59,715 bases of DNA from Cellvibrionales bacterium (GTDB taxonomy: Bacteria > Pseudomonadota > Gammaproteobacteria > Pseudomonadales > JAHEIH01): NCBI GenBank assembly GCA_024639455.1, contig JAHEIH010000010.1, forward strand, positions 1 through 59,715. The letters are read 5' to 3'. The notes under the pieces are model-generated. The model was given only the letters and a program-made list of their open reading frames with translations. It searched no databases and was not told where the DNA came from. The first letter of the stretch is position 1; the number at the start of each line of letters is the position of its first letter. Below are positions 1 to 59,715 of the stretch, piece by piece. The translations under genes were made by a program, and so were the position numbers.

Positions 1-10
1 CAGATGAATT

Positions 11-41
11 AAAAAAGCCGCAAGGTTTCCCCGGCGGCTTT
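11..41 (-). terminator. Rho-independent terminator of the Rieske gene
   Basis: An 8-bp inverted repeat (14-21 pairing with 34-41) is followed, reading the minus strand, by a run of T (A run 11-16 on plus). It lies just beyond the stop of the minus-strand Rieske gene ending at 63. Confidence 0.75.
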
Positions 42-62
42 GTTAACATTTTTTGCCGGACA

Positions 63-1061
63 TTACTCCACAAGGAACTGGCTATACCACTTCCTAAATT
101 TGGCGAATGGGCCATCACCATCACACAGCATAGGTTTTTCGTAGTATTTTTTTCGGTCCCAAATGATACGGTCTTCTTCCATCTGCTGGACGATATTTTT
201 GATAATCGCCTCACCCACGCGGCCCAATGGGCCTCCAATATCCGCCTTGCGTTGATAAAACGCATAGTAGGCAATGGTGTGTTCATTTGTGACGGGGGTT
301 ACGTTGGCCAATAACAACGTATCGCACAGCCCCTTAAAGCGCACCACCGATAAACCCGGCCCGATGTTGGCATTTTCAATACTGCCTTCAACATTACCAC
401 GCGGTGTGGGCTGCAGGGTTTTCAAAAAGCCTCGGCGAGTATGGCCATCGAAGGACATTTCTTCCGCCATAGGGATATCACTGGTACCGTGAACAAACAT
501 GAAGTGGGCTGGATCAACTGCATTCTCGCCAATTTCCTGCATGTGAGTATTAATTTCCCAACGATGCAAAGAAGGTTCACTCCACTGTTCAGCCTCATCA
601 CTCAGCTCAGGGACAACCTCTGGCTGGAAGTTCGGCGCTTCTTTGTGTGGGTGGTACCACACCAAAATACTGCCATTGACCTCCTGTACAGGCCAGCAAC
701 CAAGCACCTGCTCACCACGGGCTACACGCGGGGGAAGATTCTTGGCATAGGGCACGTCGGTACACTGGCCTTCACCATTAAAGGCCCAGCCATGAAAGGG
801 GCACACGATACTTTCGCCCACCACCGACGATCCTTTACCCGCCTGATCGCGGATGCCATAACCCAAGTGGGCACCCATATGGGGGCAGTAAGCATCCACC
901 ACTTTCGCCATGCCCGACTCGGTACGAAACACCACGAGTTCTTGCCCGAAGTAGGTCAGGGGCTTGGATTCCCCTACCGCCAGTTCGTTTGAATAAAGAA
1001 CATGGAACCAGCCCGAAGGCATGGGCAGCGGGATTCGTGGTTTATCTGAAGCAATAATCAT
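63..1061 (-). CDS. Rieske non-heme iron oxygenase, KshA-like paralogue
   Basis: 332-aa oxygenase subunit. The Rieske [2Fe-2S] ligands are visible as C59-x-H61 and C87-x2-H90, and the mononuclear iron site as N180, D183, H186 and H191 in the C-terminal catalytic domain. The fold order and spacing fit the KshA/cholesterol-desaturase branch of Rieske oxygenases. It therefore probably hydroxylates or desaturates a steroid nucleus, but it is clearly different from the kshA at 42329. No partner reductase lies beside it. It is followed by a terminator and preceded by an SDR gene in the same direction about 15 bp away, so the two are probably co-transcribed. The position of hydroxylation cannot be read from the sequence. 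Confidence 0.85.
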   Translation of the reverse strand: MIIASDKPRIPLPMPSGWFHVLYSNELAVGESKPLTYFGQELVVFRTESGMAKVVDAYCPHMGAHLGYGIRDQAGKGSSVVGESIVCPFHGWAFNGEGQCTDVPYAKNLPPRVARGEQVLGCWPVQEVNGSILVWYHPHKEAPNFQPEVVPELSDEAEQWSEPSLHRWEINTHMQEIGENAVDPAHFMFVHGTSDIPMAEEMSFDGHTRRGFLKTLQPTPRGNVEGSIENANIGPGLSVVRFKGLCDTLLLANVTPVTNEHTIAYYAFYQRKADIGGPLGRVGEAIIKNIVQQMEEDRIIWDRKKYYEKPMLCDGDGPFAKFRKWYSQFLVE

Positions 1062-1076
1062 AAAAACTCCTAAGGG

Positions 1077-1832
1077 TTATCGCACGGTCTGTCCACCGTC
1101 GACAGACAAAATCTGCCCGGTAATGAACGACGCTTTATCTGAAAGTAAGAACACCACCGCTTCGGCGATTTCTTCCGGTTCGCCCAAACGATTCATGACC
1201 GCACTGCGCATCAATCCTTCAGCAATTTTAGGCTGCTCTTGGAAATATTTTTCCACCCCCGGGGTGCGAATGACACCGGGTGACACCGCATTAATTCGAA
1301 TGCCCTTGCTGCCATACTCTGCCGCAGAACTCTTTGTCAGAGTATTTACACCGGCTTTAGCGGCGGCATAGGCGGTGTTGTAGGGCTGGCCTTTCAATGA
1401 GGCGTTAGAAGAAATATTAACAACACTGCCGCCACCATTTTGCAGCATGTGCGCCAGCTCATACTTTTGGCACAACCATGTATTGGTAAGGCACATTTCC
1501 AGGGTGTGGTCGAAGACATCTTTTTCAAATTGATGAATAGGACCAGAGCCTCGACTCACTGCCGCACTATTACACGCCACATCAAGGCCGCCTAAGGTGT
1601 TAACACAGAATTCGACCATATCAGCCACGTGCTGCTCATTGCTAACATCGGCTTTGAAAAAGGCTGCAGTACCGCCGCCGGCTTCGATCTCAGCCACCGT
1701 TTCAGCACCCGTCTCGGCATTGAAATCGGCCACTAATACCTTGGCCCCTTCACGTGCACAGGCTTTTGCAATGGCCCGACCAATGCCGACTCCCGCGCCG
1801 GTGACTAGTGCAACTTTTCCAGTAAGCGTCAT
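1077..1832 (-). CDS. Short-chain dehydrogenase/reductase (SDR)
   Basis: 251-aa classical SDR. The Rossmann motif TGAGVGIG is at residues 11-18 and the catalytic Y155-x3-K159 follows Ser 142. The open frame extends upstream to 2174, but the SDR fold begins at the ATG at 1832, which has a GAGG ribosome site 5-8 bases ahead; the longer N-terminus is a read-through of the promoter region. It probably oxidises or reduces a hydroxyl/keto group of a steroid or CoA intermediate. It lies directly upstream of the Rieske oxygenase and divergent from a second SDR. Substrate not assignable. Confidence 0.85.
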   Translation of the reverse strand: MTLTGKVALVTGAGVGIGRAIAKACAREGAKVLVADFNAETGAETVAEIEAGGGTAAFFKADVSNEQHVADMVEFCVNTLGGLDVACNSAAVSRGSGPIHQFEKDVFDHTLEMCLTNTWLCQKYELAHMLQNGGGSVVNISSNASLKGQPYNTAYAAAKAGVNTLTKSSAAEYGSKGIRINAVSPGVIRTPGVEKYFQEQPKIAEGLMRSAVMNRLGEPEEIAEAVVFLLSDKASFITGQILSVDGGQTVR

Positions 1833-1995
1833 AATGTACCTCGTTTTTAGTGATACTAAGTATGCCGCAAAAGGGGTTATTTCCGAATAGATTAGGCTTT
1901 CGATAGATAGTCTATACAGGTTATGACGCATGACTAAATTGCCGTTACTCTGCAGACTAATCAATAAAACCTCATCCCATGGAGTAGCTATCTGT

Positions 1996-2799
1996 ATGCT
2001 CATCGAAAAATTTTCTTTGCAAGGCCGCACGGCACTCATCACCGGTGCCGGTAAAGGCATTGGCGCTGGCATTGTTCGGGCCTTTGCCGAAATGGGCGCA
2101 GACGTTATTTGCGTAGCACGTAGCCAAGACGATATTAACCAAGTGGCGGCTGAGGCGCGTACACATGGCGTCAATGCCTTTGCGTATTCTTGCGACGTTA
2201 CCGATGAAGAGGCACTTAAATCACTGGTTGGCGCTATTCAAAATGACATAGACAAGCTCGACATCTTGGTAAATAATGCCGGCGCGCCTGGCAAAGGTTA
2301 TGGTTCACTTAAGTCCGTCGATATGGCGCGCTTCCAGCACACTATCGACATCAACCTTACTTCCGCTTACGCCCTTACCCATTTGACACTTCCGCTGCTA
2401 AACGCCAGCGATAAGGCCACGATTGTGAATGTTTCTTCAGCGCTAAGCTGGATGGTGGACAAGCGTTTTTCTGCATACGGCGCTGCCAAAGCAGGCATGA
2501 ATCAAATGACCAAGATCATGGCCTATGAATTAGCACCCAACATTCGCGTCAACGCGGTAGCACCTGGCGCGATTGACACACCGAGTACCGCCTTTATTAA
2601 AAGCAACCCCGACATGCTCAGGGCGACAACTCGCTGGATCCCCTTACAAACCATGGGCGACCCTGAAGATATTGCGCTAGGGGTTTTGTATATGGCATCC
2701 GATGCTAGCAAGTTTGTCAGTGGCAAAGTGTTGGAAATTGATGGTGGCATGCAGGCGATACCTGGCAGCGCCATCGAAGAAGTCATCAGCCGAGGTTAA
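1996..2799 (+). CDS. Short-chain dehydrogenase/reductase (SDR)
   Basis: 267-aa classical SDR. TGAGKGIG lies near residue 17, NNAG near 93, Ser 148 and Y161-x3-K165 form the active site, and the C-terminus has the usual DGG turn. The start at 1996 is chosen over upstream in-frame codons because the SDR fold begins there and GGAG at 1981-1984 precedes it. It is followed by another SDR 9 bp downstream, suggesting a two-gene operon divergent from the SDR/Rieske pair. Likely a hydroxysteroid dehydrogenase by context, but no diagnostic residue fixes the position. Confidence 0.85.
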   Translation: MLIEKFSLQGRTALITGAGKGIGAGIVRAFAEMGADVICVARSQDDINQVAAEARTHGVNAFAYSCDVTDEEALKSLVGAIQNDIDKLDILVNNAGAPGKGYGSLKSVDMARFQHTIDINLTSAYALTHLTLPLLNASDKATIVNVSSALSWMVDKRFSAYGAAKAGMNQMTKIMAYELAPNIRVNAVAPGAIDTPSTAFIKSNPDMLRATTRWIPLQTMGDPEDIALGVLYMASDASKFVSGKVLEIDGGMQAIPGSAIEEVISRG

Positions 2800-2808
2800 G
2801 GAGTAAGT

Positions 2809-3564
2809 ATGGCACGCTATGTAATGACTGGAGGCGCAACCGGTATTGGCGCCGCAATAAAACAACGCCTGCTCGATGCCGGTCACCAGCTGACGGTTCT
2901 CGATATTAAAAATGCTGATATCGAGGTCGACTTATCCGATCGCGCCTCTACCCAGCAAGCCATTACTCAAGTATTGTCTGACGACACCCCCATCGCGGGC
3001 GTGATCACCTGTGCAGGGGTGGCGTCACATTTTCCTGATCTAAAAAAATTACTCGACATCAATTACCTTGGCACGCTCGATATAGTGAATGGCCTTGCGC
3101 CGTCGATGACTGCCGGCGGCCGTATTGTATTGGTATCGTCTAACTCTGCGCCATTGTGCAAACGGCCTGATCTAGTAGAACAACTCTTGAATGAAGACTG
3201 GGCAGCCATTGACGCCGGCCTTGACCAGCTAACAGGCCACGACTGCTACAGCGGCAGCAAGCAAGCGGTGGCACGCTGGATGCGTCGTCAAGCACCAGCA
3301 CTGGCCAAACGTGGCATTAATATTAATGCGGTGGCGCCTGGCTACATCGACACCCCAATGACCCAAGCGGTGGCCGATGATCCAACCTACGGCAATGCCA
3401 TACGCCAGTTTGTGGCATCGATCCCCTGCGGTCGGCCCGGGACACCGGATGATATTGCCGATGCGGTAGATTTTCTACTCAGCCCGCAAAGTAGCTTTGT
3501 GGCAGGCTCGGTACTCTTTATCGACGGCGGGCACGACGCCATGTTCCGCCCCGACAATATCTAA
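2809..3564 (+). CDS. hsdA: 3-alpha-hydroxysteroid dehydrogenase/carbonyl reductase-like SDR
   Basis: 251-aa SDR with an atypically short N-terminus (TGGATGIG at residues 7-14), catalytic Y147-x3-K151, and a C-terminal DGGHDAMFRP segment. The compact start, the LDIKNADIEVDL stretch and the DGG-DA-RP tail closely resemble Comamonas testosteroni 3-alpha-HSD/carbonyl reductase (HsdA), which interconverts 3-alpha-hydroxy and 3-keto steroids with NAD. It overlaps nothing but starts 9 bp after the previous SDR, with GGAG ahead of the ATG. The similarity is from recall, so the stereospecificity remains an inference. Confidence 0.75.
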   Translation: MARYVMTGGATGIGAAIKQRLLDAGHQLTVLDIKNADIEVDLSDRASTQQAITQVLSDDTPIAGVITCAGVASHFPDLKKLLDINYLGTLDIVNGLAPSMTAGGRIVLVSSNSAPLCKRPDLVEQLLNEDWAAIDAGLDQLTGHDCYSGSKQAVARWMRRQAPALAKRGININAVAPGYIDTPMTQAVADDPTYGNAIRQFVASIPCGRPGTPDDIADAVDFLLSPQSSFVAGSVLFIDGGHDAMFRPDNI

Positions 3565-3569
3565 CGCCG

Positions 3570-4940
3570 TTACCTAGACTGCGCCATTAATTGGCGCAGC
3601 GTCTGTATGTAAGCACTGGCCTCCATTCCGGTGACGTCATCCAACATCCCCTTGCGAAAAAGCGCTTGTGCATAGACGTCGCGCACGTCTGACTGGTCAG
3701 GCTCTGCCAACCAGGCCCACTGCGCCATGTGTAACCCCATCGAAGGGTCACTAGCCATCAGGTCGCGGGTTTTTTCGAGCATGGATTCTAAACCACCCGC
3801 CATGGCGACAATCGCCTTGGCTTGGGCTTGCATGGGCGATGGTGACCAATCCGCCGGCAAACCATTCCACCATCCTGTATACTCACGCAACAACACTTTT
3901 ACCATATCCTGCGCGGTGTTGTAGCGCGGCTGCAATCGCGGATCGTTGGCAAACTTTTCCGGCCACGTAAATTGCTCAATAATAAGGTAGGGTTGAACGC
4001 CATTATTTAACGCCTCTAAGGTGTAATCGATCACGTATTGATAGGCCTCGATCACCGCCATTAATTCCGCGCGAATCTCTGATGATCCTTTGGCAGGTTT
4101 ACCGTGTGCGGGCAGCATCCACTCGACGTCTAAATCATGCATTTCTCTCAACGCAAGGGTCCAGTCTTCAAGGTGGCGCTGCTGACGGCGGCCATTACCC
4201 GCGTTAGATAAAAACCCCTGCCAAAAATCGCCGACGGCAATCAGTTTTCTCTCCGGTAGCCAGGCATATAAGTGACCCTCTGTCTCGCCGCGATGCTGGC
4301 GAAGAATTATGAGTTCACCACCTACACTAAAGCGATACTCCTTCTCAAAAGTCACCGTGGGCAGCTCAAGATCATCGAGCGTCTTCGGCATGATCTCAAC
4401 AGCCTGCGGGAGATATTTAGCAAAGTGTCCACGCATTGTTACGTAGCGTTGCATGCGCTCAGACGCTTGCTTAGTGGCTATAATCTGAGGCGTTTCACCC
4501 GCCTCTAACAACGCCCAAGCACCAAAGGCGTGATCAGTGTGACCATGGGTATAGACCACGGTATGAATGGGTTTATCACTCACACTGCGAATGAGCTTCA
4601 AAATCGCCGGCCCAGCGGCTGCATGTCCTGCGTCTATTAATACGAGGCCTTCGTCGGTATCAATGACAACGACATTGACTATCGGGGCATAGATCATCCA
4701 CACCCCCCGGGTGAGTTCTTCTATGCGACTTAAACGCAGTGAATCTTGTACAGCTGGCCCCGATTTGGTCATCATTTGCTGGGCTACCGCGGTGCTCCAT
4801 TCGGTTTCGCCCCACTGTGAAACGCCCTGCACAATTTTACCGTACATCGGTCGCATCATTTCTGGAATGGTTAACTGCTGAGCATTCAGCGGGCTAGCTA
4901 AGAGTGCACATCCCAAACCAAAAAAATAAAAAAACCTCAT
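3570..4940 (-). CDS. Secreted alkylsulfatase-like metallo-beta-lactamase-fold hydrolase
   Basis: 456-aa protein with an N-terminal signal peptide (hydrophobic residues 2-17, cleavage near NAQ-Q). The metallo-beta-lactamase zinc motif is H132-x-H134-x-D136-H137. The C-terminal half carries the alkylsulfatase dimerisation-type segment including YTGWWNG. Known alkyl/aryl sulfatases of this type (SdsA1/BDS1) cleave sulfate esters, but they have an extra SCP2-like C-terminal domain that is absent here. The ATG at 4940 is chosen because upstream codons run into the TonB terminator. It lies downstream of the TonB receptor gene, so a role in removing sulfate from steroid sulfates in the periplasm is plausible but unproven. 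Confidence 0.75.
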   Translation of the reverse strand: MRFFYFFGLGCALLASPLNAQQLTIPEMMRPMYGKIVQGVSQWGETEWSTAVAQQMMTKSGPAVQDSLRLSRIEELTRGVWMIYAPIVNVVVIDTDEGLVLIDAGHAAAGPAILKLIRSVSDKPIHTVVYTHGHTDHAFGAWALLEAGETPQIIATKQASERMQRYVTMRGHFAKYLPQAVEIMPKTLDDLELPTVTFEKEYRFSVGGELIILRQHRGETEGHLYAWLPERKLIAVGDFWQGFLSNAGNGRRQQRHLEDWTLALREMHDLDVEWMLPAHGKPAKGSSEIRAELMAVIEAYQYVIDYTLEALNNGVQPYLIIEQFTWPEKFANDPRLQPRYNTAQDMVKVLLREYTGWWNGLPADWSPSPMQAQAKAIVAMAGGLESMLEKTRDLMASDPSMGLHMAQWAWLAEPDQSDVRDVYAQALFRKGMLDDVTGMEASAYIQTLRQLMAQSR

Positions 4941-4960
4941 GTTTACTCCAAATTTTTGCA

Positions 4961-4986
4961 AAAAAAAGCCGCCTGACGGCGGCTTT
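4961..4986 (-). terminator. Rho-independent terminator after the TonB receptor gene
   Basis: A perfect 9-bp stem (4965-4973 with 4978-4986) with a TGAC loop, followed on the minus strand by a T run (A run 4957-4967 on plus). It separates the TonB receptor gene from the sulfatase-like gene. The latter may depend on read-through or on its own promoter. Confidence 0.8.
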
Positions 4987-4999
4987 GTAAACACTGATC

Positions 5000-7699
5000 T
5001 TAGTAACTAATCATTAGATCAAGACCGACAGTTTTTGGCTCACCGTAGTTATGCAGGTTCAAACCAAGGGCTGGACCATAGTTGAAGCCAAAGGTGCGGT
5101 ACTCTTCATCAGTGAGGTTTTTACCCCAAGCGGCCACTGTCAGCTCAGCACCACTATCAAGCTCTTGTGACCAAGACAGACGGGCATTCACCAGCGTGCG
5201 CTCTTGGTTAGGCAGCTGCTCGAAGTTAACTGGATGTGTTGGCACGCTATTGACGTTATACACACCGGTCGACGACGCTACAGAGTATGTCTCACCCTGA
5301 TAAGACGCATCCAACATAATATCTAACTGGCCTTTGCCGGTACGTAAGGCTGTCCAGTTAATACCCATGTTGATTTGCTCATCAGGAGACAAGCCACGCT
5401 TGGCAAGATCAACCATATCGAGGGTAGTACCACCGGCAGTAATGCTGGGGTAGCTATCGAATGTGCCGTCGATAAAGGTGTAATCCAAGTTAATTAACAG
5501 ATCGTCAACAGGGCTGACACGTAACGACAGTTCACCACCGGTACGCGAGGCCTCAGCGGCGTTTGAGATCGAACTGGTAACAGTGTTGCCCTGTGCAAGC
5601 ACAGTTGATACTTGAAGGTCAGTGTAGTCATAGCTGAACAGCGCACCGTTAAACTGCGCACGGCCATCCCAGAAGGTAGACTTCAGACCCACTTCGAAGT
5701 TGGCAATTTTCTCTTCGTTAAAGGCATCCGCAGCATCGTTGGCAACATCAAAGAAGTCACCGTTATAACCACCACTACGGTAACCCGTGGAATAAGTGGC
5801 ATAGACGTTAGTGCTTTCACTCACGTCATATTGGACGGTCAACTTACCTGACAAGTTATCAAACTCTTGTTCAAATTCACGACCATAAATACCCGCACGC
5901 TCTGGTAGTGAATCAGCGTTCTGATTACTTACGTAGTTGTTGCCAACGCTGTAACTGGCCGCATTGCCGGTAAACTTAGCACCGTAGTACATGTTGATAA
6001 AGTTAGAGTTAAATCCTTTCCACAGGTAAGTAATACCCTTAGTTTCTTCGGTATAGCGCAAGCCCGCTGTCACCGATAATGGGCTAGATTCACTCGCGCG
6101 CCACGTGCCCTGACCGAAGATCGAGAACGCTTCACTATTAACATCGTAAGAAGACGTATCAGAAGTCGCCAACGGGAATGACGCAATGCGGTGATTGCGG
6201 AACTCTGTGTCGTCCTCGTAGAAGTACAGACCCAACACATAATCCAAATTGTCACTGCTACCGATCATCTGGAATTCTTGCGATAGCTGTTCGTGATCAA
6301 TATGGGCATAGTTGCTGTACACAGGGGCTGAACCACGCGCCTCAATGGCCGCGATCATGTTTAGCGCCAAACCAAATTCTTCAGCACCACCAAGACCATA
6401 GTTAACGGGACCCGCAGGGATATCATCGGGCACGACTTGGTTGAACAGCAGACCACCAATTGTCAGCAAGGGTAAATCACCCACCACCACCGAATTATCC
6501 ATACCATCCAAATCACCTTGGTTAAGGTTTTCCACTTGGCGAATACCGGTGATCGACTTGTAGGTAATATCATCAACATCCCACGTCAACGTTAACGCGT
6601 GGCTATCCACTTTGTTCATAGAACGCGATACGCCATCTGAGCTGCCCATCGTTGACTTGGTGTCACGACTAGCCAGTTCGTTCGCAGACCATTCACCGTA
6701 GGCATCCGCCCAGCCCAAGAAGGTATTGACCTGGGGCATCATGAAGGCTGCGTAGGCGGCATAGGTGGCAGGGTCGAACATGTAAGCGCCTTGCAACTGG
6801 CGAATACCTCCGGCCGTGGCCGCTACGGTTTGGGCACGCTCAGCGCTATTTACAGGAACGTTGGATGCATAGGCGGGGTTGGCGGCGATCGCACCTGCCA
6901 CACCTGGATCACGGGGGTTCAAGCCAACTACGTCCATCATTTGCGCATTTTCGTCGAGCTCGTCGTGAGAATAGGCATAGTCAACGTTCATCGACTCGCT
7001 GGGAGTGAAGCGCAATGCCACGCGGTAGCCATCACGGTTGATGTTTTCGAAGCCTGGCATATCGGGGTTAGTGTTGCCATACAAATGGTCGCGCTCACGC
7101 TTATAACCGCTAATGGCGAGGCCCATTTTATCCGATAATGGCAGATCGACTCGGCCGCTTAGCGCCGATAAACCGTAATTACCGGTAGAGGCCTTTAGTT
7201 TATACCCCGCTTTTTCGCCGGGCTTTTTGGTAATAAAATTGATGGCACCACCGGTCGAGTTGCGCCCATAAAGTGTGCCTTGAGGGCCGCGTACAACCTC
7301 AATACGCTCTAAATCCATAGCGTCGACGCCATTGCCGGCGCCTTTACCCAAGTAAACGCCGTCTATGTAAAATGCGTTAGCGGGGTCACTCGAAGCACTG
7401 TTAGGGTTACCTGACCCGATACCACGCAGGTTGACGCTGAAGTTACCTCGTGCAGAAGGCGCTTCATAACCCTGCATACCAGGTATAGCGTTCAGCAAGC
7501 TACTGATATCCGTGATACCTTTGCTTTCAATGGCGTTTTCGGTAAGTGCAGCGATAGACAGTGGTGTATCTTGCAAATTAGATTCACGCTTTTCCGCGGT
7601 AACAATCACCTCTTCCAACATATTTGCCATGGCAGCATTCGCCATGAGCACAGAAGAAACAATCGCTGTTTTTAGGAAAACCCTGTTAGCATTTCTCAT
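5000..7699 (-). CDS. TonB-dependent outer-membrane receptor, candidate steroid importer
   Basis: 899-aa outer-membrane receptor. An N-terminal signal peptide is followed by a TonB-box-like EEVIVTAEKR, a plug domain with the conserved YIDGVYLG, RGPQGTLYGRN and GGAINFITKKP elements, and a long beta-barrel ending in the aromatic LMISY. Such receptors use TonB energy to import bulky molecules across the outer membrane. Its position between steroid genes and next to an AraC regulator and an NTF2-like protein suggests a steroid or steroid-conjugate substrate; this is inference from context. The closest family appearance is the Pseudomonas/Sphingomonas-type receptors without a ferric-siderophore signature. 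Confidence 0.9.
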   Translation of the reverse strand: MRNANRVFLKTAIVSSVLMANAAMANMLEEVIVTAEKRESNLQDTPLSIAALTENAIESKGITDISSLLNAIPGMQGYEAPSARGNFSVNLRGIGSGNPNSASSDPANAFYIDGVYLGKGAGNGVDAMDLERIEVVRGPQGTLYGRNSTGGAINFITKKPGEKAGYKLKASTGNYGLSALSGRVDLPLSDKMGLAISGYKRERDHLYGNTNPDMPGFENINRDGYRVALRFTPSESMNVDYAYSHDELDENAQMMDVVGLNPRDPGVAGAIAANPAYASNVPVNSAERAQTVAATAGGIRQLQGAYMFDPATYAAYAAFMMPQVNTFLGWADAYGEWSANELASRDTKSTMGSSDGVSRSMNKVDSHALTLTWDVDDITYKSITGIRQVENLNQGDLDGMDNSVVVGDLPLLTIGGLLFNQVVPDDIPAGPVNYGLGGAEEFGLALNMIAAIEARGSAPVYSNYAHIDHEQLSQEFQMIGSSDNLDYVLGLYFYEDDTEFRNHRIASFPLATSDTSSYDVNSEAFSIFGQGTWRASESSPLSVTAGLRYTEETKGITYLWKGFNSNFINMYYGAKFTGNAASYSVGNNYVSNQNADSLPERAGIYGREFEQEFDNLSGKLTVQYDVSESTNVYATYSTGYRSGGYNGDFFDVANDAADAFNEEKIANFEVGLKSTFWDGRAQFNGALFSYDYTDLQVSTVLAQGNTVTSSISNAAEASRTGGELSLRVSPVDDLLINLDYTFIDGTFDSYPSITAGGTTLDMVDLAKRGLSPDEQINMGINWTALRTGKGQLDIMLDASYQGETYSVASSTGVYNVNSVPTHPVNFEQLPNQERTLVNARLSWSQELDSGAELTVAAWGKNLTDEEYRTFGFNYGPALGLNLHNYGEPKTVGLDLMISY

Positions 7700-7744
7700 A
7701 AAGATCCCCTTAGAGTCTTTGTTATTATCAAAAGTTATTACGCT

Positions 7745-8200
7745 TTATGCCTTTTTCTGCCACTCATCCTGTGGACGCAAGTGACGAGATAAGTCCCCAA
7801 AGTACTGTGGCAAAACAAGTCTTTCACTGAATTGCCACACGCCTTCTACACGAGTAAACCGATCCGAATAACGCCCCATGGCAAGCATGATGGACGGAGC
7901 ATCAGAAAAACACTGCCACGCGGTAAAAAGCGCACTTGAAGTGGCTTTATTACCATCCACATCCACCATTAAATTACTGACTTGGTGGGATGTGCACGGC
8001 GTGCCGGTATCTGGATAAACAATGACAGTTCGGTCGTAATGCGAAGCTATCGCCACGCCGCCCTGCATGGTTTTTCCCAACGGCAAATACGTTAACGACG
8101 CTGAATCAAGCAATTGCCCAAGCGCGTCAAAATCACCCGCATCTAGATAAGCGGCATACTGATAAACCAACCGCTCAATGGCACAAAAATCTGACGTCAT
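7745..8200 (-). CDS. NTF2/SnoaL-fold small protein
   Basis: About 151 aa with the alpha+beta cone pattern of SnoaL/NTF2-like proteins: an N-terminal helix with YQYAAYLDAGDFDALGQLL, and later strands around SALFTAWQCFSD and GVWQFSERLV. Members include isomerases, dehydratases and ring-hydroxylating dioxygenase small subunits. No complete ketosteroid isomerase triad (Tyr/Asp/Asp) is evident. The ATG at 8200 is preferred to the GTG one codon earlier. It lies 45 bp upstream of the TonB receptor gene and is likely co-transcribed with it. Function unknown. Confidence 0.7.
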   Translation of the reverse strand: MTSDFCAIERLVYQYAAYLDAGDFDALGQLLDSASLTYLPLGKTMQGGVAIASHYDRTVIVYPDTGTPCTSHQVSNLMVDVDGNKATSSALFTAWQCFSDAPSIMLAMGRYSDRFTRVEGVWQFSERLVLPQYFGDLSRHLRPQDEWQKKA

Positions 8201-8240
8201 CACATATTACCCGTCTACTCTTGATGCCTAAATTATGATC

Positions 8241-8252
8241 ATTACGTCCATA
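8241..8252. promoter_or_regulatory. CGTCCAT element upstream of the NTF2/TonB unit
   Basis: The short gap between the AraC gene and the NTF2-like gene contains ACGTCCATAA, whose core CGTCCAT recurs in the palindrome at 18421. Taken alone the match is weak. It is recorded because it fits a possible shared operator core also seen near 43482 and 47142. Confidence 0.25.
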
Positions 8253-8292
8253 ACAAAAGAACAAAACTCGTCAACTTTTATGACGTTTGAGT

Positions 8293-9387
8293 TCAACCGC
8301 GCCCAACAAAAGACACCGCCTGCTCGGCGAATTGTTTGCGATAGGACTTGGGCGTCATACCCGTCCAATTTCTGAATGAGCGCACGAAAGAACTTGGCTC
8401 AGTAAAACCCAACTTATCCGCCACATCATTGATTTTATTTTCTTTATCTTCCAAAAAGGCCATCGCCAAATCACAACGGACCTGATCCTTAATGATTTGA
8501 AAACTGGTCTGTTCTTTGAGCAACTTTCTGCGCAAACTGGATTCTGAGAGATGCAGCCTATCCGCGACCTCGGTAAATGAGGGCATACCGCATTGAATAT
8601 CGGCACCAATTAACTGCTTAATGGCTTCTGAAATAGTACCTGGCTGACGTTCAACCAAGCTCAATTGATATACCGCCATATCAAGAAATTGCTGCAGCGA
8701 TGCTTGATTTTGCACGACGCGATAGTCGAGACACTCAACGGGGAAGGTTAAACGGTTACGAGGCGCATCGAACACAACGTCGCAACCAGTGACCTCAGAC
8801 AAACTTGATTTATAGGCGCCACCAATAGAAGGAAGAGACACAGAAATCGTTGAAGCGTCAATAGCATGACCTACCAACCAACCACAAAAGGCATGCCAAA
8901 CCACTAACCCTGAAGCAACCGCAACAGTGCGGTAGGTGTTGGCTCGCACCCACTGGTCAGGAACAAACAAGGACGCGACATTATCAATATCTAGGTGATA
9001 ATCAAAATGCACCTGGCCACGTTCAACACTCAACGTAAAGTAGCGCCCCGACAGAGGTCGCAGCAGGGCTTCAAAGCGTTCTGCAAGCTCAAGCGCCTCG
9101 CCCAAGGTAGACGCACCCATAATGCTGTAACAAAGCATATCAAAGGCATCAGTACCCAAGCCTGCTGCCCAAGGGATATGAGGGTGCACCTTCTGCATTT
9201 CCACGACAGCTACACGATACAGCCTGGCGTATAGCCGAGCAGACAATTGCTCGCCAGACTGTAAAGCGGAAAGTTGAGCGAGATTGATTTGCGCCTCTCT
9301 CGCGACTTGATCGGCATCCAGCCCCAAACTCTCGATATAATCAAAGAGCTTATGGAAGCTGGAGACAGCAATCTTGATGTCCTGCAT
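8293..9387 (-). CDS. AraC-family transcriptional regulator
   Basis: 364-aa regulator. The C-terminal ~100 residues contain the two helix-turn-helix units of AraC proteins (around EVADRLHLSESSLRRKL and DVADKLGFTEPSSFVRSF, ending RNWTGMTPKSYRK). The N-terminal ~200 residues resemble the arabinose-binding-like domain of OruR/GliR-type AraC regulators. It is the first gene of the minus-strand run that reads into the NTF2-like and TonB genes and is divergent from the membrane protein at 9508, so it may control either unit in response to a steroid. The ligand is not identifiable. Confidence 0.88.
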   Translation of the reverse strand: MQDIKIAVSSFHKLFDYIESLGLDADQVAREAQINLAQLSALQSGEQLSARLYARLYRVAVVEMQKVHPHIPWAAGLGTDAFDMLCYSIMGASTLGEALELAERFEALLRPLSGRYFTLSVERGQVHFDYHLDIDNVASLFVPDQWVRANTYRTVAVASGLVVWHAFCGWLVGHAIDASTISVSLPSIGGAYKSSLSEVTGCDVVFDAPRNRLTFPVECLDYRVVQNQASLQQFLDMAVYQLSLVERQPGTISEAIKQLIGADIQCGMPSFTEVADRLHLSESSLRRKLLKEQTSFQIIKDQVRCDLAMAFLEDKENKINDVADKLGFTEPSSFVRSFRNWTGMTPKSYRKQFAEQAVSFVGRG

Positions 9388-9507
9388 GGCCTACCTCTCT
9401 ATTGTTAATTTATTAGCGAGAGTTTTTGTCAATTAATTCGACGTATTGTGCTCTTTATCGAAAAGACTGACTGGGTAAAGTATAAGTACTTAGAAAGGAG
9501 TATTGAC

Positions 9508-10029
9508 ATGTTCCCCAACGACTACAAGACCTACCTCACTAAAGAAGTTACTACAAATGGATTATCTAATGCTTTTTTCAATGGTTTAGCGTGTTGGTAC
9601 TTGATTAAGGATAAAGGGGACATGCCCTTCTGGGGCGCGCACAGTTTTGGTGTAGATATTCTCGCGACAGCCTTCATTTTGCCGTGGATTGTCACGCTTA
9701 TTATCGTGCCGCTGCAAAAGATCAAAGTCCGCAAGGGCAAGACTGCCCCCTGGGACAACACCCAGCCAGCCAGCCATATGATGTACTATCTTGCGCAACG
9801 ATTGCCCAGCAAACTGTGGCTCAATGCTATCGTGTTTGGATTGATTGGCATGCTGCTCTTTGCACCCACCTTGCTGTTACTCATTTTTGTCTTGGGTATT
9901 GAGGTGTTTACCGCCTTTGAATACGCCATCTTCAAAGGTGTTTGGGCCGGTGTATTGGCAGCACTTCTCACCACACCGATGATCTTAGCGGGCTTACGTA
10001 AAACACAATTCAACGAGCGCTCTGCATGA
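9508..10029 (+). CDS. Multipass membrane protein of unknown function
   Basis: 173 aa with about four hydrophobic segments (roughly residues 13-26, 42-62, 95-125 and 128-155). I do not recognise the family. The start at 9508 is fixed by AAAGGAG at 9494-9500; the upstream in-frame codon at 9448 lacks a good ribosome site. Its stop overlaps the start of the following flavin reductase (ATGA at 10026-10029), which implies translational coupling and a shared role. Possibilities are a membrane anchor or a transporter for the reductase's substrate; neither is demonstrated. Confidence 0.75.
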   Translation: MFPNDYKTYLTKEVTTNGLSNAFFNGLACWYLIKDKGDMPFWGAHSFGVDILATAFILPWIVTLIIVPLQKIKVRKGKTAPWDNTQPASHMMYYLAQRLPSKLWLNAIVFGLIGMLLFAPTLLLLIFVLGIEVFTAFEYAIFKGVWAGVLAALLTTPMILAGLRKTQFNERSA

Positions 10030-12143
10030 GCGGCGTATTAAACACCCCCTTTCAACTTGGGCCATTGCCCCTGAAAAATCGCTTCGTACTCGCCGCGATG
10101 GGGTCAAATTTTGCCGAGACTGATGGCAGCTGTAGCGAAAAAATTCAGGCCTACTATGAAGCCCGCGCTAAGGGTGGCTGTGGCCTGATCATCTTAGAAA
10201 CGACCTCAGTGGCGTGGCCTGCCGGCTGTTCAATGCCCAATATGGTTGGGTTTTCAGAGGATCGTTTCATCCCAGGTCTAGCGGCGCTAGCCGAACGCGT
10301 CCACAAACACGGCGCCAAGATCGCCGCACAGCTGAATCACAGCGGAAAAGTCGCGCAGGAAGACACCGTGGCAGGTCGCCCAATGTGGGTGGCGTCAATG
10401 CCTAAGCGCGGCCGCACCAATATGATGGACCTACTGACGCGCGAAGAGATGGGTAACTTCATCAAAATGGCCGGCCCAGATGGTAAAGGCCCACGCTATC
10501 AGCCGATTAACAAAGAAGAAATCGCCACGCTGGTGGATCAATTTGCCAACGCGGCCAAGCGCGCGCAACAAGCAGGCTTTGACGCCATTGAGATTCACGC
10601 GGGCCACGGTTATTTAATTGCCAACTTTCTCTCGCCAGCCACCAATCATCGCGACGACGAATACGGCGGTTCGCTGGAAAATCGCGCGCGCTTGTTGATT
10701 GACATTATTCACGCCACACGTCGCGCCTGCAATGACGAGCTGCCCGTGTTAGTTCGACTCGACGCCATGGAATACCGCATCGATGGGGGCATCACCCCCG
10801 ACGACTTTGTGGCTGTGGCTAAATTGGCAGAAGAGGCAGGGGCTGCCGCTATTGATGTCAGTGCCTATGGCAACAATCTACAGGCTATTGCCTTCACGGA
10901 AGGCCCGTTGGTGCACCAACCTAACGGCTATGTCCCTTTTGCCGCCGCCGCGAAAAAAGCGCTCAACGTTCCTGTCATTGCCGTCGGCCGGATCGAGCTC
11001 GACAGCGCTGAAAAACACATCGCCCAGGGCGATTTTGATTTACTGGCACTAGGGCGAAAGCTTTTGGCGGACCCCGAGCTACCCAATAAATATGCCGCTA
11101 ACGACAAGCAGGCGATTCGCCCATGCATTTATTGTTATATCTGCGTTAGCCAAATTTTTGTCAATCAACCCCTGTGCTGTGCGGTCAACCCTAATGTTGG
11201 ACGTGAAGGCGAACCCGACATTATCGCTAGCGACAAAAAACACATGGTCGTCATCGGTGGCGGCCCCGGCGGCATGGAAAGCGCCTGTCTATTGGCCGAG
11301 GCTGGACACAACGTCACCCTCATGGAAAAAAGCCCACAACTTGGTGGTACCGCCCGAATTGCCGCCTTGGCCTACGAACCTAATGGCCGTCTCATCGATT
11401 ATCATCGCCAACGTTTGCAACAGCTAAACGTAGACGTGCGTTTAAATACAACAGCGACCGCCGAAACACTGCAACACATTAACCCCGACCATGTCATCGT
11501 GGCCGTAGGCGCCAATCGAGAAGCGCCAGACATTGCAGGTAAATCAGCCGACTTTGTGTTTGACGGCGAAGAAATGCGCGGTTTACTGCTTGGTGGAGAT
11601 AGCCGAGTAATGGCCAAACTGCCTTGGTGGAAACGCATGATGGTGAGCTCTGCCCAAGCTATGGGTATTACACAGCGCATCGACTGGGTAAGAGAGCTAA
11701 GCAAAATTTGGATGCCACTGGGCAAACGCGTCGTGATTATCGGTGGCGGCTTAGTCGGTGTCGAAATTGCAGAACTGCTCATTGAGCGTGGCCGCCATGT
11801 CACACTGCTAGAACCAAGCCGCGACTTAGGCCCTGAGCTTAGTATCGTTCGCCGTATGCGAGTCATTCATTTGCTAAAAGAACACGGTTGCGAACTGGTG
11901 ACCGGCGCAGACATAGAAAAGCTGGAAAATGGCAGTGTGCTCTACCGTCACAAGGATCAGTCTGTTCGCCTAGACACCGACCACGTGATCATTGCCCAAG
12001 GCGCCCAACAAAATACCCAATTGGCCGAGCGGATCCGAGCGGCAGGGTACAGCGTGACCACGGTGGGCGATTGCGAAAATATCGGTTACATCGATGGCGC
12101 GGTTCTCAGCGCGCGTCATGCGGTGCGTGCACTACTCGCTTGA
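10026..12143 (+). CDS. FMN/FAD/Fe-S enoate reductase, BaiCD/BaiH/FadH-like
   Basis: 705-aa three-part oxidoreductase. An N-terminal old-yellow-enzyme TIM barrel (about 1-345, with EIHAGHGYLIANFLSP and NHRDDEYGGS) is followed by a cysteine cluster (C367, C370, C373, C384/385) and FAD/NAD-binding Rossmann domains (GGGPGGMESA near 415, GGGLVGVEIAE near 575). This is the architecture of 2,4-dienoyl-CoA reductase and of bile-acid BaiCD/BaiH, which reduce or form conjugated steroid enones. The first three Cys are spaced C-x2-C-x2-C rather than the usual C-x2-C-x3-C. It probably acts on a C=C bond of a steroid enone, and is translationally coupled to the preceding membrane protein. Direction and position are uncertain. 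Confidence 0.82.
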   Translation: MSGVLNTPFQLGPLPLKNRFVLAAMGSNFAETDGSCSEKIQAYYEARAKGGCGLIILETTSVAWPAGCSMPNMVGFSEDRFIPGLAALAERVHKHGAKIAAQLNHSGKVAQEDTVAGRPMWVASMPKRGRTNMMDLLTREEMGNFIKMAGPDGKGPRYQPINKEEIATLVDQFANAAKRAQQAGFDAIEIHAGHGYLIANFLSPATNHRDDEYGGSLENRARLLIDIIHATRRACNDELPVLVRLDAMEYRIDGGITPDDFVAVAKLAEEAGAAAIDVSAYGNNLQAIAFTEGPLVHQPNGYVPFAAAAKKALNVPVIAVGRIELDSAEKHIAQGDFDLLALGRKLLADPELPNKYAANDKQAIRPCIYCYICVSQIFVNQPLCCAVNPNVGREGEPDIIASDKKHMVVIGGGPGGMESACLLAEAGHNVTLMEKSPQLGGTARIAALAYEPNGRLIDYHRQRLQQLNVDVRLNTTATAETLQHINPDHVIVAVGANREAPDIAGKSADFVFDGEEMRGLLLGGDSRVMAKLPWWKRMMVSSAQAMGITQRIDWVRELSKIWMPLGKRVVIIGGGLVGVEIAELLIERGRHVTLLEPSRDLGPELSIVRRMRVIHLLKEHGCELVTGADIEKLENGSVLYRHKDQSVRLDTDHVIIAQGAQQNTQLAERIRAAGYSVTTVGDCENIGYIDGAVLSARHAVRALLA

Positions 12144-12908
12144 TCTAGCCTCAGCAGCGAGGTGCAAAAACACCGGCACTTCGCCGCCGCCGTGAACCGC
12201 TAATGCGGCGCCTGAAATATAAGCCGCTTGTTCTGAGCACAAAAATATTACGGCATTGGCAATATCACTTGGCTGCGCCATGCGCTTGAGCGGCAACATA
12301 TTGGCGACTTTTTTGAAGCCTTCCTCGCCACCGTAGTGTTCCACTCCGGCGTCGTGGTGAACTAAACCCACAATCAATGCATTGACACGAACATCTGGGC
12401 CCCACTCCATGGCCAATGATTCTGTGGCATTCAACAAGCCAGCTTTCGCTGCACCATACGCCGCCGTGCCAGGAGATGAACGCACCGCACTCACGCTGGA
12501 TATATTAACGATATTAGCGACCCCTTCAGCGCGCGCCATCGCATTGTAGGCTTGCTGCGACATCACAAGCGGAGCCACTAAATTCAACTGAATAATCTTG
12601 TTAGTGAAGCTAGCACTTGCTTGAGCGGCGTCAACCGGCGGGCTGCCGCCGGCATTATTCACCAAAATATCCAGCCGACCAAAGCGCTCAATGGCGACAT
12701 CGATGACCGCCTGGGATTGTTCTGGGTCGCGGATATCCGCTGCGACAAATATCGCCTGGCGACCCTCGTGCTCTGGTAAATGCTCTGGCTCACGACGGCC
12801 ACAAAAAATAACGTCAGCCCCTGCCTCCATCAATTGAATGACAATAGCTCGACCAATATGACCGGCACCGCCCGTCACAATAGCGACTTTACCCAGTAGA
12901 GAATTCAT
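12132..12908 (-). CDS. Short-chain dehydrogenase/reductase (SDR)
   Basis: 258-aa classical SDR with TGGAGHIG at residues 12-19, NNAG near 84, Ser 138 and catalytic Y151-x3-K155. The C-terminus has GGGEVP in place of the common DGG. Its 3' end overlaps the convergent flavin reductase gene by 12 bp. It lies 8 bp downstream of another SDR in the same direction and forms a pair with it. By context a hydroxysteroid or hydroxyacyl-CoA dehydrogenase; substrate not assignable. Confidence 0.83.
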   Translation of the reverse strand: MNSLLGKVAIVTGGAGHIGRAIVIQLMEAGADVIFCGRREPEHLPEHEGRQAIFVAADIRDPEQSQAVIDVAIERFGRLDILVNNAGGSPPVDAAQASASFTNKIIQLNLVAPLVMSQQAYNAMARAEGVANIVNISSVSAVRSSPGTAAYGAAKAGLLNATESLAMEWGPDVRVNALIVGLVHHDAGVEHYGGEEGFKKVANMLPLKRMAQPSDIANAVIFLCSEQAAYISGAALAVHGGGEVPVFLHLAAEARSSE

Positions 12909-12916
12909 ACGCGCTC

Positions 12917-13663
12917 CTAGTAAGGTGGATGGATGGTGGCGGTATTATCGATATTGAGCGCGGCACCGTTAATATGGCGAGACTCATCGCTTGCTAAAAA
13001 TAAAGCCAGGTTAGCGACGTCGTCGGGTTGGCAAACGAAGGGAATACTTCGGGAGTAATCTTTATCGACATGCTGGGGCAGCGTCATGGCGATCTCACGT
13101 ACCATATCGGTGTTAATACCATCGGGATGAATGGAGTTACAACGCACCCCATTTTTGCGCTGCTTACAGAGAACGGCCGTACTCATCGTTAAGCTACGCA
13201 CAGCTGACTTCGCCGCTGTGTATGCACAAAATTCCGGCATCCCCATCAGCGCTGATGACGAGGACATATTAATAATAGCGCCGCCATCGGCTTCCATTAG
13301 AGGTAAACAGTAATGGGTTGCTAGGAACACACTGTCGGCATTGACAGCCATCAATTGTCGCCAATGCTGGAGTGAGGCTTGATCAACCATGCCTGCGCGG
13401 AGGATGGCCGCATTGTTAAAGAGGATATCTAATTTGCCGAAATTGGCCTCTAACCAAGCAGAACAACGCTGCCAATCTGCCTCTTCTGCAACATCGAGCA
13501 CAAGCGTTTGTGCGTCGAGGTCAGCCGCGACAGCCGCGAGCGCTTGCTCGTTAATATCTGCCATCACGACACGCGCGCCCTCAGCAATAAAACGCTTCGC
13601 GACAGCCAGACCCACACCACGTGCGGCACCTGTGACAAGCGCTACTTTATTTTTTATTCTCAT
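12917..13663 (-). CDS. Short-chain dehydrogenase/reductase (SDR)
   Basis: 248-aa classical SDR: TGAARGVG at residues 11-18, NNAA in the structural NNAG position near 83, Ser 135 region and Y148-x3-K152. The C-terminus (NIDNTATIHPPY) departs from the usual DGG ending. An AGGAGG ribosome site precedes the ATG at 13663. It is the first gene of a two-SDR unit that is divergent from the MaoC hydratase at 13799. Probable hydroxysteroid dehydrogenase activity is inferred only from the neighbourhood. Confidence 0.83.
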   Translation of the reverse strand: MRIKNKVALVTGAARGVGLAVAKRFIAEGARVVMADINEQALAAVAADLDAQTLVLDVAEEADWQRCSAWLEANFGKLDILFNNAAILRAGMVDQASLQHWRQLMAVNADSVFLATHYCLPLMEADGGAIINMSSSSALMGMPEFCAYTAAKSAVRSLTMSTAVLCKQRKNGVRCNSIHPDGINTDMVREIAMTLPQHVDKDYSRSIPFVCQPDDVANLALFLASDESRHINGAALNIDNTATIHPPY

Positions 13664-13717
13664 ACGTCCTCCTGTATTGATGCCATTGTATACGCGTGGC
13701 CTTCAAAGCGACCTAAT

Positions 13718-13730
13718 GCGAATAGACTAA
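13718..13730. promoter_or_regulatory. CGAATAGA-YTA element in a divergent promoter region
   Basis: GCGAATAGACTAA lies between the divergent SDR (13663) and MaoC (13799) genes. A near copy (CCGAATAGATTA, 1883-1894) lies between the divergent SDRs at 1832 and 1996. Related CAGACTAAT strings are at 1953-1961 and 32932-32940. This might be a common regulator half-site, but the evidence is sequence resemblance only. Confidence 0.25.
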
Positions 13731-13798
13731 AAGTCGATTTTTGTCGTCACATTGACCAATTTATAGTGATAGCATCAAGTAAAACACGGAGAATAATG

Positions 13799-14257
13799 AT
13801 GACCACCTTAATCGCCAAAACACCAAGTGATCTGCTTGATTTAGTGGGGAAAACACTGGGTCCGACATCGAGTCTCAACATAGATCAGACACGCATAAAT
13901 ACCTTTGCTGATGCCACCGGCGACCACCAATGGATCCACGTAGATCCTGAACGCGCAGCTAGCGGCCCTTTTGGTAAAACCATTGCCCATGGCTATCTCT
14001 CGTTGTCACTGGCAAGCCACTTTCTGAAGCAACTGATTGCCGTTGAAACGTTTAGCATGGGGGTTAACTACGGCGTGGACAATGTCCGTTTCCCTGCCCC
14101 AGTCCCTGTTGACTCAGAACTATACGGCGAGGGCGAAGTCATCTCAGCGGAAGAATTTAAAGGTGGCTACAAATTAATTGTGCGCGTTAGCCTCAACGTT
14201 GTTGGCGCAGATAGGCCATCGTGCATCGTCGACACGATTAGCGTTTTTTACCCATAA
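13799..14257 (+). CDS. MaoC-type (R)-specific enoyl-CoA hydratase, HtdZ-like
   Basis: 152-aa single-hotdog hydratase. The signature FADATGDHQWIHVDPERA holds the catalytic Asp/His pair of R-hydratases (MaoC/PhaJ), followed by GPFGKTIAHGYLSLSL and a VRFPAPVPV strand. It closely resembles mycobacterial Rv0130 (HtdZ), which hydrates trans-2-enoyl-CoA. The start at 13799 gives GGAG a 7-base spacing; the ATG three bases earlier is the alternative. Upstream in-frame sequence to 13508 overlaps the divergent SDR and is not coding. It probably serves beta-oxidation of a steroid-derived CoA ester. Confidence 0.85.
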   Translation: MTTLIAKTPSDLLDLVGKTLGPTSSLNIDQTRINTFADATGDHQWIHVDPERAASGPFGKTIAHGYLSLSLASHFLKQLIAVETFSMGVNYGVDNVRFPAPVPVDSELYGEGEVISAEEFKGGYKLIVRVSLNVVGADRPSCIVDTISVFYP

Positions 14258-14281
14258 AAAAAGGCCACCCCAAAGGTGGCC
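14256..14281 (-). terminator. Rho-independent terminator after the amidohydrolase gene
   Basis: The 7-bp stem GGCCACC/GGTGGCC (14263-14269 with 14275-14281) is followed on the minus strand by a run of seven T (14256-14262). It lies between the convergent MaoC and amidohydrolase-like genes. On the plus strand no T run follows. Confidence 0.75.
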
Positions 14282-14297
14282 TGCCAAACAAAGTCCA

Positions 14298-15167
14298 CTA
14301 TAACTTGAATACCTGCTGAGCATTTTCACGCAAAAACTTTGGCCATACATGCTCTTTGAACGGCACGTGTTCCATGTCGCTAAAAATACGCTCCAATGAC
14401 AGCCCCATGGGGAAGTATCCCGCATACATGATTTTGTCCGCGCCACGGGTATTGGCGAAGTGAATAATGTCTTCTGGGTAGTGTTTGGGGGCAAATGCAC
14501 TGGTCATGTAAAACAGATTGGGGTACTTAAGCATCAGCTTCCACGCTAGGTCAGTCCATGGCTCGCCGCCGTGACGCATAACGACTTTTAACTCAGGAAA
14601 AAACCAGCAGATTTCATCCAAGTGCTCAACCTTCTGCGGCTCCATGGGAATCCGAGGACCGGGCACACCTACGCAGGGACAAAACGGGATATCCTCATCG
14701 ACGCAGGTCACAAAAATCGGATACCATTTTTTGTCGCTCAGTGAGACCTGGGGGCACAAGCCTGAAGGAAAGGCCGTGACTGCTTTGAGATCGTATTCTT
14801 CTTTCAAGCGGCGAATCTTGCGTACCTCTTCCATGCCGCGATTCGGGTTAGCGTCGTAGCAGGCAATGAAACGATCTGGATGCCGTTTGACCGCTTCATT
14901 TTGGGTAAAGTACTGATCCTCATCCACGCCGATCATGGCCTTTTCGATACCGAACTCATCCATTTTATCAACCGTGTAGGCAATGTAGTCATCCTGTTTG
15001 CCCGTTTTAGGAATGTCCTTAAACATATATTGCGCGGGCATTTTGAACATGGCACGGCTCTGTTCATCCATCAACAGAGGCTTTATAAAATCGTAGTAGT
15101 CAGAAGTATCGTTATTTGGCACAGCCATCATCAAATCGATAATGCCGATATCCTTGGGGTAAGCCAT
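14298..15167 (-). CDS. Amidohydrolase-2-fold protein lacking the usual metal ligands
   Basis: 289 aa resembling the TIM-barrel amidohydrolase_2/ACMSD family: a long barrel with VMRHGGEPW and a C-terminal FLRENAQQVFKL that matches the usual closing helix of the family. The N-terminal metal-binding HxH, expected directly after IID, is replaced (D11-L-M-M-A). The late catalytic Asp of the typical G-SDYP motif is replaced in YAGYFPMG. It may therefore use a different chemistry or be non-catalytic. An AGGAGA ribosome site supports the ATG. It lies 13 bp downstream of the OYE gene in the same operon. Role in steroid breakdown unknown. Confidence 0.7.
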   Translation of the reverse strand: MAYPKDIGIIDLMMAVPNNDTSDYYDFIKPLLMDEQSRAMFKMPAQYMFKDIPKTGKQDDYIAYTVDKMDEFGIEKAMIGVDEDQYFTQNEAVKRHPDRFIACYDANPNRGMEEVRKIRRLKEEYDLKAVTAFPSGLCPQVSLSDKKWYPIFVTCVDEDIPFCPCVGVPGPRIPMEPQKVEHLDEICWFFPELKVVMRHGGEPWTDLAWKLMLKYPNLFYMTSAFAPKHYPEDIIHFANTRGADKIMYAGYFPMGLSLERIFSDMEHVPFKEHVWPKFLRENAQQVFKL

Positions 15168-15180
15168 TGCTGTCTCCTAA

Positions 15181-16251
15181 TTAATGACCATCGGTGTAGG
15201 CAGGGTAGTCTATAAGTCCTGCCTCACTCGGGCTGTAAAGCGTTGAAAAATCAATCTTGCTCAGCGGCCAACCATGGGCAAATCGCGCCACTAAGTCTGG
15301 GTTGGCGATAAAGGCGCGACCAAACGAAACCGCTGCCACACTGTCAGCAGCGACTATAGCTTCAGCCTCGTCTTGCTTGTAACTGTCGTTCGCGATAATC
15401 GCGCCTTTGAAATGCTGCTGGGCCAAGGCGATATTATCGATACCTGTGCTGGCCATGCGTATTACGTGCAACCATGCCAAGTCGAAGGCGTTTAACGCCT
15501 CGAATAAGGCGCTAAATGTTTCTTTAGCATCGTCATCCTGTAATCCATTAAAGGGATTACCTGGGCAAACCCGAACCCCCACTCTGTAGCTTCCAATGGC
15601 ATCACAACACTCGGCCACAAGCGCCAATGGAAACCGCAGTCGATTCTCTAGCGTGCCACCGTACTCATCATCACGCTGATTGGTGCCGGTTGATAAAAAC
15701 TGCGCTGGTAAATAGCCCGAAGTAAAGTGCAACTCAATGCCGTCAAAACCGGCGTCGATGGCATTGACAGCAGCTTGACGATAATCCGCCATGGTTTGCG
15801 CGATATCCGCCACACTCATCGCAAGGGGCATTTGCATTTTTTGCATGCCGCCTTCGGTATAGATTTCATCCTGGCAAGCCAGCGCTGATGGCGCTAGCGT
15901 TCTGCTTCCTGTCGCTTTGTTATCACTGTGCCCGACGCGCCCACAATGCATGATTTGGCAGGCGATTTTCCCCCCTGCCGCGTGCACCGCCGCTGTAACA
16001 CGTTGCCATGCGTCGATCTGATCACGGTTGTAGATACCTGGCGTTCGACAATAACCTTTGCCATCTGCCGAGGGGTGAACCCCCTCTGAAATAATGAGCC
16101 CGGCCGAGGCACGCTGCGCGTAGTACTGCACATGCATATCGGTCACTAGATCGTCGCGGGTGGCGCGGCTACGGGTCATCGGCGCCATGATAATACGATT
16201 GGCTAACTGAAGCCGTCCAAGGGTAAGGGGTGAAAATAACGTTATACTCAT
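15181..16251 (-). CDS. Old-yellow-enzyme family NADH:flavin oxidoreductase
   Basis: 356-aa FMN TIM-barrel enzyme of the OYE/N-ethylmaleimide reductase type. Visible motifs are NRIIMAPMTRSRA at the N-terminus, CQIMHCGRVGH, the substrate-binding ELHFTSGYLPAQFLS, and NQRDDEYGGTLENRLRF. OYEs reduce the C=C of alpha,beta-unsaturated ketones, and several accept steroid enones. It lacks the Fe-S and Rossmann domains present in the 10026 enzyme. The active-site His-Asn/His pair is altered (HFTSGY rather than HxANGY). It sits between the amidohydrolase-like and NTF2-like genes in a five-gene minus-strand run. Substrate inferred only from context. Confidence 0.83.
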   Translation of the reverse strand: MSITLFSPLTLGRLQLANRIIMAPMTRSRATRDDLVTDMHVQYYAQRASAGLIISEGVHPSADGKGYCRTPGIYNRDQIDAWQRVTAAVHAAGGKIACQIMHCGRVGHSDNKATGSRTLAPSALACQDEIYTEGGMQKMQMPLAMSVADIAQTMADYRQAAVNAIDAGFDGIELHFTSGYLPAQFLSTGTNQRDDEYGGTLENRLRFPLALVAECCDAIGSYRVGVRVCPGNPFNGLQDDDAKETFSALFEALNAFDLAWLHVIRMASTGIDNIALAQQHFKGAIIANDSYKQDEAEAIVAADSVAAVSFGRAFIANPDLVARFAHGWPLSKIDFSTLYSPSEAGLIDYPAYTDGH

Positions 16252-16260
16252 CGTATTGTC

Positions 16261-16896
16261 CTAACGTGTGCGGATATTGGGATTGACGCTACCGCGCCGC
16301 ATCCATTGCAAAAAGGATTCCGCCGGTTGAGGCGGAGCTAGCGGAGGTAAATTAGCCACCGCTGGATTTTCCCAAAAGGTTTGCCAACTGGGGAACAATT
16401 GGTGGAAAGCGCCCTTGTAGGGCTCTCGATCAGGCCAACGCATTTTATTATCTCCTACTGGAGGTTTATTGAGATCAGTAGCGTACCAGTAGCAGGGAAG
16501 CCTGCGACGGAAGTACCACTGTTGATCAATGCGCTCGTAGTGATCCCAGTACAACATCTGCATGATGACCCACTCGCTGCCGCCATCAGCACGGGGGGTC
16601 TCGTGTTCATTTTTTGAGTAGACCACACCGATGGCATGATCGGGATCTTCAAATTCAATAATATGATTACCAATATGGTGAGAAGTCCCAATAAACTGCT
16701 GCCTTAGCGTGTCATCCCACCACGTTTTCATGGCGGCGCGACCGAAGGTTTCACGCCCCACTTGAATGTCCTCTGGAAATAAACTCACCATGGCATCTAA
16801 GTCGCGCATGTCGAGTGCTAAGCAATACTTAGCAACCAACTGACGGATGGCATCAAGCGACTCAAGACGATCAATGCGATTTAATAATTCGTTCAT
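16261..16896 (-). CDS. NTF2/SnoaL-fold protein
   Basis: 211 aa. The first ~140 residues follow the SnoaL_4/NTF2 pattern (IRQLVAKYCLALDMRDLDAMVSLF, then the strand HHIGNHIIEFEDPDHAIGVVYSK and WYFRRR), followed by a proline-rich C-terminal extension not typical of the fold. Its ATG overlaps the stop of the upstream delta4-(5alpha)-dehydrogenase gene (ATGA, 16893-16896), so the two are translationally coupled. It may bind or isomerise the dehydrogenase's product. No full KSI triad is recognised. Confidence 0.7.
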   Translation of the reverse strand: MNELLNRIDRLESLDAIRQLVAKYCLALDMRDLDAMVSLFPEDIQVGRETFGRAAMKTWWDDTLRQQFIGTSHHIGNHIIEFEDPDHAIGVVYSKNEHETPRADGGSEWVIMQMLYWDHYERIDQQWYFRRRLPCYWYATDLNKPPVGDNKMRWPDREPYKGAFHQLFPSWQTFWENPAVANLPPLAPPQPAESFLQWMRRGSVNPNIRTR

Positions 16897-18368
16897 TCCT
16901 TCTCCTTATTATTGGCCGCTGCGCGACCAGCAAACCGCCCACTCATCGTGGCATCACCCACCGATATGCCCGAGGCATAACCGTCGCCACGGCGCGGCAC
17001 ACCACAGGCTGTTCGCCCGGCTGCATATAAGCCCACTATAAGCTCACCGAGCGTGTTAACCACGTCTCCATCTGGCGACGTCTCAAGCCCACCGAGGGTA
17101 AAATAGGGCATATAAGCACCGTGCCCAGGTGTGCAATCAAGTGCTACCAATGGCGCCTGCAAGGGTTTTAACCAATCCGGCTGTTTGTGAAACATGGGAT
17201 CATGCCCCAGCGCGGCGTGTCGATTATAACTATGAAGCGTTTGTGCCACGGCGTCACGAGGCATTGGTAATGCATCGAGCAGTTCTTCTAGCGTCTCACC
17301 TGTGGCGACAACTGGCGCCCCAAGATAGGCGACCTTTTCATAGTCGCCGTAATCTTCAACACTGAGAATAAAATAGACGGGGCCTGGATCCTGGCGCAGT
17401 AAATAGCTGCCAACACGACCGTGGTAGGCATCTTCGTTGATGAATCGCTGGCCGTGGCAGTTAATTAATACCCCATAGGTCAATGACGCCGGTGGGTAAA
17501 ACGGCAAGCTAACAAAGCCCTCGTGCATATTAATTGCCGAGGCACCCACCGCCATGGCCATTTGAATACCACCCCCGTTATCACCGGGATTGCCAATCGG
17601 CATACTGCAACGCAATAATTCAGGGGCGTATTTTTCTAACATGGCTTTATTCATCGCAAATCCACCAGCACACAACACGACACCTCTCTCGGCGCGAATG
17701 CAGTGCTCCTCCATATCGCGACGAATTAGCAGACCAACCACACGCTGATGATCATCAATAATGAGACGAAGCGCTCTTGTTTCGAGGCTAACCTCAATAT
17801 CACGCTTAGCAATCGCCTCAGCCATTATCTTCATGAACATTGGGCCGCCGTTATCGCCCCATACCTGTAAATTGTGGCCGCGCGGCGCAGACGGAATGTG
17901 GTCGCGGTAAGGCCAAGCCTTCTCACTACCGGTGTATAACAAACCGTCATCGGTCGTCGCCATGACCGCACGCGCTTTTAGTTCGGAGTCTTTAAAGGGA
18001 ACGCCCTGGGCGACCAACCAAACGAAATGCTCGACAGCGTGTTCGCAGTAGCGACGCACTTTTTCAGCATCGGCTTGTGGCCCATTACTTGTGAGAAGAT
18101 AATCATACATCGCCTCTACACTATCGTCGTAGCCACAGGCCTTTTGCACGCGCGTCCCGCCACCGAGATAAATCTCCGCAGAACTGAGAGCTGTAGAACC
18201 CCCGGGTGCCGAAGCGGCATCGATGAGTAGGACTTTTGCGCCCGCATCGGAGGCCTCAATCGCTGCGCAGGCTCCCGCGCCACCAAAACCAACCACGATG
18301 ACATCAGTCGCACTATGCCAGGTGGCGACGTCATTTGTATGTAGAGGAGCAAATGTAGCTTTGGACAT
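16893..18368 (-). CDS. tesI: 3-ketosteroid delta4-(5alpha)-dehydrogenase, TesI type
   Basis: 491-aa FAD enzyme of the KstD/fumarate-reductase flavoprotein family. The FAD motif GFGGAGACAA is at residues 27-36. The segment EIYLGGGTRVQKACGYDD follows, which closely matches the delta4-(5alpha)-ketosteroid dehydrogenase of Rhodococcus jostii RHA1 rather than the SGGG-W-P form of delta1-dehydrogenases. The C-terminus holds GDGYASGISVGD with the Tyr and Ser implicated in that family. It introduces the 4,5 double bond into 5alpha-3-ketosteroids, returning them to the KstD/KshA pathway. It is divergent from the 5-alpha-reductase gene at 18530. Confidence 0.85.
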   Translation of the reverse strand: MSKATFAPLHTNDVATWHSATDVIVVGFGGAGACAAIEASDAGAKVLLIDAASAPGGSTALSSAEIYLGGGTRVQKACGYDDSVEAMYDYLLTSNGPQADAEKVRRYCEHAVEHFVWLVAQGVPFKDSELKARAVMATTDDGLLYTGSEKAWPYRDHIPSAPRGHNLQVWGDNGGPMFMKIMAEAIAKRDIEVSLETRALRLIIDDHQRVVGLLIRRDMEEHCIRAERGVVLCAGGFAMNKAMLEKYAPELLRCSMPIGNPGDNGGGIQMAMAVGASAINMHEGFVSLPFYPPASLTYGVLINCHGQRFINEDAYHGRVGSYLLRQDPGPVYFILSVEDYGDYEKVAYLGAPVVATGETLEELLDALPMPRDAVAQTLHSYNRHAALGHDPMFHKQPDWLKPLQAPLVALDCTPGHGAYMPYFTLGGLETSPDGDVVNTLGELIVGLYAAGRTACGVPRRGDGYASGISVGDATMSGRFAGRAAANNKEKE

Positions 18369-18420
18369 AGCGATTCCTTGTTATTGAGGACACATTAAGT
18401 GCCCTTTAAAAACAACGCAG

Positions 18421-18438
18421 CGTCCATTTGGACGATAG
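18421..18438. promoter_or_regulatory. CGTCCA-TT-TGGACG palindrome, candidate operator
   Basis: A perfect palindrome with 6-bp arms at 18421-18434 lies in the 160-bp gap between the divergent tesI-like and 5-alpha-reductase genes. The right arm extends into TGGACGATAG (18429-18438), an identical 10-mer of which occurs at 47142-47151 in another divergent steroid-gene promoter. Confidence 0.45.
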
Positions 18439-18474
18439 CTAAACGTTGCCGATTAGTCCGAATGGTGGATTTTC

Positions 18475-18489
18475 CCAAGGTCGCCTTGG
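18475..18489. promoter_or_regulatory. CCAAGG-TCG-CCTTGG palindrome, candidate operator
   Basis: A second perfect palindrome (6-bp arms, 3-bp centre) in the same divergent region, 41 bp upstream of the 5-alpha-reductase start. It is not followed by a T run, so it is more likely a protein-binding site than a terminator. Confidence 0.4.
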
Positions 18490-18529
18490 CTTAGGGTAAG
18501 CACATCGATAACAACAGGAGATGCCCACC

Positions 18530-19330
18530 ATGCAGTGGTATACCGGAAACACATTTTATGACTCGCTTTTAATCGCAGGTTTTGCCTACGTTGTGCTCAT
18601 TTTTGTGGGCAGTCTTTTTGGCACCGCGGCCTACGGCGGCCGTTTTGGCCAAGGCAAGCGTAACAAAGGCATTAAGTTGCACGCTAAAACAGGCTGGATC
18701 ATAATGGAGTTGCCGGGCATCATCGTATTCCCAGTGGTATTTTTCATGGGCAGCAACGCCGATCAAGCAGTCCCACTTTTCTTTTTGGCGATCTGGATGA
18801 TGCATTACACCAACCGCGCCCTGATTACCCCTTTGTTGATGCGCGTTCAGCCTGGCACGAGTTCATCGTTTGCGCTTAATGTGGTCATCGCAGGTTGGAT
18901 AACGCTCTTCCTCCACGGTTACTTCAATGCGGCATACATTTCAGAACTGGGCAGTCAGTACACCATCGAATGGTTCAGCGACCCACGCTTCCAAATTGGA
19001 CTCGCCATCTACGCCTTCGGGTTCATCTTAAACATTCACTCGGATTACATTTTGCGCAATTTACGCAGTAAAAATCCAAGCCCCGATGAGCCACGCTACA
19101 AAATTCCCTTCGGTGGTGGCTTCAGATTTGTCACCTGCCCACAGTATCTTGGCGAGATCCTCTCTTTCATTGGTTTTGCAGTGATGACGTGGAACCTTGG
19201 CGCTGTGTTTGTAATGGCGATGACGATTGGCAACTTGGTTCCCCGCGCGATTTATACCCACCGCTGGTTTCACAAGAATTTTGACAACTATCCAAAAGAA
19301 CGCAAAGCCGTCATACCCTTCGTGCTGTAG
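18530..19330 (+). CDS. Membrane 3-oxo-5-alpha-steroid 4-dehydrogenase (steroid 5-alpha-reductase)
   Basis: 266-aa integral membrane protein of the SRD5A family (C-terminal steroid_dh domain). Key elements align with human SRD5A2: an I-M-E-L-P turn with the Glu equivalent to E57 (E60 here), H92-Y93-x-N95-R96 equivalent to the HY-HR around Y91, and a C-terminal YKIPFGG with FLGEI-like YLGEI and YTHRWF-YPKERKAVIPF equivalent to the NADPH-binding end. It should reduce the 4,5 double bond of 3-keto-4-ene steroids with NADPH. The start at 18530 is chosen because AGGAG (18516-18520) abuts the earlier ATG at 18521. It is divergent from the enzyme that reverses its reaction. Confidence 0.88.
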   Translation: MQWYTGNTFYDSLLIAGFAYVVLIFVGSLFGTAAYGGRFGQGKRNKGIKLHAKTGWIIMELPGIIVFPVVFFMGSNADQAVPLFFLAIWMMHYTNRALITPLLMRVQPGTSSSFALNVVIAGWITLFLHGYFNAAYISELGSQYTIEWFSDPRFQIGLAIYAFGFILNIHSDYILRNLRSKNPSPDEPRYKIPFGGGFRFVTCPQYLGEILSFIGFAVMTWNLGAVFVMAMTIGNLVPRAIYTHRWFHKNFDNYPKERKAVIPFVL

Positions 19331-19342
19331 GTGATGGCCAAA

Positions 19343-19368
19343 AAAAAGAGAGCTGACGCTCTCTTTTT
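19343..19368. terminator. Bidirectional Rho-independent terminator
   Basis: An 11-bp A/T-flanked stem (19343-19353 with 19358-19368) around loop TGAC lies between the convergent 5-alpha-reductase (+) and NTF2-like (-) genes, with a T run in both directions. Confidence 0.85.
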
Positions 19369-19381
19369 TGTGTGGTCTTAT

Positions 19382-19849
19382 TTATACCAACCGCTTACCG
19401 ATTGGCTTACTGGTCAAGCGAATATCCTCGGCACGTGGATGAACTTCTTCCCACAACCGTGTATAACCTGTTTTAGCGATCCGCCATTGGCCCTCGACCT
19501 TGCGGTATTCGTCTTGGTACAAAGCACTGCCCATCGTGGTCACGTTGTACTTTAAATGAATAAATACATCGTTGAGATACCAAATACCCGTCGCATGGTC
19601 ACCGTCGACACTAATTTCGGGGTGATGTCCGTTGTGCATACCAAAGGAATCTCCCTTAAAGGCGCGGGTATAAAACGCCTCTAGCGCTGGCCAACCGTCT
19701 AATTCAAAATCGTAGTCGGCACCCTTAAAATGGGCATGAGCATCATCGCAGAACACTGTTTTAAGCCCTTCAATATCGGCGGTATCAAGAAACCGGAAAT
19801 AACGGGCCTTAAGTTGTTTAATCAGCTCAATAGCTTCGAGATCTAACAT
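19382..19849 (-). CDS. NTF2/SnoaL-fold protein downstream of kstD
   Basis: 155-aa SnoaL-like protein: IELIKQLKARYFRFLDTADIEGLKTVFCDDAHAHF at the N-terminus (helix and first strand), later HNGHHPEISVDGDHATGIWYLND and a closing TGYTRLWEEV. It begins 2 bp after the stop of the KstD-type gene, so it is surely co-transcribed with it. The same arrangement (ketosteroid dehydrogenase followed immediately by an NTF2-like gene) occurs at 16261. It lacks the KSI Asp in the EDPVGS context, so isomerase activity is not evident. Confidence 0.75.
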   Translation of the reverse strand: MLDLEAIELIKQLKARYFRFLDTADIEGLKTVFCDDAHAHFKGADYDFELDGWPALEAFYTRAFKGDSFGMHNGHHPEISVDGDHATGIWYLNDVFIHLKYNVTTMGSALYQDEYRKVEGQWRIAKTGYTRLWEEVHPRAEDIRLTSKPIGKRLV

Positions 19850-19851
19850 AA

Positions 19852-21564
19852 TTAATCCTGGTAATGATTGATGTGTTTGGCCGCTTGATAAGCCATAGTC
19901 ATCGCTGGGCCAAGTGTCGCACCTGGGCCGGGATAGGTCGGTAAAATTGCCGCCGAGCAGTTGCCCACCGCGTACAGGCCCTCGATGTTACCGCCGGCTT
20001 CACGCAGGACATTAGCGTTAGTATCGGTATCTAAACCACCCAGGGTACCGAAGTCGCCAGCTTCGATACGCATAGCATAGAAGGGTGCCTCCGCAATGGG
20101 CGCCAAGCAGGGGTTTGGCTTGATCGAGGGATCGGCGTAATAGCGATCGTACTCAGACTCACCACGATGGAAATCTTCATCCACCCCTGTTTTAGCAAAA
20201 GTGTTCATTTTTTCGACGGTTTTTTCTAGGCCGTCGGGGTCAATGCCCATTTGCTCAGCTAACTCGCGAATAGTGTTAGCCTTGGCGACAAAGCCTTCTT
20301 CGAACCACTTCTTAGGAATGGTCCAATCGGGCTTCATCGATTCCGTCATGAGCGGGCCAGTGATGTAGTTACGACGGAATTGGGCATCGAACACGTGGTA
20401 GGCCGGTGCGCAGGGATTGTCGTCACTGTGCGCCTTAAAGAGCTCTTTCTGGAATGCCATATAGTTTTGCGACTCGTTCGCAAAGCGCTCACCACTCTTG
20501 TTTACCACGCAAGAGCCAGGGAAGGATTTCTCCATGATACTTAAACGCGGTGCCTCTTCATCGGGCACACACAACGTTGTCGTCCACCAGGCATTTTCCA
20601 TGAGACGTGTTTTAGCACCCAGCGCCTGCCCGGCTAATAAGGGATCGCCGGTATTGTGAACACAGCCAGCACTCCATTCGGTATTAGTGGGCTGCGGCAG
20701 GTATTTTTCTCGCAATTGTTGGTTTTTCTCAAAGCCCCCAGCAGCCAACACCACCGCTTTGCGCGCATGAATGCGTTGAACGGTGCCGTTAAATGTCACT
20801 TCTGCACCAACCACTTTGCCGTCTTCAACGATGAGTTGAGTCATGGCGGTGTTAAATTGAATGGGAATATTACGATCAAGCACTGAGGCATACAGGCGGC
20901 CTACACCCGCCGAACCACAACAGAGGCGACGTGAAATTTTAGTTCGCAAACGCCATGGAATATCACTGATATATTCCCAGATCATTTTACCCAGTAGCTT
21001 CTTCCAACCGGGTAATTGCACCATTAATACATGCGCCTCCACTTGGGTAAAATGAATGACACCAAACATACGCATCATGAAGTGGGTGTACGTCAGATTT
21101 TTGTAGTTAGCACCTAAATCGGACGCCATAAAAGGCGCCGGTTCCAAAGAGCGGTGGCCAGCGCGGGCACCCGGCAAATTGGTGTAGTAATCGGGATAAT
21201 GCTCAAGCGACTCATAACGCACACGGGTACGATCGTGCAAGAACTGTAGCATTTTGGGGCCGTTCACAAGGTAGGCATCAACCAAATCTTCGGGAACATC
21301 TTCACCCGCCAACGTCTGACGCAGGTATTCACGTGCATCTTCATAGGAATCCTCAGCACCACACGCCTTGGCATAGTGATTATTAGGAATCCATATACCT
21401 CCACCAGACGTCGAGCTAGTACCGCCGACCTTGTTTGACTTTTCGATAATGAGCACGTCTTTACTGCCCATCTCGTAGTTACAGATCGCCGATGTGAGGC
21501 CACCATTACCGGTGCCCACGACCAATACATCTACTTCGCGATCCCAATTATTGTTGTTTTCCAT
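19852..21564 (-). CDS. kstD: 3-ketosteroid delta1-dehydrogenase family flavoprotein
   Basis: 570-aa FAD-dependent dehydrogenase. It has GTGNGGLTSA at residues 17-26, the KstD signature TSGGGIWIPNN near 52-62, and a C-terminal YPGPGATLGPAM, which holds the Tyr and Gly that contact the 3-keto group in KstD enzymes. KstD introduces the 1,2 double bond in ring A, which together with 9alpha-hydroxylation opens ring B. The ATG at 21564 has GAGGAT 8 bases ahead; the longer frame to 21618 overlaps the preceding thiolase gene. A related substrate such as a side-chain-bearing ketosteroid is possible. Confidence 0.85.
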   Translation of the reverse strand: MENNNNWDREVDVLVVGTGNGGLTSAICNYEMGSKDVLIIEKSNKVGGTSSTSGGGIWIPNNHYAKACGAEDSYEDAREYLRQTLAGEDVPEDLVDAYLVNGPKMLQFLHDRTRVRYESLEHYPDYYTNLPGARAGHRSLEPAPFMASDLGANYKNLTYTHFMMRMFGVIHFTQVEAHVLMVQLPGWKKLLGKMIWEYISDIPWRLRTKISRRLCCGSAGVGRLYASVLDRNIPIQFNTAMTQLIVEDGKVVGAEVTFNGTVQRIHARKAVVLAAGGFEKNQQLREKYLPQPTNTEWSAGCVHNTGDPLLAGQALGAKTRLMENAWWTTTLCVPDEEAPRLSIMEKSFPGSCVVNKSGERFANESQNYMAFQKELFKAHSDDNPCAPAYHVFDAQFRRNYITGPLMTESMKPDWTIPKKWFEEGFVAKANTIRELAEQMGIDPDGLEKTVEKMNTFAKTGVDEDFHRGESEYDRYYADPSIKPNPCLAPIAEAPFYAMRIEAGDFGTLGGLDTDTNANVLREAGGNIEGLYAVGNCSAAILPTYPGPGATLGPAMTMAYQAAKHINHYQD

Positions 21565-21580
21565 CGCTTTTATCCTCGTA

Positions 21581-22783
21581 TTAACAAACTTCAAATAATC
21601 CAGCGGCACCCATACCACCGCCTACACACATGGTGATGACGACATAACGACCACCGCGGCGCTTAGCTTCTAACAAGGCGTGACCCACCATACGTGCGCC
21701 GCTCATACCAAACGGGTGTCCAATTGAAATAGCACCACCGTTGACGTTTAATTTGGCGGGATCAATCCCTAAGGTTTTCTGGCAATACAGGACTTGGCAA
21801 GCGAAGGCTTCATTCAACTCCCACACATCGATGTCATTGACGGTCAACCCATGTTTGGCCAGCAGCTTAGGCACCGCGAACACAGGCCCTATGCCCATTT
21901 CATCGGCGCCGCAACCGGCCACAGCTAAACCGCGATAGATACCGAGCGGCTGCAAACCTTCGCGCGCGGCGGTAGCATCATCCATCAACATCACCGCCGA
22001 AGCGCCGTCAGACAATTGCGAGGCATTACCCGCGGTAATGAACTGGCCTGCACCGCTGAATTGCCCTTCGGTCATCACCGGCGCTAATGCCGCCAAGCTC
22101 TCGTAGGTCGTGCTGGGGCGATTACCTTCGTCTTGCGATAAAGTAACCTCATGATGACTTACCGTCTTGGTCTCCTTATCAAACACCTCTTTAACGGTAG
22201 TCATAGGCACGATTTCGTCATCAAACAATCCTGCCTGTTGTGCAGCCGCCGTACGCTGCTGACTTTGTAGTGAATAACGATCTTGCTCTTCGCGGCTAAT
22301 ACCGTAGCGGGAAGAGACTATTTCTGCGGTCTCGATCATGCTGATATAAGCCCTTGGCGACATCTCTAGCACCGTTTTGGAGACGTTGCGGTAGGTATTT
22401 TTGTGTTTATTTTGCACCAGAGAAATCGATTCCAACCCGCCACCGATCGCAATATCCATTTCCCCGCACATAATCGATTTGGCGGCGGTTGCAATGGTCA
22501 TTAAGCCTGAAGAGCACTGTCGGTCCATGGTCATGCCCGCCACGCTTTCGGGGAGGCCGCCGGCAATGGCACACAAGCGGCCAAGGTTGTAGGCCTGGGT
22601 ACCCTGTTGGGCGGCAGCGCCCATAAATACGTCCTCTACACGCGCTGGATCAAGACCCGTGCGCTGCATCAATGCCTGCACCACATGGCCGCCCATCGCG
22701 GGAGCCTCGGTGTTGTTAAAGGCACCACGGAAGGCTTTACCAATGGGGGTACGTGCCGTCGCGACAATGACCGCGTCTCTCAT
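21581..22783 (-). CDS. Thiolase (acetyl-CoA C-acyltransferase)
   Basis: 400-aa thiolase. The nucleophile is C90 in MDRQCSSG, with NEAF, the GHPFGMSGAR His motif and C-terminal CVGGGMGAAG completing the active site. It cleaves a beta-ketoacyl-CoA with CoA. It does not match FadA5 or FadA6 of mycobacteria as well as the thiolase at 26818 matches FadA6. It could therefore act in side-chain removal or a late ring C/D step. It is encoded between ipdF and kstD in the minus-strand run, with short gaps. Confidence 0.88.
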   Translation of the reverse strand: MRDAVIVATARTPIGKAFRGAFNNTEAPAMGGHVVQALMQRTGLDPARVEDVFMGAAAQQGTQAYNLGRLCAIAGGLPESVAGMTMDRQCSSGLMTIATAAKSIMCGEMDIAIGGGLESISLVQNKHKNTYRNVSKTVLEMSPRAYISMIETAEIVSSRYGISREEQDRYSLQSQQRTAAAQQAGLFDDEIVPMTTVKEVFDKETKTVSHHEVTLSQDEGNRPSTTYESLAALAPVMTEGQFSGAGQFITAGNASQLSDGASAVMLMDDATAAREGLQPLGIYRGLAVAGCGADEMGIGPVFAVPKLLAKHGLTVNDIDVWELNEAFACQVLYCQKTLGIDPAKLNVNGGAISIGHPFGMSGARMVGHALLEAKRRGGRYVVITMCVGGGMGAAGLFEVC

Positions 22784-22792
22784 AATCTTCTC

Positions 22793-23581
22793 CTAAGCGT
22801 GTTGGCTCGACACGGAAACGACTTCTCCGGTCATGTAACTGGCATAATCAGAGGCGAGGAAGACCATCACATTGGCCACTTCCCACACCTCCGCGGGGCG
22901 GCCAAAAGCTTCTTTAGCCGCGAGTTGTTCTAATAATTCTGGGGGCGTGGTTTTACGCAAAAAATCGTGCATCGCAATACTTGGCGATACAGCATTGATA
23001 CGAATACCGTAGGGAGCTGCTTCCATTGCTGAACAGCGCGTTAAGGCCATCACACCGGCCTTGGCAGCCGCGTAATGGCATTGTTCAATCTGGGCGCGCC
23101 AACCCAATACCGAGGCGTTGTTTACAATGACACCTGTTTTACGCGGTTGCATCACGCGCAACATGGCTCGCGTCATGCGCATGGTGCCCGTTAGGGTGAC
23201 ATCGATCACACGGTGCCACTCGCTGTCTTCCATATCGACCAAAAGCTTGGTGCCCCCTAAGCCGGCGTTGTTGATAAGTACATCGACCCCACCAGTGACG
23301 TCTTCTGCCCAGTTAACCATGGCCTGTACGTCGTCTTCTTGTGTCACATTAGCCACTTTGCCTTTAACCAGGCAGGATGGATTCAACGCCGCGAGTGTTT
23401 CCACCGCCTTTGCCAAGCGGCCTTCGTGGATATCGCTAATTAGTACCATCGCGGCGCCTTCTTCGACGCATCGTTGGGCGGCTGAAAAACCGATACCGGC
23501 GCCCGCCGCCGCGGTGATAAGGATATTTTTACCGGCCAATAATTGGTGGCCGCCGACATAGTCGGGCGCAGCTGGAATCAT
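22793..23581 (-). CDS. ipdF: IpdF-like SDR of HIP-CoA degradation
   Basis: 262-aa SDR with an N-terminal extension (DYVGGHQLLAGK) and a glycine-rich TAAAGAGIG motif. The active site is Y170-x3-K174. The stretch VIVNNASVLGWRAQ and the terminal GEVVSVSSQHA closely match mycobacterial Rv3559c (IpdF), which oxidises the 5-hydroxyl of the HIP-CoA intermediate. Its ATG overlaps the stop of the fadE30-like gene (ATGA, 23578-23581), the same gene neighbour as in mycobacteria. The assignment is by recalled similarity. Confidence 0.82.
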   Translation of the reverse strand: MIPAAPDYVGGHQLLAGKNILITAAAGAGIGFSAAQRCVEEGAAMVLISDIHEGRLAKAVETLAALNPSCLVKGKVANVTQEDDVQAMVNWAEDVTGGVDVLINNAGLGGTKLLVDMEDSEWHRVIDVTLTGTMRMTRAMLRVMQPRKTGVIVNNASVLGWRAQIEQCHYAAAKAGVMALTRCSAMEAAPYGIRINAVSPSIAMHDFLRKTTPPELLEQLAAKEAFGRPAEVWEVANVMVFLASDYASYMTGEVVSVSSQHA

Positions 23582-24771
23582 GATTGACCTCGTGGCTCAC
23601 GTGGCAAGCCCAGCGCGCGTTCAGCGATGAGGTTGCGTTGAATTTGATTGGTGCCGCCATAAATGGTGTCGGCACGTGTGAATAAGAACATCGACTGCAA
23701 ACGGTTTAACTCATAGGGCGCAGCCTCAAGGATCTCGGCTTGCTCTCCCATCACATCCATGGCCAATTTACCGAGATTGCGATGCCAGCTAGACCAATAC
23801 AGTTTATAAATCATGGCTTCGCGATTTAGCTGGCTTCCCTCGGCACCGGAAAGCATACGCATGGAGTTATAGCGCATAGTCTTTAATCCCATATGCGCTT
23901 CAGCAATACGCTGGCGAATACTCGGGTCTTGTGATGTACCATTCGTTTTAGCCACACGTATGATCTCGTCCAGCTCATTTTGGAATAGCATTTGCTGACC
24001 GAGTGTTGACACTCCGCGCTCGTATCCGAGCAAGGCCATCGCCACCGCCCAACCTTGACCTGGCGCACCTAAAATATCGTCAGCAGCGCATACTGCATCG
24101 TCAAAGAAAACCTCATTGAATTCTGCGGTACCTGTGAGTTGTTCAATGGGGCGGATAGTAACGCCAAGTTGATCCATGGCCACCATGAAGAAGCCCAACC
24201 CCTTGTGGCCCACTTGGTTAGGATCCGTTCGCGCCACGACAAAGCAGTAATGTGATTCATGCGCCAGTGAGGTCCAAACTTTTTGACCATTGATGCGCCA
24301 CTGCTGGGTCGCTTCATCAAATACCGCACGGGTTTTGACATTGCCTAAATCGGAGCCTGCTCCCGGCTCTGAATACCCTTGGCACCAATACTCACGGCCG
24401 GCACGGATGCCTGGCAAATATTTCGCTTGCTGCTCGGGTGTACCAAATTCAATTAACGTTGGCCCCATTAAGGTTTCACCGATGTGTCCCACGCGTCCAG
24501 GCCCACCGGCACGGGCGTACTCCTCATTGAAGATTACTTGCTGTTCAATTGTTGCCTGCTTTCCACCAAAGGCTTCCGGCCATGCAATACAGGTCCACCC
24601 CCCTTCAGCCAAGCGTTGTTCCCACCGTTTGCGCTCTTCCACGAATACATGTTCATCGCCAGGGCCACCACGGAATCGAATATGCTCGAACTCACCGGTC
24701 AAATTGTCCTGTAACCACTGGGCAACTTCGACGCGAAAGGCTTCATCGGCAGCACTAAAACTTAATTTCAT
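23578..24771 (-). CDS. fadE30: Acyl-CoA dehydrogenase, FadE30-like
   Basis: 397-aa FAD acyl-CoA dehydrogenase. Diagnostic stretches are FRGGPGDEHVFVEER near the N-terminus, CQGYSEPGAGSDL, NGQKVWTSLAHESHYCFV and DTIYGGTNQIQRN at the C-terminus. They match mycobacterial FadE30, which desaturates the propionate side chain of HIP-CoA. It is translationally coupled to ipdF downstream and begins 3 bp inside the end of the 24768 gene. The CHHG-like catalytic base cannot be placed with certainty by eye. Confidence 0.83.
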   Translation of the reverse strand: MKLSFSAADEAFRVEVAQWLQDNLTGEFEHIRFRGGPGDEHVFVEERKRWEQRLAEGGWTCIAWPEAFGGKQATIEQQVIFNEEYARAGGPGRVGHIGETLMGPTLIEFGTPEQQAKYLPGIRAGREYWCQGYSEPGAGSDLGNVKTRAVFDEATQQWRINGQKVWTSLAHESHYCFVVARTDPNQVGHKGLGFFMVAMDQLGVTIRPIEQLTGTAEFNEVFFDDAVCAADDILGAPGQGWAVAMALLGYERGVSTLGQQMLFQNELDEIIRVAKTNGTSQDPSIRQRIAEAHMGLKTMRYNSMRMLSGAEGSQLNREAMIYKLYWSSWHRNLGKLAMDVMGEQAEILEAAPYELNRLQSMFLFTRADTIYGGTNQIQRNLIAERALGLPREPRGQS

Positions 24772-25907
24772 GCGACGTCCCCCTCTAATAGCATCGACGC
24801 CAAGCGTTCACGATGCCAATGCGGCAGTCCCAAATAAGCTTCAAGGGCACGTGCACGTTTGAAGTACAACTGAATATCATATTCTGACGTGATTCCCACG
24901 CCGCCATGTAATTGGATCCCCACGCCCGCCGCAAAGAAAGCTGCTTCACTGGCATAGGCGTTGGCAATAGACGCCGCTTCTTGCAGCGCCGCCATCGATG
25001 CATGGTTCGCGAGATACTCATCGGCAATACAAGCGGCGTAATACAGCGATGAACGCGAAGATTCCAGCTTTAGCATCACATCCGCACACTTGTGTTTCAC
25101 CGCCTGAAAAGAAGCAATGGTTCGCCCAAACTGCACCCGCTCTTGAATATAGCCAACACTGCTGTCGAGAGCCTGTTGGGCTACGCCCACCATGTCAGCA
25201 GCTGCACCTATTCGAGCCAGCTCAAGACAGGCAGCAAGAATACGTTCTGCAAGCTCGCCCTCACACAACCGATGTGCAGCCTCCAAGGGCAATTGGTTAA
25301 ACTGAATTCCGCCCAAACGCCGCGTTTGATCCATCGTCGTCAGCGCGCGCCGTTTTACCTGTGGGCACGCAGGGGATACCAGCAGCAGCACTAATGCGTC
25401 GTTTTCCCGGGCGGCCACAACTAACCATTCCGCGCTATCACCGTTGACGACATGACTGGCTATACCTTCCAGTGCACCCGACTTAATACATGGTAATTGT
25501 GCGCTGTCATCCCAGCGACCTGCAGAGTCTGTGTGAACCAGTGTTGCCGTTTGCCCTGCTAAAATAGCTTCGATCGCGGTCTGTTTTGCCGGTGAGACAG
25601 GGCATTGCTTTAACGCGGACAAAGCTAGACAGGCCGTACCAAAGAAAGGAGAACACAGTAACTTACGCCCAGCTTGCTCTAATAGAGCGACGAGCTCCAC
25701 ATAGCCTAAACCAAGGCCACCAGCCTCCTCATCAATAGTAAGTGCCTGCCAACACAGCTCTTGCGTTATCCGCTGCCACGTTTCTTCATCGTAGCCCTTG
25801 TCGGATAACATCGCCGCTCGGACAGCCTCGCTAGTTGAGACTTCATCGACAAAGCTTGCCGCCATGTCTTGTATCATTAGCTGTTCTTCGGTAAAGCGAA
25901 ACTCCAT
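24768..25907 (-). CDS. Acyl-CoA dehydrogenase subunit, FadE32/FadE33-like
   Basis: 379-aa acyl-CoA dehydrogenase fold (EFRFTEEQLMIQDMAASF start, LGLGYVELVALLEQAG, a C-terminal QLHGGVGITSEYDIQLYFKRA). This style is typical of the partner subunits of the alpha2beta2 dehydrogenases used in actinobacterial steroid degradation. The ATG at 25907 is preferred to the upstream codon at 25967 because it leaves a 10-bp gap after the SDR stop and has AGGGA ahead. Its partner may be the FadE31-like or FadE30-like protein nearby. Confidence 0.78.
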   Translation of the reverse strand: MEFRFTEEQLMIQDMAASFVDEVSTSEAVRAAMLSDKGYDEETWQRITQELCWQALTIDEEAGGLGLGYVELVALLEQAGRKLLCSPFFGTACLALSALKQCPVSPAKQTAIEAILAGQTATLVHTDSAGRWDDSAQLPCIKSGALEGIASHVVNGDSAEWLVVAARENDALVLLLVSPACPQVKRRALTTMDQTRRLGGIQFNQLPLEAAHRLCEGELAERILAACLELARIGAAADMVGVAQQALDSSVGYIQERVQFGRTIASFQAVKHKCADVMLKLESSRSSLYYAACIADEYLANHASMAALQEAASIANAYASEAAFFAAGVGIQLHGGVGITSEYDIQLYFKRARALEAYLGLPHWHRERLASMLLEGDVA

Positions 25908-25917
25908 AAAATGTCCC

Positions 25918-26808
25918 TTAACTGCCGTACACTGGTTGGGCAGGTACTTCGCTCGCCAACAGGTCATCCATGGCTACAGATAGTTCAGGTAATGTCCACT
26001 GTGCGTCTTTTTCGACCCCCGGTGTCGTGCGCCAACCATCCGCAATAGACAGCTTACCGCCTTCGGCTTCAAACACGCGCCCGGTAATGTGCGAGGAATA
26101 TTCTGAACAAAGCCAAGCCACAATCGGCGAGACATTGTCAGGCGCCCAATAGTCAAACGACCCATCGGTTGGTGGCGCCATACGCTCCGCCATCGCCGCT
26201 ACCGCCGTGGTCATTCCGGTGCGGGCCGCTGGCGCTATCGCATTCGCTGTAACACCGTAGCGGCGTAATTCGGCGGCCTGATTGAGCGTTAGCGCTGCAA
26301 TACCTGCCTTTGCCGCGGCATAGTTAGACTGCCCAATCGACCCCTGCAACCCAGCACCCGAGGTAGTATTGACGATACGCGCAATCGGCCTATCGCCACC
26401 TTTGGCCATGTCACGCCAGTACCCCACAGCGTGGCGACTGGTGCAAAAGTGTCCCTTAAGGTGCACCGACATGATGGCATCCCATTCCTCTTCGCTCATC
26501 GAGGCAAACATGCGATCGCGGTTGATGCCTGCGTTATTGACTACCGCATGCAAATCCCCGTAACTATCGATGGCTTGTTGAACGATATTGGCGCTGTCGG
26601 CAAAGTCAGTGATATTGGAGGTATTAACCTCTGCCTGACCGCCTGCTGAGCGTATATCGGCCACCACCGCTTCGGCGGCCGCTGGGTTAATGTCATTGAC
26701 AATGACTGAGGCGCCATGTGATGCCAAAAACTTCGCGTGAGCTGCGCCAAGACCACCGCCCGCGCCCGTTACAATGACCACACGGCCGGAACAAAAATCA
26801 TTTGTCAT
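25918..26808 (-). CDS. SDR of the MFE-2/17beta-HSD4 type
   Basis: 296-aa SDR starting GRVVIVTGAGGGLGAAHA with VIVNDI. This beginning is characteristic of the dehydrogenase domain of peroxisomal multifunctional enzyme 2 and related bacterial hydroxyacyl-CoA dehydrogenases. The active site is in SNYAAAKAG (Tyr-x3-Lys). A longer C-terminal part (about 45 residues beyond the usual end) follows. It lies between the fadA6-like thiolase and an acyl-CoA dehydrogenase gene, so a 3-hydroxyacyl-CoA dehydrogenase step in ring C/D or side-chain oxidation is likely. Confidence 0.82.
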   Translation of the reverse strand: MTNDFCSGRVVIVTGAGGGLGAAHAKFLASHGASVIVNDINPAAAEAVVADIRSAGGQAEVNTSNITDFADSANIVQQAIDSYGDLHAVVNNAGINRDRMFASMSEEEWDAIMSVHLKGHFCTSRHAVGYWRDMAKGGDRPIARIVNTTSGAGLQGSIGQSNYAAAKAGIAALTLNQAAELRRYGVTANAIAPAARTGMTTAVAAMAERMAPPTDGSFDYWAPDNVSPIVAWLCSEYSSHITGRVFEAEGGKLSIADGWRTTPGVEKDAQWTLPELSVAMDDLLASEVPAQPVYGS

Positions 26809-26817
26809 AACGCTTTC

Positions 26818-27966
26818 CTATAGTCTCTCGAGAATGGTGACATTGGCCTGACCACCCCCCTCACACATGGTTTGTAAGCCATAGCGAACTTGGCGTCGCT
26901 CCATCTCGTGCAGTAGTGTTGTCATCAGTTTTGTGCCGGTCGCCCCAAGTGGATGCCCAAGAGCAATGGCGCCCCCATTAACATTGGTTTTCTCATGGTC
27001 GTAACCCGTTTCCTTCAACCATGCCATGGCTACCGAAGCAAACGCCTCATTGATTTCCACCAGATCAATATCTTGCAAGGTAAGGCCTGACTTCTTCATA
27101 GCGTGCTGAGTGGCTGGAATCGGCGCTGTTAACATCCAAATCGGGTCGGCTGCACGCACACTCATATGGGCTATTCGCGCACGCGGTGTTAAGTTGTAGC
27201 GTTTCAAAGCGGCTTCAGAGACGATTAGCATAGCGGAGGCTGCATCGCAGGTTTGGCTGGAAACGCCCGCGGTAATTCGCCCACCCTCCTGCAGAGGTAA
27301 CAGTTCCGCCATCTTTTGCAACGACGTCTCGCGCACCGTTTCATCCATTGCACAACCCGCCACTGAGATAATTTCTCGATCAAAATATCCCTGTTGAATC
27401 GCGTGAGCAGCGCGCTGATGTGACAACAAGGCATAGCGTTCCATGTCCTCGCGCGAACAATTCCAGCGTTCAGCGATCATCTCTGCCGAGTTGAATTGCG
27501 ATACAGGGACATTGCCATATCGCGCAACCCATCCCTCACTACCGCTGAAAGGATCGGTAAAACCAAGCGGCTGAGCCAAGGTCATAGCGGAAGAGATGGG
27601 AATAGACGACATGGTTTGCACACCGCCAGCGACCACAACATCCATGCAACCAGACATGATGGCTTGAGCGGCAAAATGTACCGCTTGTTGTGACGATCCA
27701 CACTGCCGGTCAACAGTGGTGCCAGGTACTTCTTCTGACAATCCAGCGGCTAACCAGGCAGTACGTGCAATGTCACCCGCCAGTGGGCCCACGGTATCGA
27801 CACAGCCAAAAATAACGTCATCGACATCAACGTCAGGTATTGGATTTCGAGCCATAAGGGCTTTTAGCACAGCACCACCCAAGTCAGCGCCATGCATTTG
27901 TGCCAACGACCCACGGCGCTTCCCAGTGGGGGAACGCAGTGCGTCAACGATGTAGGCATCAGCCAT
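26818..27966 (-). CDS. fadA6: Thiolase, FadA6-like
   Basis: 382-aa thiolase with nucleophile C89 in [29 protein letters not shown], the [15 protein letters not shown] stretch, GHPLGATG and the closing [18 protein letters not shown]. The last three match mycobacterial FadA6, the thiolase of HIP/ring C-D breakdown, almost residue by residue. It lies in an operon with the FadE31-like and IpdAB genes. It is distinct from the thiolases at 21581 and 57933. Confidence 0.83.
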
Positions 27967-27975
27967 TAAAGCCTC

Positions 27976-29070
27976 CTAGTCTATGTGTTCGACATCGCGA
28001 ATATTGCGACGTCCAAAGGTGAATTCGGGGCCCAATAACGCCTTCGGCTGAACGAGCCATTCATGAATACGGTTTTTGTGAAAGCCCACATCACCCCATT
28101 CATTGGCTAATGCCCATACACGTTTCGCCCAAATGTGAACATCGCACTCCCACGTGTACCCCATAGCACCAAACACCTGGATACAATGGCGAGCAGCAAG
28201 CTGGGCAGCTTCGGTGGCGCTCACTTTGGCGTGGGACACCGCCCAGTCGGCACGATTAGGCGCCACCGCCAGGGTATAAGCTGCGCGGTATACCACCGGC
28301 TTAGCAAATTCGATCTTGACGGCACAATCGGCTAATAAATGCTTCACGGCCTGATTGACACCAACAGGTTTGCCAAATTGCTCGCGATCCGAGGCATGCT
28401 TAACCGCCATTTGCACTAACGTTTCTGCGAGTCCTAGCAATTGGGCAGCATTGGCAAGTGCACCGCGGTTAAGCGTGGCTTGCCACAACTCGGAGCCTAA
28501 GCGACCATTGGTGAGACATGTTGTACCATTTGGTTGGCATTTAACCTCAGCGAGCCGCCGTGACCGATCGACACTGGTCACATGTGTAAGCGTGCAATCT
28601 TTGCTATCAATAAGGTGCAGATCATCGCCAAACTGCAACAACACATGGGTCGCCGAATGAGCAAAATTGACGTAGGGATTGATCATGGAGGCGGTTAATA
28701 CCATGGCTTCACCACTCGCCATCGCCGCTAAAATGTCCGCTACACGCTCAGAGGGTTGAGATGCATGAAGCTGTGCAAGCAGCGGTGCAGCAATAAAACT
28801 GTGTTCCACCAAGGGTTCTGGCAACGCTGCCTGTCCACAGGCTTGAATCATCATAATGATGTCATCAAAACGCAGACCAAGACCGCCACAGTCCTCGGGT
28901 ATCTGCGTGGCGCTGGTACCTAGCTCACAAAGACTTCGCCACGCGTCCTGATCAAACCCATCATCGCTATCCCAGCGCCGTCGAATCGATGCTGGCGTAA
29001 CGTTATCGGTTAAGAAATCCTTTAGTGTCTGCTGGAAAAAATACTGTTCTTCGTTAAATGTAAAATCCAT
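27976..29070 (-). CDS. Acyl-CoA dehydrogenase subunit, FadE32/FadE33-like
   Basis: 364-aa acyl-CoA dehydrogenase-like protein (MDFTFNEEQYFFQQTLKDFL, then GGLGLRFDDIIMMIQACGQAALPEPL, C-terminal FGAMGYTWECDVHIWAKRVW). It is shorter and more divergent than the 29080 protein, as expected for the beta subunit of heterotetrameric steroid ACADs. It is immediately downstream of the fadE31-like gene with a 9-bp gap, so those two probably form one enzyme. It is separated by 9 bp from fadA6. Confidence 0.78.
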   Translation of the reverse strand: MDFTFNEEQYFFQQTLKDFLTDNVTPASIRRRWDSDDGFDQDAWRSLCELGTSATQIPEDCGGLGLRFDDIIMMIQACGQAALPEPLVEHSFIAAPLLAQLHASQPSERVADILAAMASGEAMVLTASMINPYVNFAHSATHVLLQFGDDLHLIDSKDCTLTHVTSVDRSRRLAEVKCQPNGTTCLTNGRLGSELWQATLNRGALANAAQLLGLAETLVQMAVKHASDREQFGKPVGVNQAVKHLLADCAVKIEFAKPVVYRAAYTLAVAPNRADWAVSHAKVSATEAAQLAARHCIQVFGAMGYTWECDVHIWAKRVWALANEWGDVGFHKNRIHEWLVQPKALLGPEFTFGRRNIRDVEHID

Positions 29071-29079
29071 GCCTTTCTC

Positions 29080-30246
29080 CTAGCGTCGCGGCAAACCGAG
29101 TAATCGCTCTGCAATGATGTTGCGCTGAATCTCATTGGTGCCGGCATAAATAGGCCCGCTCTGTGAGAACAAGAAGCCATCTAGCCAAGCAGAAACCACA
29201 GATTGATCAGGGGCATCGCTTTGCTCGACTTCGGCATGCGCCCCCAAGAGAGAAAGTGCTGTCTCGTGGATTTTAATATCGAGTTCCGACCAGTAAATCT
29301 TATTACAGCTCGATTCAGGACCTATTTTGGCGCCTTGCTGTAATCGCGAAGCGGTTTGATAGGTCGACAATGCGTACGCTTCAGCATCCATATAACATTT
29401 AACCACGGCATCCTCGATGGAAAGGTCCAGAATGTCATTGCGCCGCTCCCGGTAAAGTTCAACCAGCTTTTTGCTCGCCTGTTGGAAGCGCGCCGGACTG
29501 CGCAACATCAGACCGCGCTCGAAGCCGGCTGTCGACATGGCAATTGACCAACCTTCGCCCTCACCACCAATCAGGTTTTCTGCAGACACGCGGACATCAT
29601 CGAAAAAGATCTCGGCAAACCCCGGCAAGCCGTTCAATTGAGGAATGGGGCGCACCGTGACACCAGGCGCATTCAAGGGAACTAAAATGAAAGACAAACC
29701 GTGATGACGGCTTGAGGATGGATCACTGCGGAACAAACCAAATACCCAATCGGCGAATACCGCTCGGGTAGACCAGATTTTTTGTCCGTTAATAATAAAA
29801 TCGTCACCATCTCGGTCAGCGCGACATCGAATGGCTGCCATATCACTACCCGCGCCGGGCTCAGACCAACCCTGGGCCCACATTTCTTGACCAGACGCCA
29901 TGGCTGAGATAAAGCGTTCTTTCTGCGCTGGGGTGCCATATTCCATCAGCGTAGGCCCGAGCAGAAAGATGCCATTCTGATTCACGCGCAACGGGGCACC
30001 AGCCCGATAGTATTCTTCTTCAAAAATCAGCCATTCGATTAAGTCACAACCTCGCCCGCCGTAGGCTTCGGGCCATGTCACCATACCCCAATTGCCGCTC
30101 GCCAATGTCTTTTCCCACTCACGGTGCGCGGCAAAACCCTCAGCCGTATCAAAAGAGGCGAGTTTGTCAGTCGGGACGTGTTCGCGTAACCAGTCGCGAA
30201 TCTCCATCCGAAAATCTTGCTGTTGCGGGGTATAAATCAATTCCAT
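29080..30246 (-). CDS. fadE31: Acyl-CoA dehydrogenase, FadE31-like
   Basis: 388-aa acyl-CoA dehydrogenase. EGFAAHREWEKTLAS, AQGWSEPGAGSDMAAI, KIWSTRAVFADWVFGLFRSD and GPIYAGTNEIQRNIIAERLL match mycobacterial FadE31, a KstR2-regulon dehydrogenase of ring C/D degradation. Its ATG overlaps the stop of the crotonase gene by 1 bp and the next gene starts 9 bp downstream, so the complex FadE31-beta subunit is probably made in balanced amounts. Confidence 0.82.
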   Translation of the reverse strand: MELIYTPQQQDFRMEIRDWLREHVPTDKLASFDTAEGFAAHREWEKTLASGNWGMVTWPEAYGGRGCDLIEWLIFEEEYYRAGAPLRVNQNGIFLLGPTLMEYGTPAQKERFISAMASGQEMWAQGWSEPGAGSDMAAIRCRADRDGDDFIINGQKIWSTRAVFADWVFGLFRSDPSSSRHHGLSFILVPLNAPGVTVRPIPQLNGLPGFAEIFFDDVRVSAENLIGGEGEGWSIAMSTAGFERGLMLRSPARFQQASKKLVELYRERRNDILDLSIEDAVVKCYMDAEAYALSTYQTASRLQQGAKIGPESSCNKIYWSELDIKIHETALSLLGAHAEVEQSDAPDQSVVSAWLDGFLFSQSGPIYAGTNEIQRNIIAERLLGLPRR

Positions 30247-31109
30247 TAGGCATCACCGGACTTGTTAGCAGAGGCCATTTTCTTGGCATCAAAACCACCC
30301 AATTTGTCACCAGACACCAAATCGTTATGGGCATGACTGAAATGATGCCAAGCAAAGGCGGCATCCATCGTGGCGCGCTTACCCTGCTGATCTTCGGCAA
30401 AATTGATGGCTTGCTTGGTCAACGCAAGGCCGAGACGCGGCATGGTAGCGACTTGTTTAGCGAGAGCATCGACCTGCGTCGCTAATTCATCGCGCGGTAC
30501 AACACGATTGACCATCGCCAGTTCATAGGCGCGCTGGGCCCCCATCTTCTGAGCAGTAAACAAGAACTCTTTGGCGATGCGTGGCGGCAATTCAAATGGG
30601 TGGGCAAAATACTCGACCCCGGGAATCCCCATCCGCACAACGGGATCAGAGAAATAGGCATCGTCAGTCGCCACAATAAGGTCACACACCCAAGCCAACA
30701 TAAGACCGCCGGCAATGCAGGCACCTTGCACTGCCGCAATCATAGGCTTAGGAATCTCCCGCCAGCGACGACACATGCCTAGATAGGCCTCGGCCTCACG
30801 CACATACAAAAATTCGCCACCCTCCTTATTTGCATGGTCGTACCACATACCGACACGGTCTTGGCTCTCATTAATATCGCGGCCTGGCGTACCAATATCA
30901 TGCCCCGCTGAGAAGTGCTTACCTTCGCCTTTCAACACTATAACTTTGACATCGTCATCAGCCACTGCACGTTTAAAGGCAGCGTCTAACAAATACGTCA
31001 TACGGCCATTCTGCGCATTGTTGTAGCGCGGACGATTCATGGTTACCGTGGCAACACCGTCAGCAACGTCATAAAGGACAATGTCTTGCTCTTCTTGATA
31101 GTCCGTCAT
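30246..31109 (-). CDS. Enoyl-CoA hydratase/isomerase (crotonase) family protein
   Basis: 287-aa crotonase. VATVTMNRPRYNNAQN is at the N-terminus, GKHFSAGHDIGTPG forms the first oxyanion-hole segment and QGACIAGGLMLAWVCDLIVA the second. It lacks the EchA20 match seen at 45305 and is longer than that protein. It could hydrate a ring C/D or side-chain enoyl-CoA. The ATG at 31109 with GGGAGG ahead is chosen over the longer frame to 31190, which overlaps ipdB. It lies between ipdB and fadE31. Confidence 0.82.
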   Translation of the reverse strand: MTDYQEEQDIVLYDVADGVATVTMNRPRYNNAQNGRMTYLLDAAFKRAVADDDVKVIVLKGEGKHFSAGHDIGTPGRDINESQDRVGMWYDHANKEGGEFLYVREAEAYLGMCRRWREIPKPMIAAVQGACIAGGLMLAWVCDLIVATDDAYFSDPVVRMGIPGVEYFAHPFELPPRIAKEFLFTAQKMGAQRAYELAMVNRVVPRDELATQVDALAKQVATMPRLGLALTKQAINFAEDQQGKRATMDAAFAWHHFSHAHNDLVSGDKLGGFDAKKMASANKSGDA

Positions 31110-31119
31110 ATTGGCCTCC

Positions 31120-31932
31120 CTATGACCTGATTCCCGGTGGATTATCTGGCAGCTGTTTAGCGCGATGATTGAGCGGATCGAGTTTGGCAATAATGTCTAA
31201 CTGAGCCATTGTAGGTATTGGCGTAGTACCAAGATTTTCTATGGCGCCCAGTGCAAACCCTGTGTTATCAAGCACTTCCTCGAGTGACACTCCGGGATGC
31301 AGGGAAATCACCCTTGGCGTATAGCCTTCACCCCCCCAATCCATGACACAAAGGTTAGTGATCGCTATACGGATATCTATTTCGGAAAATGCATAGCCGC
31401 GTGGCAGACGATCAGGGTTGTAACCAACAGAGGCAACAACGTCACACTCCCCTTCAACAAAAACGCGTCGATTGTGCGAAGGCACAAAAAAGGAATTTGC
31501 GTGGCTTATGGAATTCCCAGGGAAGCCCCGCACACCCAACATTTGCACTTTGGGCTGTTGATATGTGCCGCCGAGCGCAGAGATATTGGCCTGCCCAAAA
31601 CGATCCACTTGGCTTGGCCCTACCAAAGCATGCCTTCGACCACTCCAAACGTTATCAAAAATCCTTGAAAACCCCATCCACGTTTCGCAGGGCTGAATAT
31701 CGCCCGACTTGCGACCACTGACAGGATTGGGTGAAGATAAAATCCATGCCTCGCTGTCGGTCATCAACATATCAGGATTGAACGACGACATGGCCAAACT
31801 GGCGGCCAAACGAGGCAGCATACCAATGCCTGTGGCCAACACTTCACCGTCGTGTCGAAAGGCTTCGGCCGCAGCACAAATCATCAACTCCGCAAGCGAA
31901 AATTCTGTGGCTGTTTCGTTATTTTGCATCAC
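31120..31932 (-). CDS. ipdB: IpdB-like subunit of COCHEA-CoA hydrolase
   Basis: 270-aa beta subunit of the class I CoA-transferase fold. The match to mycobacterial IpdB includes DSEAWILSSPNPV, the VGPSQVDRFGQANISALG strand and RGFPGNSISHANSFFVP. IpdAB does not transfer CoA but opens the last steroid ring (COCHEA-CoA) by hydrolytic retro-Claisen cleavage. It is encoded directly after ipdA with an 11-bp gap. Confidence 0.87.
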   Translation of the reverse strand: MMQNNETATEFSLAELMICAAAEAFRHDGEVLATGIGMLPRLAASLAMSSFNPDMLMTDSEAWILSSPNPVSGRKSGDIQPCETWMGFSRIFDNVWSGRRHALVGPSQVDRFGQANISALGGTYQQPKVQMLGVRGFPGNSISHANSFFVPSHNRRVFVEGECDVVASVGYNPDRLPRGYAFSEIDIRIAITNLCVMDWGGEGYTPRVISLHPGVSLEEVLDNTGFALGAIENLGTTPIPTMAQLDIIAKLDPLNHRAKQLPDNPPGIRS

Positions 31933-31943
31933 GTCATCCTCGC

Positions 31944-32819
31944 TTAATAAACAGGTAATGGAAGTTGTTGGATAGCCTCAAGCCCACCCACCATTTTTTG
32001 ATAGTCTGTCTCACTGGTATCGATACCAAATTGCTGGCAATACGCACTGAAGTTTTGCTCTTTAGCCGATGCGGCGTAGGCCTTAAAGTGACTGACATCA
32101 AAGCCATAAAGTGGCGCTGATGAGCTCGGATGAGCACCTCCGGGAATATGCACGACAGCGTGGGTAGCCGCACGCTCCCAAAAGACTTGTCGAGCGACGT
32201 CCTCCTGGTGAAAGAATTCGGTGTCGATTAACTCGTCGCAAGAAACGATGGTGTGCTTGGCCGCTCGCGCGAACCAATCGTCCATGTAATGATCTGGACT
32301 GGCGATTTGACAAACACCGCGACGATCAGCGCGGGTCACATGGATTAGCGATACATCGAGATTCAGGGCGGGCATGGCCAGCCACTGCTTATCGTCATAA
32401 GGGCTATCGACGAGCGCGATATCAGGATTTTGCGTCACCACATCAGTACCCAACCCAATGGCTGTTGGAATATAAGGCACCCGCCATGCAGCAGCTCTCA
32501 AACCCAGCAGCATCATGCCCTCATCAATTTCACTAACCTCAAGCTGGCCTTGTTGGCGAGCCTGACGAAAAAAAGGCTCCAAGGGGATAAAATCGAGTGA
32601 AACAAAGGCAAAAACCAATTTCTTGACCTTGCCGGCCGCGCACAACATGCCTACATCGGCACCGCCATAGGCAACCACTGTTAAATCCTTAACCGGCGAA
32701 CGCAACAGCTCTCGAATCAATGCCATTGGCTTACGCCGAGGGCCCCAACCGCCTATGCCGATTGTCATGCCATCTTTAATCGCCGCTACTGCTGTTTTGG
32801 CATCGCATAATTTATCCAT
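31944..32819 (-). CDS. ipdA: IpdA-like subunit of COCHEA-CoA hydrolase
   Basis: 291-aa alpha subunit. MTIGIGGWGPRRKPMALIRELL, TVVAYGGADVGMLCAAGKVKK, FVSLDFIPLEPFFRQAR and EIDEGMMLLGLRAAA match IpdA, including the EMDEGM-like region that carries the active-site Glu. The ATG at 32819 has GGAAGG ahead; a TTG at 32831 is less likely. It is the first gene of the long minus-strand operon running to kstD and is divergent from fadD3. Confidence 0.87.
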   Translation of the reverse strand: MDKLCDAKTAVAAIKDGMTIGIGGWGPRRKPMALIRELLRSPVKDLTVVAYGGADVGMLCAAGKVKKLVFAFVSLDFIPLEPFFRQARQQGQLEVSEIDEGMMLLGLRAAAWRVPYIPTAIGLGTDVVTQNPDIALVDSPYDDKQWLAMPALNLDVSLIHVTRADRRGVCQIASPDHYMDDWFARAAKHTIVSCDELIDTEFFHQEDVARQVFWERAATHAVVHIPGGAHPSSSAPLYGFDVSHFKAYAASAKEQNFSAYCQQFGIDTSETDYQKMVGGLEAIQQLPLPVY

Positions 32820-32931
32820 GTCGCCTTCCAAAAAATAAAATGTCGATTGGGATTATCGGAAGGGATACATGTAAGAGCATCATCCATTGAGACTATGACA
32901 GTTTTTAGACAGTGTTTTACATTCGTCTCAA

Positions 32932-32940
32932 CAGACTAAT
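32932..32940. promoter_or_regulatory. CAGACTAAT string in the ipdA/fadD3 divergent region
   Basis: This 9-mer, 15 bp upstream of the fadD3 start, is identical to 1953-1961 upstream of the SDR at 1996 and resembles 13722-13730. The ipdA/fadD3 gap is 135 bp and otherwise shows no strong palindrome. fadD3 has no clear Shine-Dalgarno sequence before its ATG. Confidence 0.2.
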
Positions 32941-32954
32941 AACAGACACTTAAC

Positions 32955-34523
32955 ATGACGGCGATCTGCACACTACCCGATGCCCTGCTGCACGCAGCCA
33001 CTCACTGGCAAGGTAAAACGTTCATTGAACAGGATGAGCGCTGCATTTCCTTTGCAGAAACACACCAGCGAGTTAACACACTGGCGAAACATTTAATCCA
33101 TGGGGGCTTCGCAGCTGGAGATAGGGCGGCACTGTGGTGTCCAAATCGTTATGAATGGATTATTGCCTGCTTGGCGATACAGCGTGCAGGCGGGATTGTT
33201 GTGCCACTGAATACACGCTTTAAAGGCATCGAAGCAGAACAAGCCATCAACGCCAGCCGGTGCTCATGGCTGTTTAGTATCGGCCAGTTTTTAGGGGTTG
33301 ACTATCCCGCCAGTATTGTTCGAAGTAACACGCCTTCGCTAAAGCATATCGTTTGCATAGGCGATAGCTCCAGCGCGGCAGACATAAAATGGGATGAGTT
33401 GATGACACGCTCAACCCCCGACGTTGCCTTGCCTGACGTATCAGGCGACATGATATCGGATATTATCTTCACGTCAGGCACCACCGGCACCCCCAAGGGC
33501 GTGGTGACACTCCACCAGCAGAATATCGATACCTTTACCACCTTCTATCAAACCTTGGGACTGGACGCTTCTGATCGCTACCTAGTCATCAACCCCTTTT
33601 TCCACAGCTTTGGTTATAAAGCTGGGATGCTCGCCTGCTTACTAAGCGGCGCTACAATGCTACCCGAAGCAACGTTTGATGTCGGTCATGTACTGCAAAG
33701 AATTGAAAGAGATGGCATTACCGTGCTACCCGGGCCGCCCACCATCTTTCAGGCCATGCTTGCACATCCCGAGCTAGGATCAACAAACATCTCGAGTCTT
33801 TCTAAGGCCACCACGGGTGCGGCAGTCATACCCACTCAATTAATCGTCGACATGAAAAATATTTTAGGTATCGATACCGTCATTACGGCGTATGGGCTCT
33901 CTGAATCCTGCGGCTTGGCCACTATGTGCCGCCACGATGATGACGAACGCACCATTGCCACCACCTCAGGACGCGCTATTGACGGCGTGGAAGTGGCTAT
34001 CATGAACGACATTGGTGGCCTGCTAGGGCATGGGGAAAGCGGCGAGATTGTGATCCGAGGCTACAACGTTATGGCAGGCTATCTTGACAATCCTGAAGCG
34101 ACCGCGGCCGCCATCGACAAAGACGGATGGCTTCATACCGGTGATATCGGCCACCTCGACGAAGCGGGATATTTGAGCATCACTGACCGACTTAAAGATA
34201 TGTATATCAGCGGCGGCTTTAACTGCTACCCAGCGGAGATCGAAAACAGGCTTCTTGCGCATCCGCAGATTGTAAGCTGCGCCATTATTGGGGTGCCCGA
34301 CGACAGACTGGGCGAAGTAGGCGCGCTGTTCTACGCCAATCAGCAAGGCGAAATCGATCATCAACAACTCTATCAGTGGTGTCGCGACAACCTGGCTAAT
34401 TATAAGGTGCCTCGCAGTTTCCACTATTGTTCATCACTGCCCTTGACCGCCTCTGGCAAGGTACATAAACCCAGTCTGCGCGAGATTTGGCAGACCCAAG
34501 CAATGCATGGAGAAAAACAATGA
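32955..34523 (+). CDS. fadD3: HIP-CoA ligase, FadD3-like acyl-CoA synthetase
   Basis: 522-aa AMP-forming ligase with P-loop-like FTSGTTGTPKGVV near residues 171-183, the YGLSESCG core and DGWLHTGDIG. The stretches RYLVINPFFHSFGYKAGMLACLLSGAT and LKDMYISGGFNCYPAEIE match mycobacterial FadD3, which activates the propionate of HIP (3aalpha-H-4alpha(3'-propanoate)-7abeta-methylhexahydro-1,5-indanedione) with CoA. It is coupled by ATGA overlap to hsaC, tying ring C/D activation to ring A cleavage in one transcript. Confidence 0.87.
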   Translation: MTAICTLPDALLHAATHWQGKTFIEQDERCISFAETHQRVNTLAKHLIHGGFAAGDRAALWCPNRYEWIIACLAIQRAGGIVVPLNTRFKGIEAEQAINASRCSWLFSIGQFLGVDYPASIVRSNTPSLKHIVCIGDSSSAADIKWDELMTRSTPDVALPDVSGDMISDIIFTSGTTGTPKGVVTLHQQNIDTFTTFYQTLGLDASDRYLVINPFFHSFGYKAGMLACLLSGATMLPEATFDVGHVLQRIERDGITVLPGPPTIFQAMLAHPELGSTNISSLSKATTGAAVIPTQLIVDMKNILGIDTVITAYGLSESCGLATMCRHDDDERTIATTSGRAIDGVEVAIMNDIGGLLGHGESGEIVIRGYNVMAGYLDNPEATAAAIDKDGWLHTGDIGHLDEAGYLSITDRLKDMYISGGFNCYPAEIENRLLAHPQIVSCAIIGVPDDRLGEVGALFYANQQGEIDHQQLYQWCRDNLANYKVPRSFHYCSSLPLTASGKVHKPSLREIWQTQAMHGEKQ

Positions 34524-35428
34524 CGATTAAAAGTTTGGGCTATATCGGCATCAATAGCACGCAACCCCAACAGTGGCAAACCTATGCTTGCCAAGTCATG
34601 GGCTTACACGATAACACTGAGGCGCTAGGCGGCAGTATCGACATGCAGTATTTCAAAATGGATGACCATCCGTTTCGCATGTTCGTTCAAAAAGCCGACA
34701 GCGACGGTTTGTTTTGCTGTGGCTGGGAAACAAATAACGAAGAAGGATTTAACGATGCACTGGCGCGTTTGAACAAGGCAGGCATTGCAGTCGAACAGCA
34801 TGATGATGCGGCCGCGGCCGCTCGCCGCGTGCAAGCGCTGGCCAGCTTCACGGATCCATCAGGCAATCGTCACGAGCTGTACTGGGGGGTTATATCAGAT
34901 TTTGGCCGCATGGTTTCTCCCGTAGGTGTTCGTCAGTTTGTGACCGGAGATATGGGCATGGGGCACGCGGTACTGCCCGCCCCCAACTTCGACGATACCG
35001 TTGCCATGTTCCGTGACGTACTGGGCTTTGGACTATCCGACTTGATGAAAATTCGTTTCACACCGGACCCCAATGAGCCCATCAAACGCCTATGGTTTAT
35101 GCACTGCAATAACCGCCATCACAGTTTGGCATTCTTTGAAATGCCCCACCCCGCGGGATGTATTCACGTCATGACCGAAGTCGACAACATTGATGAGGTG
35201 GGCCGCTGTAATGACCGTCGCATCGCCCATGAGGTTGGGTTGTCCGGCACACTTGGTCGCCATGCCAACGATCACATGGTGTCGTTCTATATGAAATCGC
35301 CCGCTGGATTTGATATTGAGTACGGCGCAGAAGGCAGGGTCATTGAAGACTGGTCGAAATACGAGGTGTTTGAAAGCACAGTAGCGAGTTTTTGGGGTCA
35401 CGATTTCTCAGTAGGCCATACGGGTTAA
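34520..35428 (+). CDS. hsaC: HsaC-like iron extradiol dioxygenase (DHSA cleavage)
   Basis: 302-aa type I extradiol dioxygenase, two repeats of the vicinal-oxygen-chelate fold. The iron ligands are readable as H149 (MGHAV), H201 (NNRHHSLAF) and E267 (FDIEYG). It performs meta cleavage of the catecholic 3,4-dihydroxy-9,10-secosteroid. The ATG at 34520 overlaps the fadD3 stop. The length fits HsaC/TesB (about 300 aa). It is followed after 87 bp by hsaB. Confidence 0.88.
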   Translation: MTIKSLGYIGINSTQPQQWQTYACQVMGLHDNTEALGGSIDMQYFKMDDHPFRMFVQKADSDGLFCCGWETNNEEGFNDALARLNKAGIAVEQHDDAAAAARRVQALASFTDPSGNRHELYWGVISDFGRMVSPVGVRQFVTGDMGMGHAVLPAPNFDDTVAMFRDVLGFGLSDLMKIRFTPDPNEPIKRLWFMHCNNRHHSLAFFEMPHPAGCIHVMTEVDNIDEVGRCNDRRIAHEVGLSGTLGRHANDHMVSFYMKSPAGFDIEYGAEGRVIEDWSKYEVFESTVASFWGHDFSVGHTG

Positions 35429-35515
35429 GGGAATAAAAACGGATAGACCAAACGAGGTATGAAAGGTGGCAATTGCTGGGCAATGATAGGGATACATTAG
35501 TAGAGGATTTACATT

Positions 35516-36019
35516 ATGACTCCTACAGATAGCAAAGCACTGCGTAACGCGTTTGGTCATTTCGCCACTGGGGTAACTGTCGTGACCACCATGGGAAAAG
35601 ACTTGGAAACAGGGCACCCCAAGCCCGTGGCGATGACCGCAAACAGCTTTTCTTCCGTATCGCTCGACCCACCATTGGTGCTATGGAGCATCGACAAGGG
35701 CTCAAAAAGCTACGGCGCTTACACCAACAATGACCACTTTGCTATCCACATTCTACACAGTGGACAACAGGACCTATCTAACCGCTGTGCGAGCCGAGAT
35801 ATCGATAAATTTGCCGGCGTGGAATGGAGTCAGGGTATTGGTGATGCGCCACTATTTGATGATTTTAGCTGTCGCTTTCAATGCGTTGTAGAACACCGCT
35901 ATGAAGGTGGCGACCACCAAATCATTGTCGGTCGCGTCTTGGACTATAAGTGCAAAACCGATCATTCAACTAATCAGCCGCTATTGTTCTTTAAAGGACA
36001 ATATTGCGACGTGGCATAA
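35516..36019 (+). CDS. hsaB: HsaB-like flavin reductase
   Basis: 167-aa flavin:NAD(P)H reductase of the HpaC/HsaB family. FGHFATGVTVVTTMG is at the N-terminus, MTANSFSSVSLDPPLVLWSI forms the flavin-binding core, and DHQIIVGRVLD is the late strand. It supplies reduced flavin to the HsaA monooxygenase 24 bp downstream. AGAGGA precedes the ATG at an acceptable spacing. Confidence 0.85.
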   Translation: MTPTDSKALRNAFGHFATGVTVVTTMGKDLETGHPKPVAMTANSFSSVSLDPPLVLWSIDKGSKSYGAYTNNDHFAIHILHSGQQDLSNRCASRDIDKFAGVEWSQGIGDAPLFDDFSCRFQCVVEHRYEGGDHQIIVGRVLDYKCKTDHSTNQPLLFFKGQYCDVA

Positions 36020-36043
36020 CAATAACATTGCGAGGATTTAACG

Positions 36044-37162
36044 ATGCAAACTGTAACTGCTGAAGTTCAAGAAATTATTGCCAATTGTGCGGAAAAAACC
36101 CGCAACAACCGACAGGTGGCGGATGCCGCGGTACAAGCACTTAAAGATTGCGGCTTTTTCAAAATGATGCTGCCCAAACAATGGGGAGGATCAGAAAGTC
36201 GTCCACAGGACTTTTTTGCCGATCATATAAAAATTGCCGAAGCGGACATGAGCACAGCGTGGGCGTGCGGTATTATCGCTGTACACGCGTTTCAAATTGC
36301 CATGATGGACGAGCAAGCGCAACGCGATGTCTACGGTGAAGATCCCAACACGTTGGTGAGCAGCTCCTATAATCCTGTTGGCGCGAAAGCCGAGGCCTGC
36401 GAAGGCGGCTTCATGCTAAGCGGTCGTTGGGGCTGGAGCTCAGGGTCAGGCCACTGCAGTTGGGCACTCCTTGGCGGCGTTATCCCCGGCGACGGCTATC
36501 GCACCTTTTTGGTACCCCGCAGCGACTACACCATTGAAGACACTTGGGATGTCATGGGGCTGCAAGGCACGGGCTCAAACGATGTTGTCATCGAAAAGTC
36601 CGTGTTTGTTCCCTTCCACCGCACACACCATCAAATTGATGGTTTCAATTGTGTTAATGAGCAAGAAAACCCTATGTATAGCTTGCCATGGGCGCAAACT
36701 TTTATTCGTGTGGTAAACACACCTGCGATTGGCGCGTTGAAACGTGCGTTACAAATGTTCATTGAATCACGTACTGGGGCCGCGACCACTGACATCACCA
36801 AACTCGCCGGCGATGTCGAAATCCAAGAGCGGGTCGCGCGTGTTAAGTACATTATCGCCGAGATGGAGGCGATTATGTTTAAGAATTTCGATGAAATGGA
36901 AGCATGTGGTTGGAAACCCACCATGGAGCAACGCTTGTTATATCGCTACCAAGCATCTCTGGTAAGTGAAAAGTGCATTGAAGGCATAGACATTTTGTTT
37001 GATGCCGCCGGGGGGCGTTCAGTGTTTAGCGGTCACCCGTTGCAGCAGTTTTGGAAAGATATCCACATGAGTCGCTGTCACGTTGCTAACAACCCCACGC
37101 CGTTTGCGAGAAACTTAGGGTCGACCAGCTTTGGCGTCGACAACCAAGACTTCTTTGTGTAG
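36044..37162 (+). CDS. hsaA: HsaA-like flavin-dependent 3-HSA monooxygenase
   Basis: 372-aa acyl-CoA-dehydrogenase-fold monooxygenase (group D flavin hydroxylase). Motifs: DCGFFKMMLPKQWGGSESRP, STAWACGIIAVHAFQ, GRWGWSSGSGHCSWALLGG and LQGTGSNDVV. HsaA hydroxylates the phenolic secosteroid 3-HSA using reduced flavin from HsaB. The gene lies between its reductase and the hydrolase hsaD, as expected for this pathway. The end overlaps nothing; hsaD starts 7 bp later. Confidence 0.88.
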   Translation: MQTVTAEVQEIIANCAEKTRNNRQVADAAVQALKDCGFFKMMLPKQWGGSESRPQDFFADHIKIAEADMSTAWACGIIAVHAFQIAMMDEQAQRDVYGEDPNTLVSSSYNPVGAKAEACEGGFMLSGRWGWSSGSGHCSWALLGGVIPGDGYRTFLVPRSDYTIEDTWDVMGLQGTGSNDVVIEKSVFVPFHRTHHQIDGFNCVNEQENPMYSLPWAQTFIRVVNTPAIGALKRALQMFIESRTGAATTDITKLAGDVEIQERVARVKYIIAEMEAIMFKNFDEMEACGWKPTMEQRLLYRYQASLVSEKCIEGIDILFDAAGGRSVFSGHPLQQFWKDIHMSRCHVANNPTPFARNLGSTSFGVDNQDFFV

Positions 37163-37169
37163 GCAACCT

Positions 37170-37994
37170 ATGACAGAGACAATGCAACGACAGCTAACCT
37201 CGGGGTTCACCCTGTCGTATAGCGATACAGCCCCATCTGGGGCTACTTTAGGATGCGTGGTATTTATTCACGGCAGTGGCCCCGGCGCCAGTGGCATGAG
37301 CAACTTCCAGGCAAACATTGAAGCATTTCGTGACGCTGGGTATCGGGTTCTGGTACCCGATCTCCCTGGCTACGGCCAGTCAGATAAACCGACCGATGTG
37401 CAATACACACTGGATTACTTTGTCGGCATCATGTTCGAATGGCTCGATGAACTGAAGCTTTCAAACTATCACCTGGTGGGCAATTCTTTGGGAGGTGCCA
37501 TCGCGATCGGTATGTCACTCACTCGAGCCGACGCTGTTACTTCGCTTATTTTAATGGCCAGCGGCGGTATTGAGAGCCGCGAAACCTATTTCAATATGCC
37601 CGGCATACAAGCCATGGTGAAATACCCCATGGGCTCGCCAGAATTTACCCGCGATGTGCTTGCCAAACTACTGACACAATTGGTGTACGATCCCGAGCAT
37701 GTCACTGATGCGCTCGTTGATCAACGCTGGGCAACACTGCAAACACAAAATGCGACGGTGCTCGCTACCATGGCTATTCCTGATTTAACTGATCGCTTGG
37801 GTGACATTGCCTGTTCAGTGCTGTCCTTCTGGGGCAGAGAAGACCGTTTTTGCCCAGTCAGCGGCGCCGACAAATTATTCAATGCATGTAACACAGTTCA
37901 ATCTATCAAAGTGAGCCAATGCGGCCATTGGGTAATGGTAGAGCACCCTCAGCTGTTTAACCGCGAAAGTTTAGCGTTTTTGGAGGCCTTGTAA
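37170..37994 (+). CDS. hsaD: HsaD-like meta-cleavage product hydrolase
   Basis: 274-aa alpha/beta hydrolase. The oxyanion HGSGPGASG is at about residues 34-42, nucleophile S106 in GNSLGG, Asp in FWGREDRF and His in CGHWVM. This is the C-C bond hydrolase set of BphD/HsaD, which splits DSHA into HIP and 2-hydroxyhexa-2,4-dienoate. The ATG at 37170 is the start after the hsaA stop; the longer frame overlaps hsaA. Its stop overlaps the hsaE ATG. Confidence 0.9.
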   Translation: MTETMQRQLTSGFTLSYSDTAPSGATLGCVVFIHGSGPGASGMSNFQANIEAFRDAGYRVLVPDLPGYGQSDKPTDVQYTLDYFVGIMFEWLDELKLSNYHLVGNSLGGAIAIGMSLTRADAVTSLILMASGGIESRETYFNMPGIQAMVKYPMGSPEFTRDVLAKLLTQLVYDPEHVTDALVDQRWATLQTQNATVLATMAIPDLTDRLGDIACSVLSFWGREDRFCPVSGADKLFNACNTVQSIKVSQCGHWVMVEHPQLFNRESLAFLEAL

Positions 37995-38800
37995 TGGCAC
38001 TAACAGAAGCGTTACAGCAACAGATTGGGCAGGCACTTTATCGCGCTTTACGCAACGGAAAAACATTCGCCCCCTTAACAGATCAGCACCCTGACATTGA
38101 GATTGATGATGCTTATCGCATAGCCCGGCACATGTTGATGCTGCGTATGGACAATGATGGTGAGCGAATTATTGGCAAGAAAATTGGCGCGACCTCAGCC
38201 GCCGTGCAAGAAATGCTAGGTGTGTATCAACCCGACTTTGGGTTTCTCACGGATGCTATGGCTTTTACTAACGGCGCGGATATCCCCATCAAAGGCGCAC
38301 TAATACAACCACGAGCGGAAGGTGAAATTGCCTTCCGTCTAAAAAGTGACCTGCGCGGTACCCATATTACCGAGCAGGATGTATTGGCGGCGACTGACTG
38401 TATCATGCCCTGCTTTGAGATCGTTGACTCTAGGATTGATAACTGGCAAATCAAGATCCAGGACACCATCGCAGATAATGCCTCCTGTGGTGTTTATGTG
38501 TTGGGCGATAGCGAACTGTCGGTTGAGGGTATAGACCTCGCTAATATAGAAATCCAGGTATTTAAAAACGACCAACCGCTAAGCCATGGTTTTGGCTCCG
38601 CCGTACAGGGAAACCCCCTCACAGCAGTGGCATGGCTAGCCAATACACTTGGCGCCTTCGACATTCCTCTATTAGCAGGAGAAATCATCTTATCAGGCTC
38701 GGTAGTGCCACTTGAACCAGTATCTGTCGGCGACAAAATGTCGCTAGTGATGTTTGGCGAAGGTCTTCCCGAAAGCCGCTGCCACTGTCAATTTGTTTGA
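37994..38800 (+). CDS. hsaE: HsaE-like 2-hydroxypenta-2,4-dienoate hydratase
   Basis: 268-aa hydratase of the MhpD/TesE family, with [25 protein letters not shown], the [10 protein letters not shown] region, [10 protein letters not shown] and [16 protein letters not shown] motifs. It hydrates the dienoate released by HsaD. ATG overlaps the hsaD stop (TAATG), so the two are translationally coupled. It is followed after 10 bp by hsaG. Confidence 0.88.
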
Positions 38801-38810
38801 GATCGAGAAC

Positions 38811-39701
38811 ATGACTAAAAAATTTAAAGCCGCCATTATTGGCCCCGGCAACATCGGCACCGACCTGCTCATGAAGGCCATGCGCAGTGAGATTATTGAC
38901 CCCGTGTGGATGGTAGGCGTGGTGGAATCACCGGGTATACAGCGCGCCAACGAGATGGGCTTGCTCACCACCACCGAGGGCGTAGACGGTCTCGTCGCTC
39001 GCTTTGACGAATGCCCTGTGGACATTGCCTTTGATGCAACCTCCGCTTACGTGCACGCCGACAACGCCGCCAAACTCAATGCACTGGGCGTCACCATGAT
39101 CGATCTAACACCCGCCGCTATTGGCCCCTACTGTATTCCACCGGTCAACCTGAACGCCTTACTTGCTGCTGGCGAAGTCAACAACGTGAATATGGTGACC
39201 TGCGGCGGCCAGGCAACCATCCCTATGGTTGCCGCTGTCAGCCGCGTGCAGCCTGTGGATTATGCAGAAATCGTTGCGACCGTCGCGTCAGATTCTGTTG
39301 GCATGGGCACGCGCGACAACATCGATGAATTCACCCGCACCACCTCCGGCGCGATTGAGAAAGTGGGCGGTGCCAAGCGAGGCAAAGCCATCATCATTAT
39401 CAACCCCGCAAAACCACCACTGATCATGCGCGACACGATTCACTGCTTGACCGAGGGCACCCCCGACCAAGCCGCGATTACTGACTCGATCAACGAAATG
39501 ATTGTAGAAGTACAAAAATACGTTCCCGGTTACCGCTTGGTGAACGGCCCTATTTTCGACAACAAGCGCGTTACCGTGTCAATGGAAGTAGAAGGCCTGG
39601 GCGATTTCCTGCCTAATTACGCGGGCAACTTAGACATCATGACTGCCGCCGGCCTGCGCACCGCCGAGATGCTAGCGGAAACTTGGTACGCACAGAACTA
39701 A
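38811..39701 (+). CDS. hsaG: HsaG-like acylating acetaldehyde/propanal dehydrogenase
   Basis: 296-aa NAD-dependent acylating dehydrogenase. [10 protein letters not shown] is at residues 11-20 and the catalytic C131 is in [12 protein letters not shown] late [12 protein letters not shown] segment is typical of BphJ/MhpF/TesF. With HsaF it converts the propanal from aldol cleavage to propanoyl-CoA through a channel. The ATG at 38811 is chosen; the longer frame overlaps hsaE. Confidence 0.9.
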
Positions 39702-39713
39702 TAGGGATAGAGC

Positions 39714-40736
39714 ATGAATATTCAAGGTAAAAACGTCACTTTGCACGATATGTGTCTGCGCGATGGCATGCATCCCAAGCAACATCAAATTTCTATTGAA
39801 CAGATGGTCGACATCGCTACCGCACTGGACGACGCCGGCGTTCCACTCATTGAAGTCACCCACGGCGATGGTCTGGGCGGCGCCTCGGTGAACTATGGTT
39901 TCCCTGCACACAGCGATGAAGAGTACTTGCGTGCCGTGACGGGCGCGGTAAAAAATGCCAAAATTTCAGCCTTACTACTCCCTGGAATTGGTACCGTTGA
40001 TCACCTGCACATGGCGGTCGATTGTGGCGTCACTACGATGCGCGTTGCTACTCACTGCACCGAAGCCAACGTATCTCGTCAGCACATTCAACGCTCTCGT
40101 GTGTTAGGACTAGACACGGTGGGCTTTCTGATGATGGCGCACATGATTTCACCAGAGGAAGTCATCGAGCAGGCCCTGTTAATGGAATCTTACGGTGCCA
40201 ACTGTATTTACTGCACCGACTCGGCCGGCTACATGTTGCCCGACGACGTCACAGCGCGTATTGCGCTGTTACGCGACAAGCTACAACCAGAAACTGAGAT
40301 TGGCTTCCACGGGCACCACAATATGGCCATGGGCGTCGCGAATTCGCTGGCAGCTATCGAAGCCGGGGCTGTTCGTATCGATGGGTCGGCCGCGGGGCTT
40401 GGCGCCGGTGCGGGTAACACCCCCCTCGAGGTGATGGCGGCTGTGCTCGACCGCATGGGCGCTCACACGGGCGTCGATATCTTCAAGTTAATGGATGTGG
40501 CAGAGGATCATGTCTTACCCATTCTTGATGAGCCCGTCCGTGTAGGCCGAGATGCCCTTGTTTTGGGCTATGCCGGCGCCTATTCTTCCTTCCTGTTGTT
40601 TGCCAAACGTGCTGCCGCTAAATACGGTGTAGGCTCGCATCAGATCTTGCTCGAAATGGCTAAAAGAAAGACGGTAGGTGGGCAAGAGGATCTTATTGAA
40701 GATGTCGCACGCGAGCTAGCCCAACGTCAATCCTAA
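39714..40736 (+). CDS. hsaF: HsaF-like 4-hydroxy-2-oxovalerate aldolase
   Basis: 340-aa DRE-TIM metallo-aldolase. [10 protein letters not shown] at residues 17-26 holds the metal Asp and catalytic His, followed by CTDSAGYM and [11 protein letters not shown] with the metal His pair. Paired with HsaG, it cleaves 4-hydroxy-2-oxohexanoate to pyruvate and propanal. It is the last catabolic gene before the LuxR-type regulator. Confidence 0.9.
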
Positions 40737-40811
40737 TCGTGCTTTGATTAACCGTTGACTAGACCGGTGCGGGTTGCTACTAATAGATAAATAAATAACA
40801 AGACGAAAATA

Positions 40812-41954
40812 ATGCAGCAACCCTCACTGGAAGAACTCTCCGAACTTCTCGGCTATTTGTATGATGGACATATCGAAGAAGACCCCTATGGGGTTTTCCT
40901 CGATAAGATGCGCGCTTTAATCAACGCCAATTTTGCTTCCATTACCATGCGCGAACCTTCTAATGAAGACGGTGGTTTGATATTTATATCGTGCGACAAA
41001 TTGCAAAAAACCTATGCCGATGCTCACGATAATCCTTACACCGATAAATATTACACCTCTAACCTGATGAATAACCTGCCATGGAGCGAGGTAATGACAC
41101 TCGACCAATGCAGTCCGTATTCACAACTTGAACAGACAGAGCTTTACAAGTTCTGTATGAAACCATTAGATATCTACCATATGATTGGCATGGATCTCCG
41201 CAATGCCTATGGGCAACGATTCAGCGTTAGATTTTGCCGTTCGAAAGACACTCATAATTTCAGTGCTGATGTGAAGCAATTTTTAAGCATGATGGCACCG
41301 CATATCCAGCGCGCCGTTGCCAATGGCATACAACTTATCAACCTCGATCACGAGCGTCGCCTCTACAGTAAAACACTAACGAGTAAGTCTATTGGTATTG
41401 TGACCCTAGACGAGAAAGCAAAGGTCCTATCACGCAATAGTGTTGCGGACGATTTATTGCGCGATAAAGATGGATTCCATATCGTCAACGACCTCATCCA
41501 TTTTGATAGTGGTAAAAATAAAACTAAGTTCTATGAATACTTGGGCGAAATCCTAAAGGCTCAGCGCCACAATGAACAAGCAGCCGTTTTCGCCCTATCT
41601 GTAGAAAGACCGTCAGGCAAAAGTCCTCTCGAAGTGTTAATTAAACCTATGATGATAGACCCCTCTGTGGAACCCAGTCGCACGCCCCACATGATGGTAT
41701 TTATTAACGCGCCAGAGAAACAATACGACATTGATATCAAAATTTTAATGGCGCTTTACCAGCTAACCCGGGCCGAAGCACTGCTTGCGAAACTGCTTGC
41801 AGAGGGAGCCAACCTCGACCAAAGTGCGGCCCAATTAGGAATCTCTCGCAACACAGCGCGCGCGCAACTGCGCTCGATCTTCGCCAAAACCGGCGTATCG
41901 CAGCAATCGATGTTGGTGAGTTTGATTCTGAAGAGTCTGGTGACGATTTCTTAA
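40812..41954 (+). CDS. LuxR-type regulator, TeiR/TesR-like
   Basis: 380-aa regulator. A C-terminal LuxR helix-turn-helix (YQLTRAEALLAKLLAEGA, AAQLGISRNTARAQLRSIFAKTG) follows a long N-terminal sensory part of no obvious autoinducer type. Its size, DNA-binding end and position behind hsaEGF match TeiR/TesR, the testosterone-responsive activator of Comamonas testosteroni. It probably activates the meta-cleavage operon; the effector is inferred. A 75-bp gap separates it from hsaF. No TetR-type KstR-like regulator is present in the window. Confidence 0.8.
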   Translation: MQQPSLEELSELLGYLYDGHIEEDPYGVFLDKMRALINANFASITMREPSNEDGGLIFISCDKLQKTYADAHDNPYTDKYYTSNLMNNLPWSEVMTLDQCSPYSQLEQTELYKFCMKPLDIYHMIGMDLRNAYGQRFSVRFCRSKDTHNFSADVKQFLSMMAPHIQRAVANGIQLINLDHERRLYSKTLTSKSIGIVTLDEKAKVLSRNSVADDLLRDKDGFHIVNDLIHFDSGKNKTKFYEYLGEILKAQRHNEQAAVFALSVERPSGKSPLEVLIKPMMIDPSVEPSRTPHMMVFINAPEKQYDIDIKILMALYQLTRAEALLAKLLAEGANLDQSAAQLGISRNTARAQLRSIFAKTGVSQQSMLVSLILKSLVTIS

Positions 41955-41959
41955 ATATA

Positions 41960-41975
41960 CGCCCTAGGCAGGGCG
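41960..41975. terminator. Weak hairpin between convergent LuxR and KSI genes
   Basis: CGCCCT/AGGGCG with loop AGGC (41960-41965 with 41970-41975) overlaps the KSI stop. No long T run follows, so termination is uncertain. Confidence 0.3.
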
Positions 41976-42326
41976 CATATTAGCTTCGCTCCAAAAAGCT
42001 CGCATTTGACAGACCTTTCCCGCCTCATCAAATCTGAAGGTATCGATGATATTCATCACCATCGCCTGGCCGTTAAAGGTCATTTGAAGTTCAAAGGGGA
42101 ATGCCGCCTCGTCACCCGCAAGGCGCACCTCTCCAGTTAATTCCGCTACACGAATACTTCCAAGGGCCGCGCTGTAAAATGCTCTAATTGCGGTGTGCCC
42201 CTGAATAGGCGAAGAACCCACAGGATCCTCGATCGTGGCATTGTCTGCATATAGACCAACAATCGCTTCGATGTCAGCACTGCACAGCGCGTTCAGGTAA
42301 GCCTTGATAGTATTAACGGGGGACAT
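41964..42326 (-). CDS. ksi: Delta5-3-ketosteroid isomerase (KSI)
   Basis: 120-aa NTF2-fold isomerase. The catalytic residues align with Comamonas KSI at a constant offset of four: Y10 (Tyr14), D34 in TIEDPVGS (Asp38) and D95 in IIDTFRF (Asp99). It moves the 5,6 double bond of 5-ene-3-ketosteroids to 4,5. The length matches KSI (125-131 aa). It lies directly downstream of kshA (2 bp gap) in the same direction. Confidence 0.92.
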   Translation of the reverse strand: MSPVNTIKAYLNALCSADIEAIVGLYADNATIEDPVGSSPIQGHTAIRAFYSAALGSIRVAELTGEVRLAGDEAAFPFELQMTFNGQAMVMNIIDTFRFDEAGKVCQMRAFWSEANMRPA

Positions 42327-42328
42327 TC

Positions 42329-43429
42329 TTATGCCCCCGCAAAGGGCAAACCATCGTCAATCGCATGGTTTGCCTCAGCTGGCGTTGTCACACCAGGTAC
42401 ATGATAGATACCGTTTACCTGTGATTGAATCGCGGCAGCATCTTCACGTTTGGCATAGAACTGTGAATACCACTTGCGGCCCTTCGCGAAAGGACCATCG
42501 CTTTTAAGACCCATGATTTTAGTGGCGGGCACTTTGTGCTGCCAAATCTGGAAATCAGTCGCAAAGGCTTCTAACGCTCCCGCCTGTGTCATTTTCGCCA
42601 TCTCGCGATCGGCATCGGTCACCACCTCTGACGCGGCTTTCACCAGACAACCGTGCCAGCACTTGCTCACGCCGTCATCGACGGGGGTATTAGCGATGAA
42701 CTCGTAGGAGGTGCTTTCGCCCCACACCTGCTTAGACAACAACACGCCCGGGCCGGTGTACCACGTTGAGGTATACAACATCACACAGCCGTACAACTGC
42801 ATTGGCCCACCTTGACGCTGTACATAAATGTGATCAATCGCTTGGTTTTCAAAGTACTGACAGGGAGCCCCATGGGTGGGGCCTAAATGGCGAATATCCG
42901 ACATGTTATCGAGAATTTCTTGTGGGTGTACTGGCAATTCACCCAAGTGGTCGAGCGTCCAGTGTATCCACTGTGGATGATCCCACTCAGGCAATTTAGG
43001 CGTGGAATAATCGGGCTCACCGCCTTCTTCATCGTGCCACATCATGATACAACCCATGTTCTCCACCACATGGTAGCTACTAATAGCGGCTGATTTTGGG
43101 CAGGGACCGTCGTGGTATGGAATATCGTCGACTTCACCTTTGTCGTTGTAGCGCCATCCATGGTAGGGGCAGCGAATGGCGTCACCCTCAATCTGCATAC
43201 CGTTGCGTACGATCATGGCTGAATTACTTTTGGCCAAATGCGTACCCATATGCTTGCAATAGGCATCCAGCATGACCGGTTTACCACTTTGGCCTCTAAA
43301 GATAATCATGTCTTTGCCAAAGAATCTAACGCCAATCGGCCCTGCGTCGATCTCATTGGCCTCGGCAACAACGAACCAGCCACGAGGAAAGGTATGTGGA
43401 CCAAGATTGTATTCAACAGACTTCGCCAT
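42329..43429 (-). CDS. kshA: 3-ketosteroid 9alpha-hydroxylase oxygenase KshA
   Basis: 366-aa Rieske oxygenase. Rieske ligands C58-x-H60 and C87-x2-H90, and mononuclear iron ligands near N175, D178, H181 and H186 (MSDIRHLGPTHG). The sequence (THLAKSNS, RCPYHGWRYND, HPQEILDNMSDIRHL) matches the KshA group. It 9alpha-hydroxylates 3-ketosteroids so that ring B opens. Ribosome site AGGAGA precedes the ATG. No kshB is in the window; the divergent neighbour is a rubredoxin-reductase fusion. Confidence 0.88.
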   Translation of the reverse strand: MAKSVEYNLGPHTFPRGWFVVAEANEIDAGPIGVRFFGKDMIIFRGQSGKPVMLDAYCKHMGTHLAKSNSAMIVRNGMQIEGDAIRCPYHGWRYNDKGEVDDIPYHDGPCPKSAAISSYHVVENMGCIMMWHDEEGGEPDYSTPKLPEWDHPQWIHWTLDHLGELPVHPQEILDNMSDIRHLGPTHGAPCQYFENQAIDHIYVQRQGGPMQLYGCVMLYTSTWYTGPGVLLSKQVWGESTSYEFIANTPVDDGVSKCWHGCLVKAASEVVTDADREMAKMTQAGALEAFATDFQIWQHKVPATKIMGLKSDGPFAKGRKWYSQFYAKREDAAAIQSQVNGIYHVPGVTTPAEANHAIDDGLPFAGA

Positions 43430-43474
43430 ATTGTTCTCCTTATAATGATGAATCGAGTATAGCCAAGCGCTTTT

Positions 43475-43491
43475 TACGGAAATCGTCCGTA
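43475..43491. promoter_or_regulatory. TACGGA-AATCG-TCCGTA palindrome, candidate operator
   Basis: A perfect palindrome (6-bp arms, 5-bp spacer) lies in the 145-bp gap between divergent kshA and the rubredoxin-reductase fusion gene. It contains ATCGTCC, shared with the elements at 18429-18438 and 47142-47151 on the opposite strand. Confidence 0.45.
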
Positions 43492-43574
43492 TGGATGAGA
43501 TAGCGCAATTAGGCCTTCAAACCTAGTTTTGTTTAACGCCATAATAGCCCACATTAATCATCGATGAGGTTGAT

Positions 43575-45239
43575 ATGACGACATACAAAGTCTGGGAATG
43601 CATCGTTTGTGGATTCATATACGATGAATCAGTCGGTCTACCGGAAGAAGGTTTTGCGCCGGGCACGCGCTGGGAAGACATCCCCGAAGATTGGCTGTGC
43701 CCAGAGTGCGGGGTGGGCAAAATGGACTTTGAAATGATCGAAGTGAAACAAGTAGCCGCGGCGATGGCAACAATCTCAAACGGCGAAAATTCAACAGCCA
43801 CTGTCGTTGAAGATTTAGCGCCCGCCTCGATCGCTCATAATGGCGACCCCTACAAGAAATGGGAATGCATCGTGTGTGGCTGGCAATATGACGAAGCCCT
43901 GGGGTGGCCTGAAGACGGTATTGCTCCCGGCACACGCTGGGAAGATGTCCCAGAAGATTGGGTCTGCCCCGAGTGCGGTGTAGGTAAACTGGATTTTGAA
44001 ATGGTCGCTGTGAGCGAGCACACGCCTATTGACACTACAAGCGCCGATGCGGCGCCTGCCGAAGCGCCCGTTGACAAAACAGCCTTTGATGAACTCGACA
44101 GCACATTGGCTCCGGTCGTGATCATCGGCAGTGGTCTAGCGGGCTACAACTTGGCCAGGATGTACCGTCAACAAAACAAACAACGCCCACTGCTCATGCT
44201 CAGCCAAGACGATGCTAGCTTCTACTCTAAACCTGCACTATCGACGGGCATGAACAAAGGTAAAACCGCCATTGGCCTCGTGGCCAAAGAAGCAGAACAA
44301 ATGGCCCGTGACCTCGGTATGGATATTCGCCCCTTCTGCGAGGTGAACCGAATCGACCCCGTTGCTCAAACAGTAGCCACAGACCACGGTTGCTTCAGCT
44401 ATCACCAATTGGTGCTCGCCACCGGTTCGTTAGCGATTCGCCCCTCGATGCAGGGTGACGCGGCGAACAAAGTGCACCAAGTGAACAACCTACACGAATA
44501 CGCCGCCTTCCGTACAGCGATGGCCGGCGCCAAGCGTGTGGTGATTATCGGCGCCGGTTTGATAGGTGCCGAATTCTGTAACGACCTTGTCCTATCTGGC
44601 CACCACATCGATATTATCGACCCCCTGCCGCACATGCTCGGCAACCTGATCCCAGCACCGGCTTCACAAGTGATCGAAGAGGTCTATCGCGGCATGGGCG
44701 TGAATATGCACTTTGGCTTAACAGCACAACGCGTTGACCAGCGTGGTCGCGGCTATCGCGTCACCCTAGCCAATGGCGAAACCATTGACTGTGACGCTGT
44801 ATTATCGGCGGTGGGTGTTCGCCCCAACACCGCACTTGCAGAGGCCTCTGGCATTACCATAGGTCGCGGTATTGTGACGAACGAATACGGTCAAACCAAC
44901 CACGCCAATATCTACGCGCTAGGTGACTGTGCTGAACTGGGCGGCCAAGTACGTCTGTACGTGGCACCCCTTGTGACCAGTGCTGACGCCATCGCCGCGA
45001 CACTCAACGGCAACAGCAAGGCCATCGAGTTACCCGCCATGCCCGTGACGATCAAAACCACCCACCACCCTGTAGTGGTGGTTCCGGTAGCGCGCGATGC
45101 TGAGGGTGAGTGGATTGTTGATCAACGCAGTAATGAAGGGGTAGCGGCGCGCTTTGTTGCGCCCAATGGCCAAATACAGGGCTTTGCATTGACTGGCAAG
45201 TGCACCGCGGAGAAAGATACCTATAGCGCGATGTTATAA
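43575..45239 (+). CDS. Tandem rubredoxin-rubredoxin reductase fusion protein
   Basis: 554-aa electron-transfer protein. Two rubredoxin domains hold the iron cysteines C9/C12/C42/C45 and C98/C101/C131/C134. An Ala/Ser/Thr-rich linker follows. The rest is a FAD/NAD(P)H pyridine-nucleotide oxidoreductase with GSGLAG (185-190), a second Rossmann GAGLIGAEF, a GDCAEL late FAD motif and a rubredoxin-binding-like end. Electrons would flow NADH to FAD to rubredoxin. It is divergent from kshA with a shared regulatory gap, so it is a candidate replacement for KshB. Alternatively it could serve the other Rieske oxygenase or stress defence. Followed by a terminator. Confidence 0.87.
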
Positions 45240-45240
45240 A

Positions 45241-45268
45241 AAAACCGGGCATTGCCCGGCGTTTTCTT
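45241..45268. terminator. Bidirectional Rho-independent terminator
   Basis: CCGGGC/GCCCGG stem (45245-45250 with 45254-45259), loop ATT, T-rich on plus (45261-45270) and A run on the other side. It lies between the convergent rubredoxin-reductase and echA20 genes. Confidence 0.8.
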
Positions 45269-45304
45269 TTGAAAAATGAGACCTTAGAAAGAGTGGCTCA
45301 TTGC

Positions 45305-46054
45305 TCAATCAAATTGCGCGTCGCGCTTTTCAACAAAGGCAGAACGCGCCTCTTGGGAGTCTGCCTCACGATAGGCTTGCAGTGTAAAACCCTGCTCCCA
45401 ACGGTATTTATCTTCTAGGTTGCCATCTTCAATACCCGTCAATGCTTCTTTTGCTAGGCGAATCATGGCGGGACTTTTGTCGGCAATGCTCTTGGCAATC
45501 TGCATGGCGTTTTCGCGCAACGCCTCCAAAGGTACCACACGCTCAACCGCGCCAAGCCGAAAAGCTTCTTGGGCATCGATAAAATCACCCGTGAAATACA
45601 TGTAGCGCACCTTTTGCACCGGGAACATACGCTGTAAATGTGCGCCACCGCCCATCGCGCCTCGATCCACCTCCGGCACACCAAAGCGAGCGCACTCAGA
45701 CGCAATAATGATATCGGCGGCACCTGCCATGCCAATACCCCCGCCCAACACAAAGCCATGCAAAGCAACAATGACAGGCACGGGGTTGCGGTGAATGGCC
45801 TTGAAGGCGTCGTAATTACCTTTATTAACTGGCAGGATTCGGTCACTGTCAGCGGCTAATTCTTTGATATCTACACCGGCACAAAAGCCTTTACCTTCCG
45901 CACGGATAACAATCACGTGCACATCTGAGTGTTGCCCCAATCGATCAATTTCGCCAGCGATGGCAGCCCACTCGTGACTGTCGAAAGCATTGACAGGCGG
46001 TTTATTAAATACGAGTTCACCTATATTGTTTGATATGGTCGAAGTAAAGGCCAT
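45305..46054 (-). CDS. echA20: EchA20-like ring-opening crotonase
   Basis: 249-aa crotonase. RAEGKGFCAGVDIKEL, NGFxxGGGIG-type HGFVLGGGIGMAGAADIIIASE and RFGVPEVDRGAMGGGAHL match mycobacterial EchA20, which opens ring D of the HIP-derived CoA ester (HIEC-CoA) by hydrolysis before IpdAB. The ATG at 46054 lies just after the ipdC stop (1-bp gap). It is physically separate from ipdAB by 13 kb here. Confidence 0.85.
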   Translation of the reverse strand: MAFTSTISNNIGELVFNKPPVNAFDSHEWAAIAGEIDRLGQHSDVHVIVIRAEGKGFCAGVDIKELAADSDRILPVNKGNYDAFKAIHRNPVPVIVALHGFVLGGGIGMAGAADIIIASECARFGVPEVDRGAMGGGAHLQRMFPVQKVRYMYFTGDFIDAQEAFRLGAVERVVPLEALRENAMQIAKSIADKSPAMIRLAKEALTGIEDGNLEDKYRWEQGFTLQAYREADSQEARSAFVEKRDAQFD

Positions 46055-46055
46055 G

Positions 46056-47120
46056 TTATTGTTCCTGCATAATCTGTTGTAAATGCTGCGCCGACTGCTG
46101 TGCCTCGGTGACAATGGCGTGGATCAGTGTCGCTACGTCGGGCAAATCCTTTATCACACCCGCCACCTGCCCGCTCGGTAAAATACCTTGCGTGGGATGA
46201 CCGCGCACCATCGCTTCCTGAATCATCATTGGCGCATTGGCGGCCATCATGGTTTGCGCCATGCTAATATCACCCGTACGGCTAATCTTCCAGGCTGATT
46301 TCAGCATATCGAGCAATGAGGTCTGGGTCATATTGGCAAAGGCGAGGCCGTTTTTAACCGCCAGCCACCACATACCCAGCTGGCTGGTAGCTTCAAGATC
46401 TTTGAGGCAAGCATTGAAAATCATACGCTGCGGTAAGCCATCCAATTTTTTGCTCACCACAATCTGGTCGGGGCTCGCACCAACGTAACATTCTTTGGTA
46501 TTCGTAGGTACCGGTGATTCTTGGGTCATCAAAAAGCGCGTCCCCATGGCGATACCGGATGCACCCATCGCCAACGCCGCGGCCAAACCACGACCGTCCT
46601 TAAAACCACCACAGGCCACCACCGGCACGTCAACACTATCAAGCACCTGCGGCAATAAGATGGTAGAGGCCACCGAACCGGTGTGGCCGCCCCCTTCCCC
46701 ACCCTGCACAACCACAGCGTCAGCACCCAAACTAACGGCCTTCACTGCGTGCTTGGCCGCACCTACGGTAGGAATACAAACAATGCCAGCCGCTTTTAAT
46801 TTTTCTACCAGTGCCGCGCGTGGTGATCGGCTATAACTCACGGCCTTAACACCATGCTTGCAACAAATATCCACAATATCGCTGGCGCCGTTCACATACA
46901 TGTGAAAATTCACACCAAAAGGCTTATCGGTGGCTGCCTTAATAGCCAAAACGCTTTCTTCCACCTCTTCAGGGCTCATCACCGCACCGGCCAAGAAGCC
47001 CAATCCACCGGCGTTGGAAGTTGCCGCAACCAAGCGCGCATCCGCCACCCAGCCCATGGCTGTTTGGATAATGGGATAGTCACAACCAAGCAGCTTGGTT
47101 AGGGGGGTATTCATGGCCAT
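46056..47120 (-). CDS. ipdC: IpdC-like FMN oxidoreductase (NPD family)
   Basis: 354-aa nitronate-monooxygenase/2-nitropropane-dioxygenase-fold enzyme. The start NTPLTKLLGCDYPIIQ, then TAMGWVADARLVAATSNAGGL, VVQGGEGGGHTGSVAST, GGFKDGRGLAAALAMGA and MGTRFLMTQES match mycobacterial IpdC (Rv3553), needed to oxidise 5-OH-HIC-CoA before ring opening. An ATG at 47114 is the alternative start; the TTG at 47126 is unlikely. It is divergent from the ligase at 47279 and is followed by echA20. Confidence 0.85.
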   Translation of the reverse strand: MAMNTPLTKLLGCDYPIIQTAMGWVADARLVAATSNAGGLGFLAGAVMSPEEVEESVLAIKAATDKPFGVNFHMYVNGASDIVDICCKHGVKAVSYSRSPRAALVEKLKAAGIVCIPTVGAAKHAVKAVSLGADAVVVQGGEGGGHTGSVASTILLPQVLDSVDVPVVACGGFKDGRGLAAALAMGASGIAMGTRFLMTQESPVPTNTKECYVGASPDQIVVSKKLDGLPQRMIFNACLKDLEATSQLGMWWLAVKNGLAFANMTQTSLLDMLKSAWKISRTGDISMAQTMMAANAPMMIQEAMVRGHPTQGILPSGQVAGVIKDLPDVATLIHAIVTEAQQSAQHLQQIMQEQ

Positions 47121-47141
47121 AGTCAATACACTTACTTCAGA

Positions 47142-47151
47142 TGGACGATAG
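47142..47151. promoter_or_regulatory. TGGACGATAG element in the ipdC/ligase divergent region
   Basis: Identical 10-mer to 18429-18438; related to the palindrome at 43475. Lies in the 159-bp gap between the divergent ipdC and acyl-CoA ligase genes, 22 bp upstream of the ipdC start. Confidence 0.35.
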
Positions 47152-47278
47152 TGGCGGCGGTAAAAGGTTTGCCGCTCAATGTTTTTTTAAAGATACTTTT
47201 GGGAGCAAACAAGGGCAAGCTATTGGTGCGCCCGCACATAAGCCAAAGTGATTAAAAAACATATAATGGGAATGTCTC

Positions 47279-48955
47279 ATGTCGACTATCGCTGTTCAAC
47301 ATAACGCCGTTGTAGCTCAACTAACGAGCCCCGGTGCGCCATTTGAAACACATCGCATCGAAATGAATGGCGTCACTGTACTCGCTTACAAAAACGCGGT
47401 TGGAACACTTGCAGATATCATTTCGCAAGGTCGCCAACATGGTGACAAAGTCTATCTTCAATACTGTGGCGACACGTGGAGCTTTGATCGGTTTTTTGCA
47501 TGCGCTGACCAGATGGCTGGCATTCTGCAACAGCATTACCATATTAAAAAAGGGGATCGCGTAGCGATTGCCATGCGCAACCGCCCGGAATGGATTGCGG
47601 CTTTTTGTGCCGTCATTAATATTGGGGCAGTGGCAGTACCACTTAACAGCTGGGGTAAAGCGGAAGAGCTGCACCACGGGCTCGGTGCAAGCCAAGCCAA
47701 GGTCGTCATTTGCGATCAACAGCGTTATGACTTCATTGCTCCCGCTACTTATGGCGTCAACGCATTATTAGTAGACAAACTCTCCACAGTCGATAGTCAT
47801 ACCCATCGACTTGCTGATTTCCCGGAAACATTGTTGGCTGAAAGCATCTCGATAACACCTCAAGATGATGCCATTTTAATGTTTACTTCAGGCACAAGCG
47901 GCCTTCCCAAGGGTGCGCTTTTTAAACACTTTAATTGTGTACAAGCATTGTTCAATATTGAGTTCATTGGCGCCGGCACCTTCATGACCCACCAAGAAGT
48001 CATGAGCGCGTTCATGGCGAAGAATCCTGTTAAAACACTTTTCGCGGTGCCTCTTTTCCATATTAGCGGGTTGTTCTCTCAAGGGATCATGTCACTAAAA
48101 GGCGGGCGTAGCCTATTCATGATGTACAAGTGGGATGCGGATGAAGCCATGCGAGCCATTCGCGAAGAGGGTATTACCGTTTTAATGGGAGCGCCGACCA
48201 TGATGCTTGAGGTGCTCCAACATAGTGAAACCCAGCAGACCGACTTAAGTAATATTTCTAATATCAGTGCGGCGGGGTCGGGTACACCAGGAAAACTCAA
48301 GTCACTTTATGACCAGCATTTACCGCATAGCTTAGCTGGAGCGGGATGGGGGTTAACCGAATCGGCAGGCACTGGCGCGGCATTTACTGGCGATGTATTT
48401 CGTCAACATCCTACAGCCTCAGGTTTTTTGAGCCCAATCTTAGATATATCGGTTCGCGATGAGGAGGGCCATGAATTACCTGCCGGGAGCACGGGCGAAC
48501 TGTATATTCGAAGTGCCTCCTGCATCCAAGGCTACTGTAGCGGTAGCGGTGGTGACGATGATTTCATCGATGGCTGGTTCAAGACTGGCGATATAGGCTA
48601 CGTTGACGACAACAACTTGTTGTATCTCTGTGATCGCGCCAAAGACATGATCATTCGTGGTGGAGAGAACATCTACCCTGTAGAAGTTGAAAACGTGTTG
48701 ATTACCCATCCCGATATTGAAGAGGCAGCGGTTGTTGGATTGACAGATGAAACTTACGGCGAGATACCTGCGGCAGTGGTCGTCTTAAAGTCCAACCAGC
48801 CCATCGACCAAGAGGCCATCATGGCATTCTGCGAAGAGCATTTAGCGAGCTTTAAAGTACCGCGGAAAATAGTGATAAGTGACAGCCCATTACCGCGCAA
48901 CCCTACTAAGAAATTATTGAAGCGCCAGATCAAGCAAATGTTTTTTCTAGCCTAA
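47279..48955 (+). CDS. Acyl-CoA ligase, possible steroid side-chain activator
   Basis: 558-aa AMP-forming ligase. MFTSGTSGLPKGALF is the AMP motif near residue 200, with GAGWGLTESAGTG, DGWFKTGDIGYVDDNN and RGGENIYPVEVENVL. It differs from FadD3 and does not carry its diagnostic stretches. Its operon with two acyl-CoA dehydrogenases and an SDR suggests it activates a C5 or C8 side chain, or another steroid acid such as a bile-acid carboxylate. The exact substrate is not readable. It has no strong ribosome site. Confidence 0.82.
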   Translation: MSTIAVQHNAVVAQLTSPGAPFETHRIEMNGVTVLAYKNAVGTLADIISQGRQHGDKVYLQYCGDTWSFDRFFACADQMAGILQQHYHIKKGDRVAIAMRNRPEWIAAFCAVINIGAVAVPLNSWGKAEELHHGLGASQAKVVICDQQRYDFIAPATYGVNALLVDKLSTVDSHTHRLADFPETLLAESISITPQDDAILMFTSGTSGLPKGALFKHFNCVQALFNIEFIGAGTFMTHQEVMSAFMAKNPVKTLFAVPLFHISGLFSQGIMSLKGGRSLFMMYKWDADEAMRAIREEGITVLMGAPTMMLEVLQHSETQQTDLSNISNISAAGSGTPGKLKSLYDQHLPHSLAGAGWGLTESAGTGAAFTGDVFRQHPTASGFLSPILDISVRDEEGHELPAGSTGELYIRSASCIQGYCSGSGGDDDFIDGWFKTGDIGYVDDNNLLYLCDRAKDMIIRGGENIYPVEVENVLITHPDIEEAAVVGLTDETYGEIPAAVVVLKSNQPIDQEAIMAFCEEHLASFKVPRKIVISDSPLPRNPTKKLLKRQIKQMFFLA

Positions 48956-48972
48956 ACAAGCGAGCATATATT

Positions 48973-50166
48973 GTGGAAGATTTAACGCCATTTAAAAACG
49001 AGACGAGACAGTGGCTGGAAGATAATTGTCCAATGTCACAGCGTCAACCGATCGTCAAAGAAGAGCAGATTTGGGCAGGTAAGCACCGTCAATTCCCAAG
49101 TGAAGACGCAAAACTATGGTTTGAACGTATGCGTGACAAGGGATGGACGGCGCCAACTTGGCCAAAAGAGTACGGCGGTGGCGGACTGACATCCGAACAA
49201 GCCCGTATCCTTGAAAAGGAAATGGCACGCCTGCGTTGTCGTCCTCCCCTTTACGACCTAGGTCTATGGATGCTTGGCCCCGCCTTACTCGTGTTTGGTA
49301 CGGAAGAGCAAAAGCAACAACACATCCCTAAAATCATCCGTGGCGAGGTGCGCTGGGCCCAGGGCTATTCAGAACCATCTGCAGGTTCTGATCTGGCGAG
49401 CCTAAAAACCCGCGCTGAGCTCAAGGGGGATCATTTCCTAGTTAACGGCACCAAAATTTGGACCACGCAAGCGGATAAAGCGGATTGGATTTTTACCCTT
49501 GTTCGCACGGATACTGACGTTCCGAAACAACAAGGCATTAGCTTCTTGCTTATCGATATGGAAAGCCAAGGCGTAAGTACCACGCCCATTAAATTGATCA
49601 GCGGGGATTCCGAGTTCTGCCAGACGTTCTTTGATGACTTGGAAGTACCTGCTGAGAATCTCATCGGTGGCTTAAATAATGGCTGGTCCGTCGCCAAGGA
49701 GTTGCTAAAGCACGAGCGCAAGTTGATGTCGAACATGGAAAGCATTGTCCAACAAGAAGATGTCAGCGTGGTGGACTTAGCGAAAGATGTGATTGGATTA
49801 GATACTCATGGAAAACTTCGGGATAGTTCGTTGCGTGATCGATTAGTCGTGAACCGCATGAATGCACAGGCGCTGGAATATCTGGGCGAGCGCATTTTCT
49901 TTGAGGGCAAGGCGGGTATCAGAGATAGTGCACTGCCCATGTTGATTAAAGTGCTCGGCACGCGTGAACTACAAGCTAAAGACGAATTATTACTCAGCAT
50001 TTTGGGTAGCGGTGGGCTGAGCTTTGAAGATCCTTATATGACCAGTACCGAGCGTGCCATTGTGAGCAACTGGGCTTACGACAAAGCGCATACCATTGCC
50101 GGTGGCACGTCAGAAATTCAACTCAATATCATCGCTAAGCGCGCGCTTGGCTTACCCAGTGCCTAG
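48973..50166 (+). CDS. Acyl-CoA dehydrogenase (alpha-type subunit)
   Basis: 397-aa acyl-CoA dehydrogenase starting at a GTG (no ATG in place). AQGYSEPSAGSDLASLKT and KIWTTQADKADWIFTLVRTD form the FAD/substrate core, with GGTSEIQLNIIAKRALG at the end. An insertion around residues 250-280 (NMESIVQQEDVSVVDLAKDVIG) is longer than in the FadE30/31-like proteins. With the gene 12 bp downstream it probably forms an alpha2beta2 side-chain dehydrogenase (ChsE type). Substrate inferred. Confidence 0.82.
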   Translation: MEDLTPFKNETRQWLEDNCPMSQRQPIVKEEQIWAGKHRQFPSEDAKLWFERMRDKGWTAPTWPKEYGGGGLTSEQARILEKEMARLRCRPPLYDLGLWMLGPALLVFGTEEQKQQHIPKIIRGEVRWAQGYSEPSAGSDLASLKTRAELKGDHFLVNGTKIWTTQADKADWIFTLVRTDTDVPKQQGISFLLIDMESQGVSTTPIKLISGDSEFCQTFFDDLEVPAENLIGGLNNGWSVAKELLKHERKLMSNMESIVQQEDVSVVDLAKDVIGLDTHGKLRDSSLRDRLVVNRMNAQALEYLGERIFFEGKAGIRDSALPMLIKVLGTRELQAKDELLLSILGSGGLSFEDPYMTSTERAIVSNWAYDKAHTIAGGTSEIQLNIIAKRALGLPSA

Positions 50167-50178
50167 GGAATCAACACC

Positions 50179-51297
50179 ATGCTATTAAATGAAGAACAGC
50201 GATTATTACAGCAATCCGTCGCCGAGTTTTTACAGGAGCAGAGCCCGGTAGAGCGTATCCGTGAACTGCGCGACAACCCAACGCCTGAAGGCTATTTCCC
50301 TGAGTTATGGCGGCAAATGATCGAATTAGGTCTGCCGGCTGTGAGCCTTGCAGAAAACTACGGCGGCCTAGGCTTTGGGTACTTAGGTTTGGGTGCCATC
50401 ATGCAAGATATGGGAAAGCAATTAGCCGCTAGCCCCATGTTTAGCACGGTAGTGTTAGCCGCCAATGTTATTGAATCATGTGCCAACGAAAATCAAAAAA
50501 TGGCTTGGCTTCCCGATATTGCCAGCGGAAGTACACGCTATGCCGTTGCCATTGATGAAGGTCGTCGTTTTGCTCCCAAAGATACCAGCCTGAAGGTAAC
50601 AAATGGTGTGTTAACGGGTAAAAAGACTTTCGTACTTGAAGCAAGTAGCGCAGACTATTTTCTGGTACTGGTTCGCAAAGATGGCGCCGTTAACGATAGC
50701 GATAACATGGGGTGGTTGCGCATCCCCGTAAATACCTCGGGAATTAGCACGCTACATAGACCCCTCATGGACGGTCGAAACGCCTGTGATATCGCCTTTG
50801 AAAACGTCTCGATCTCAGAAGATCACTGGCTTCAAGGGACCGACGACTGGGCTGCGATAGAATTGGCATTAAACAGGTCAACGATCGTACTTGTCGCAGA
50901 AATGCTAGGCGGTGCGAGAGAACTGCTTGATCGCACTGTGCAATACCTGTGCGACCGTGAACAATTCGATGTCAAGATCGGCACATTCCAAGCACTTCAG
51001 CACCGCTGTGCACAAATGCTTTGCCAACTTGAAATGGCACAAAGCACCTTGCAGAAGGGGCTTGCATCGATTGATTATGGCGTCACGGAACTCACAGCGC
51101 TGGCTAGTCATGCCAAATATTTGGCCAACGAATGCTACCTTCACATTAGCAATGAAGCAGTGCAAATGCATGGCGGCATGGGCGTCACCGACGAAGTTGA
51201 GATTGGATTATTTTTAAAACGGGCGCGTGTTTGTGTGCAAATTTTAGGGGATAGCAGCTTCCACAAAAACAAATTTGCACATTGTTTGGGTATCTAG
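50179..51297 (+). CDS. Acyl-CoA dehydrogenase (beta-type partner subunit)
   Basis: 372-aa ACAD-like protein (LLNEEQRLLQQSVAEFLQEQSPVERIREL, ENYGGLGFGYLGLGAIMQDMG, QMHGGMGVTDEVEIGLFLKRA). This is the shorter, divergent type that pairs with a full dehydrogenase in heterotetrameric steroid ACADs. It is spaced 12 bp from the 48973 gene. Its end abuts the unrecognised 51299 gene. Confidence 0.8.
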   Translation: MLLNEEQRLLQQSVAEFLQEQSPVERIRELRDNPTPEGYFPELWRQMIELGLPAVSLAENYGGLGFGYLGLGAIMQDMGKQLAASPMFSTVVLAANVIESCANENQKMAWLPDIASGSTRYAVAIDEGRRFAPKDTSLKVTNGVLTGKKTFVLEASSADYFLVLVRKDGAVNDSDNMGWLRIPVNTSGISTLHRPLMDGRNACDIAFENVSISEDHWLQGTDDWAAIELALNRSTIVLVAEMLGGARELLDRTVQYLCDREQFDVKIGTFQALQHRCAQMLCQLEMAQSTLQKGLASIDYGVTELTALASHAKYLANECYLHISNEAVQMHGGMGVTDEVEIGLFLKRARVCVQILGDSSFHKNKFAHCLGI

Positions 51298-51298
51298 C

Positions 51299-51958
51299 GT
51301 GCATAAGTCGCTGTGGATTTTAAATCAAGCTGAAAATATTCCATCCATTCGACAATTTCAGCAATGGCTTTTCGATACGTTCAACCCAAGCAGCGCCATT
51401 CTTGCTTATGGTGACCACGCTCAATCGCAATGGCAGCAGTGGTCCATAAACCGGCGTGGTATAAAAGCAGACACGGTGTTACTTCTGAACACGGCAGATC
51501 CTATTGCATTAGATACGGTTTGGCCTAGCAGCTTATCTGTACAACACGGCTACAGCATGGATGCTCATGAAATCATCGCTTACAACGATATTGAACCACT
51601 ACAAAATTATCCTTTTGTGCTTCAGCTGAGCGGTTTTTTGTTTAGCGATGGGTTAAACATCTCCCATGCCATTGATTATTGGCAAAAAGGACACGCCACT
51701 ATCGCTTGTGAATGTCAAACCACTGTGGGATATACCCAGAACGTTGTACTCGCCAAAACCGATGACGCACCAGACATAGAAGGATGGGTTGAGGAGGCAT
51801 TCCCCGTGCAGGCCATGCTCGACCCACTACTATTTTTTGCTGCTGACAATCATAGCGATATGCAACAACACTTAGAAAAAATTGTTCAAAGCTCTTCAAA
51901 ATTCATCGCCATGGACAGTCTTTTTGTCCACCACTATCAAGCCATTAAATTGCTTTAA
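51299..51958 (+). CDS. Unrecognised protein of the side-chain operon
   Basis: About 219 aa from a GTG 1 bp after the preceding stop; an in-frame TTG at 51275 is less likely. I do not recognise the family. It has short aromatic-rich strands and His residues (SVQHGYSMDAHEII, LFVHHYQAIKLL at the end), no signal peptide and no membrane segment. A repeat of two dimeric alpha/beta-barrel (EthD-like) units is possible but unproven. It lies between an acyl-CoA dehydrogenase and an SDR, so it may assist beta-oxidation in the same unit. Confidence 0.65.
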   Translation: MHKSLWILNQAENIPSIRQFQQWLFDTFNPSSAILAYGDHAQSQWQQWSINRRGIKADTVLLLNTADPIALDTVWPSSLSVQHGYSMDAHEIIAYNDIEPLQNYPFVLQLSGFLFSDGLNISHAIDYWQKGHATIACECQTTVGYTQNVVLAKTDDAPDIEGWVEEAFPVQAMLDPLLFFAADNHSDMQQHLEKIVQSSSKFIAMDSLFVHHYQAIKLL

Positions 51959-51969
51959 ACGAGAATGAT

Positions 51970-52743
51970 ATGTCAGATAAAGAACTATTTTTAGTCGGTC
52001 AAGTAGCCCTAATTACCGGTGCTGGCCAAGGCATTGGCCGAGGTATGGCGCTCTCTCTAGCCAAGCGAGGTGCGCACATTGTGGCAGTAGGAAGGACCCT
52101 AGAAAAATGCTTAGAGACGTGCCGTTTGATTACGGAGCAAGGCGGACCTGAATGTTTAGCACTTCATGCAGACGTATCAGATTTAGCGTCACTGCCAGCC
52201 ATCGTCGACCAAGTTATCGCGCATTTCAATAGGCTAGATATTCTTATTAATAACGCGGTACACGCTTCGATTGGGCCACTCTTAAAGCAGAAAATGGAAA
52301 ATGTTCAGATGTCGTTTCGCACAGGCCCCTTGGCAACACTCGCACTAATGCAAGCCTGTTATCCGCACTTGAAGATCCGTGGTGGCTGCATTATCAATAT
52401 GGCTAGCTCGGCTGCCAAGCGTTGGGATATGCGTAATTATGGTGTATATGCCGCGGAAAAAGATGCAACACGTGCGCTGACGCGCGCCGCAGCAAATGAG
52501 TGGGGACCCGACAATATTCGCGCCAACTGTATTCTGCCACACGCAAGCTCCCCCGCCCTTGAGAAATGGATGGAACATCGCCCTGAGGAGGCTGCCGCCT
52601 TTGTAAAGGGAATTCCGCTACAACGTGTAGGCGACTGCGAACAAGATATTGGTGAATTTGTCGCGTTGCTATGCAGTCCATACAGCAGTTATGTGAATGG
52701 GCAAAGTATCGCGCTGGATGGCGGCCAAGCGTTTATGAGTTAA
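51970..52743 (+). CDS. Short-chain dehydrogenase/reductase (SDR)
   Basis: 257-aa SDR: TGAGQGIG near residue 16, NNAV in the usual NNAG place, MASSAAKRW, and a Tyr-x3-Lys in VYAAEKDATRAL, with a C-terminal LDGGQAF. The Ser-Tyr-Lys set looks intact. It ends the side-chain-like operon; the next gene is a protease with its own leader. Likely a hydroxyacyl-CoA or hydroxysteroid dehydrogenase. Confidence 0.83.
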   Translation: MSDKELFLVGQVALITGAGQGIGRGMALSLAKRGAHIVAVGRTLEKCLETCRLITEQGGPECLALHADVSDLASLPAIVDQVIAHFNRLDILINNAVHASIGPLLKQKMENVQMSFRTGPLATLALMQACYPHLKIRGGCIINMASSAAKRWDMRNYGVYAAEKDATRALTRAAANEWGPDNIRANCILPHASSPALEKWMEHRPEEAAAFVKGIPLQRVGDCEQDIGEFVALLCSPYSSYVNGQSIALDGGQAFMS

Positions 52744-52894
52744 TCAATGAAACGTCGTGCATTTGTTAACGCCTTCTCATTTTCGATAATGCGTTAAGTT
52801 AGCATTTTAAAAAGGTCTACTGGATCACAGTTCGTCAAAACTCATCATGTTTTCATGCCCCCATCGAATCACTTAGATTTTTGAGGGTAATATC

Positions 52895-54976
52895 ATGACT
52901 CGACATATCATAAAACCGCTGACTTTCGCGCTGGCTTTTGTGGGCTCAACCCAGTTGATGGCGCAGGACGTGCCCACACAAGCCAGCTTTGGCTTAGGAC
53001 AGCCAAGTAACATCGCGCAGATTCCCAGCGGACAATTACGCGATACATTGAGCCGCTTACCCGCCCCTGCACAGGCGAGGGCACTGCGCTGGCTACAAGA
53101 TATAGACTTCCCCGTTACTGACGTAGCTTACATGCATGTCGACCCTGAGGGCGGTGTATTCTATGTTGATCGTGCGGATACGGATCTGATAGAACCACCT
53201 GCTGAATCTGGCAGTAGTGCGGTGACAGCCACAGATCCGGGTGAGGTGTTTTACCTACACAGCCGGCCCGGTGCAGCCAATGTGGTGTATCTCGATTTTA
53301 ATGGGCACACCATTTCAGGCACGGCTTGGAATAACTCTACGGGGGTTGCAAGCCACAAAGCCAAAGCCTTTGACTTGGATGGCGACCCCTCGACATTTAA
53401 CCAAGAGGAAATGAATCGCATCGCTGAGACATGGCATCGCATTGCGGAGGATTTCGCCGCCTACGACATCGACGTGACTACCGAAGAGCCCGCCAATTTT
53501 GATCCTCGCGTGGGGCGCCTGCTGTTTACGACAGACATTGATAACAATGGCTTTCAGATGCCGGCTTATGGTGCTGGCGGAGTTGCCTATGTTGGCGTCT
53601 GGGGATTGAGTAACTATGCGTCTGCCTACTCACCCGCACTGGTGTACTACAACCGTTTAGGCGGTGGCTACGCCCCCTATATGGCCGCCGCGGGCTCACA
53701 CGAGCTGGGCCACAATTTGTCGCTGTCACACGACGGCACGAGCTCGGTCGGCTATTACAATGGTCACGGCAGCGGTTACAGCAGCTGGGCCCCCATTATG
53801 GGCTCGGGCTATTATTCACAAGTGACTCAGTGGAGCAATGGTAATTATGCGGATGCCAACAATAGCCAAGACGATATCCGCCTCTTAACGGGACACCTTT
53901 CGCTGCGCGATGACGATCACGGCAATCAGCCGGCAACGGCCACCTTGCTTGAGGTCGATGGCAATGGATCAGTCTCCGTCAGCAACCCGCAAAGCGATGC
54001 ACACAATGCTCTTTCCGCGAATAAAGGGGTAATTGAAACCCGCAACGATGTTGATGTTTTCGTGTTTAACGCTGGCCAAGGTAACGTCTCGATTAACGTG
54101 CAACCCGCCTGGCAAGCCTTCTATAACAATGGCCTGCGCGGAGCTAATCTTGATATCAAACTGCGTTTGCTAGACAACGCGGGGAATATTGTTGCCAGCA
54201 ATGATCCTTTAGACGAAACCCAAGCCAGTATATCCGCCAGCGTGATGGAGGGAAGCTACTATCTGGCAGTGAGCGGCGTCGGTAATGCAAGTATTAGCTA
54301 CGATGACTACGGTAGCCAAGGTATGTATTTCATCTCAGGTAGTATTCCCGTCACCAGTACGCCCGTTAATCGATCGCCAACAGCGTTAGATGATTCATTA
54401 CATGTGACTCAAGATGGTTCGGCCAGCGTGGCTGTACTCGGCAACGACAGCGACCCAGACGGTGATTCTCTCACCATTATTGGTGTAGGTGGTGCCCTAC
54501 ATGGCGGTGTAAGCATTATTGGAGATAGTATCGTGTATACCCCGCATTCAGGCTTTACCGGAAGCGATAGTTTTAACTATCACGTGAGCGATGGTGAATT
54601 AAGCGCTACCGCGACGGTAAATGTGCAGGTACAAGCGGCGGCCTTGAATGCGCCTTTAGGGTTTGCTGTGGCGATAAGCACCGATGGCAGCACCGCACAA
54701 TTGAGTTGGCAGGTGGTCAGTGGCGCTGATAGCTATGAAGTAGAACGAAGCAATTTACACAAAAATGGTTCGCGTTATGTAGGCCAAACGCTCATCGCCA
54801 CCTCGGGCAACAACCTTGACGATGCAGCCGGCAAAGGAACCTATAGCTACCGTATCCGCGCTGTGCGCGGGGCTGAACTTGGCCCTTGGAGTAATAGTAT
54901 AGACGGCGTTGAATTGATTGATGCTGCAGGTGGAAGCAAAGGTGGTGGCGGAAAAGGTGGCCGCGGTAAGAAATAG
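52895..54976 (+). CDS. Secreted multidomain metzincin-like metalloprotease
   Basis: 693-aa exported protein, signal peptide to about MAQ-D (residue 24). The zinc motif is H269-E270-x2-H273 with H279 as the third ligand (HELGHNLSLSHD), a metzincin layout in which the usual Gly is replaced by Ser. A Met in PIMGSGYYSQVTQW suits the Met-turn. Downstream are a PPC-like beta domain (~345-490), a cadherin/Ig-like repeat (~497-585 with AVLGNDSDPDGDSLT) and a fibronectin-III-like domain (~587-675). The tail is Gly/Lys rich. It probably degrades extracellular protein. Not obviously related to steroids. Confidence 0.83.
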   Translation: MTRHIIKPLTFALAFVGSTQLMAQDVPTQASFGLGQPSNIAQIPSGQLRDTLSRLPAPAQARALRWLQDIDFPVTDVAYMHVDPEGGVFYVDRADTDLIEPPAESGSSAVTATDPGEVFYLHSRPGAANVVYLDFNGHTISGTAWNNSTGVASHKAKAFDLDGDPSTFNQEEMNRIAETWHRIAEDFAAYDIDVTTEEPANFDPRVGRLLFTTDIDNNGFQMPAYGAGGVAYVGVWGLSNYASAYSPALVYYNRLGGGYAPYMAAAGSHELGHNLSLSHDGTSSVGYYNGHGSGYSSWAPIMGSGYYSQVTQWSNGNYADANNSQDDIRLLTGHLSLRDDDHGNQPATATLLEVDGNGSVSVSNPQSDAHNALSANKGVIETRNDVDVFVFNAGQGNVSINVQPAWQAFYNNGLRGANLDIKLRLLDNAGNIVASNDPLDETQASISASVMEGSYYLAVSGVGNASISYDDYGSQGMYFISGSIPVTSTPVNRSPTALDDSLHVTQDGSASVAVLGNDSDPDGDSLTIIGVGGALHGGVSIIGDSIVYTPHSGFTGSDSFNYHVSDGELSATATVNVQVQAAALNAPLGFAVAISTDGSTAQLSWQVVSGADSYEVERSNLHKNGSRYVGQTLIATSGNNLDDAAGKGTYSYRIRAVRGAELGPWSNSIDGVELIDAAGGSKGGGGKGGRGKK

Positions 54977-54985
54977 CTAAAAAAA

Positions 54986-55003
54986 ACGGCCCCGCGGGGC
55001 CGT
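54986..55003. terminator. Bidirectional Rho-independent terminator
   Basis: An 8-bp GC-rich stem (54986-54993 with 54996-55003) with an A run upstream and T run downstream. It serves the convergent protease (+) and sodB (-) genes. Confidence 0.88.
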
Positions 55004-55019
55004 TTTCTATGGGAGATAA

Positions 55020-55604
55020 TTAACCTGCCAAGTTTTGGTTGGCAAAGTCCCAGTTCACCAAAGACCAGAAACCATTCAGGTAGTCAGGGCGAACGTTGCG
55101 GTAGTCGATGTAGTAAGCGTGCTCCCAAAGGTCAACGGTAATAATCGCTTTCTGGCCAGCCGTCATGGGGGTACCCGCGTTGCTGGTATTGACGATTTCT
55201 AGTGAACCATCGCTGTTCTGAACCAGCCACGTCCAGCTTGAACCGAAGTTGTTAACGGCTTTGTCGTTAAACTCGGTTTTGAAGGCGTCGAAAGAACCCC
55301 ACTTGGCGTTGATTGCATCAGCGACTGCACCAGTCGGCTCACCGCCGCCGTTGGGTGACAAGCAGTGCCAATAGAAGGTGTGGTTCCAAACCTGAGCTGC
55401 GTTGTTAAACACACCGCCAGCAGGTGCAGACTTGATGATCTCTTCTAGAGACTTACCTTCGAACTCGGTACCAGGAACCAGACCGTTCAGCTTAACCACG
55501 TATGTGTTGTGGTGTTTGCCGTGGTGGAAGTCCAAAGTCTCAGCTGAGATGTGTGGCTCGAGAGCATCTTTTGCGTAAGGCAGCGCAGGTAATTCAAAAC
55601 TCAT
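55020..55604 (-). CDS. sodB: Iron superoxide dismutase SodB
   Basis: 194-aa Fe-SOD. It starts FELPALPYAKDALEPHISAE as in E. coli SodB, with HHGKHHNTYV, AAQVWNHTFYW and the metal motif DLWEHAYYIDYRN. It dismutates superoxide in the cytoplasm. The second of two adjacent ATGs (55604) fits both the conserved N-terminus and a GGAG 7 bases ahead. A palindrome lies upstream. Confidence 0.95.
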   Translation of the reverse strand: MSFELPALPYAKDALEPHISAETLDFHHGKHHNTYVVKLNGLVPGTEFEGKSLEEIIKSAPAGGVFNNAAQVWNHTFYWHCLSPNGGGEPTGAVADAINAKWGSFDAFKTEFNDKAVNNFGSSWTWLVQNSDGSLEIVNTSNAGTPMTAGQKAIITVDLWEHAYYIDYRNVRPDYLNGFWSLVNWDFANQNLAG

Positions 55605-55632
55605 CATCGTTCTCCATTTATCCAATAATTGG

Positions 55633-55657
55633 GGTAACTACTTATCAAGAAGTTACC
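55633..55657. promoter_or_regulatory. 25-bp near-perfect palindrome upstream of sodB
   Basis: GGTAACTACTT-ATC-AAGAAGTTACC has 11-bp arms with one mismatch, 29 bp upstream of the sodB start. Position and size suit a homodimer-binding operator. Confidence 0.45.
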
Positions 55658-55751
55658 TTGTAAGTAACACAGTACATACGAATTATTGGGACAATTGGCC
55701 GAAATACAAGCACCAATGCCTGAAATAGCTAAAAATTCTTACCAAGATGGC

Positions 55752-56461
55752 TTATCCGCGCTCAATGTCACTGTTTACGATCGCGTCGAATTCCTCTTGG
55801 CTAATATAAATCGGCTCATAATCGGCATTTTCAACTTGAATTTGTTTGTAAAACGAACGCAGGTGGTTACGTGAACCCTTGAGTAAGTCGTCATATACCA
55901 TGGCGATGTCATCGTTATCGATCAATTGTTCTTGTAAACGGCTGATGTCATAGATATCGAGCTCTTCCACGGTGGCTCCCACTCGCAACGCATCCAGTAG
56001 CGATGGCGTTCCGGTAGCGACTAATTGATCGTAAATCATTTGGAGGTCGGTATTTTGAAACACACCCGCTACGTCAACGGCCACTGGATCGGTGAGTTGG
56101 TAACGCTCGAGCAGGGCTCTAACCGCGTCAGTATGGATCTGTTCGCTGTTTGCTATATTCTGAAAAAGCTTCTTGCCGTGAATATCAAACAGGGCGTTGT
56201 AAACGTCGCGGGCAAGTTTTTCTTCCTCGCGCATCAGCAGCAAACCTACCTCTTCATCGGCATTCAGTTCACCAGTAGGCAGCGCATCGAGCTGGCTTGC
56301 CAGTGCTGAGCTATCGACTTAGGTATTATCGCTATCGTCTACACTGACAACACTGTCTAAGAATGATGTATCCTGCGTGGCAACAGAATCTGTCGAACCG
56401 CCCCCACAAGCAGTTAACAAGAGAAACAAAGAAGAGAAAACGAACGCAGTAGCTTTTGCAT
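55752..56461 (-). pseudogene. Disrupted DUF2202 lipoprotein gene
   Basis: The conserved ferritin-like DUF2202 domain is intact (EEEKLARDVYNALFDIHG, NIANSEQIHTDAVRALLERY, to about 55752). Upstream in the same frame, an in-frame TAA at 56319-56321 separates it from a lipoprotein start (LLLTAC-GGG lipobox). The lipoprotein frame itself lacks a start: the ATG at 56461 is one base out of frame across a CAAAAG run. One base insertion in the A run and one stop change would restore a single lipoprotein. Either recent decay or assembly error is possible; the DUF2202 part alone could still be translated from the TTG near 56243. Confidence 0.7.
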
Positions 56462-56533
56462 ATTAACAATCCTTAATTTAGATACGCCTAATATATAGAT
56501 TATTTGATGTGGAAACTTTGCGTTAGTTCAAAT

Positions 56534-56881
56534 TTATTTTCTTTTTAGTGGATATTGCTCAAAACTGATATCGCAAAAGCCGTCTTTAACCAAGCGACGT
56601 AAGTTAAAGTGGTTTTCAACACCGGGTGTAGCGAGCACGTCGCGGTAGTGCTCGCCAAAGCACTGTAGCACCTGCAAACTGTCGAGCCCTAAATCTATGC
56701 CAAGTGCCAATACTTTAGCACTGCCTTGGTTCTCTGTGGCTACATTGGCTACCGATCCATTATTAAAGGCAGTTGGGGTGAAGTCGTACCACTGATCGAT
56801 AAACGCGAGCGTGGTTACAAACAGATGATCATCTTGTGCGATAGCCTGCTGGAAGGCTTGTTGGCTGGTGGCAAAGTCCAT
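56534..56881 (-). CDS. HopJ-family protein
   Basis: 115 aa resembling HopJ (type III effector HopJ family): FIDQWYDFTPTAFNNG, NQGSAKVLALGID, CFGEHYRDVLATP and RRLVKDGFCDISFEQYPLK. Free-living gammaproteobacteria commonly carry such genes without a type III system, and none is seen here. The function is unknown. ATG is near the end of a short promoter gap; the neighbour on the other side is a divergent yqaA-like gene. Confidence 0.75.
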   Translation of the reverse strand: MDFATSQQAFQQAIAQDDHLFVTTLAFIDQWYDFTPTAFNNGSVANVATENQGSAKVLALGIDLGLDSLQVLQCFGEHYRDVLATPGVENHFNLRRLVKDGFCDISFEQYPLKRK

Positions 56882-56988
56882 GCTTAAACTCTCACTCGTA
56901 AAAGGCTGGCACCATAAAGGACTTATCTGAACGGCGCAACTATTGATGTCGAAATGCTATACTGCATTTTTAGCAATAATATTTGCCT

Positions 56989-57420
56989 ATGCTGTTTTCA
57001 CTCATTAGCCTCTTCATTTCCGCCTTCATCGCTGCCACCCTCTTCCCGGCGGCCTCTGAAACCCTATTGGTTGCTTTAATCATCGAAGATAACTTATCTG
57101 TATGGCTATTAGTGCTATTTGCCTCGACGGGTAACACCATAGGGTCACTTGTAAATTGGTGGCTAGGCGGGCGGGTTGAACGCTTTCATGACCGCCCATG
57201 GTTCCCTATCAAACCCAAGGCACTAATCCGTGCTAAACAACACTTTCACAAATACGGAGAATGGTCACTGCTACTGAGTTGGATGCCCATTATAGGAGAC
57301 CCATTAACCTTGGTAGCCGGTGTGCTCGGCATGCCCTGGCAGCGTTTTATTTTGATTGTGGCGGCGGCAAAAACAGGTAGGTACTGTGTCGTTGCAGCGA
57401 TGACACTAGGCGTTGTTTAA
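56989..57420 (+). CDS. YqaA/DedA-family membrane protein
   Basis: 143-aa inner-membrane protein of the SNARE-associated/DedA superfamily, YqaA branch. TGNTIGSLVNWWLG, FHKYGEWSLLLSWMPIIGDPLTLVAGVLGMPW and TGRYC match that family. DedA proteins flip or transport lipids or ions; YqaA itself is uncharacterised. The ATG at 56989 or the TTG at 56983 could start it. Confidence 0.82.
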   Translation: MLFSLISLFISAFIAATLFPAASETLLVALIIEDNLSVWLLVLFASTGNTIGSLVNWWLGGRVERFHDRPWFPIKPKALIRAKQHFHKYGEWSLLLSWMPIIGDPLTLVAGVLGMPWQRFILIVAAAKTGRYCVVAAMTLGVV

Positions 57421-57444
57421 TGAACGACTAGCCATCGTATTACA

Positions 57445-57774
57445 TTACAGGCAAATAACTTTACCAGGGAGATTTTTGTTTTTGCACAGCGCGTCAACAG
57501 TGGTTTTATCAAGAGAGACGGCGGCAGGAGGTAACCGGCCATGACGGACAAAATCTGAAACATTCGTCAGGTAAAACCAGACGTCTTGAATTTTGCCTTC
57601 TCGACCTTCTACTATGCCCATAGACATAAACATGTTAATCGCTTGGCTTGTAGAGCTAGCATCCAGTGAAACCAACGTCGTACTACTCGATCCGTCTTGC
57701 AAATGATATTTAATCACTGCCAAAAAGGACTTATTCACTTTCTTACTAAGGTCAAACTTTATAACGTTGCTCAT
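57445..57774 (-). CDS. Small protein of unknown function
   Basis: 109-aa protein with no recognised family; the sequence is mixed alpha/beta with a KFDLSKKVNKSFLAVIKYHLQDG start and a short Cys/Lys end. It has an AAAGGAT ribosome site. No neighbours in the same operon. Confidence 0.6.
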   Translation of the reverse strand: MSNVIKFDLSKKVNKSFLAVIKYHLQDGSSSTTLVSLDASSTSQAINMFMSMGIVEGREGKIQDVWFYLTNVSDFVRHGRLPPAAVSLDKTTVDALCKNKNLPGKVICL

Positions 57775-57932
57775 GAGAATCCTTTTATTTGTTATCTATA
57801 CAATAGTCCGCGGTTCAATCGATGATGTAATGATTATATAAATATAAAATTTTTCTAATAAAAGTATTCACTCGATGACCTTGGCGTTAGATGGATGTTA
57901 TTTATACTTTGCAGAACACTGAGGAGTACCCC

Positions 57933-59120
57933 ATGAATTTAGATCCATTCGATGTTGTCATTGTCGCCGCCAAGCGAACCGCTATGGGTTCGTTCCAAGG
58001 GTCACTATCGAGCTTATCTGCAACCCAACTTGGCAGCCTCGCGATTGAAGCAGCACTCAGTACCAGTGGACTGTCTAGAATCGATGTGGATGAGGTCATT
58101 ATGGGCAATGTCCTGTCTGCAGGCCTTGGCCAAGCACCAGCAAGACAAGCCGCCTTAGGTGCTAAATTGCCTGAATCGGTAGCGTGCACAACCGTTAGCA
58201 AGGTATGTGGTTCTGGCATGCGAAGCGTCATGATGGCGGTAGATCAATTACGGTTGAGACAAGCGCAAGCAATTATAGCGGGTGGCATGGAATCTATGAG
58301 CAATGCCCCATATTTCTTACCTAAAGCACGCTGGGGCTATCGTGTAGGCCACGGTCAGGTGGTAGATCACATGTTTTATGATGGTCTCGAAGATGCCTAT
58401 ACAGGGAGAGCAATGGGTAGCTTTGCACAAGCTACGGCAGACGCAAGAGGAATCAGTCGCCAAGACATGGACCAATATGCGGTAAGATCACTTCAAAAGG
58501 CACAGTACGCGATTAATGAAAGGGCTTTTAGCCAGGAGATTGTGCCCGTTGAAGTCACCAACCGACATGAAATGACATTTGTTGATGAGGATGAACAACC
58601 CAGCAAGGCAAGTGCCGTTAAAATTCCAACACTAAAACCTGCCTTTGAAATGAATGGCACTATCACTGCTGCCAATTCCAGTTCAATTTCCGATGGTGCC
58701 GCTGCGTTGCTTTTAACAACAGCGCAATATGCACAATCACACAATTTGGTACCAATGTGCGTCGTTAAAGCACATGCAAGCCATGCTCAAGCCCCAAGTG
58801 AATTTACAACAGCGCCCATAGGTGCCATTAACAAATTACTCAAACGATTAGATTGGACAAGCGACAGCGTTGACTTGTGGGAAATTAATGAAGCTTTTGC
58901 CATGGTAGCGATGATGGCAATCGAAGATCTTGGTTTGGATACTAGCAAAGTAAATATCAATGGCGGCGCCTGTGCACTTGGTCACCCAATTGGCGCCTCT
59001 GGGGCACGGATTATCGTGACACTGCTTCATTCACTCCATCAAAATGGCTTAAAACGCGGCGTTGCAAGTTTATGCATAGGTGGTGGAGAAGCTACTGCAC
59101 TGGGTATTGAAGTGATCTAA
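57933..59120 (+). CDS. Acetyl-CoA acetyltransferase (thiolase)
   Basis: 395-aa biosynthetic-type thiolase. Nucleophile C92 in VSKVCGSGMRS, the NEAF motif, GHPIGASGAR and CIGGGEATA are all present. It condenses or cleaves acetoacetyl-CoA. GAGGAG precedes the ATG at 57933; the longer frame to 57891 is upstream sequence. It is alone, 5 kb from the steroid genes. Confidence 0.88.
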   Translation: MNLDPFDVVIVAAKRTAMGSFQGSLSSLSATQLGSLAIEAALSTSGLSRIDVDEVIMGNVLSAGLGQAPARQAALGAKLPESVACTTVSKVCGSGMRSVMMAVDQLRLRQAQAIIAGGMESMSNAPYFLPKARWGYRVGHGQVVDHMFYDGLEDAYTGRAMGSFAQATADARGISRQDMDQYAVRSLQKAQYAINERAFSQEIVPVEVTNRHEMTFVDEDEQPSKASAVKIPTLKPAFEMNGTITAANSSSISDGAAALLLTTAQYAQSHNLVPMCVVKAHASHAQAPSEFTTAPIGAINKLLKRLDWTSDSVDLWEINEAFAMVAMMAIEDLGLDTSKVNINGGACALGHPIGASGARIIVTLLHSLHQNGLKRGVASLCIGGGEATALGIEVI

Positions 59121-59224
59121 AAAAGCTGTTTTGATAATCATGACAAAGCGTTACATGCTTATATTATTTTCATCTAAACCTTGTTACATATTAATGCGTA
59201 TAATATACACAGAGGTGGTAATAG

Positions 59225-59554
59225 ATGAACAGTCTTCAAAGATGCCTAGCACTGGCAAAATCAGAAAATCCAAATGATCGAGACGCTGAAGTTATCGATT
59301 TCATACCATCAGCATCAGCTGAGTTTTTATTATATCCACTGAAAACACAATGGTTTTGTTTGACCGAGGAAGAACTCATAAAATATCTCGATACACACAA
59401 GGATGAGAGCGTCACGATCAGTGAAACATGGGAAGACATCGTTGAAAGAGCGTATGAGCTATTTCAAAACTTTGATACAAATATTTGTGATGGTACATCG
59501 AATGACTATGAAGGGCTAACGGAGGATTGGCAATTGAGCTCTAAGGCTATGTAG
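59225..59554 (+). CDS. Small protein of unknown function
   Basis: 109 aa, acidic, no recognised domain; ribosome site AGAGGTGG ahead of the ATG. It is 104 bp after the thiolase and may share its transcript or stand alone. Confidence 0.55.
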   Translation: MNSLQRCLALAKSENPNDRDAEVIDFIPSASAEFLLYPLKTQWFCLTEEELIKYLDTHKDESVTISETWEDIVERAYELFQNFDTNICDGTSNDYEGLTEDWQLSSKAM

Positions 59555-59594
59555 CATTATTACTGAAGTATTCAGGACCGAATCAATCAAAATG

Positions 59595-59624
59595 AAAGGG
59601 CTACCCGTTTGGGTAGCCCTTTTA
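59595..59624. terminator. Bidirectional Rho-independent terminator
   Basis: A 12-bp arm pair (59595-59606 with 59611-59622) around GTTT, T-rich on plus and A-rich behind. It can serve the 59225 gene and the minus-strand frame ending at 59628. Confidence 0.85.
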
Positions 59625-59627
59625 TAT

Positions 59628-59715
59628 TTAGAAGCCTGGCGCCGCTGTGGGCTCGCACTCTTGAGCAATCGGTCGCCGAGCTCGGAGCGCTCCAACGAGC
59701 AAAAGCCAAACTTTT
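59628..59715 (-). CDS. Possible C-terminal end of a minus-strand gene
   Basis: An open minus-strand frame runs from the window edge to TAA at 59628, with a terminator just beyond. The encoded tail ends ECEPTAAPGF. It is only about 28 residues, so no family can be named and it may be chance. Confidence 0.35.
   Translation of the reverse strand, partial: KVWLLLVGALRARRPIAQECEPTAAPGF

Follow-up and report, generated by a model that had tools for sequence, protein, structure and literature searches.

A tandem-rubredoxin reductase fusion as a candidate electron donor for the adjacent KshA-family oxygenase in a Cellvibrionales bacterium

We propose that a single-chain protein, in which two rubredoxins are joined to an NAD(P)H-type reductase, is the electron donor of the KshA-family oxygenase encoded beside it and likely replaces KshB. 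We give this reading, in which the electron transfer itself is inferred, a probability of about 64%, and the fusion probably has further Rieske oxygenases as clients. In the aerobic degradation of steroids, KshA performs the step that opens the rings. The window, by which we mean the whole 59,715-nucleotide stretch of DNA that was analysed, carries the two genes in divergent orientation, 145 bp apart, in agreement with a preliminary description of the sequence:

42329..43429, minus strand: kshA, the Rieske oxygenase of 3-ketosteroid 9alpha-hydroxylase, 366 aa (PF00355 and PF19298)
43430..43574, no strand: divergent intergenic region between kshA and the fusion gene, 145 bp (from the ORF coordinates)
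43575..45239, plus strand: tandem-rubredoxin/rubredoxin-reductase fusion, 554 aa (PF00301 twice, PF07992, PF18113)
41964..42326, minus strand: SnoaL-like protein, 120 aa, directly downstream of kshA (PF12680)
63..1061, minus strand: second KshA_C-family Rieske oxygenase of the window (PF00355 and PF19298)

The kshA product contains a Rieske domain and a KshA_C domain (PF19298, 179 bits), above cut-off, and its best PDB matches by phmmer are the KshA structures 4qdc (E 4e-37) and 2zyl (E 3e-34). The His and Asp residues of the metal site line up with those of known KshA in an alignment judged by eye. By its domains and closest known relatives the protein belongs to the KshA family, and 9alpha-hydroxylation is its predicted activity. 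As the preliminary description had suggested, most of the 9,10-seco pathway genes can be recognised in the window. Acetylating acetaldehyde dehydrogenase and 4-hydroxy-2-oxovalerate aldolase were matched above NCBIfam cut-offs, 3-ketosteroid-delta-1-dehydrogenase, FadD3, HsaA, HsaD and 2-oxopent-4-enoate hydratase were best matches below the curated cut-offs, and a flavin reductase and an extradiol-dioxygenase-type protein are also encoded. In these KshA proteins 25-29 residues separate the two ligand pairs of the Rieske domain, and this gap is ten residues shorter in actinobacterial KshA than in the window's. We considered this long gap as a rubredoxin-docking trait and rejected the idea because genomes G037 and G320 share it, although both have KshB-like reductases among their steroid genes and lack the fusion.

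The fusion protein has the two intact rubredoxin sites and the FAD/NAD(P)H reductase in one chain that had been noted from the sequence, followed by a rubredoxin-binding domain:

43593..43730, plus strand: rubredoxin domain 1, with C9, C12, C42 and C45 (PF00301, 77.2 bits; cysteines)
43857..43997, plus strand: rubredoxin domain 2, with C98, C101, C131 and C134 (PF00301, 81.0 bits; cysteines)
44115..44942, plus strand: FAD/NAD(P)H pyridine nucleotide-disulphide oxidoreductase domain, residues 181-456 (PF07992, Pyr_redox_2; motifs)
45021..45233, plus strand: rubredoxin-binding C-terminal domain, residues 483-553 (PF18113, 79.3 bits)

All eight rubredoxin cysteines are invariant across 14 aligned fusions, and the reductase part carries GxGxxG motifs at 185 and 326 and a GDC motif at 450. 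An AlphaFold model of the fusion (pLDDT 77.8, pTM 0.65) supports these domains and is silent on KshA binding; its best fold match in the PDB, which is also a sequence match, is the rubredoxin reductase 2v3a, with a TM-score of 0.90 by target. The domain set is that of the rubredoxin--NAD(+) reductase type, and NAD(P)H-dependent reduction of the rubredoxins is predicted. The protein has neither a Fer2 domain nor FNR-type domains and so departs from the KshB layout, having GR-type FAD/NAD domains and rubredoxins instead.

In the route we envisage, NAD(P)H would reduce the FAD of the fusion, the choice between NADH and NADPH being presumptive, and the flavin would pass electrons to the iron of one tethered rubredoxin while this is docked at the C-terminal rubredoxin-binding domain. 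From the reduced rubredoxin, electrons would move one at a time to the [2Fe-2S] Rieske cluster of KshA and from there to the mononuclear iron, where they would support 9alpha-hydroxylation and the opening of the ring. With two tethered carriers of one electron each, the fusion would match an oxygenase whose turnover takes two electrons.

The genome to which the window belongs is 99.5% complete, and the only rubredoxin domains that a PF00301 search detected in it are the two of the fusion. Profile searches gave six Fer2 matches, none of them on contig C20, the one with the window; this agrees with the earlier observation that no KshB-like gene occurs in the window. Three of these proteins pass the NCBIfam cut-offs, one each for NqrF, ISC ferredoxin and formate dehydrogenase alpha, and two fall below them as an AcsV-like protein and a molybdo-hydroxylase iron-sulfur subunit. 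The sixth, a 317-aa protein on contig C11, is the only one in the genome with the KshB-like layout of a reductase followed by a C-terminal Fer2 domain, and its gene comes directly after that of its own Rieske oxygenase, overlapping its end. The refuting case named in the preliminary description, a kshB elsewhere in the genome, was searched for, and among the six Fer2 matches there is no KshB-layout protein other than this one tied to another oxygenase. As no KshB model came up in the NCBIfam scans, the absence of KshB was judged from which Fer2 domains occur, what class they belong to and where they are encoded, rather than with a KshB sequence as direct query; on these grounds the genome appears to hold no convincing kshB. 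It also encodes a GR-type ferredoxin reductase (contig C16) and an ISC-type [2Fe-2S] ferredoxin, and any of these, or the C11 reductase, might reduce KshA.

The pairing of kshA and fusion recurs in related genomes. Among 112 genomes of the sister family f41, which includes SAR92, nine have a kshA ortholog (at least 65% identity); all nine have a tandem fusion, which is divergent from and adjacent to kshA in seven. Tandem fusions or partial matches occur in five of the 103 f41 genomes without kshA (Fisher p 4e-10, ignoring kinship). The co-occurrence that the preliminary description proposed to look for is therefore found, but the fusion is not exclusive to kshA genomes: within f41 it is present without kshA in G410, G407 and G477 as well as in the two partial matches, and beyond f41 in G009 and in several genomes of f15, the family of Microbulbifer. 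The stricter idea that the fusion occurs only where kshA does was rejected on account of G410, G407, G477 and G009. The fusions of G410 and G407 still adjoin genes that flank kshA in G411, though kshA is absent; between G410 and G411 the flanking symporter is 91% and the BatD-like protein 62% identical. In G351, G411 and G415 one flank has changed and the kshA/fusion pair is kept. The eight adjacent kshA genes (seven from f41 and the window's) do not form one clade (p-AU 0.00048, three changes, for a group defined after the tree was seen), which suggests that the pairing outlived replacement of kshA or arose more than once.

At the level of the order, fusions without internal stops were scored in 39 of 60 kshA-bearing genomes and in 35 of 330 others, or 45 of 60 and 58 of 330 with the addition of 29 ambiguous genomes whose rubredoxin and reductase matches are interrupted by stops; at most three candidates were scored per genome, and co-occurrence p-values ignore kinship. 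The strict fusion is missing from 21 of the 60 kshA-bearing genomes, some of them incomplete; G029, G114, G138, G150, G164, G173, G239 and G327 are 91-100% complete. No Fer2 protein of 300-400 aa was found in ten of the 20 kshA-bearing genomes examined, including G158, G351, G411, G350, G200, G383 and G015 (94-100% complete), and in all ten the Fer2 protein of 406-408 aa is NqrF. The C-terminal-Fer2 proteins scanned in G134, G334, G415, G003 and G290 are PaaE, above cut-off. The suggestion that genomes with the fusion would lack kshB is supported in part, by several near-complete kshA-bearing genomes in which no KshB-layout protein was found.

The intergenic region and its surroundings contain candidate regulatory elements:

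43483..43498, no strand: palindrome TCGTCC-N4-GGACGA with one mismatch, conserved, a predicted operator
43475..43491, no strand: palindrome TACGGA-N5-TCCGTA, named in the preliminary description, overlapping the conserved palindrome
18420..18435, no strand: second copy of TCGTCC-N4-GGACGA with one mismatch, between the divergent genes 16893-18368 and 18521-19330
40812..41954, plus strand: regulator with a C-terminal helix-turn-helix, 380 aa (PF00196, E 0.003; PF13556, E 6e-5)

The shared palindrome at 43475 described earlier does exist, but it is not conserved in seven relatives with the same arrangement, whereas the overlapping one is, with 0-2 mismatches in all eight kshA/fusion intergenic regions compared. 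Its centre lies 62 bp from the kshA start and 84 bp from the fusion start in the window, and across relatives the distance is fixed to kshA (62-66 bp) and variable to the fusion (84-174 bp). It was not found upstream of the relocated fusions of G134 and G334, which, like this spacing, counts against the proposed pairing. We infer that this conserved palindrome controls the pair. The regulator is LuxR-type by weak matches only, both below curated cut-offs. Its orthologs, 67-71% identical, lie near kshA in G158, G221, G134, G334, G438 and G417, and a homolog of the SnoaL-like protein lies downstream of kshA in these six and in G010.

The fusion could instead be a general donor for many Rieske oxygenases, with KshA as one client and the site beside kshA merely convenient, and we would give this about even odds. 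The genome encodes eight proteins of Rieske-oxygenase size but a single reductase of KshB layout, whose gene follows that of its own oxygenase, and the KshA_C-family oxygenase at the start of the window is a possible further client. Fusions also accompany different Rieske oxygenases elsewhere. In G134 and G334, two of the nine f41 genomes, the fusion lies away from kshA, divergent from a gene cluster that ends in a Rieske oxygenase; the homologous cluster in Pseudoteredinibacter has a 52% identical Rieske oxygenase, followed on the same strand by a gene for a Rieske beta subunit and one for a tandem-rubredoxin reductase, in what appears to be an operon. A single-rubredoxin fusion lies in a tight gene run with a GbcA-like Rieske oxygenase in G305, and the fusions of G410 and G407 occur in genomes that have no kshA to serve. 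Linkage of rubredoxin/reductase and Rieske genes is conserved in eight kshA genomes and at three loci with a Ring_hydroxyl_A oxygenase, and, against our proposal, 15 of 27 tandem fusions whose surroundings were read have no Rieske oxygenase nearby as scored by one wide motif pattern. What speaks against a merely convenient site is the position of the fusion exactly beside kshA in the window's genome and seven of nine f41 genomes, whose kshA genes are not one clade.

It seems improbable that KshA is fed by the C11 reductase, or by a [2Fe-2S] ferredoxin together with the C16 ferredoxin reductase, while the fusion serves something else. These proteins are present in the genome, and exchange of Rieske reductases between systems is described as fairly permissive in the available part of PMC12445004. 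However, G158, G351 and G411 keep the kshA/fusion pair and have no Fer2 reductase in the 300-400 aa range (the 407-aa one of each is NqrF), no Fer2 was found by motif in the kshA stretches read except for a 93-aa protein 4 kb from kshA in G320, and on C11 the reductase gene and the end of the preceding oxygenase gene overlap. We regard as very unlikely the remaining alternative, that the fusion works as a standard rubredoxin reductase with an alkane hydroxylase, or with some other enzyme that depends on rubredoxin, and lies in a steroid cluster by chance. The window's genome gave no match to PF00487, the AlkB/desaturase family, in a search in which control genomes were positive, and at the DNA level it lacks NYxEHYG, which we take to be the AlkB motif. 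Rubredoxin and rubredoxin reductase do partner AlkB (gene cluster in the available part of PMC4591350), and 11 of 17 f41 genomes contain the motif, among them all five that carry the fusion; yet the other six have it without the fusion, and the divergent adjacency to kshA holds in eight genomes. The preliminary proposal that rubredoxin could feed KshA withstood these genomic tests, with no convincing kshB, no AlkB-family client and a conserved linkage.

The locus resembles the KshA/KshB systems of Rhodococcus and Mycobacterium in having a KshA-family oxygenase within the 9,10-seco pathway. KshB, for which proteobacterial examples are Comamonas ORF17 and that of Pseudomonas Chol1, joins a flavin reductase to a plant-type [2Fe-2S] domain, whereas the partner gene in the window encodes a GR-type flavoprotein with two rubredoxins. 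The Pseudomonas AlkG/AlkT alkane system has the same rubredoxin, reductase and rubredoxin-binding domains as the fusion. So do the rubredoxin and rubredoxin reductase of Pseudomonas aeruginosa (2v3a, 2v3b). Unlike both, the window's fusion is a single chain with two rubredoxins, in a genome with no detected alkane hydroxylase family member. Microbulbifer and relatives have Rub-Rub-reductase fusions, under the names 'FAD-dependent oxidoreductase' or 'rubredoxin--NAD(+) reductase', that share the domains, but no Rieske oxygenase was found by motif in the f15/Microbulbifer stretches read, where a flavin reductase gene adjoins several.

Textbook donors of Rieske oxygenases are plant-type, Rieske-type and [3Fe-4S] ferredoxins with FNR or GR reductases. 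We consider it an evenly balanced proposition that single-chain NAD(P)H-FAD-rubredoxin-rubredoxin proteins are overlooked Rieske redox partners in marine gammaproteobacteria, serving KshA where KshB is lacking and at least one alpha/beta aromatic-type oxygenase; if so, the textbook list would need a rubredoxin entry with its own architecture. The pairing is less unusual than the preliminary description held. Rubredoxin genes lie beside, or are required by, Rieske dioxygenases of Rhodococcus, as described in the available parts of PMC5209329 and PMC4591350: the Nar naphthalene dioxygenase with rub1/rub2, and o-xylene oxidation in R. opacus TKN14. These are separate small rubredoxins with an aromatic oxygenase, whereas the window has a tandem fusion beside kshA. 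A 2021 review noted a gap in the KshA donor of several proteobacteria, naming Sphingobium Chol11, and the locus offers a concrete candidate for this 'missing KshB' problem in this and other KshB-less proteobacterial lineages. If the proposal is true, rubredoxin would serve a steroid Rieske monooxygenase as well as alkane hydroxylases and a few dioxygenases of Rhodococcus, and biotechnology would have a redox partner for 9alpha-hydroxylation that is encoded by a single gene.

The window's gene for a KshA-family oxygenase and that for a tandem-rubredoxin reductase (here called the fusion) are divergent, with 145 bp separating the two open reading frames:

42329-43429, minus strand: KshA-family Rieske oxygenase
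43575-45239, plus strand: fusion, a single chain of 554 residues with two rubredoxin domains, a FAD/NAD(P)H oxidoreductase and a rubredoxin-binding C-terminal domain

The double-rubredoxin reductase gene reported beside kshA in the preliminary description is therefore real by its open reading frame and domains, and its two rubredoxin sites are indeed intact, with 8/8 rubredoxin cysteines present and invariant in 14 aligned relatives. The AlphaFold model of the fusion (pLDDT 77.8, pTM 0.65) best matched the P. aeruginosa rubredoxin reductase 2v3a. The window encodes the greater part of the 9,10-seco steroid pathway, several of its genes being named by best matches below curated cut-offs. A second KshA_C-family Rieske oxygenase lies at 63-1061 and, because its homologs are found a few kb from kshA in four genomes (G350, G279, G062 and G360), may act in one pathway with KshA. 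Directly downstream of kshA is a SnoaL-like gene (41964-42326), which is kept in six relatives from the sister family that includes SAR92 (f41) and in the genus-mate G010, and was not seen beside kshA in G351, G411 and G415.

KshB, the usual reductase partner of KshA, carries a plant-type [2Fe-2S] (Fer2) domain, and the preliminary description had noted that it was missing from the window. This extends to the host genome (2.88 Mb, 99.5% complete), of which the window is contig C20: a search for Fer2 gave six matches and no dedicated KshB. Three of these exceeded NCBIfam cut-offs (NqrF, ISC ferredoxin and a formate dehydrogenase alpha subunit), and two fell below them (AcsV-like and a molybdo-hydroxylase iron-sulfur subunit). 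Only the sixth, a 317-aa reductase on contig C11, has the layout of KshB; its NCBIfam scores all fall far short of the cut-off, and the end of a Rieske oxygenase gene overlaps with its gene, which ties it to an oxygenase of its own. This reductase, or a GR-type ferredoxin reductase with PF14759 on contig C16, may be an alternative donor to KshA. The 16.5-kb contig C11 (L125) carries, along with the Fer2 reductase, two Rieske oxygenases weakly similar, below cut-off, to the 4beta-methylsterol monooxygenase SdmA. The rubredoxin family has two matches in the whole host genome, both inside the fusion. PF00487, the AlkB/desaturase family, had no match there and was detected in control genomes, and a DNA-level search of the host genome did not find the AlkB motif.

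Co-occurrence of fusion and kshA, suggested earlier as a check, held in one direction among the 112 genomes of f41: all nine with a kshA ortholog (65-77% identity) carry a tandem fusion, counting that of G417, which is split by a contig end, and fusions also occur without kshA. The fusion is divergent from and adjacent to kshA, as in the window, in seven of the nine (G158, G221, G438, G411, G351, G415 and G417) and lies elsewhere in G134 and G334. G448 and G449 have only a 39-40% identical kshA relative and no fusion. Nine further f41 genomes without kshA have a tandem fusion (G407, G410, G477), a partial one (G482, G433) or single-rubredoxin matches (G473, G474, G481, G484). The same fusion is carried by SAR92 clade bacterium NIOZ-UU62, and in G010 (75% complete) a contig end cuts kshA on the side where the partner is expected.

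At the level of the order, 39/60 kshA-bearing genomes versus 35/330 others have a fusion free of internal stops, a strong though not exclusive association in counts not corrected for descent. Of the kshA-bearing genomes, 21 lack a strict fusion: six ambiguous calls, five genomes less than 90% complete and ten others. The fusion family is broad, with 1018 proteins matching the rubredoxin part, and is common in Microbulbifer, where several fusions adjoin a flavin reductase gene. In G009 and four genomes of the family that includes Microbulbifer, f15 (L107, L109, L111, L116, L295), the flavin reductase-like gene beside the tandem fusion is 41-48% identical to the window's flavin reductase (35516-36019).

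In a tree of 47 KshA sequences, the eight kshA genes adjacent to a fusion do not form one clade, and adjacency required three changes of state. Forcing them together cost 85.6 log units (p-AU 0.00048, for a group named after the tree was seen). The kshA genes of G351, G411 and G415 group with those of family f40 (wider-group support 84/89), and despite this occupy the same place beside the fusion, with one flank of the pair different: in G411, kshA is followed by a protein 91% identical to a sodium:solute symporter of G410, in the place taken in the window by the SnoaL gene, a regulator and hsa genes. This implies either an in situ replacement of kshA or a repeated origin of the arrangement, and both argue for a functional tie between kshA and the fusion. 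In G410 (L283:6565-8238) and G407 (L284:6880-8553), the fusion still adjoins the symporter gene found next to kshA in G411, and kshA itself is absent along with its neighbouring steroid genes; a fusion can thus persist without kshA.

All eight kshA/fusion intergenic regions contain the palindrome TCGTCC-N4-GGACGA with 0-2 mismatches, always centred at a distance of 62-66 bp from the start of kshA and 84-174 bp from that of the fusion. At no more than one mismatch it occurs twice in the window, against a chance expectation of 0.025 sites for a pattern drawn from these same regions; the second copy is:

18420-18435: palindrome between divergent genes 16893-18368 and 18521-19330

G134 has a two-mismatch copy 61 bp before kshA; the search found none ahead of the fusion in either G134 or G334. 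The best reading of the palindrome is a predicted kshA operator, through which the fusion could also be controlled, and we would guess that the neighbouring regulator (40812-41954, plus strand) binds it. Weaker three-mismatch sites also occur in the window, for example at 47133, and together with the second copy may mark a steroid regulon.

We scanned 22 genomes, 20 with kshA and two without, for Fer2 proteins. Ten of the 20 have none of 300-400 aa (G010, G158, G438, G411, G351, G350, G200, G383, G206 and G015), and seven of these are 94-100% complete (G158, G411, G351, G350, G200, G383 and G015). The 406-408-aa Fer2 protein in each of the ten is NqrF, and a 521-aa one in G383 is a xanthine dehydrogenase small subunit. 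The scanned proteins with a C-terminal Fer2 domain are PaaE, above the NCBIfam cut-off, in G134, G334, G415, G003 and G290, the last having more such reductases beyond those classified; the domain is N-terminal in proteins of G221 and G417 and in a second protein of G334, G003 and G290. The KshB test among the ten other fusion-lacking genomes covered G037 and G320, where no rubredoxin-reductase fusion was found. Each has one reductase among its steroid genes, below the PaaE cut-off and 47% identical to the other; G037 has ten Fer2 proteins of 300-400 aa. A distribution of this kind, here from few genomes, is what two alternative donors would be expected to give. The one-contig genome G350 (98% complete) has a fusion with a single rubredoxin domain next to the KstD-like portion of its steroid genes.

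Fusions also lie near other Rieske oxygenases. Among the neighbourhoods of 27 tandem fusions (3.9-18 kb each, duplicates dropped), 12 contain a Rieske oxygenase by motif (8 kshA, 3 alpha type, 1 KshA_C type) and 15, two of them on contigs under 8 kb, gave no such motif. In isolate SAT230, a KshA_C-type oxygenase lies about 6 kb from the tandem fusion. In G134, with a MarR-type gene, and in G334, the fusion is divergent from a gene run ending about 5 kb away in a Rieske/Ring_hydroxyl_A oxygenase. A homologous run in an uncultured Pseudoteredinibacter (identity 52% for the Rieske protein, 64% for the thiolase-like one) continues on a single strand through a Ring_hydroxyl_B subunit into a tandem-rubredoxin fusion, what looks like an operon for a Rieske oxygenase and its rubredoxin donor, and a tight run in G305 is perhaps for quaternary-amine catabolism with such a donor:

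L152:1755-9764, one strand: AMP-ligase-like, thiolase-like, ChsH2-like, SDR-like, Rieske alpha, beta subunit, tandem-rubredoxin reductase
L117:4313-9907: GbcA-like Rieske oxygenase, aldehyde dehydrogenase, single-rubredoxin reductase fusion, FAD oxidase

In the accessible parts of the literature, searched without most subscription journals, rubredoxin is documented together with Rieske oxygenases in Rhodococcus (PMC5209329, PMC4591350). A KshA-rubredoxin pairing is not proposed in those parts of PMC5209329, where the two figure as separate queries and hits, or of PMC4881515, where rubredoxin is one glycerol-specific transcript. What was available of the respective papers assigns KshB to ORF17 in Comamonas (PMC4810484) and reports it as assigned in Pseudomonas Chol1 and missing in Sphingobium Chol11 and C. 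tardaugens (PMC8399759, a review that was the only result of a later search on the KshA donor). That the fusion would serve as electron donor to KshA in place of KshB is well supported by comparative genomics, and the kshA/fusion locus is a good test case for the question of the missing KshB.
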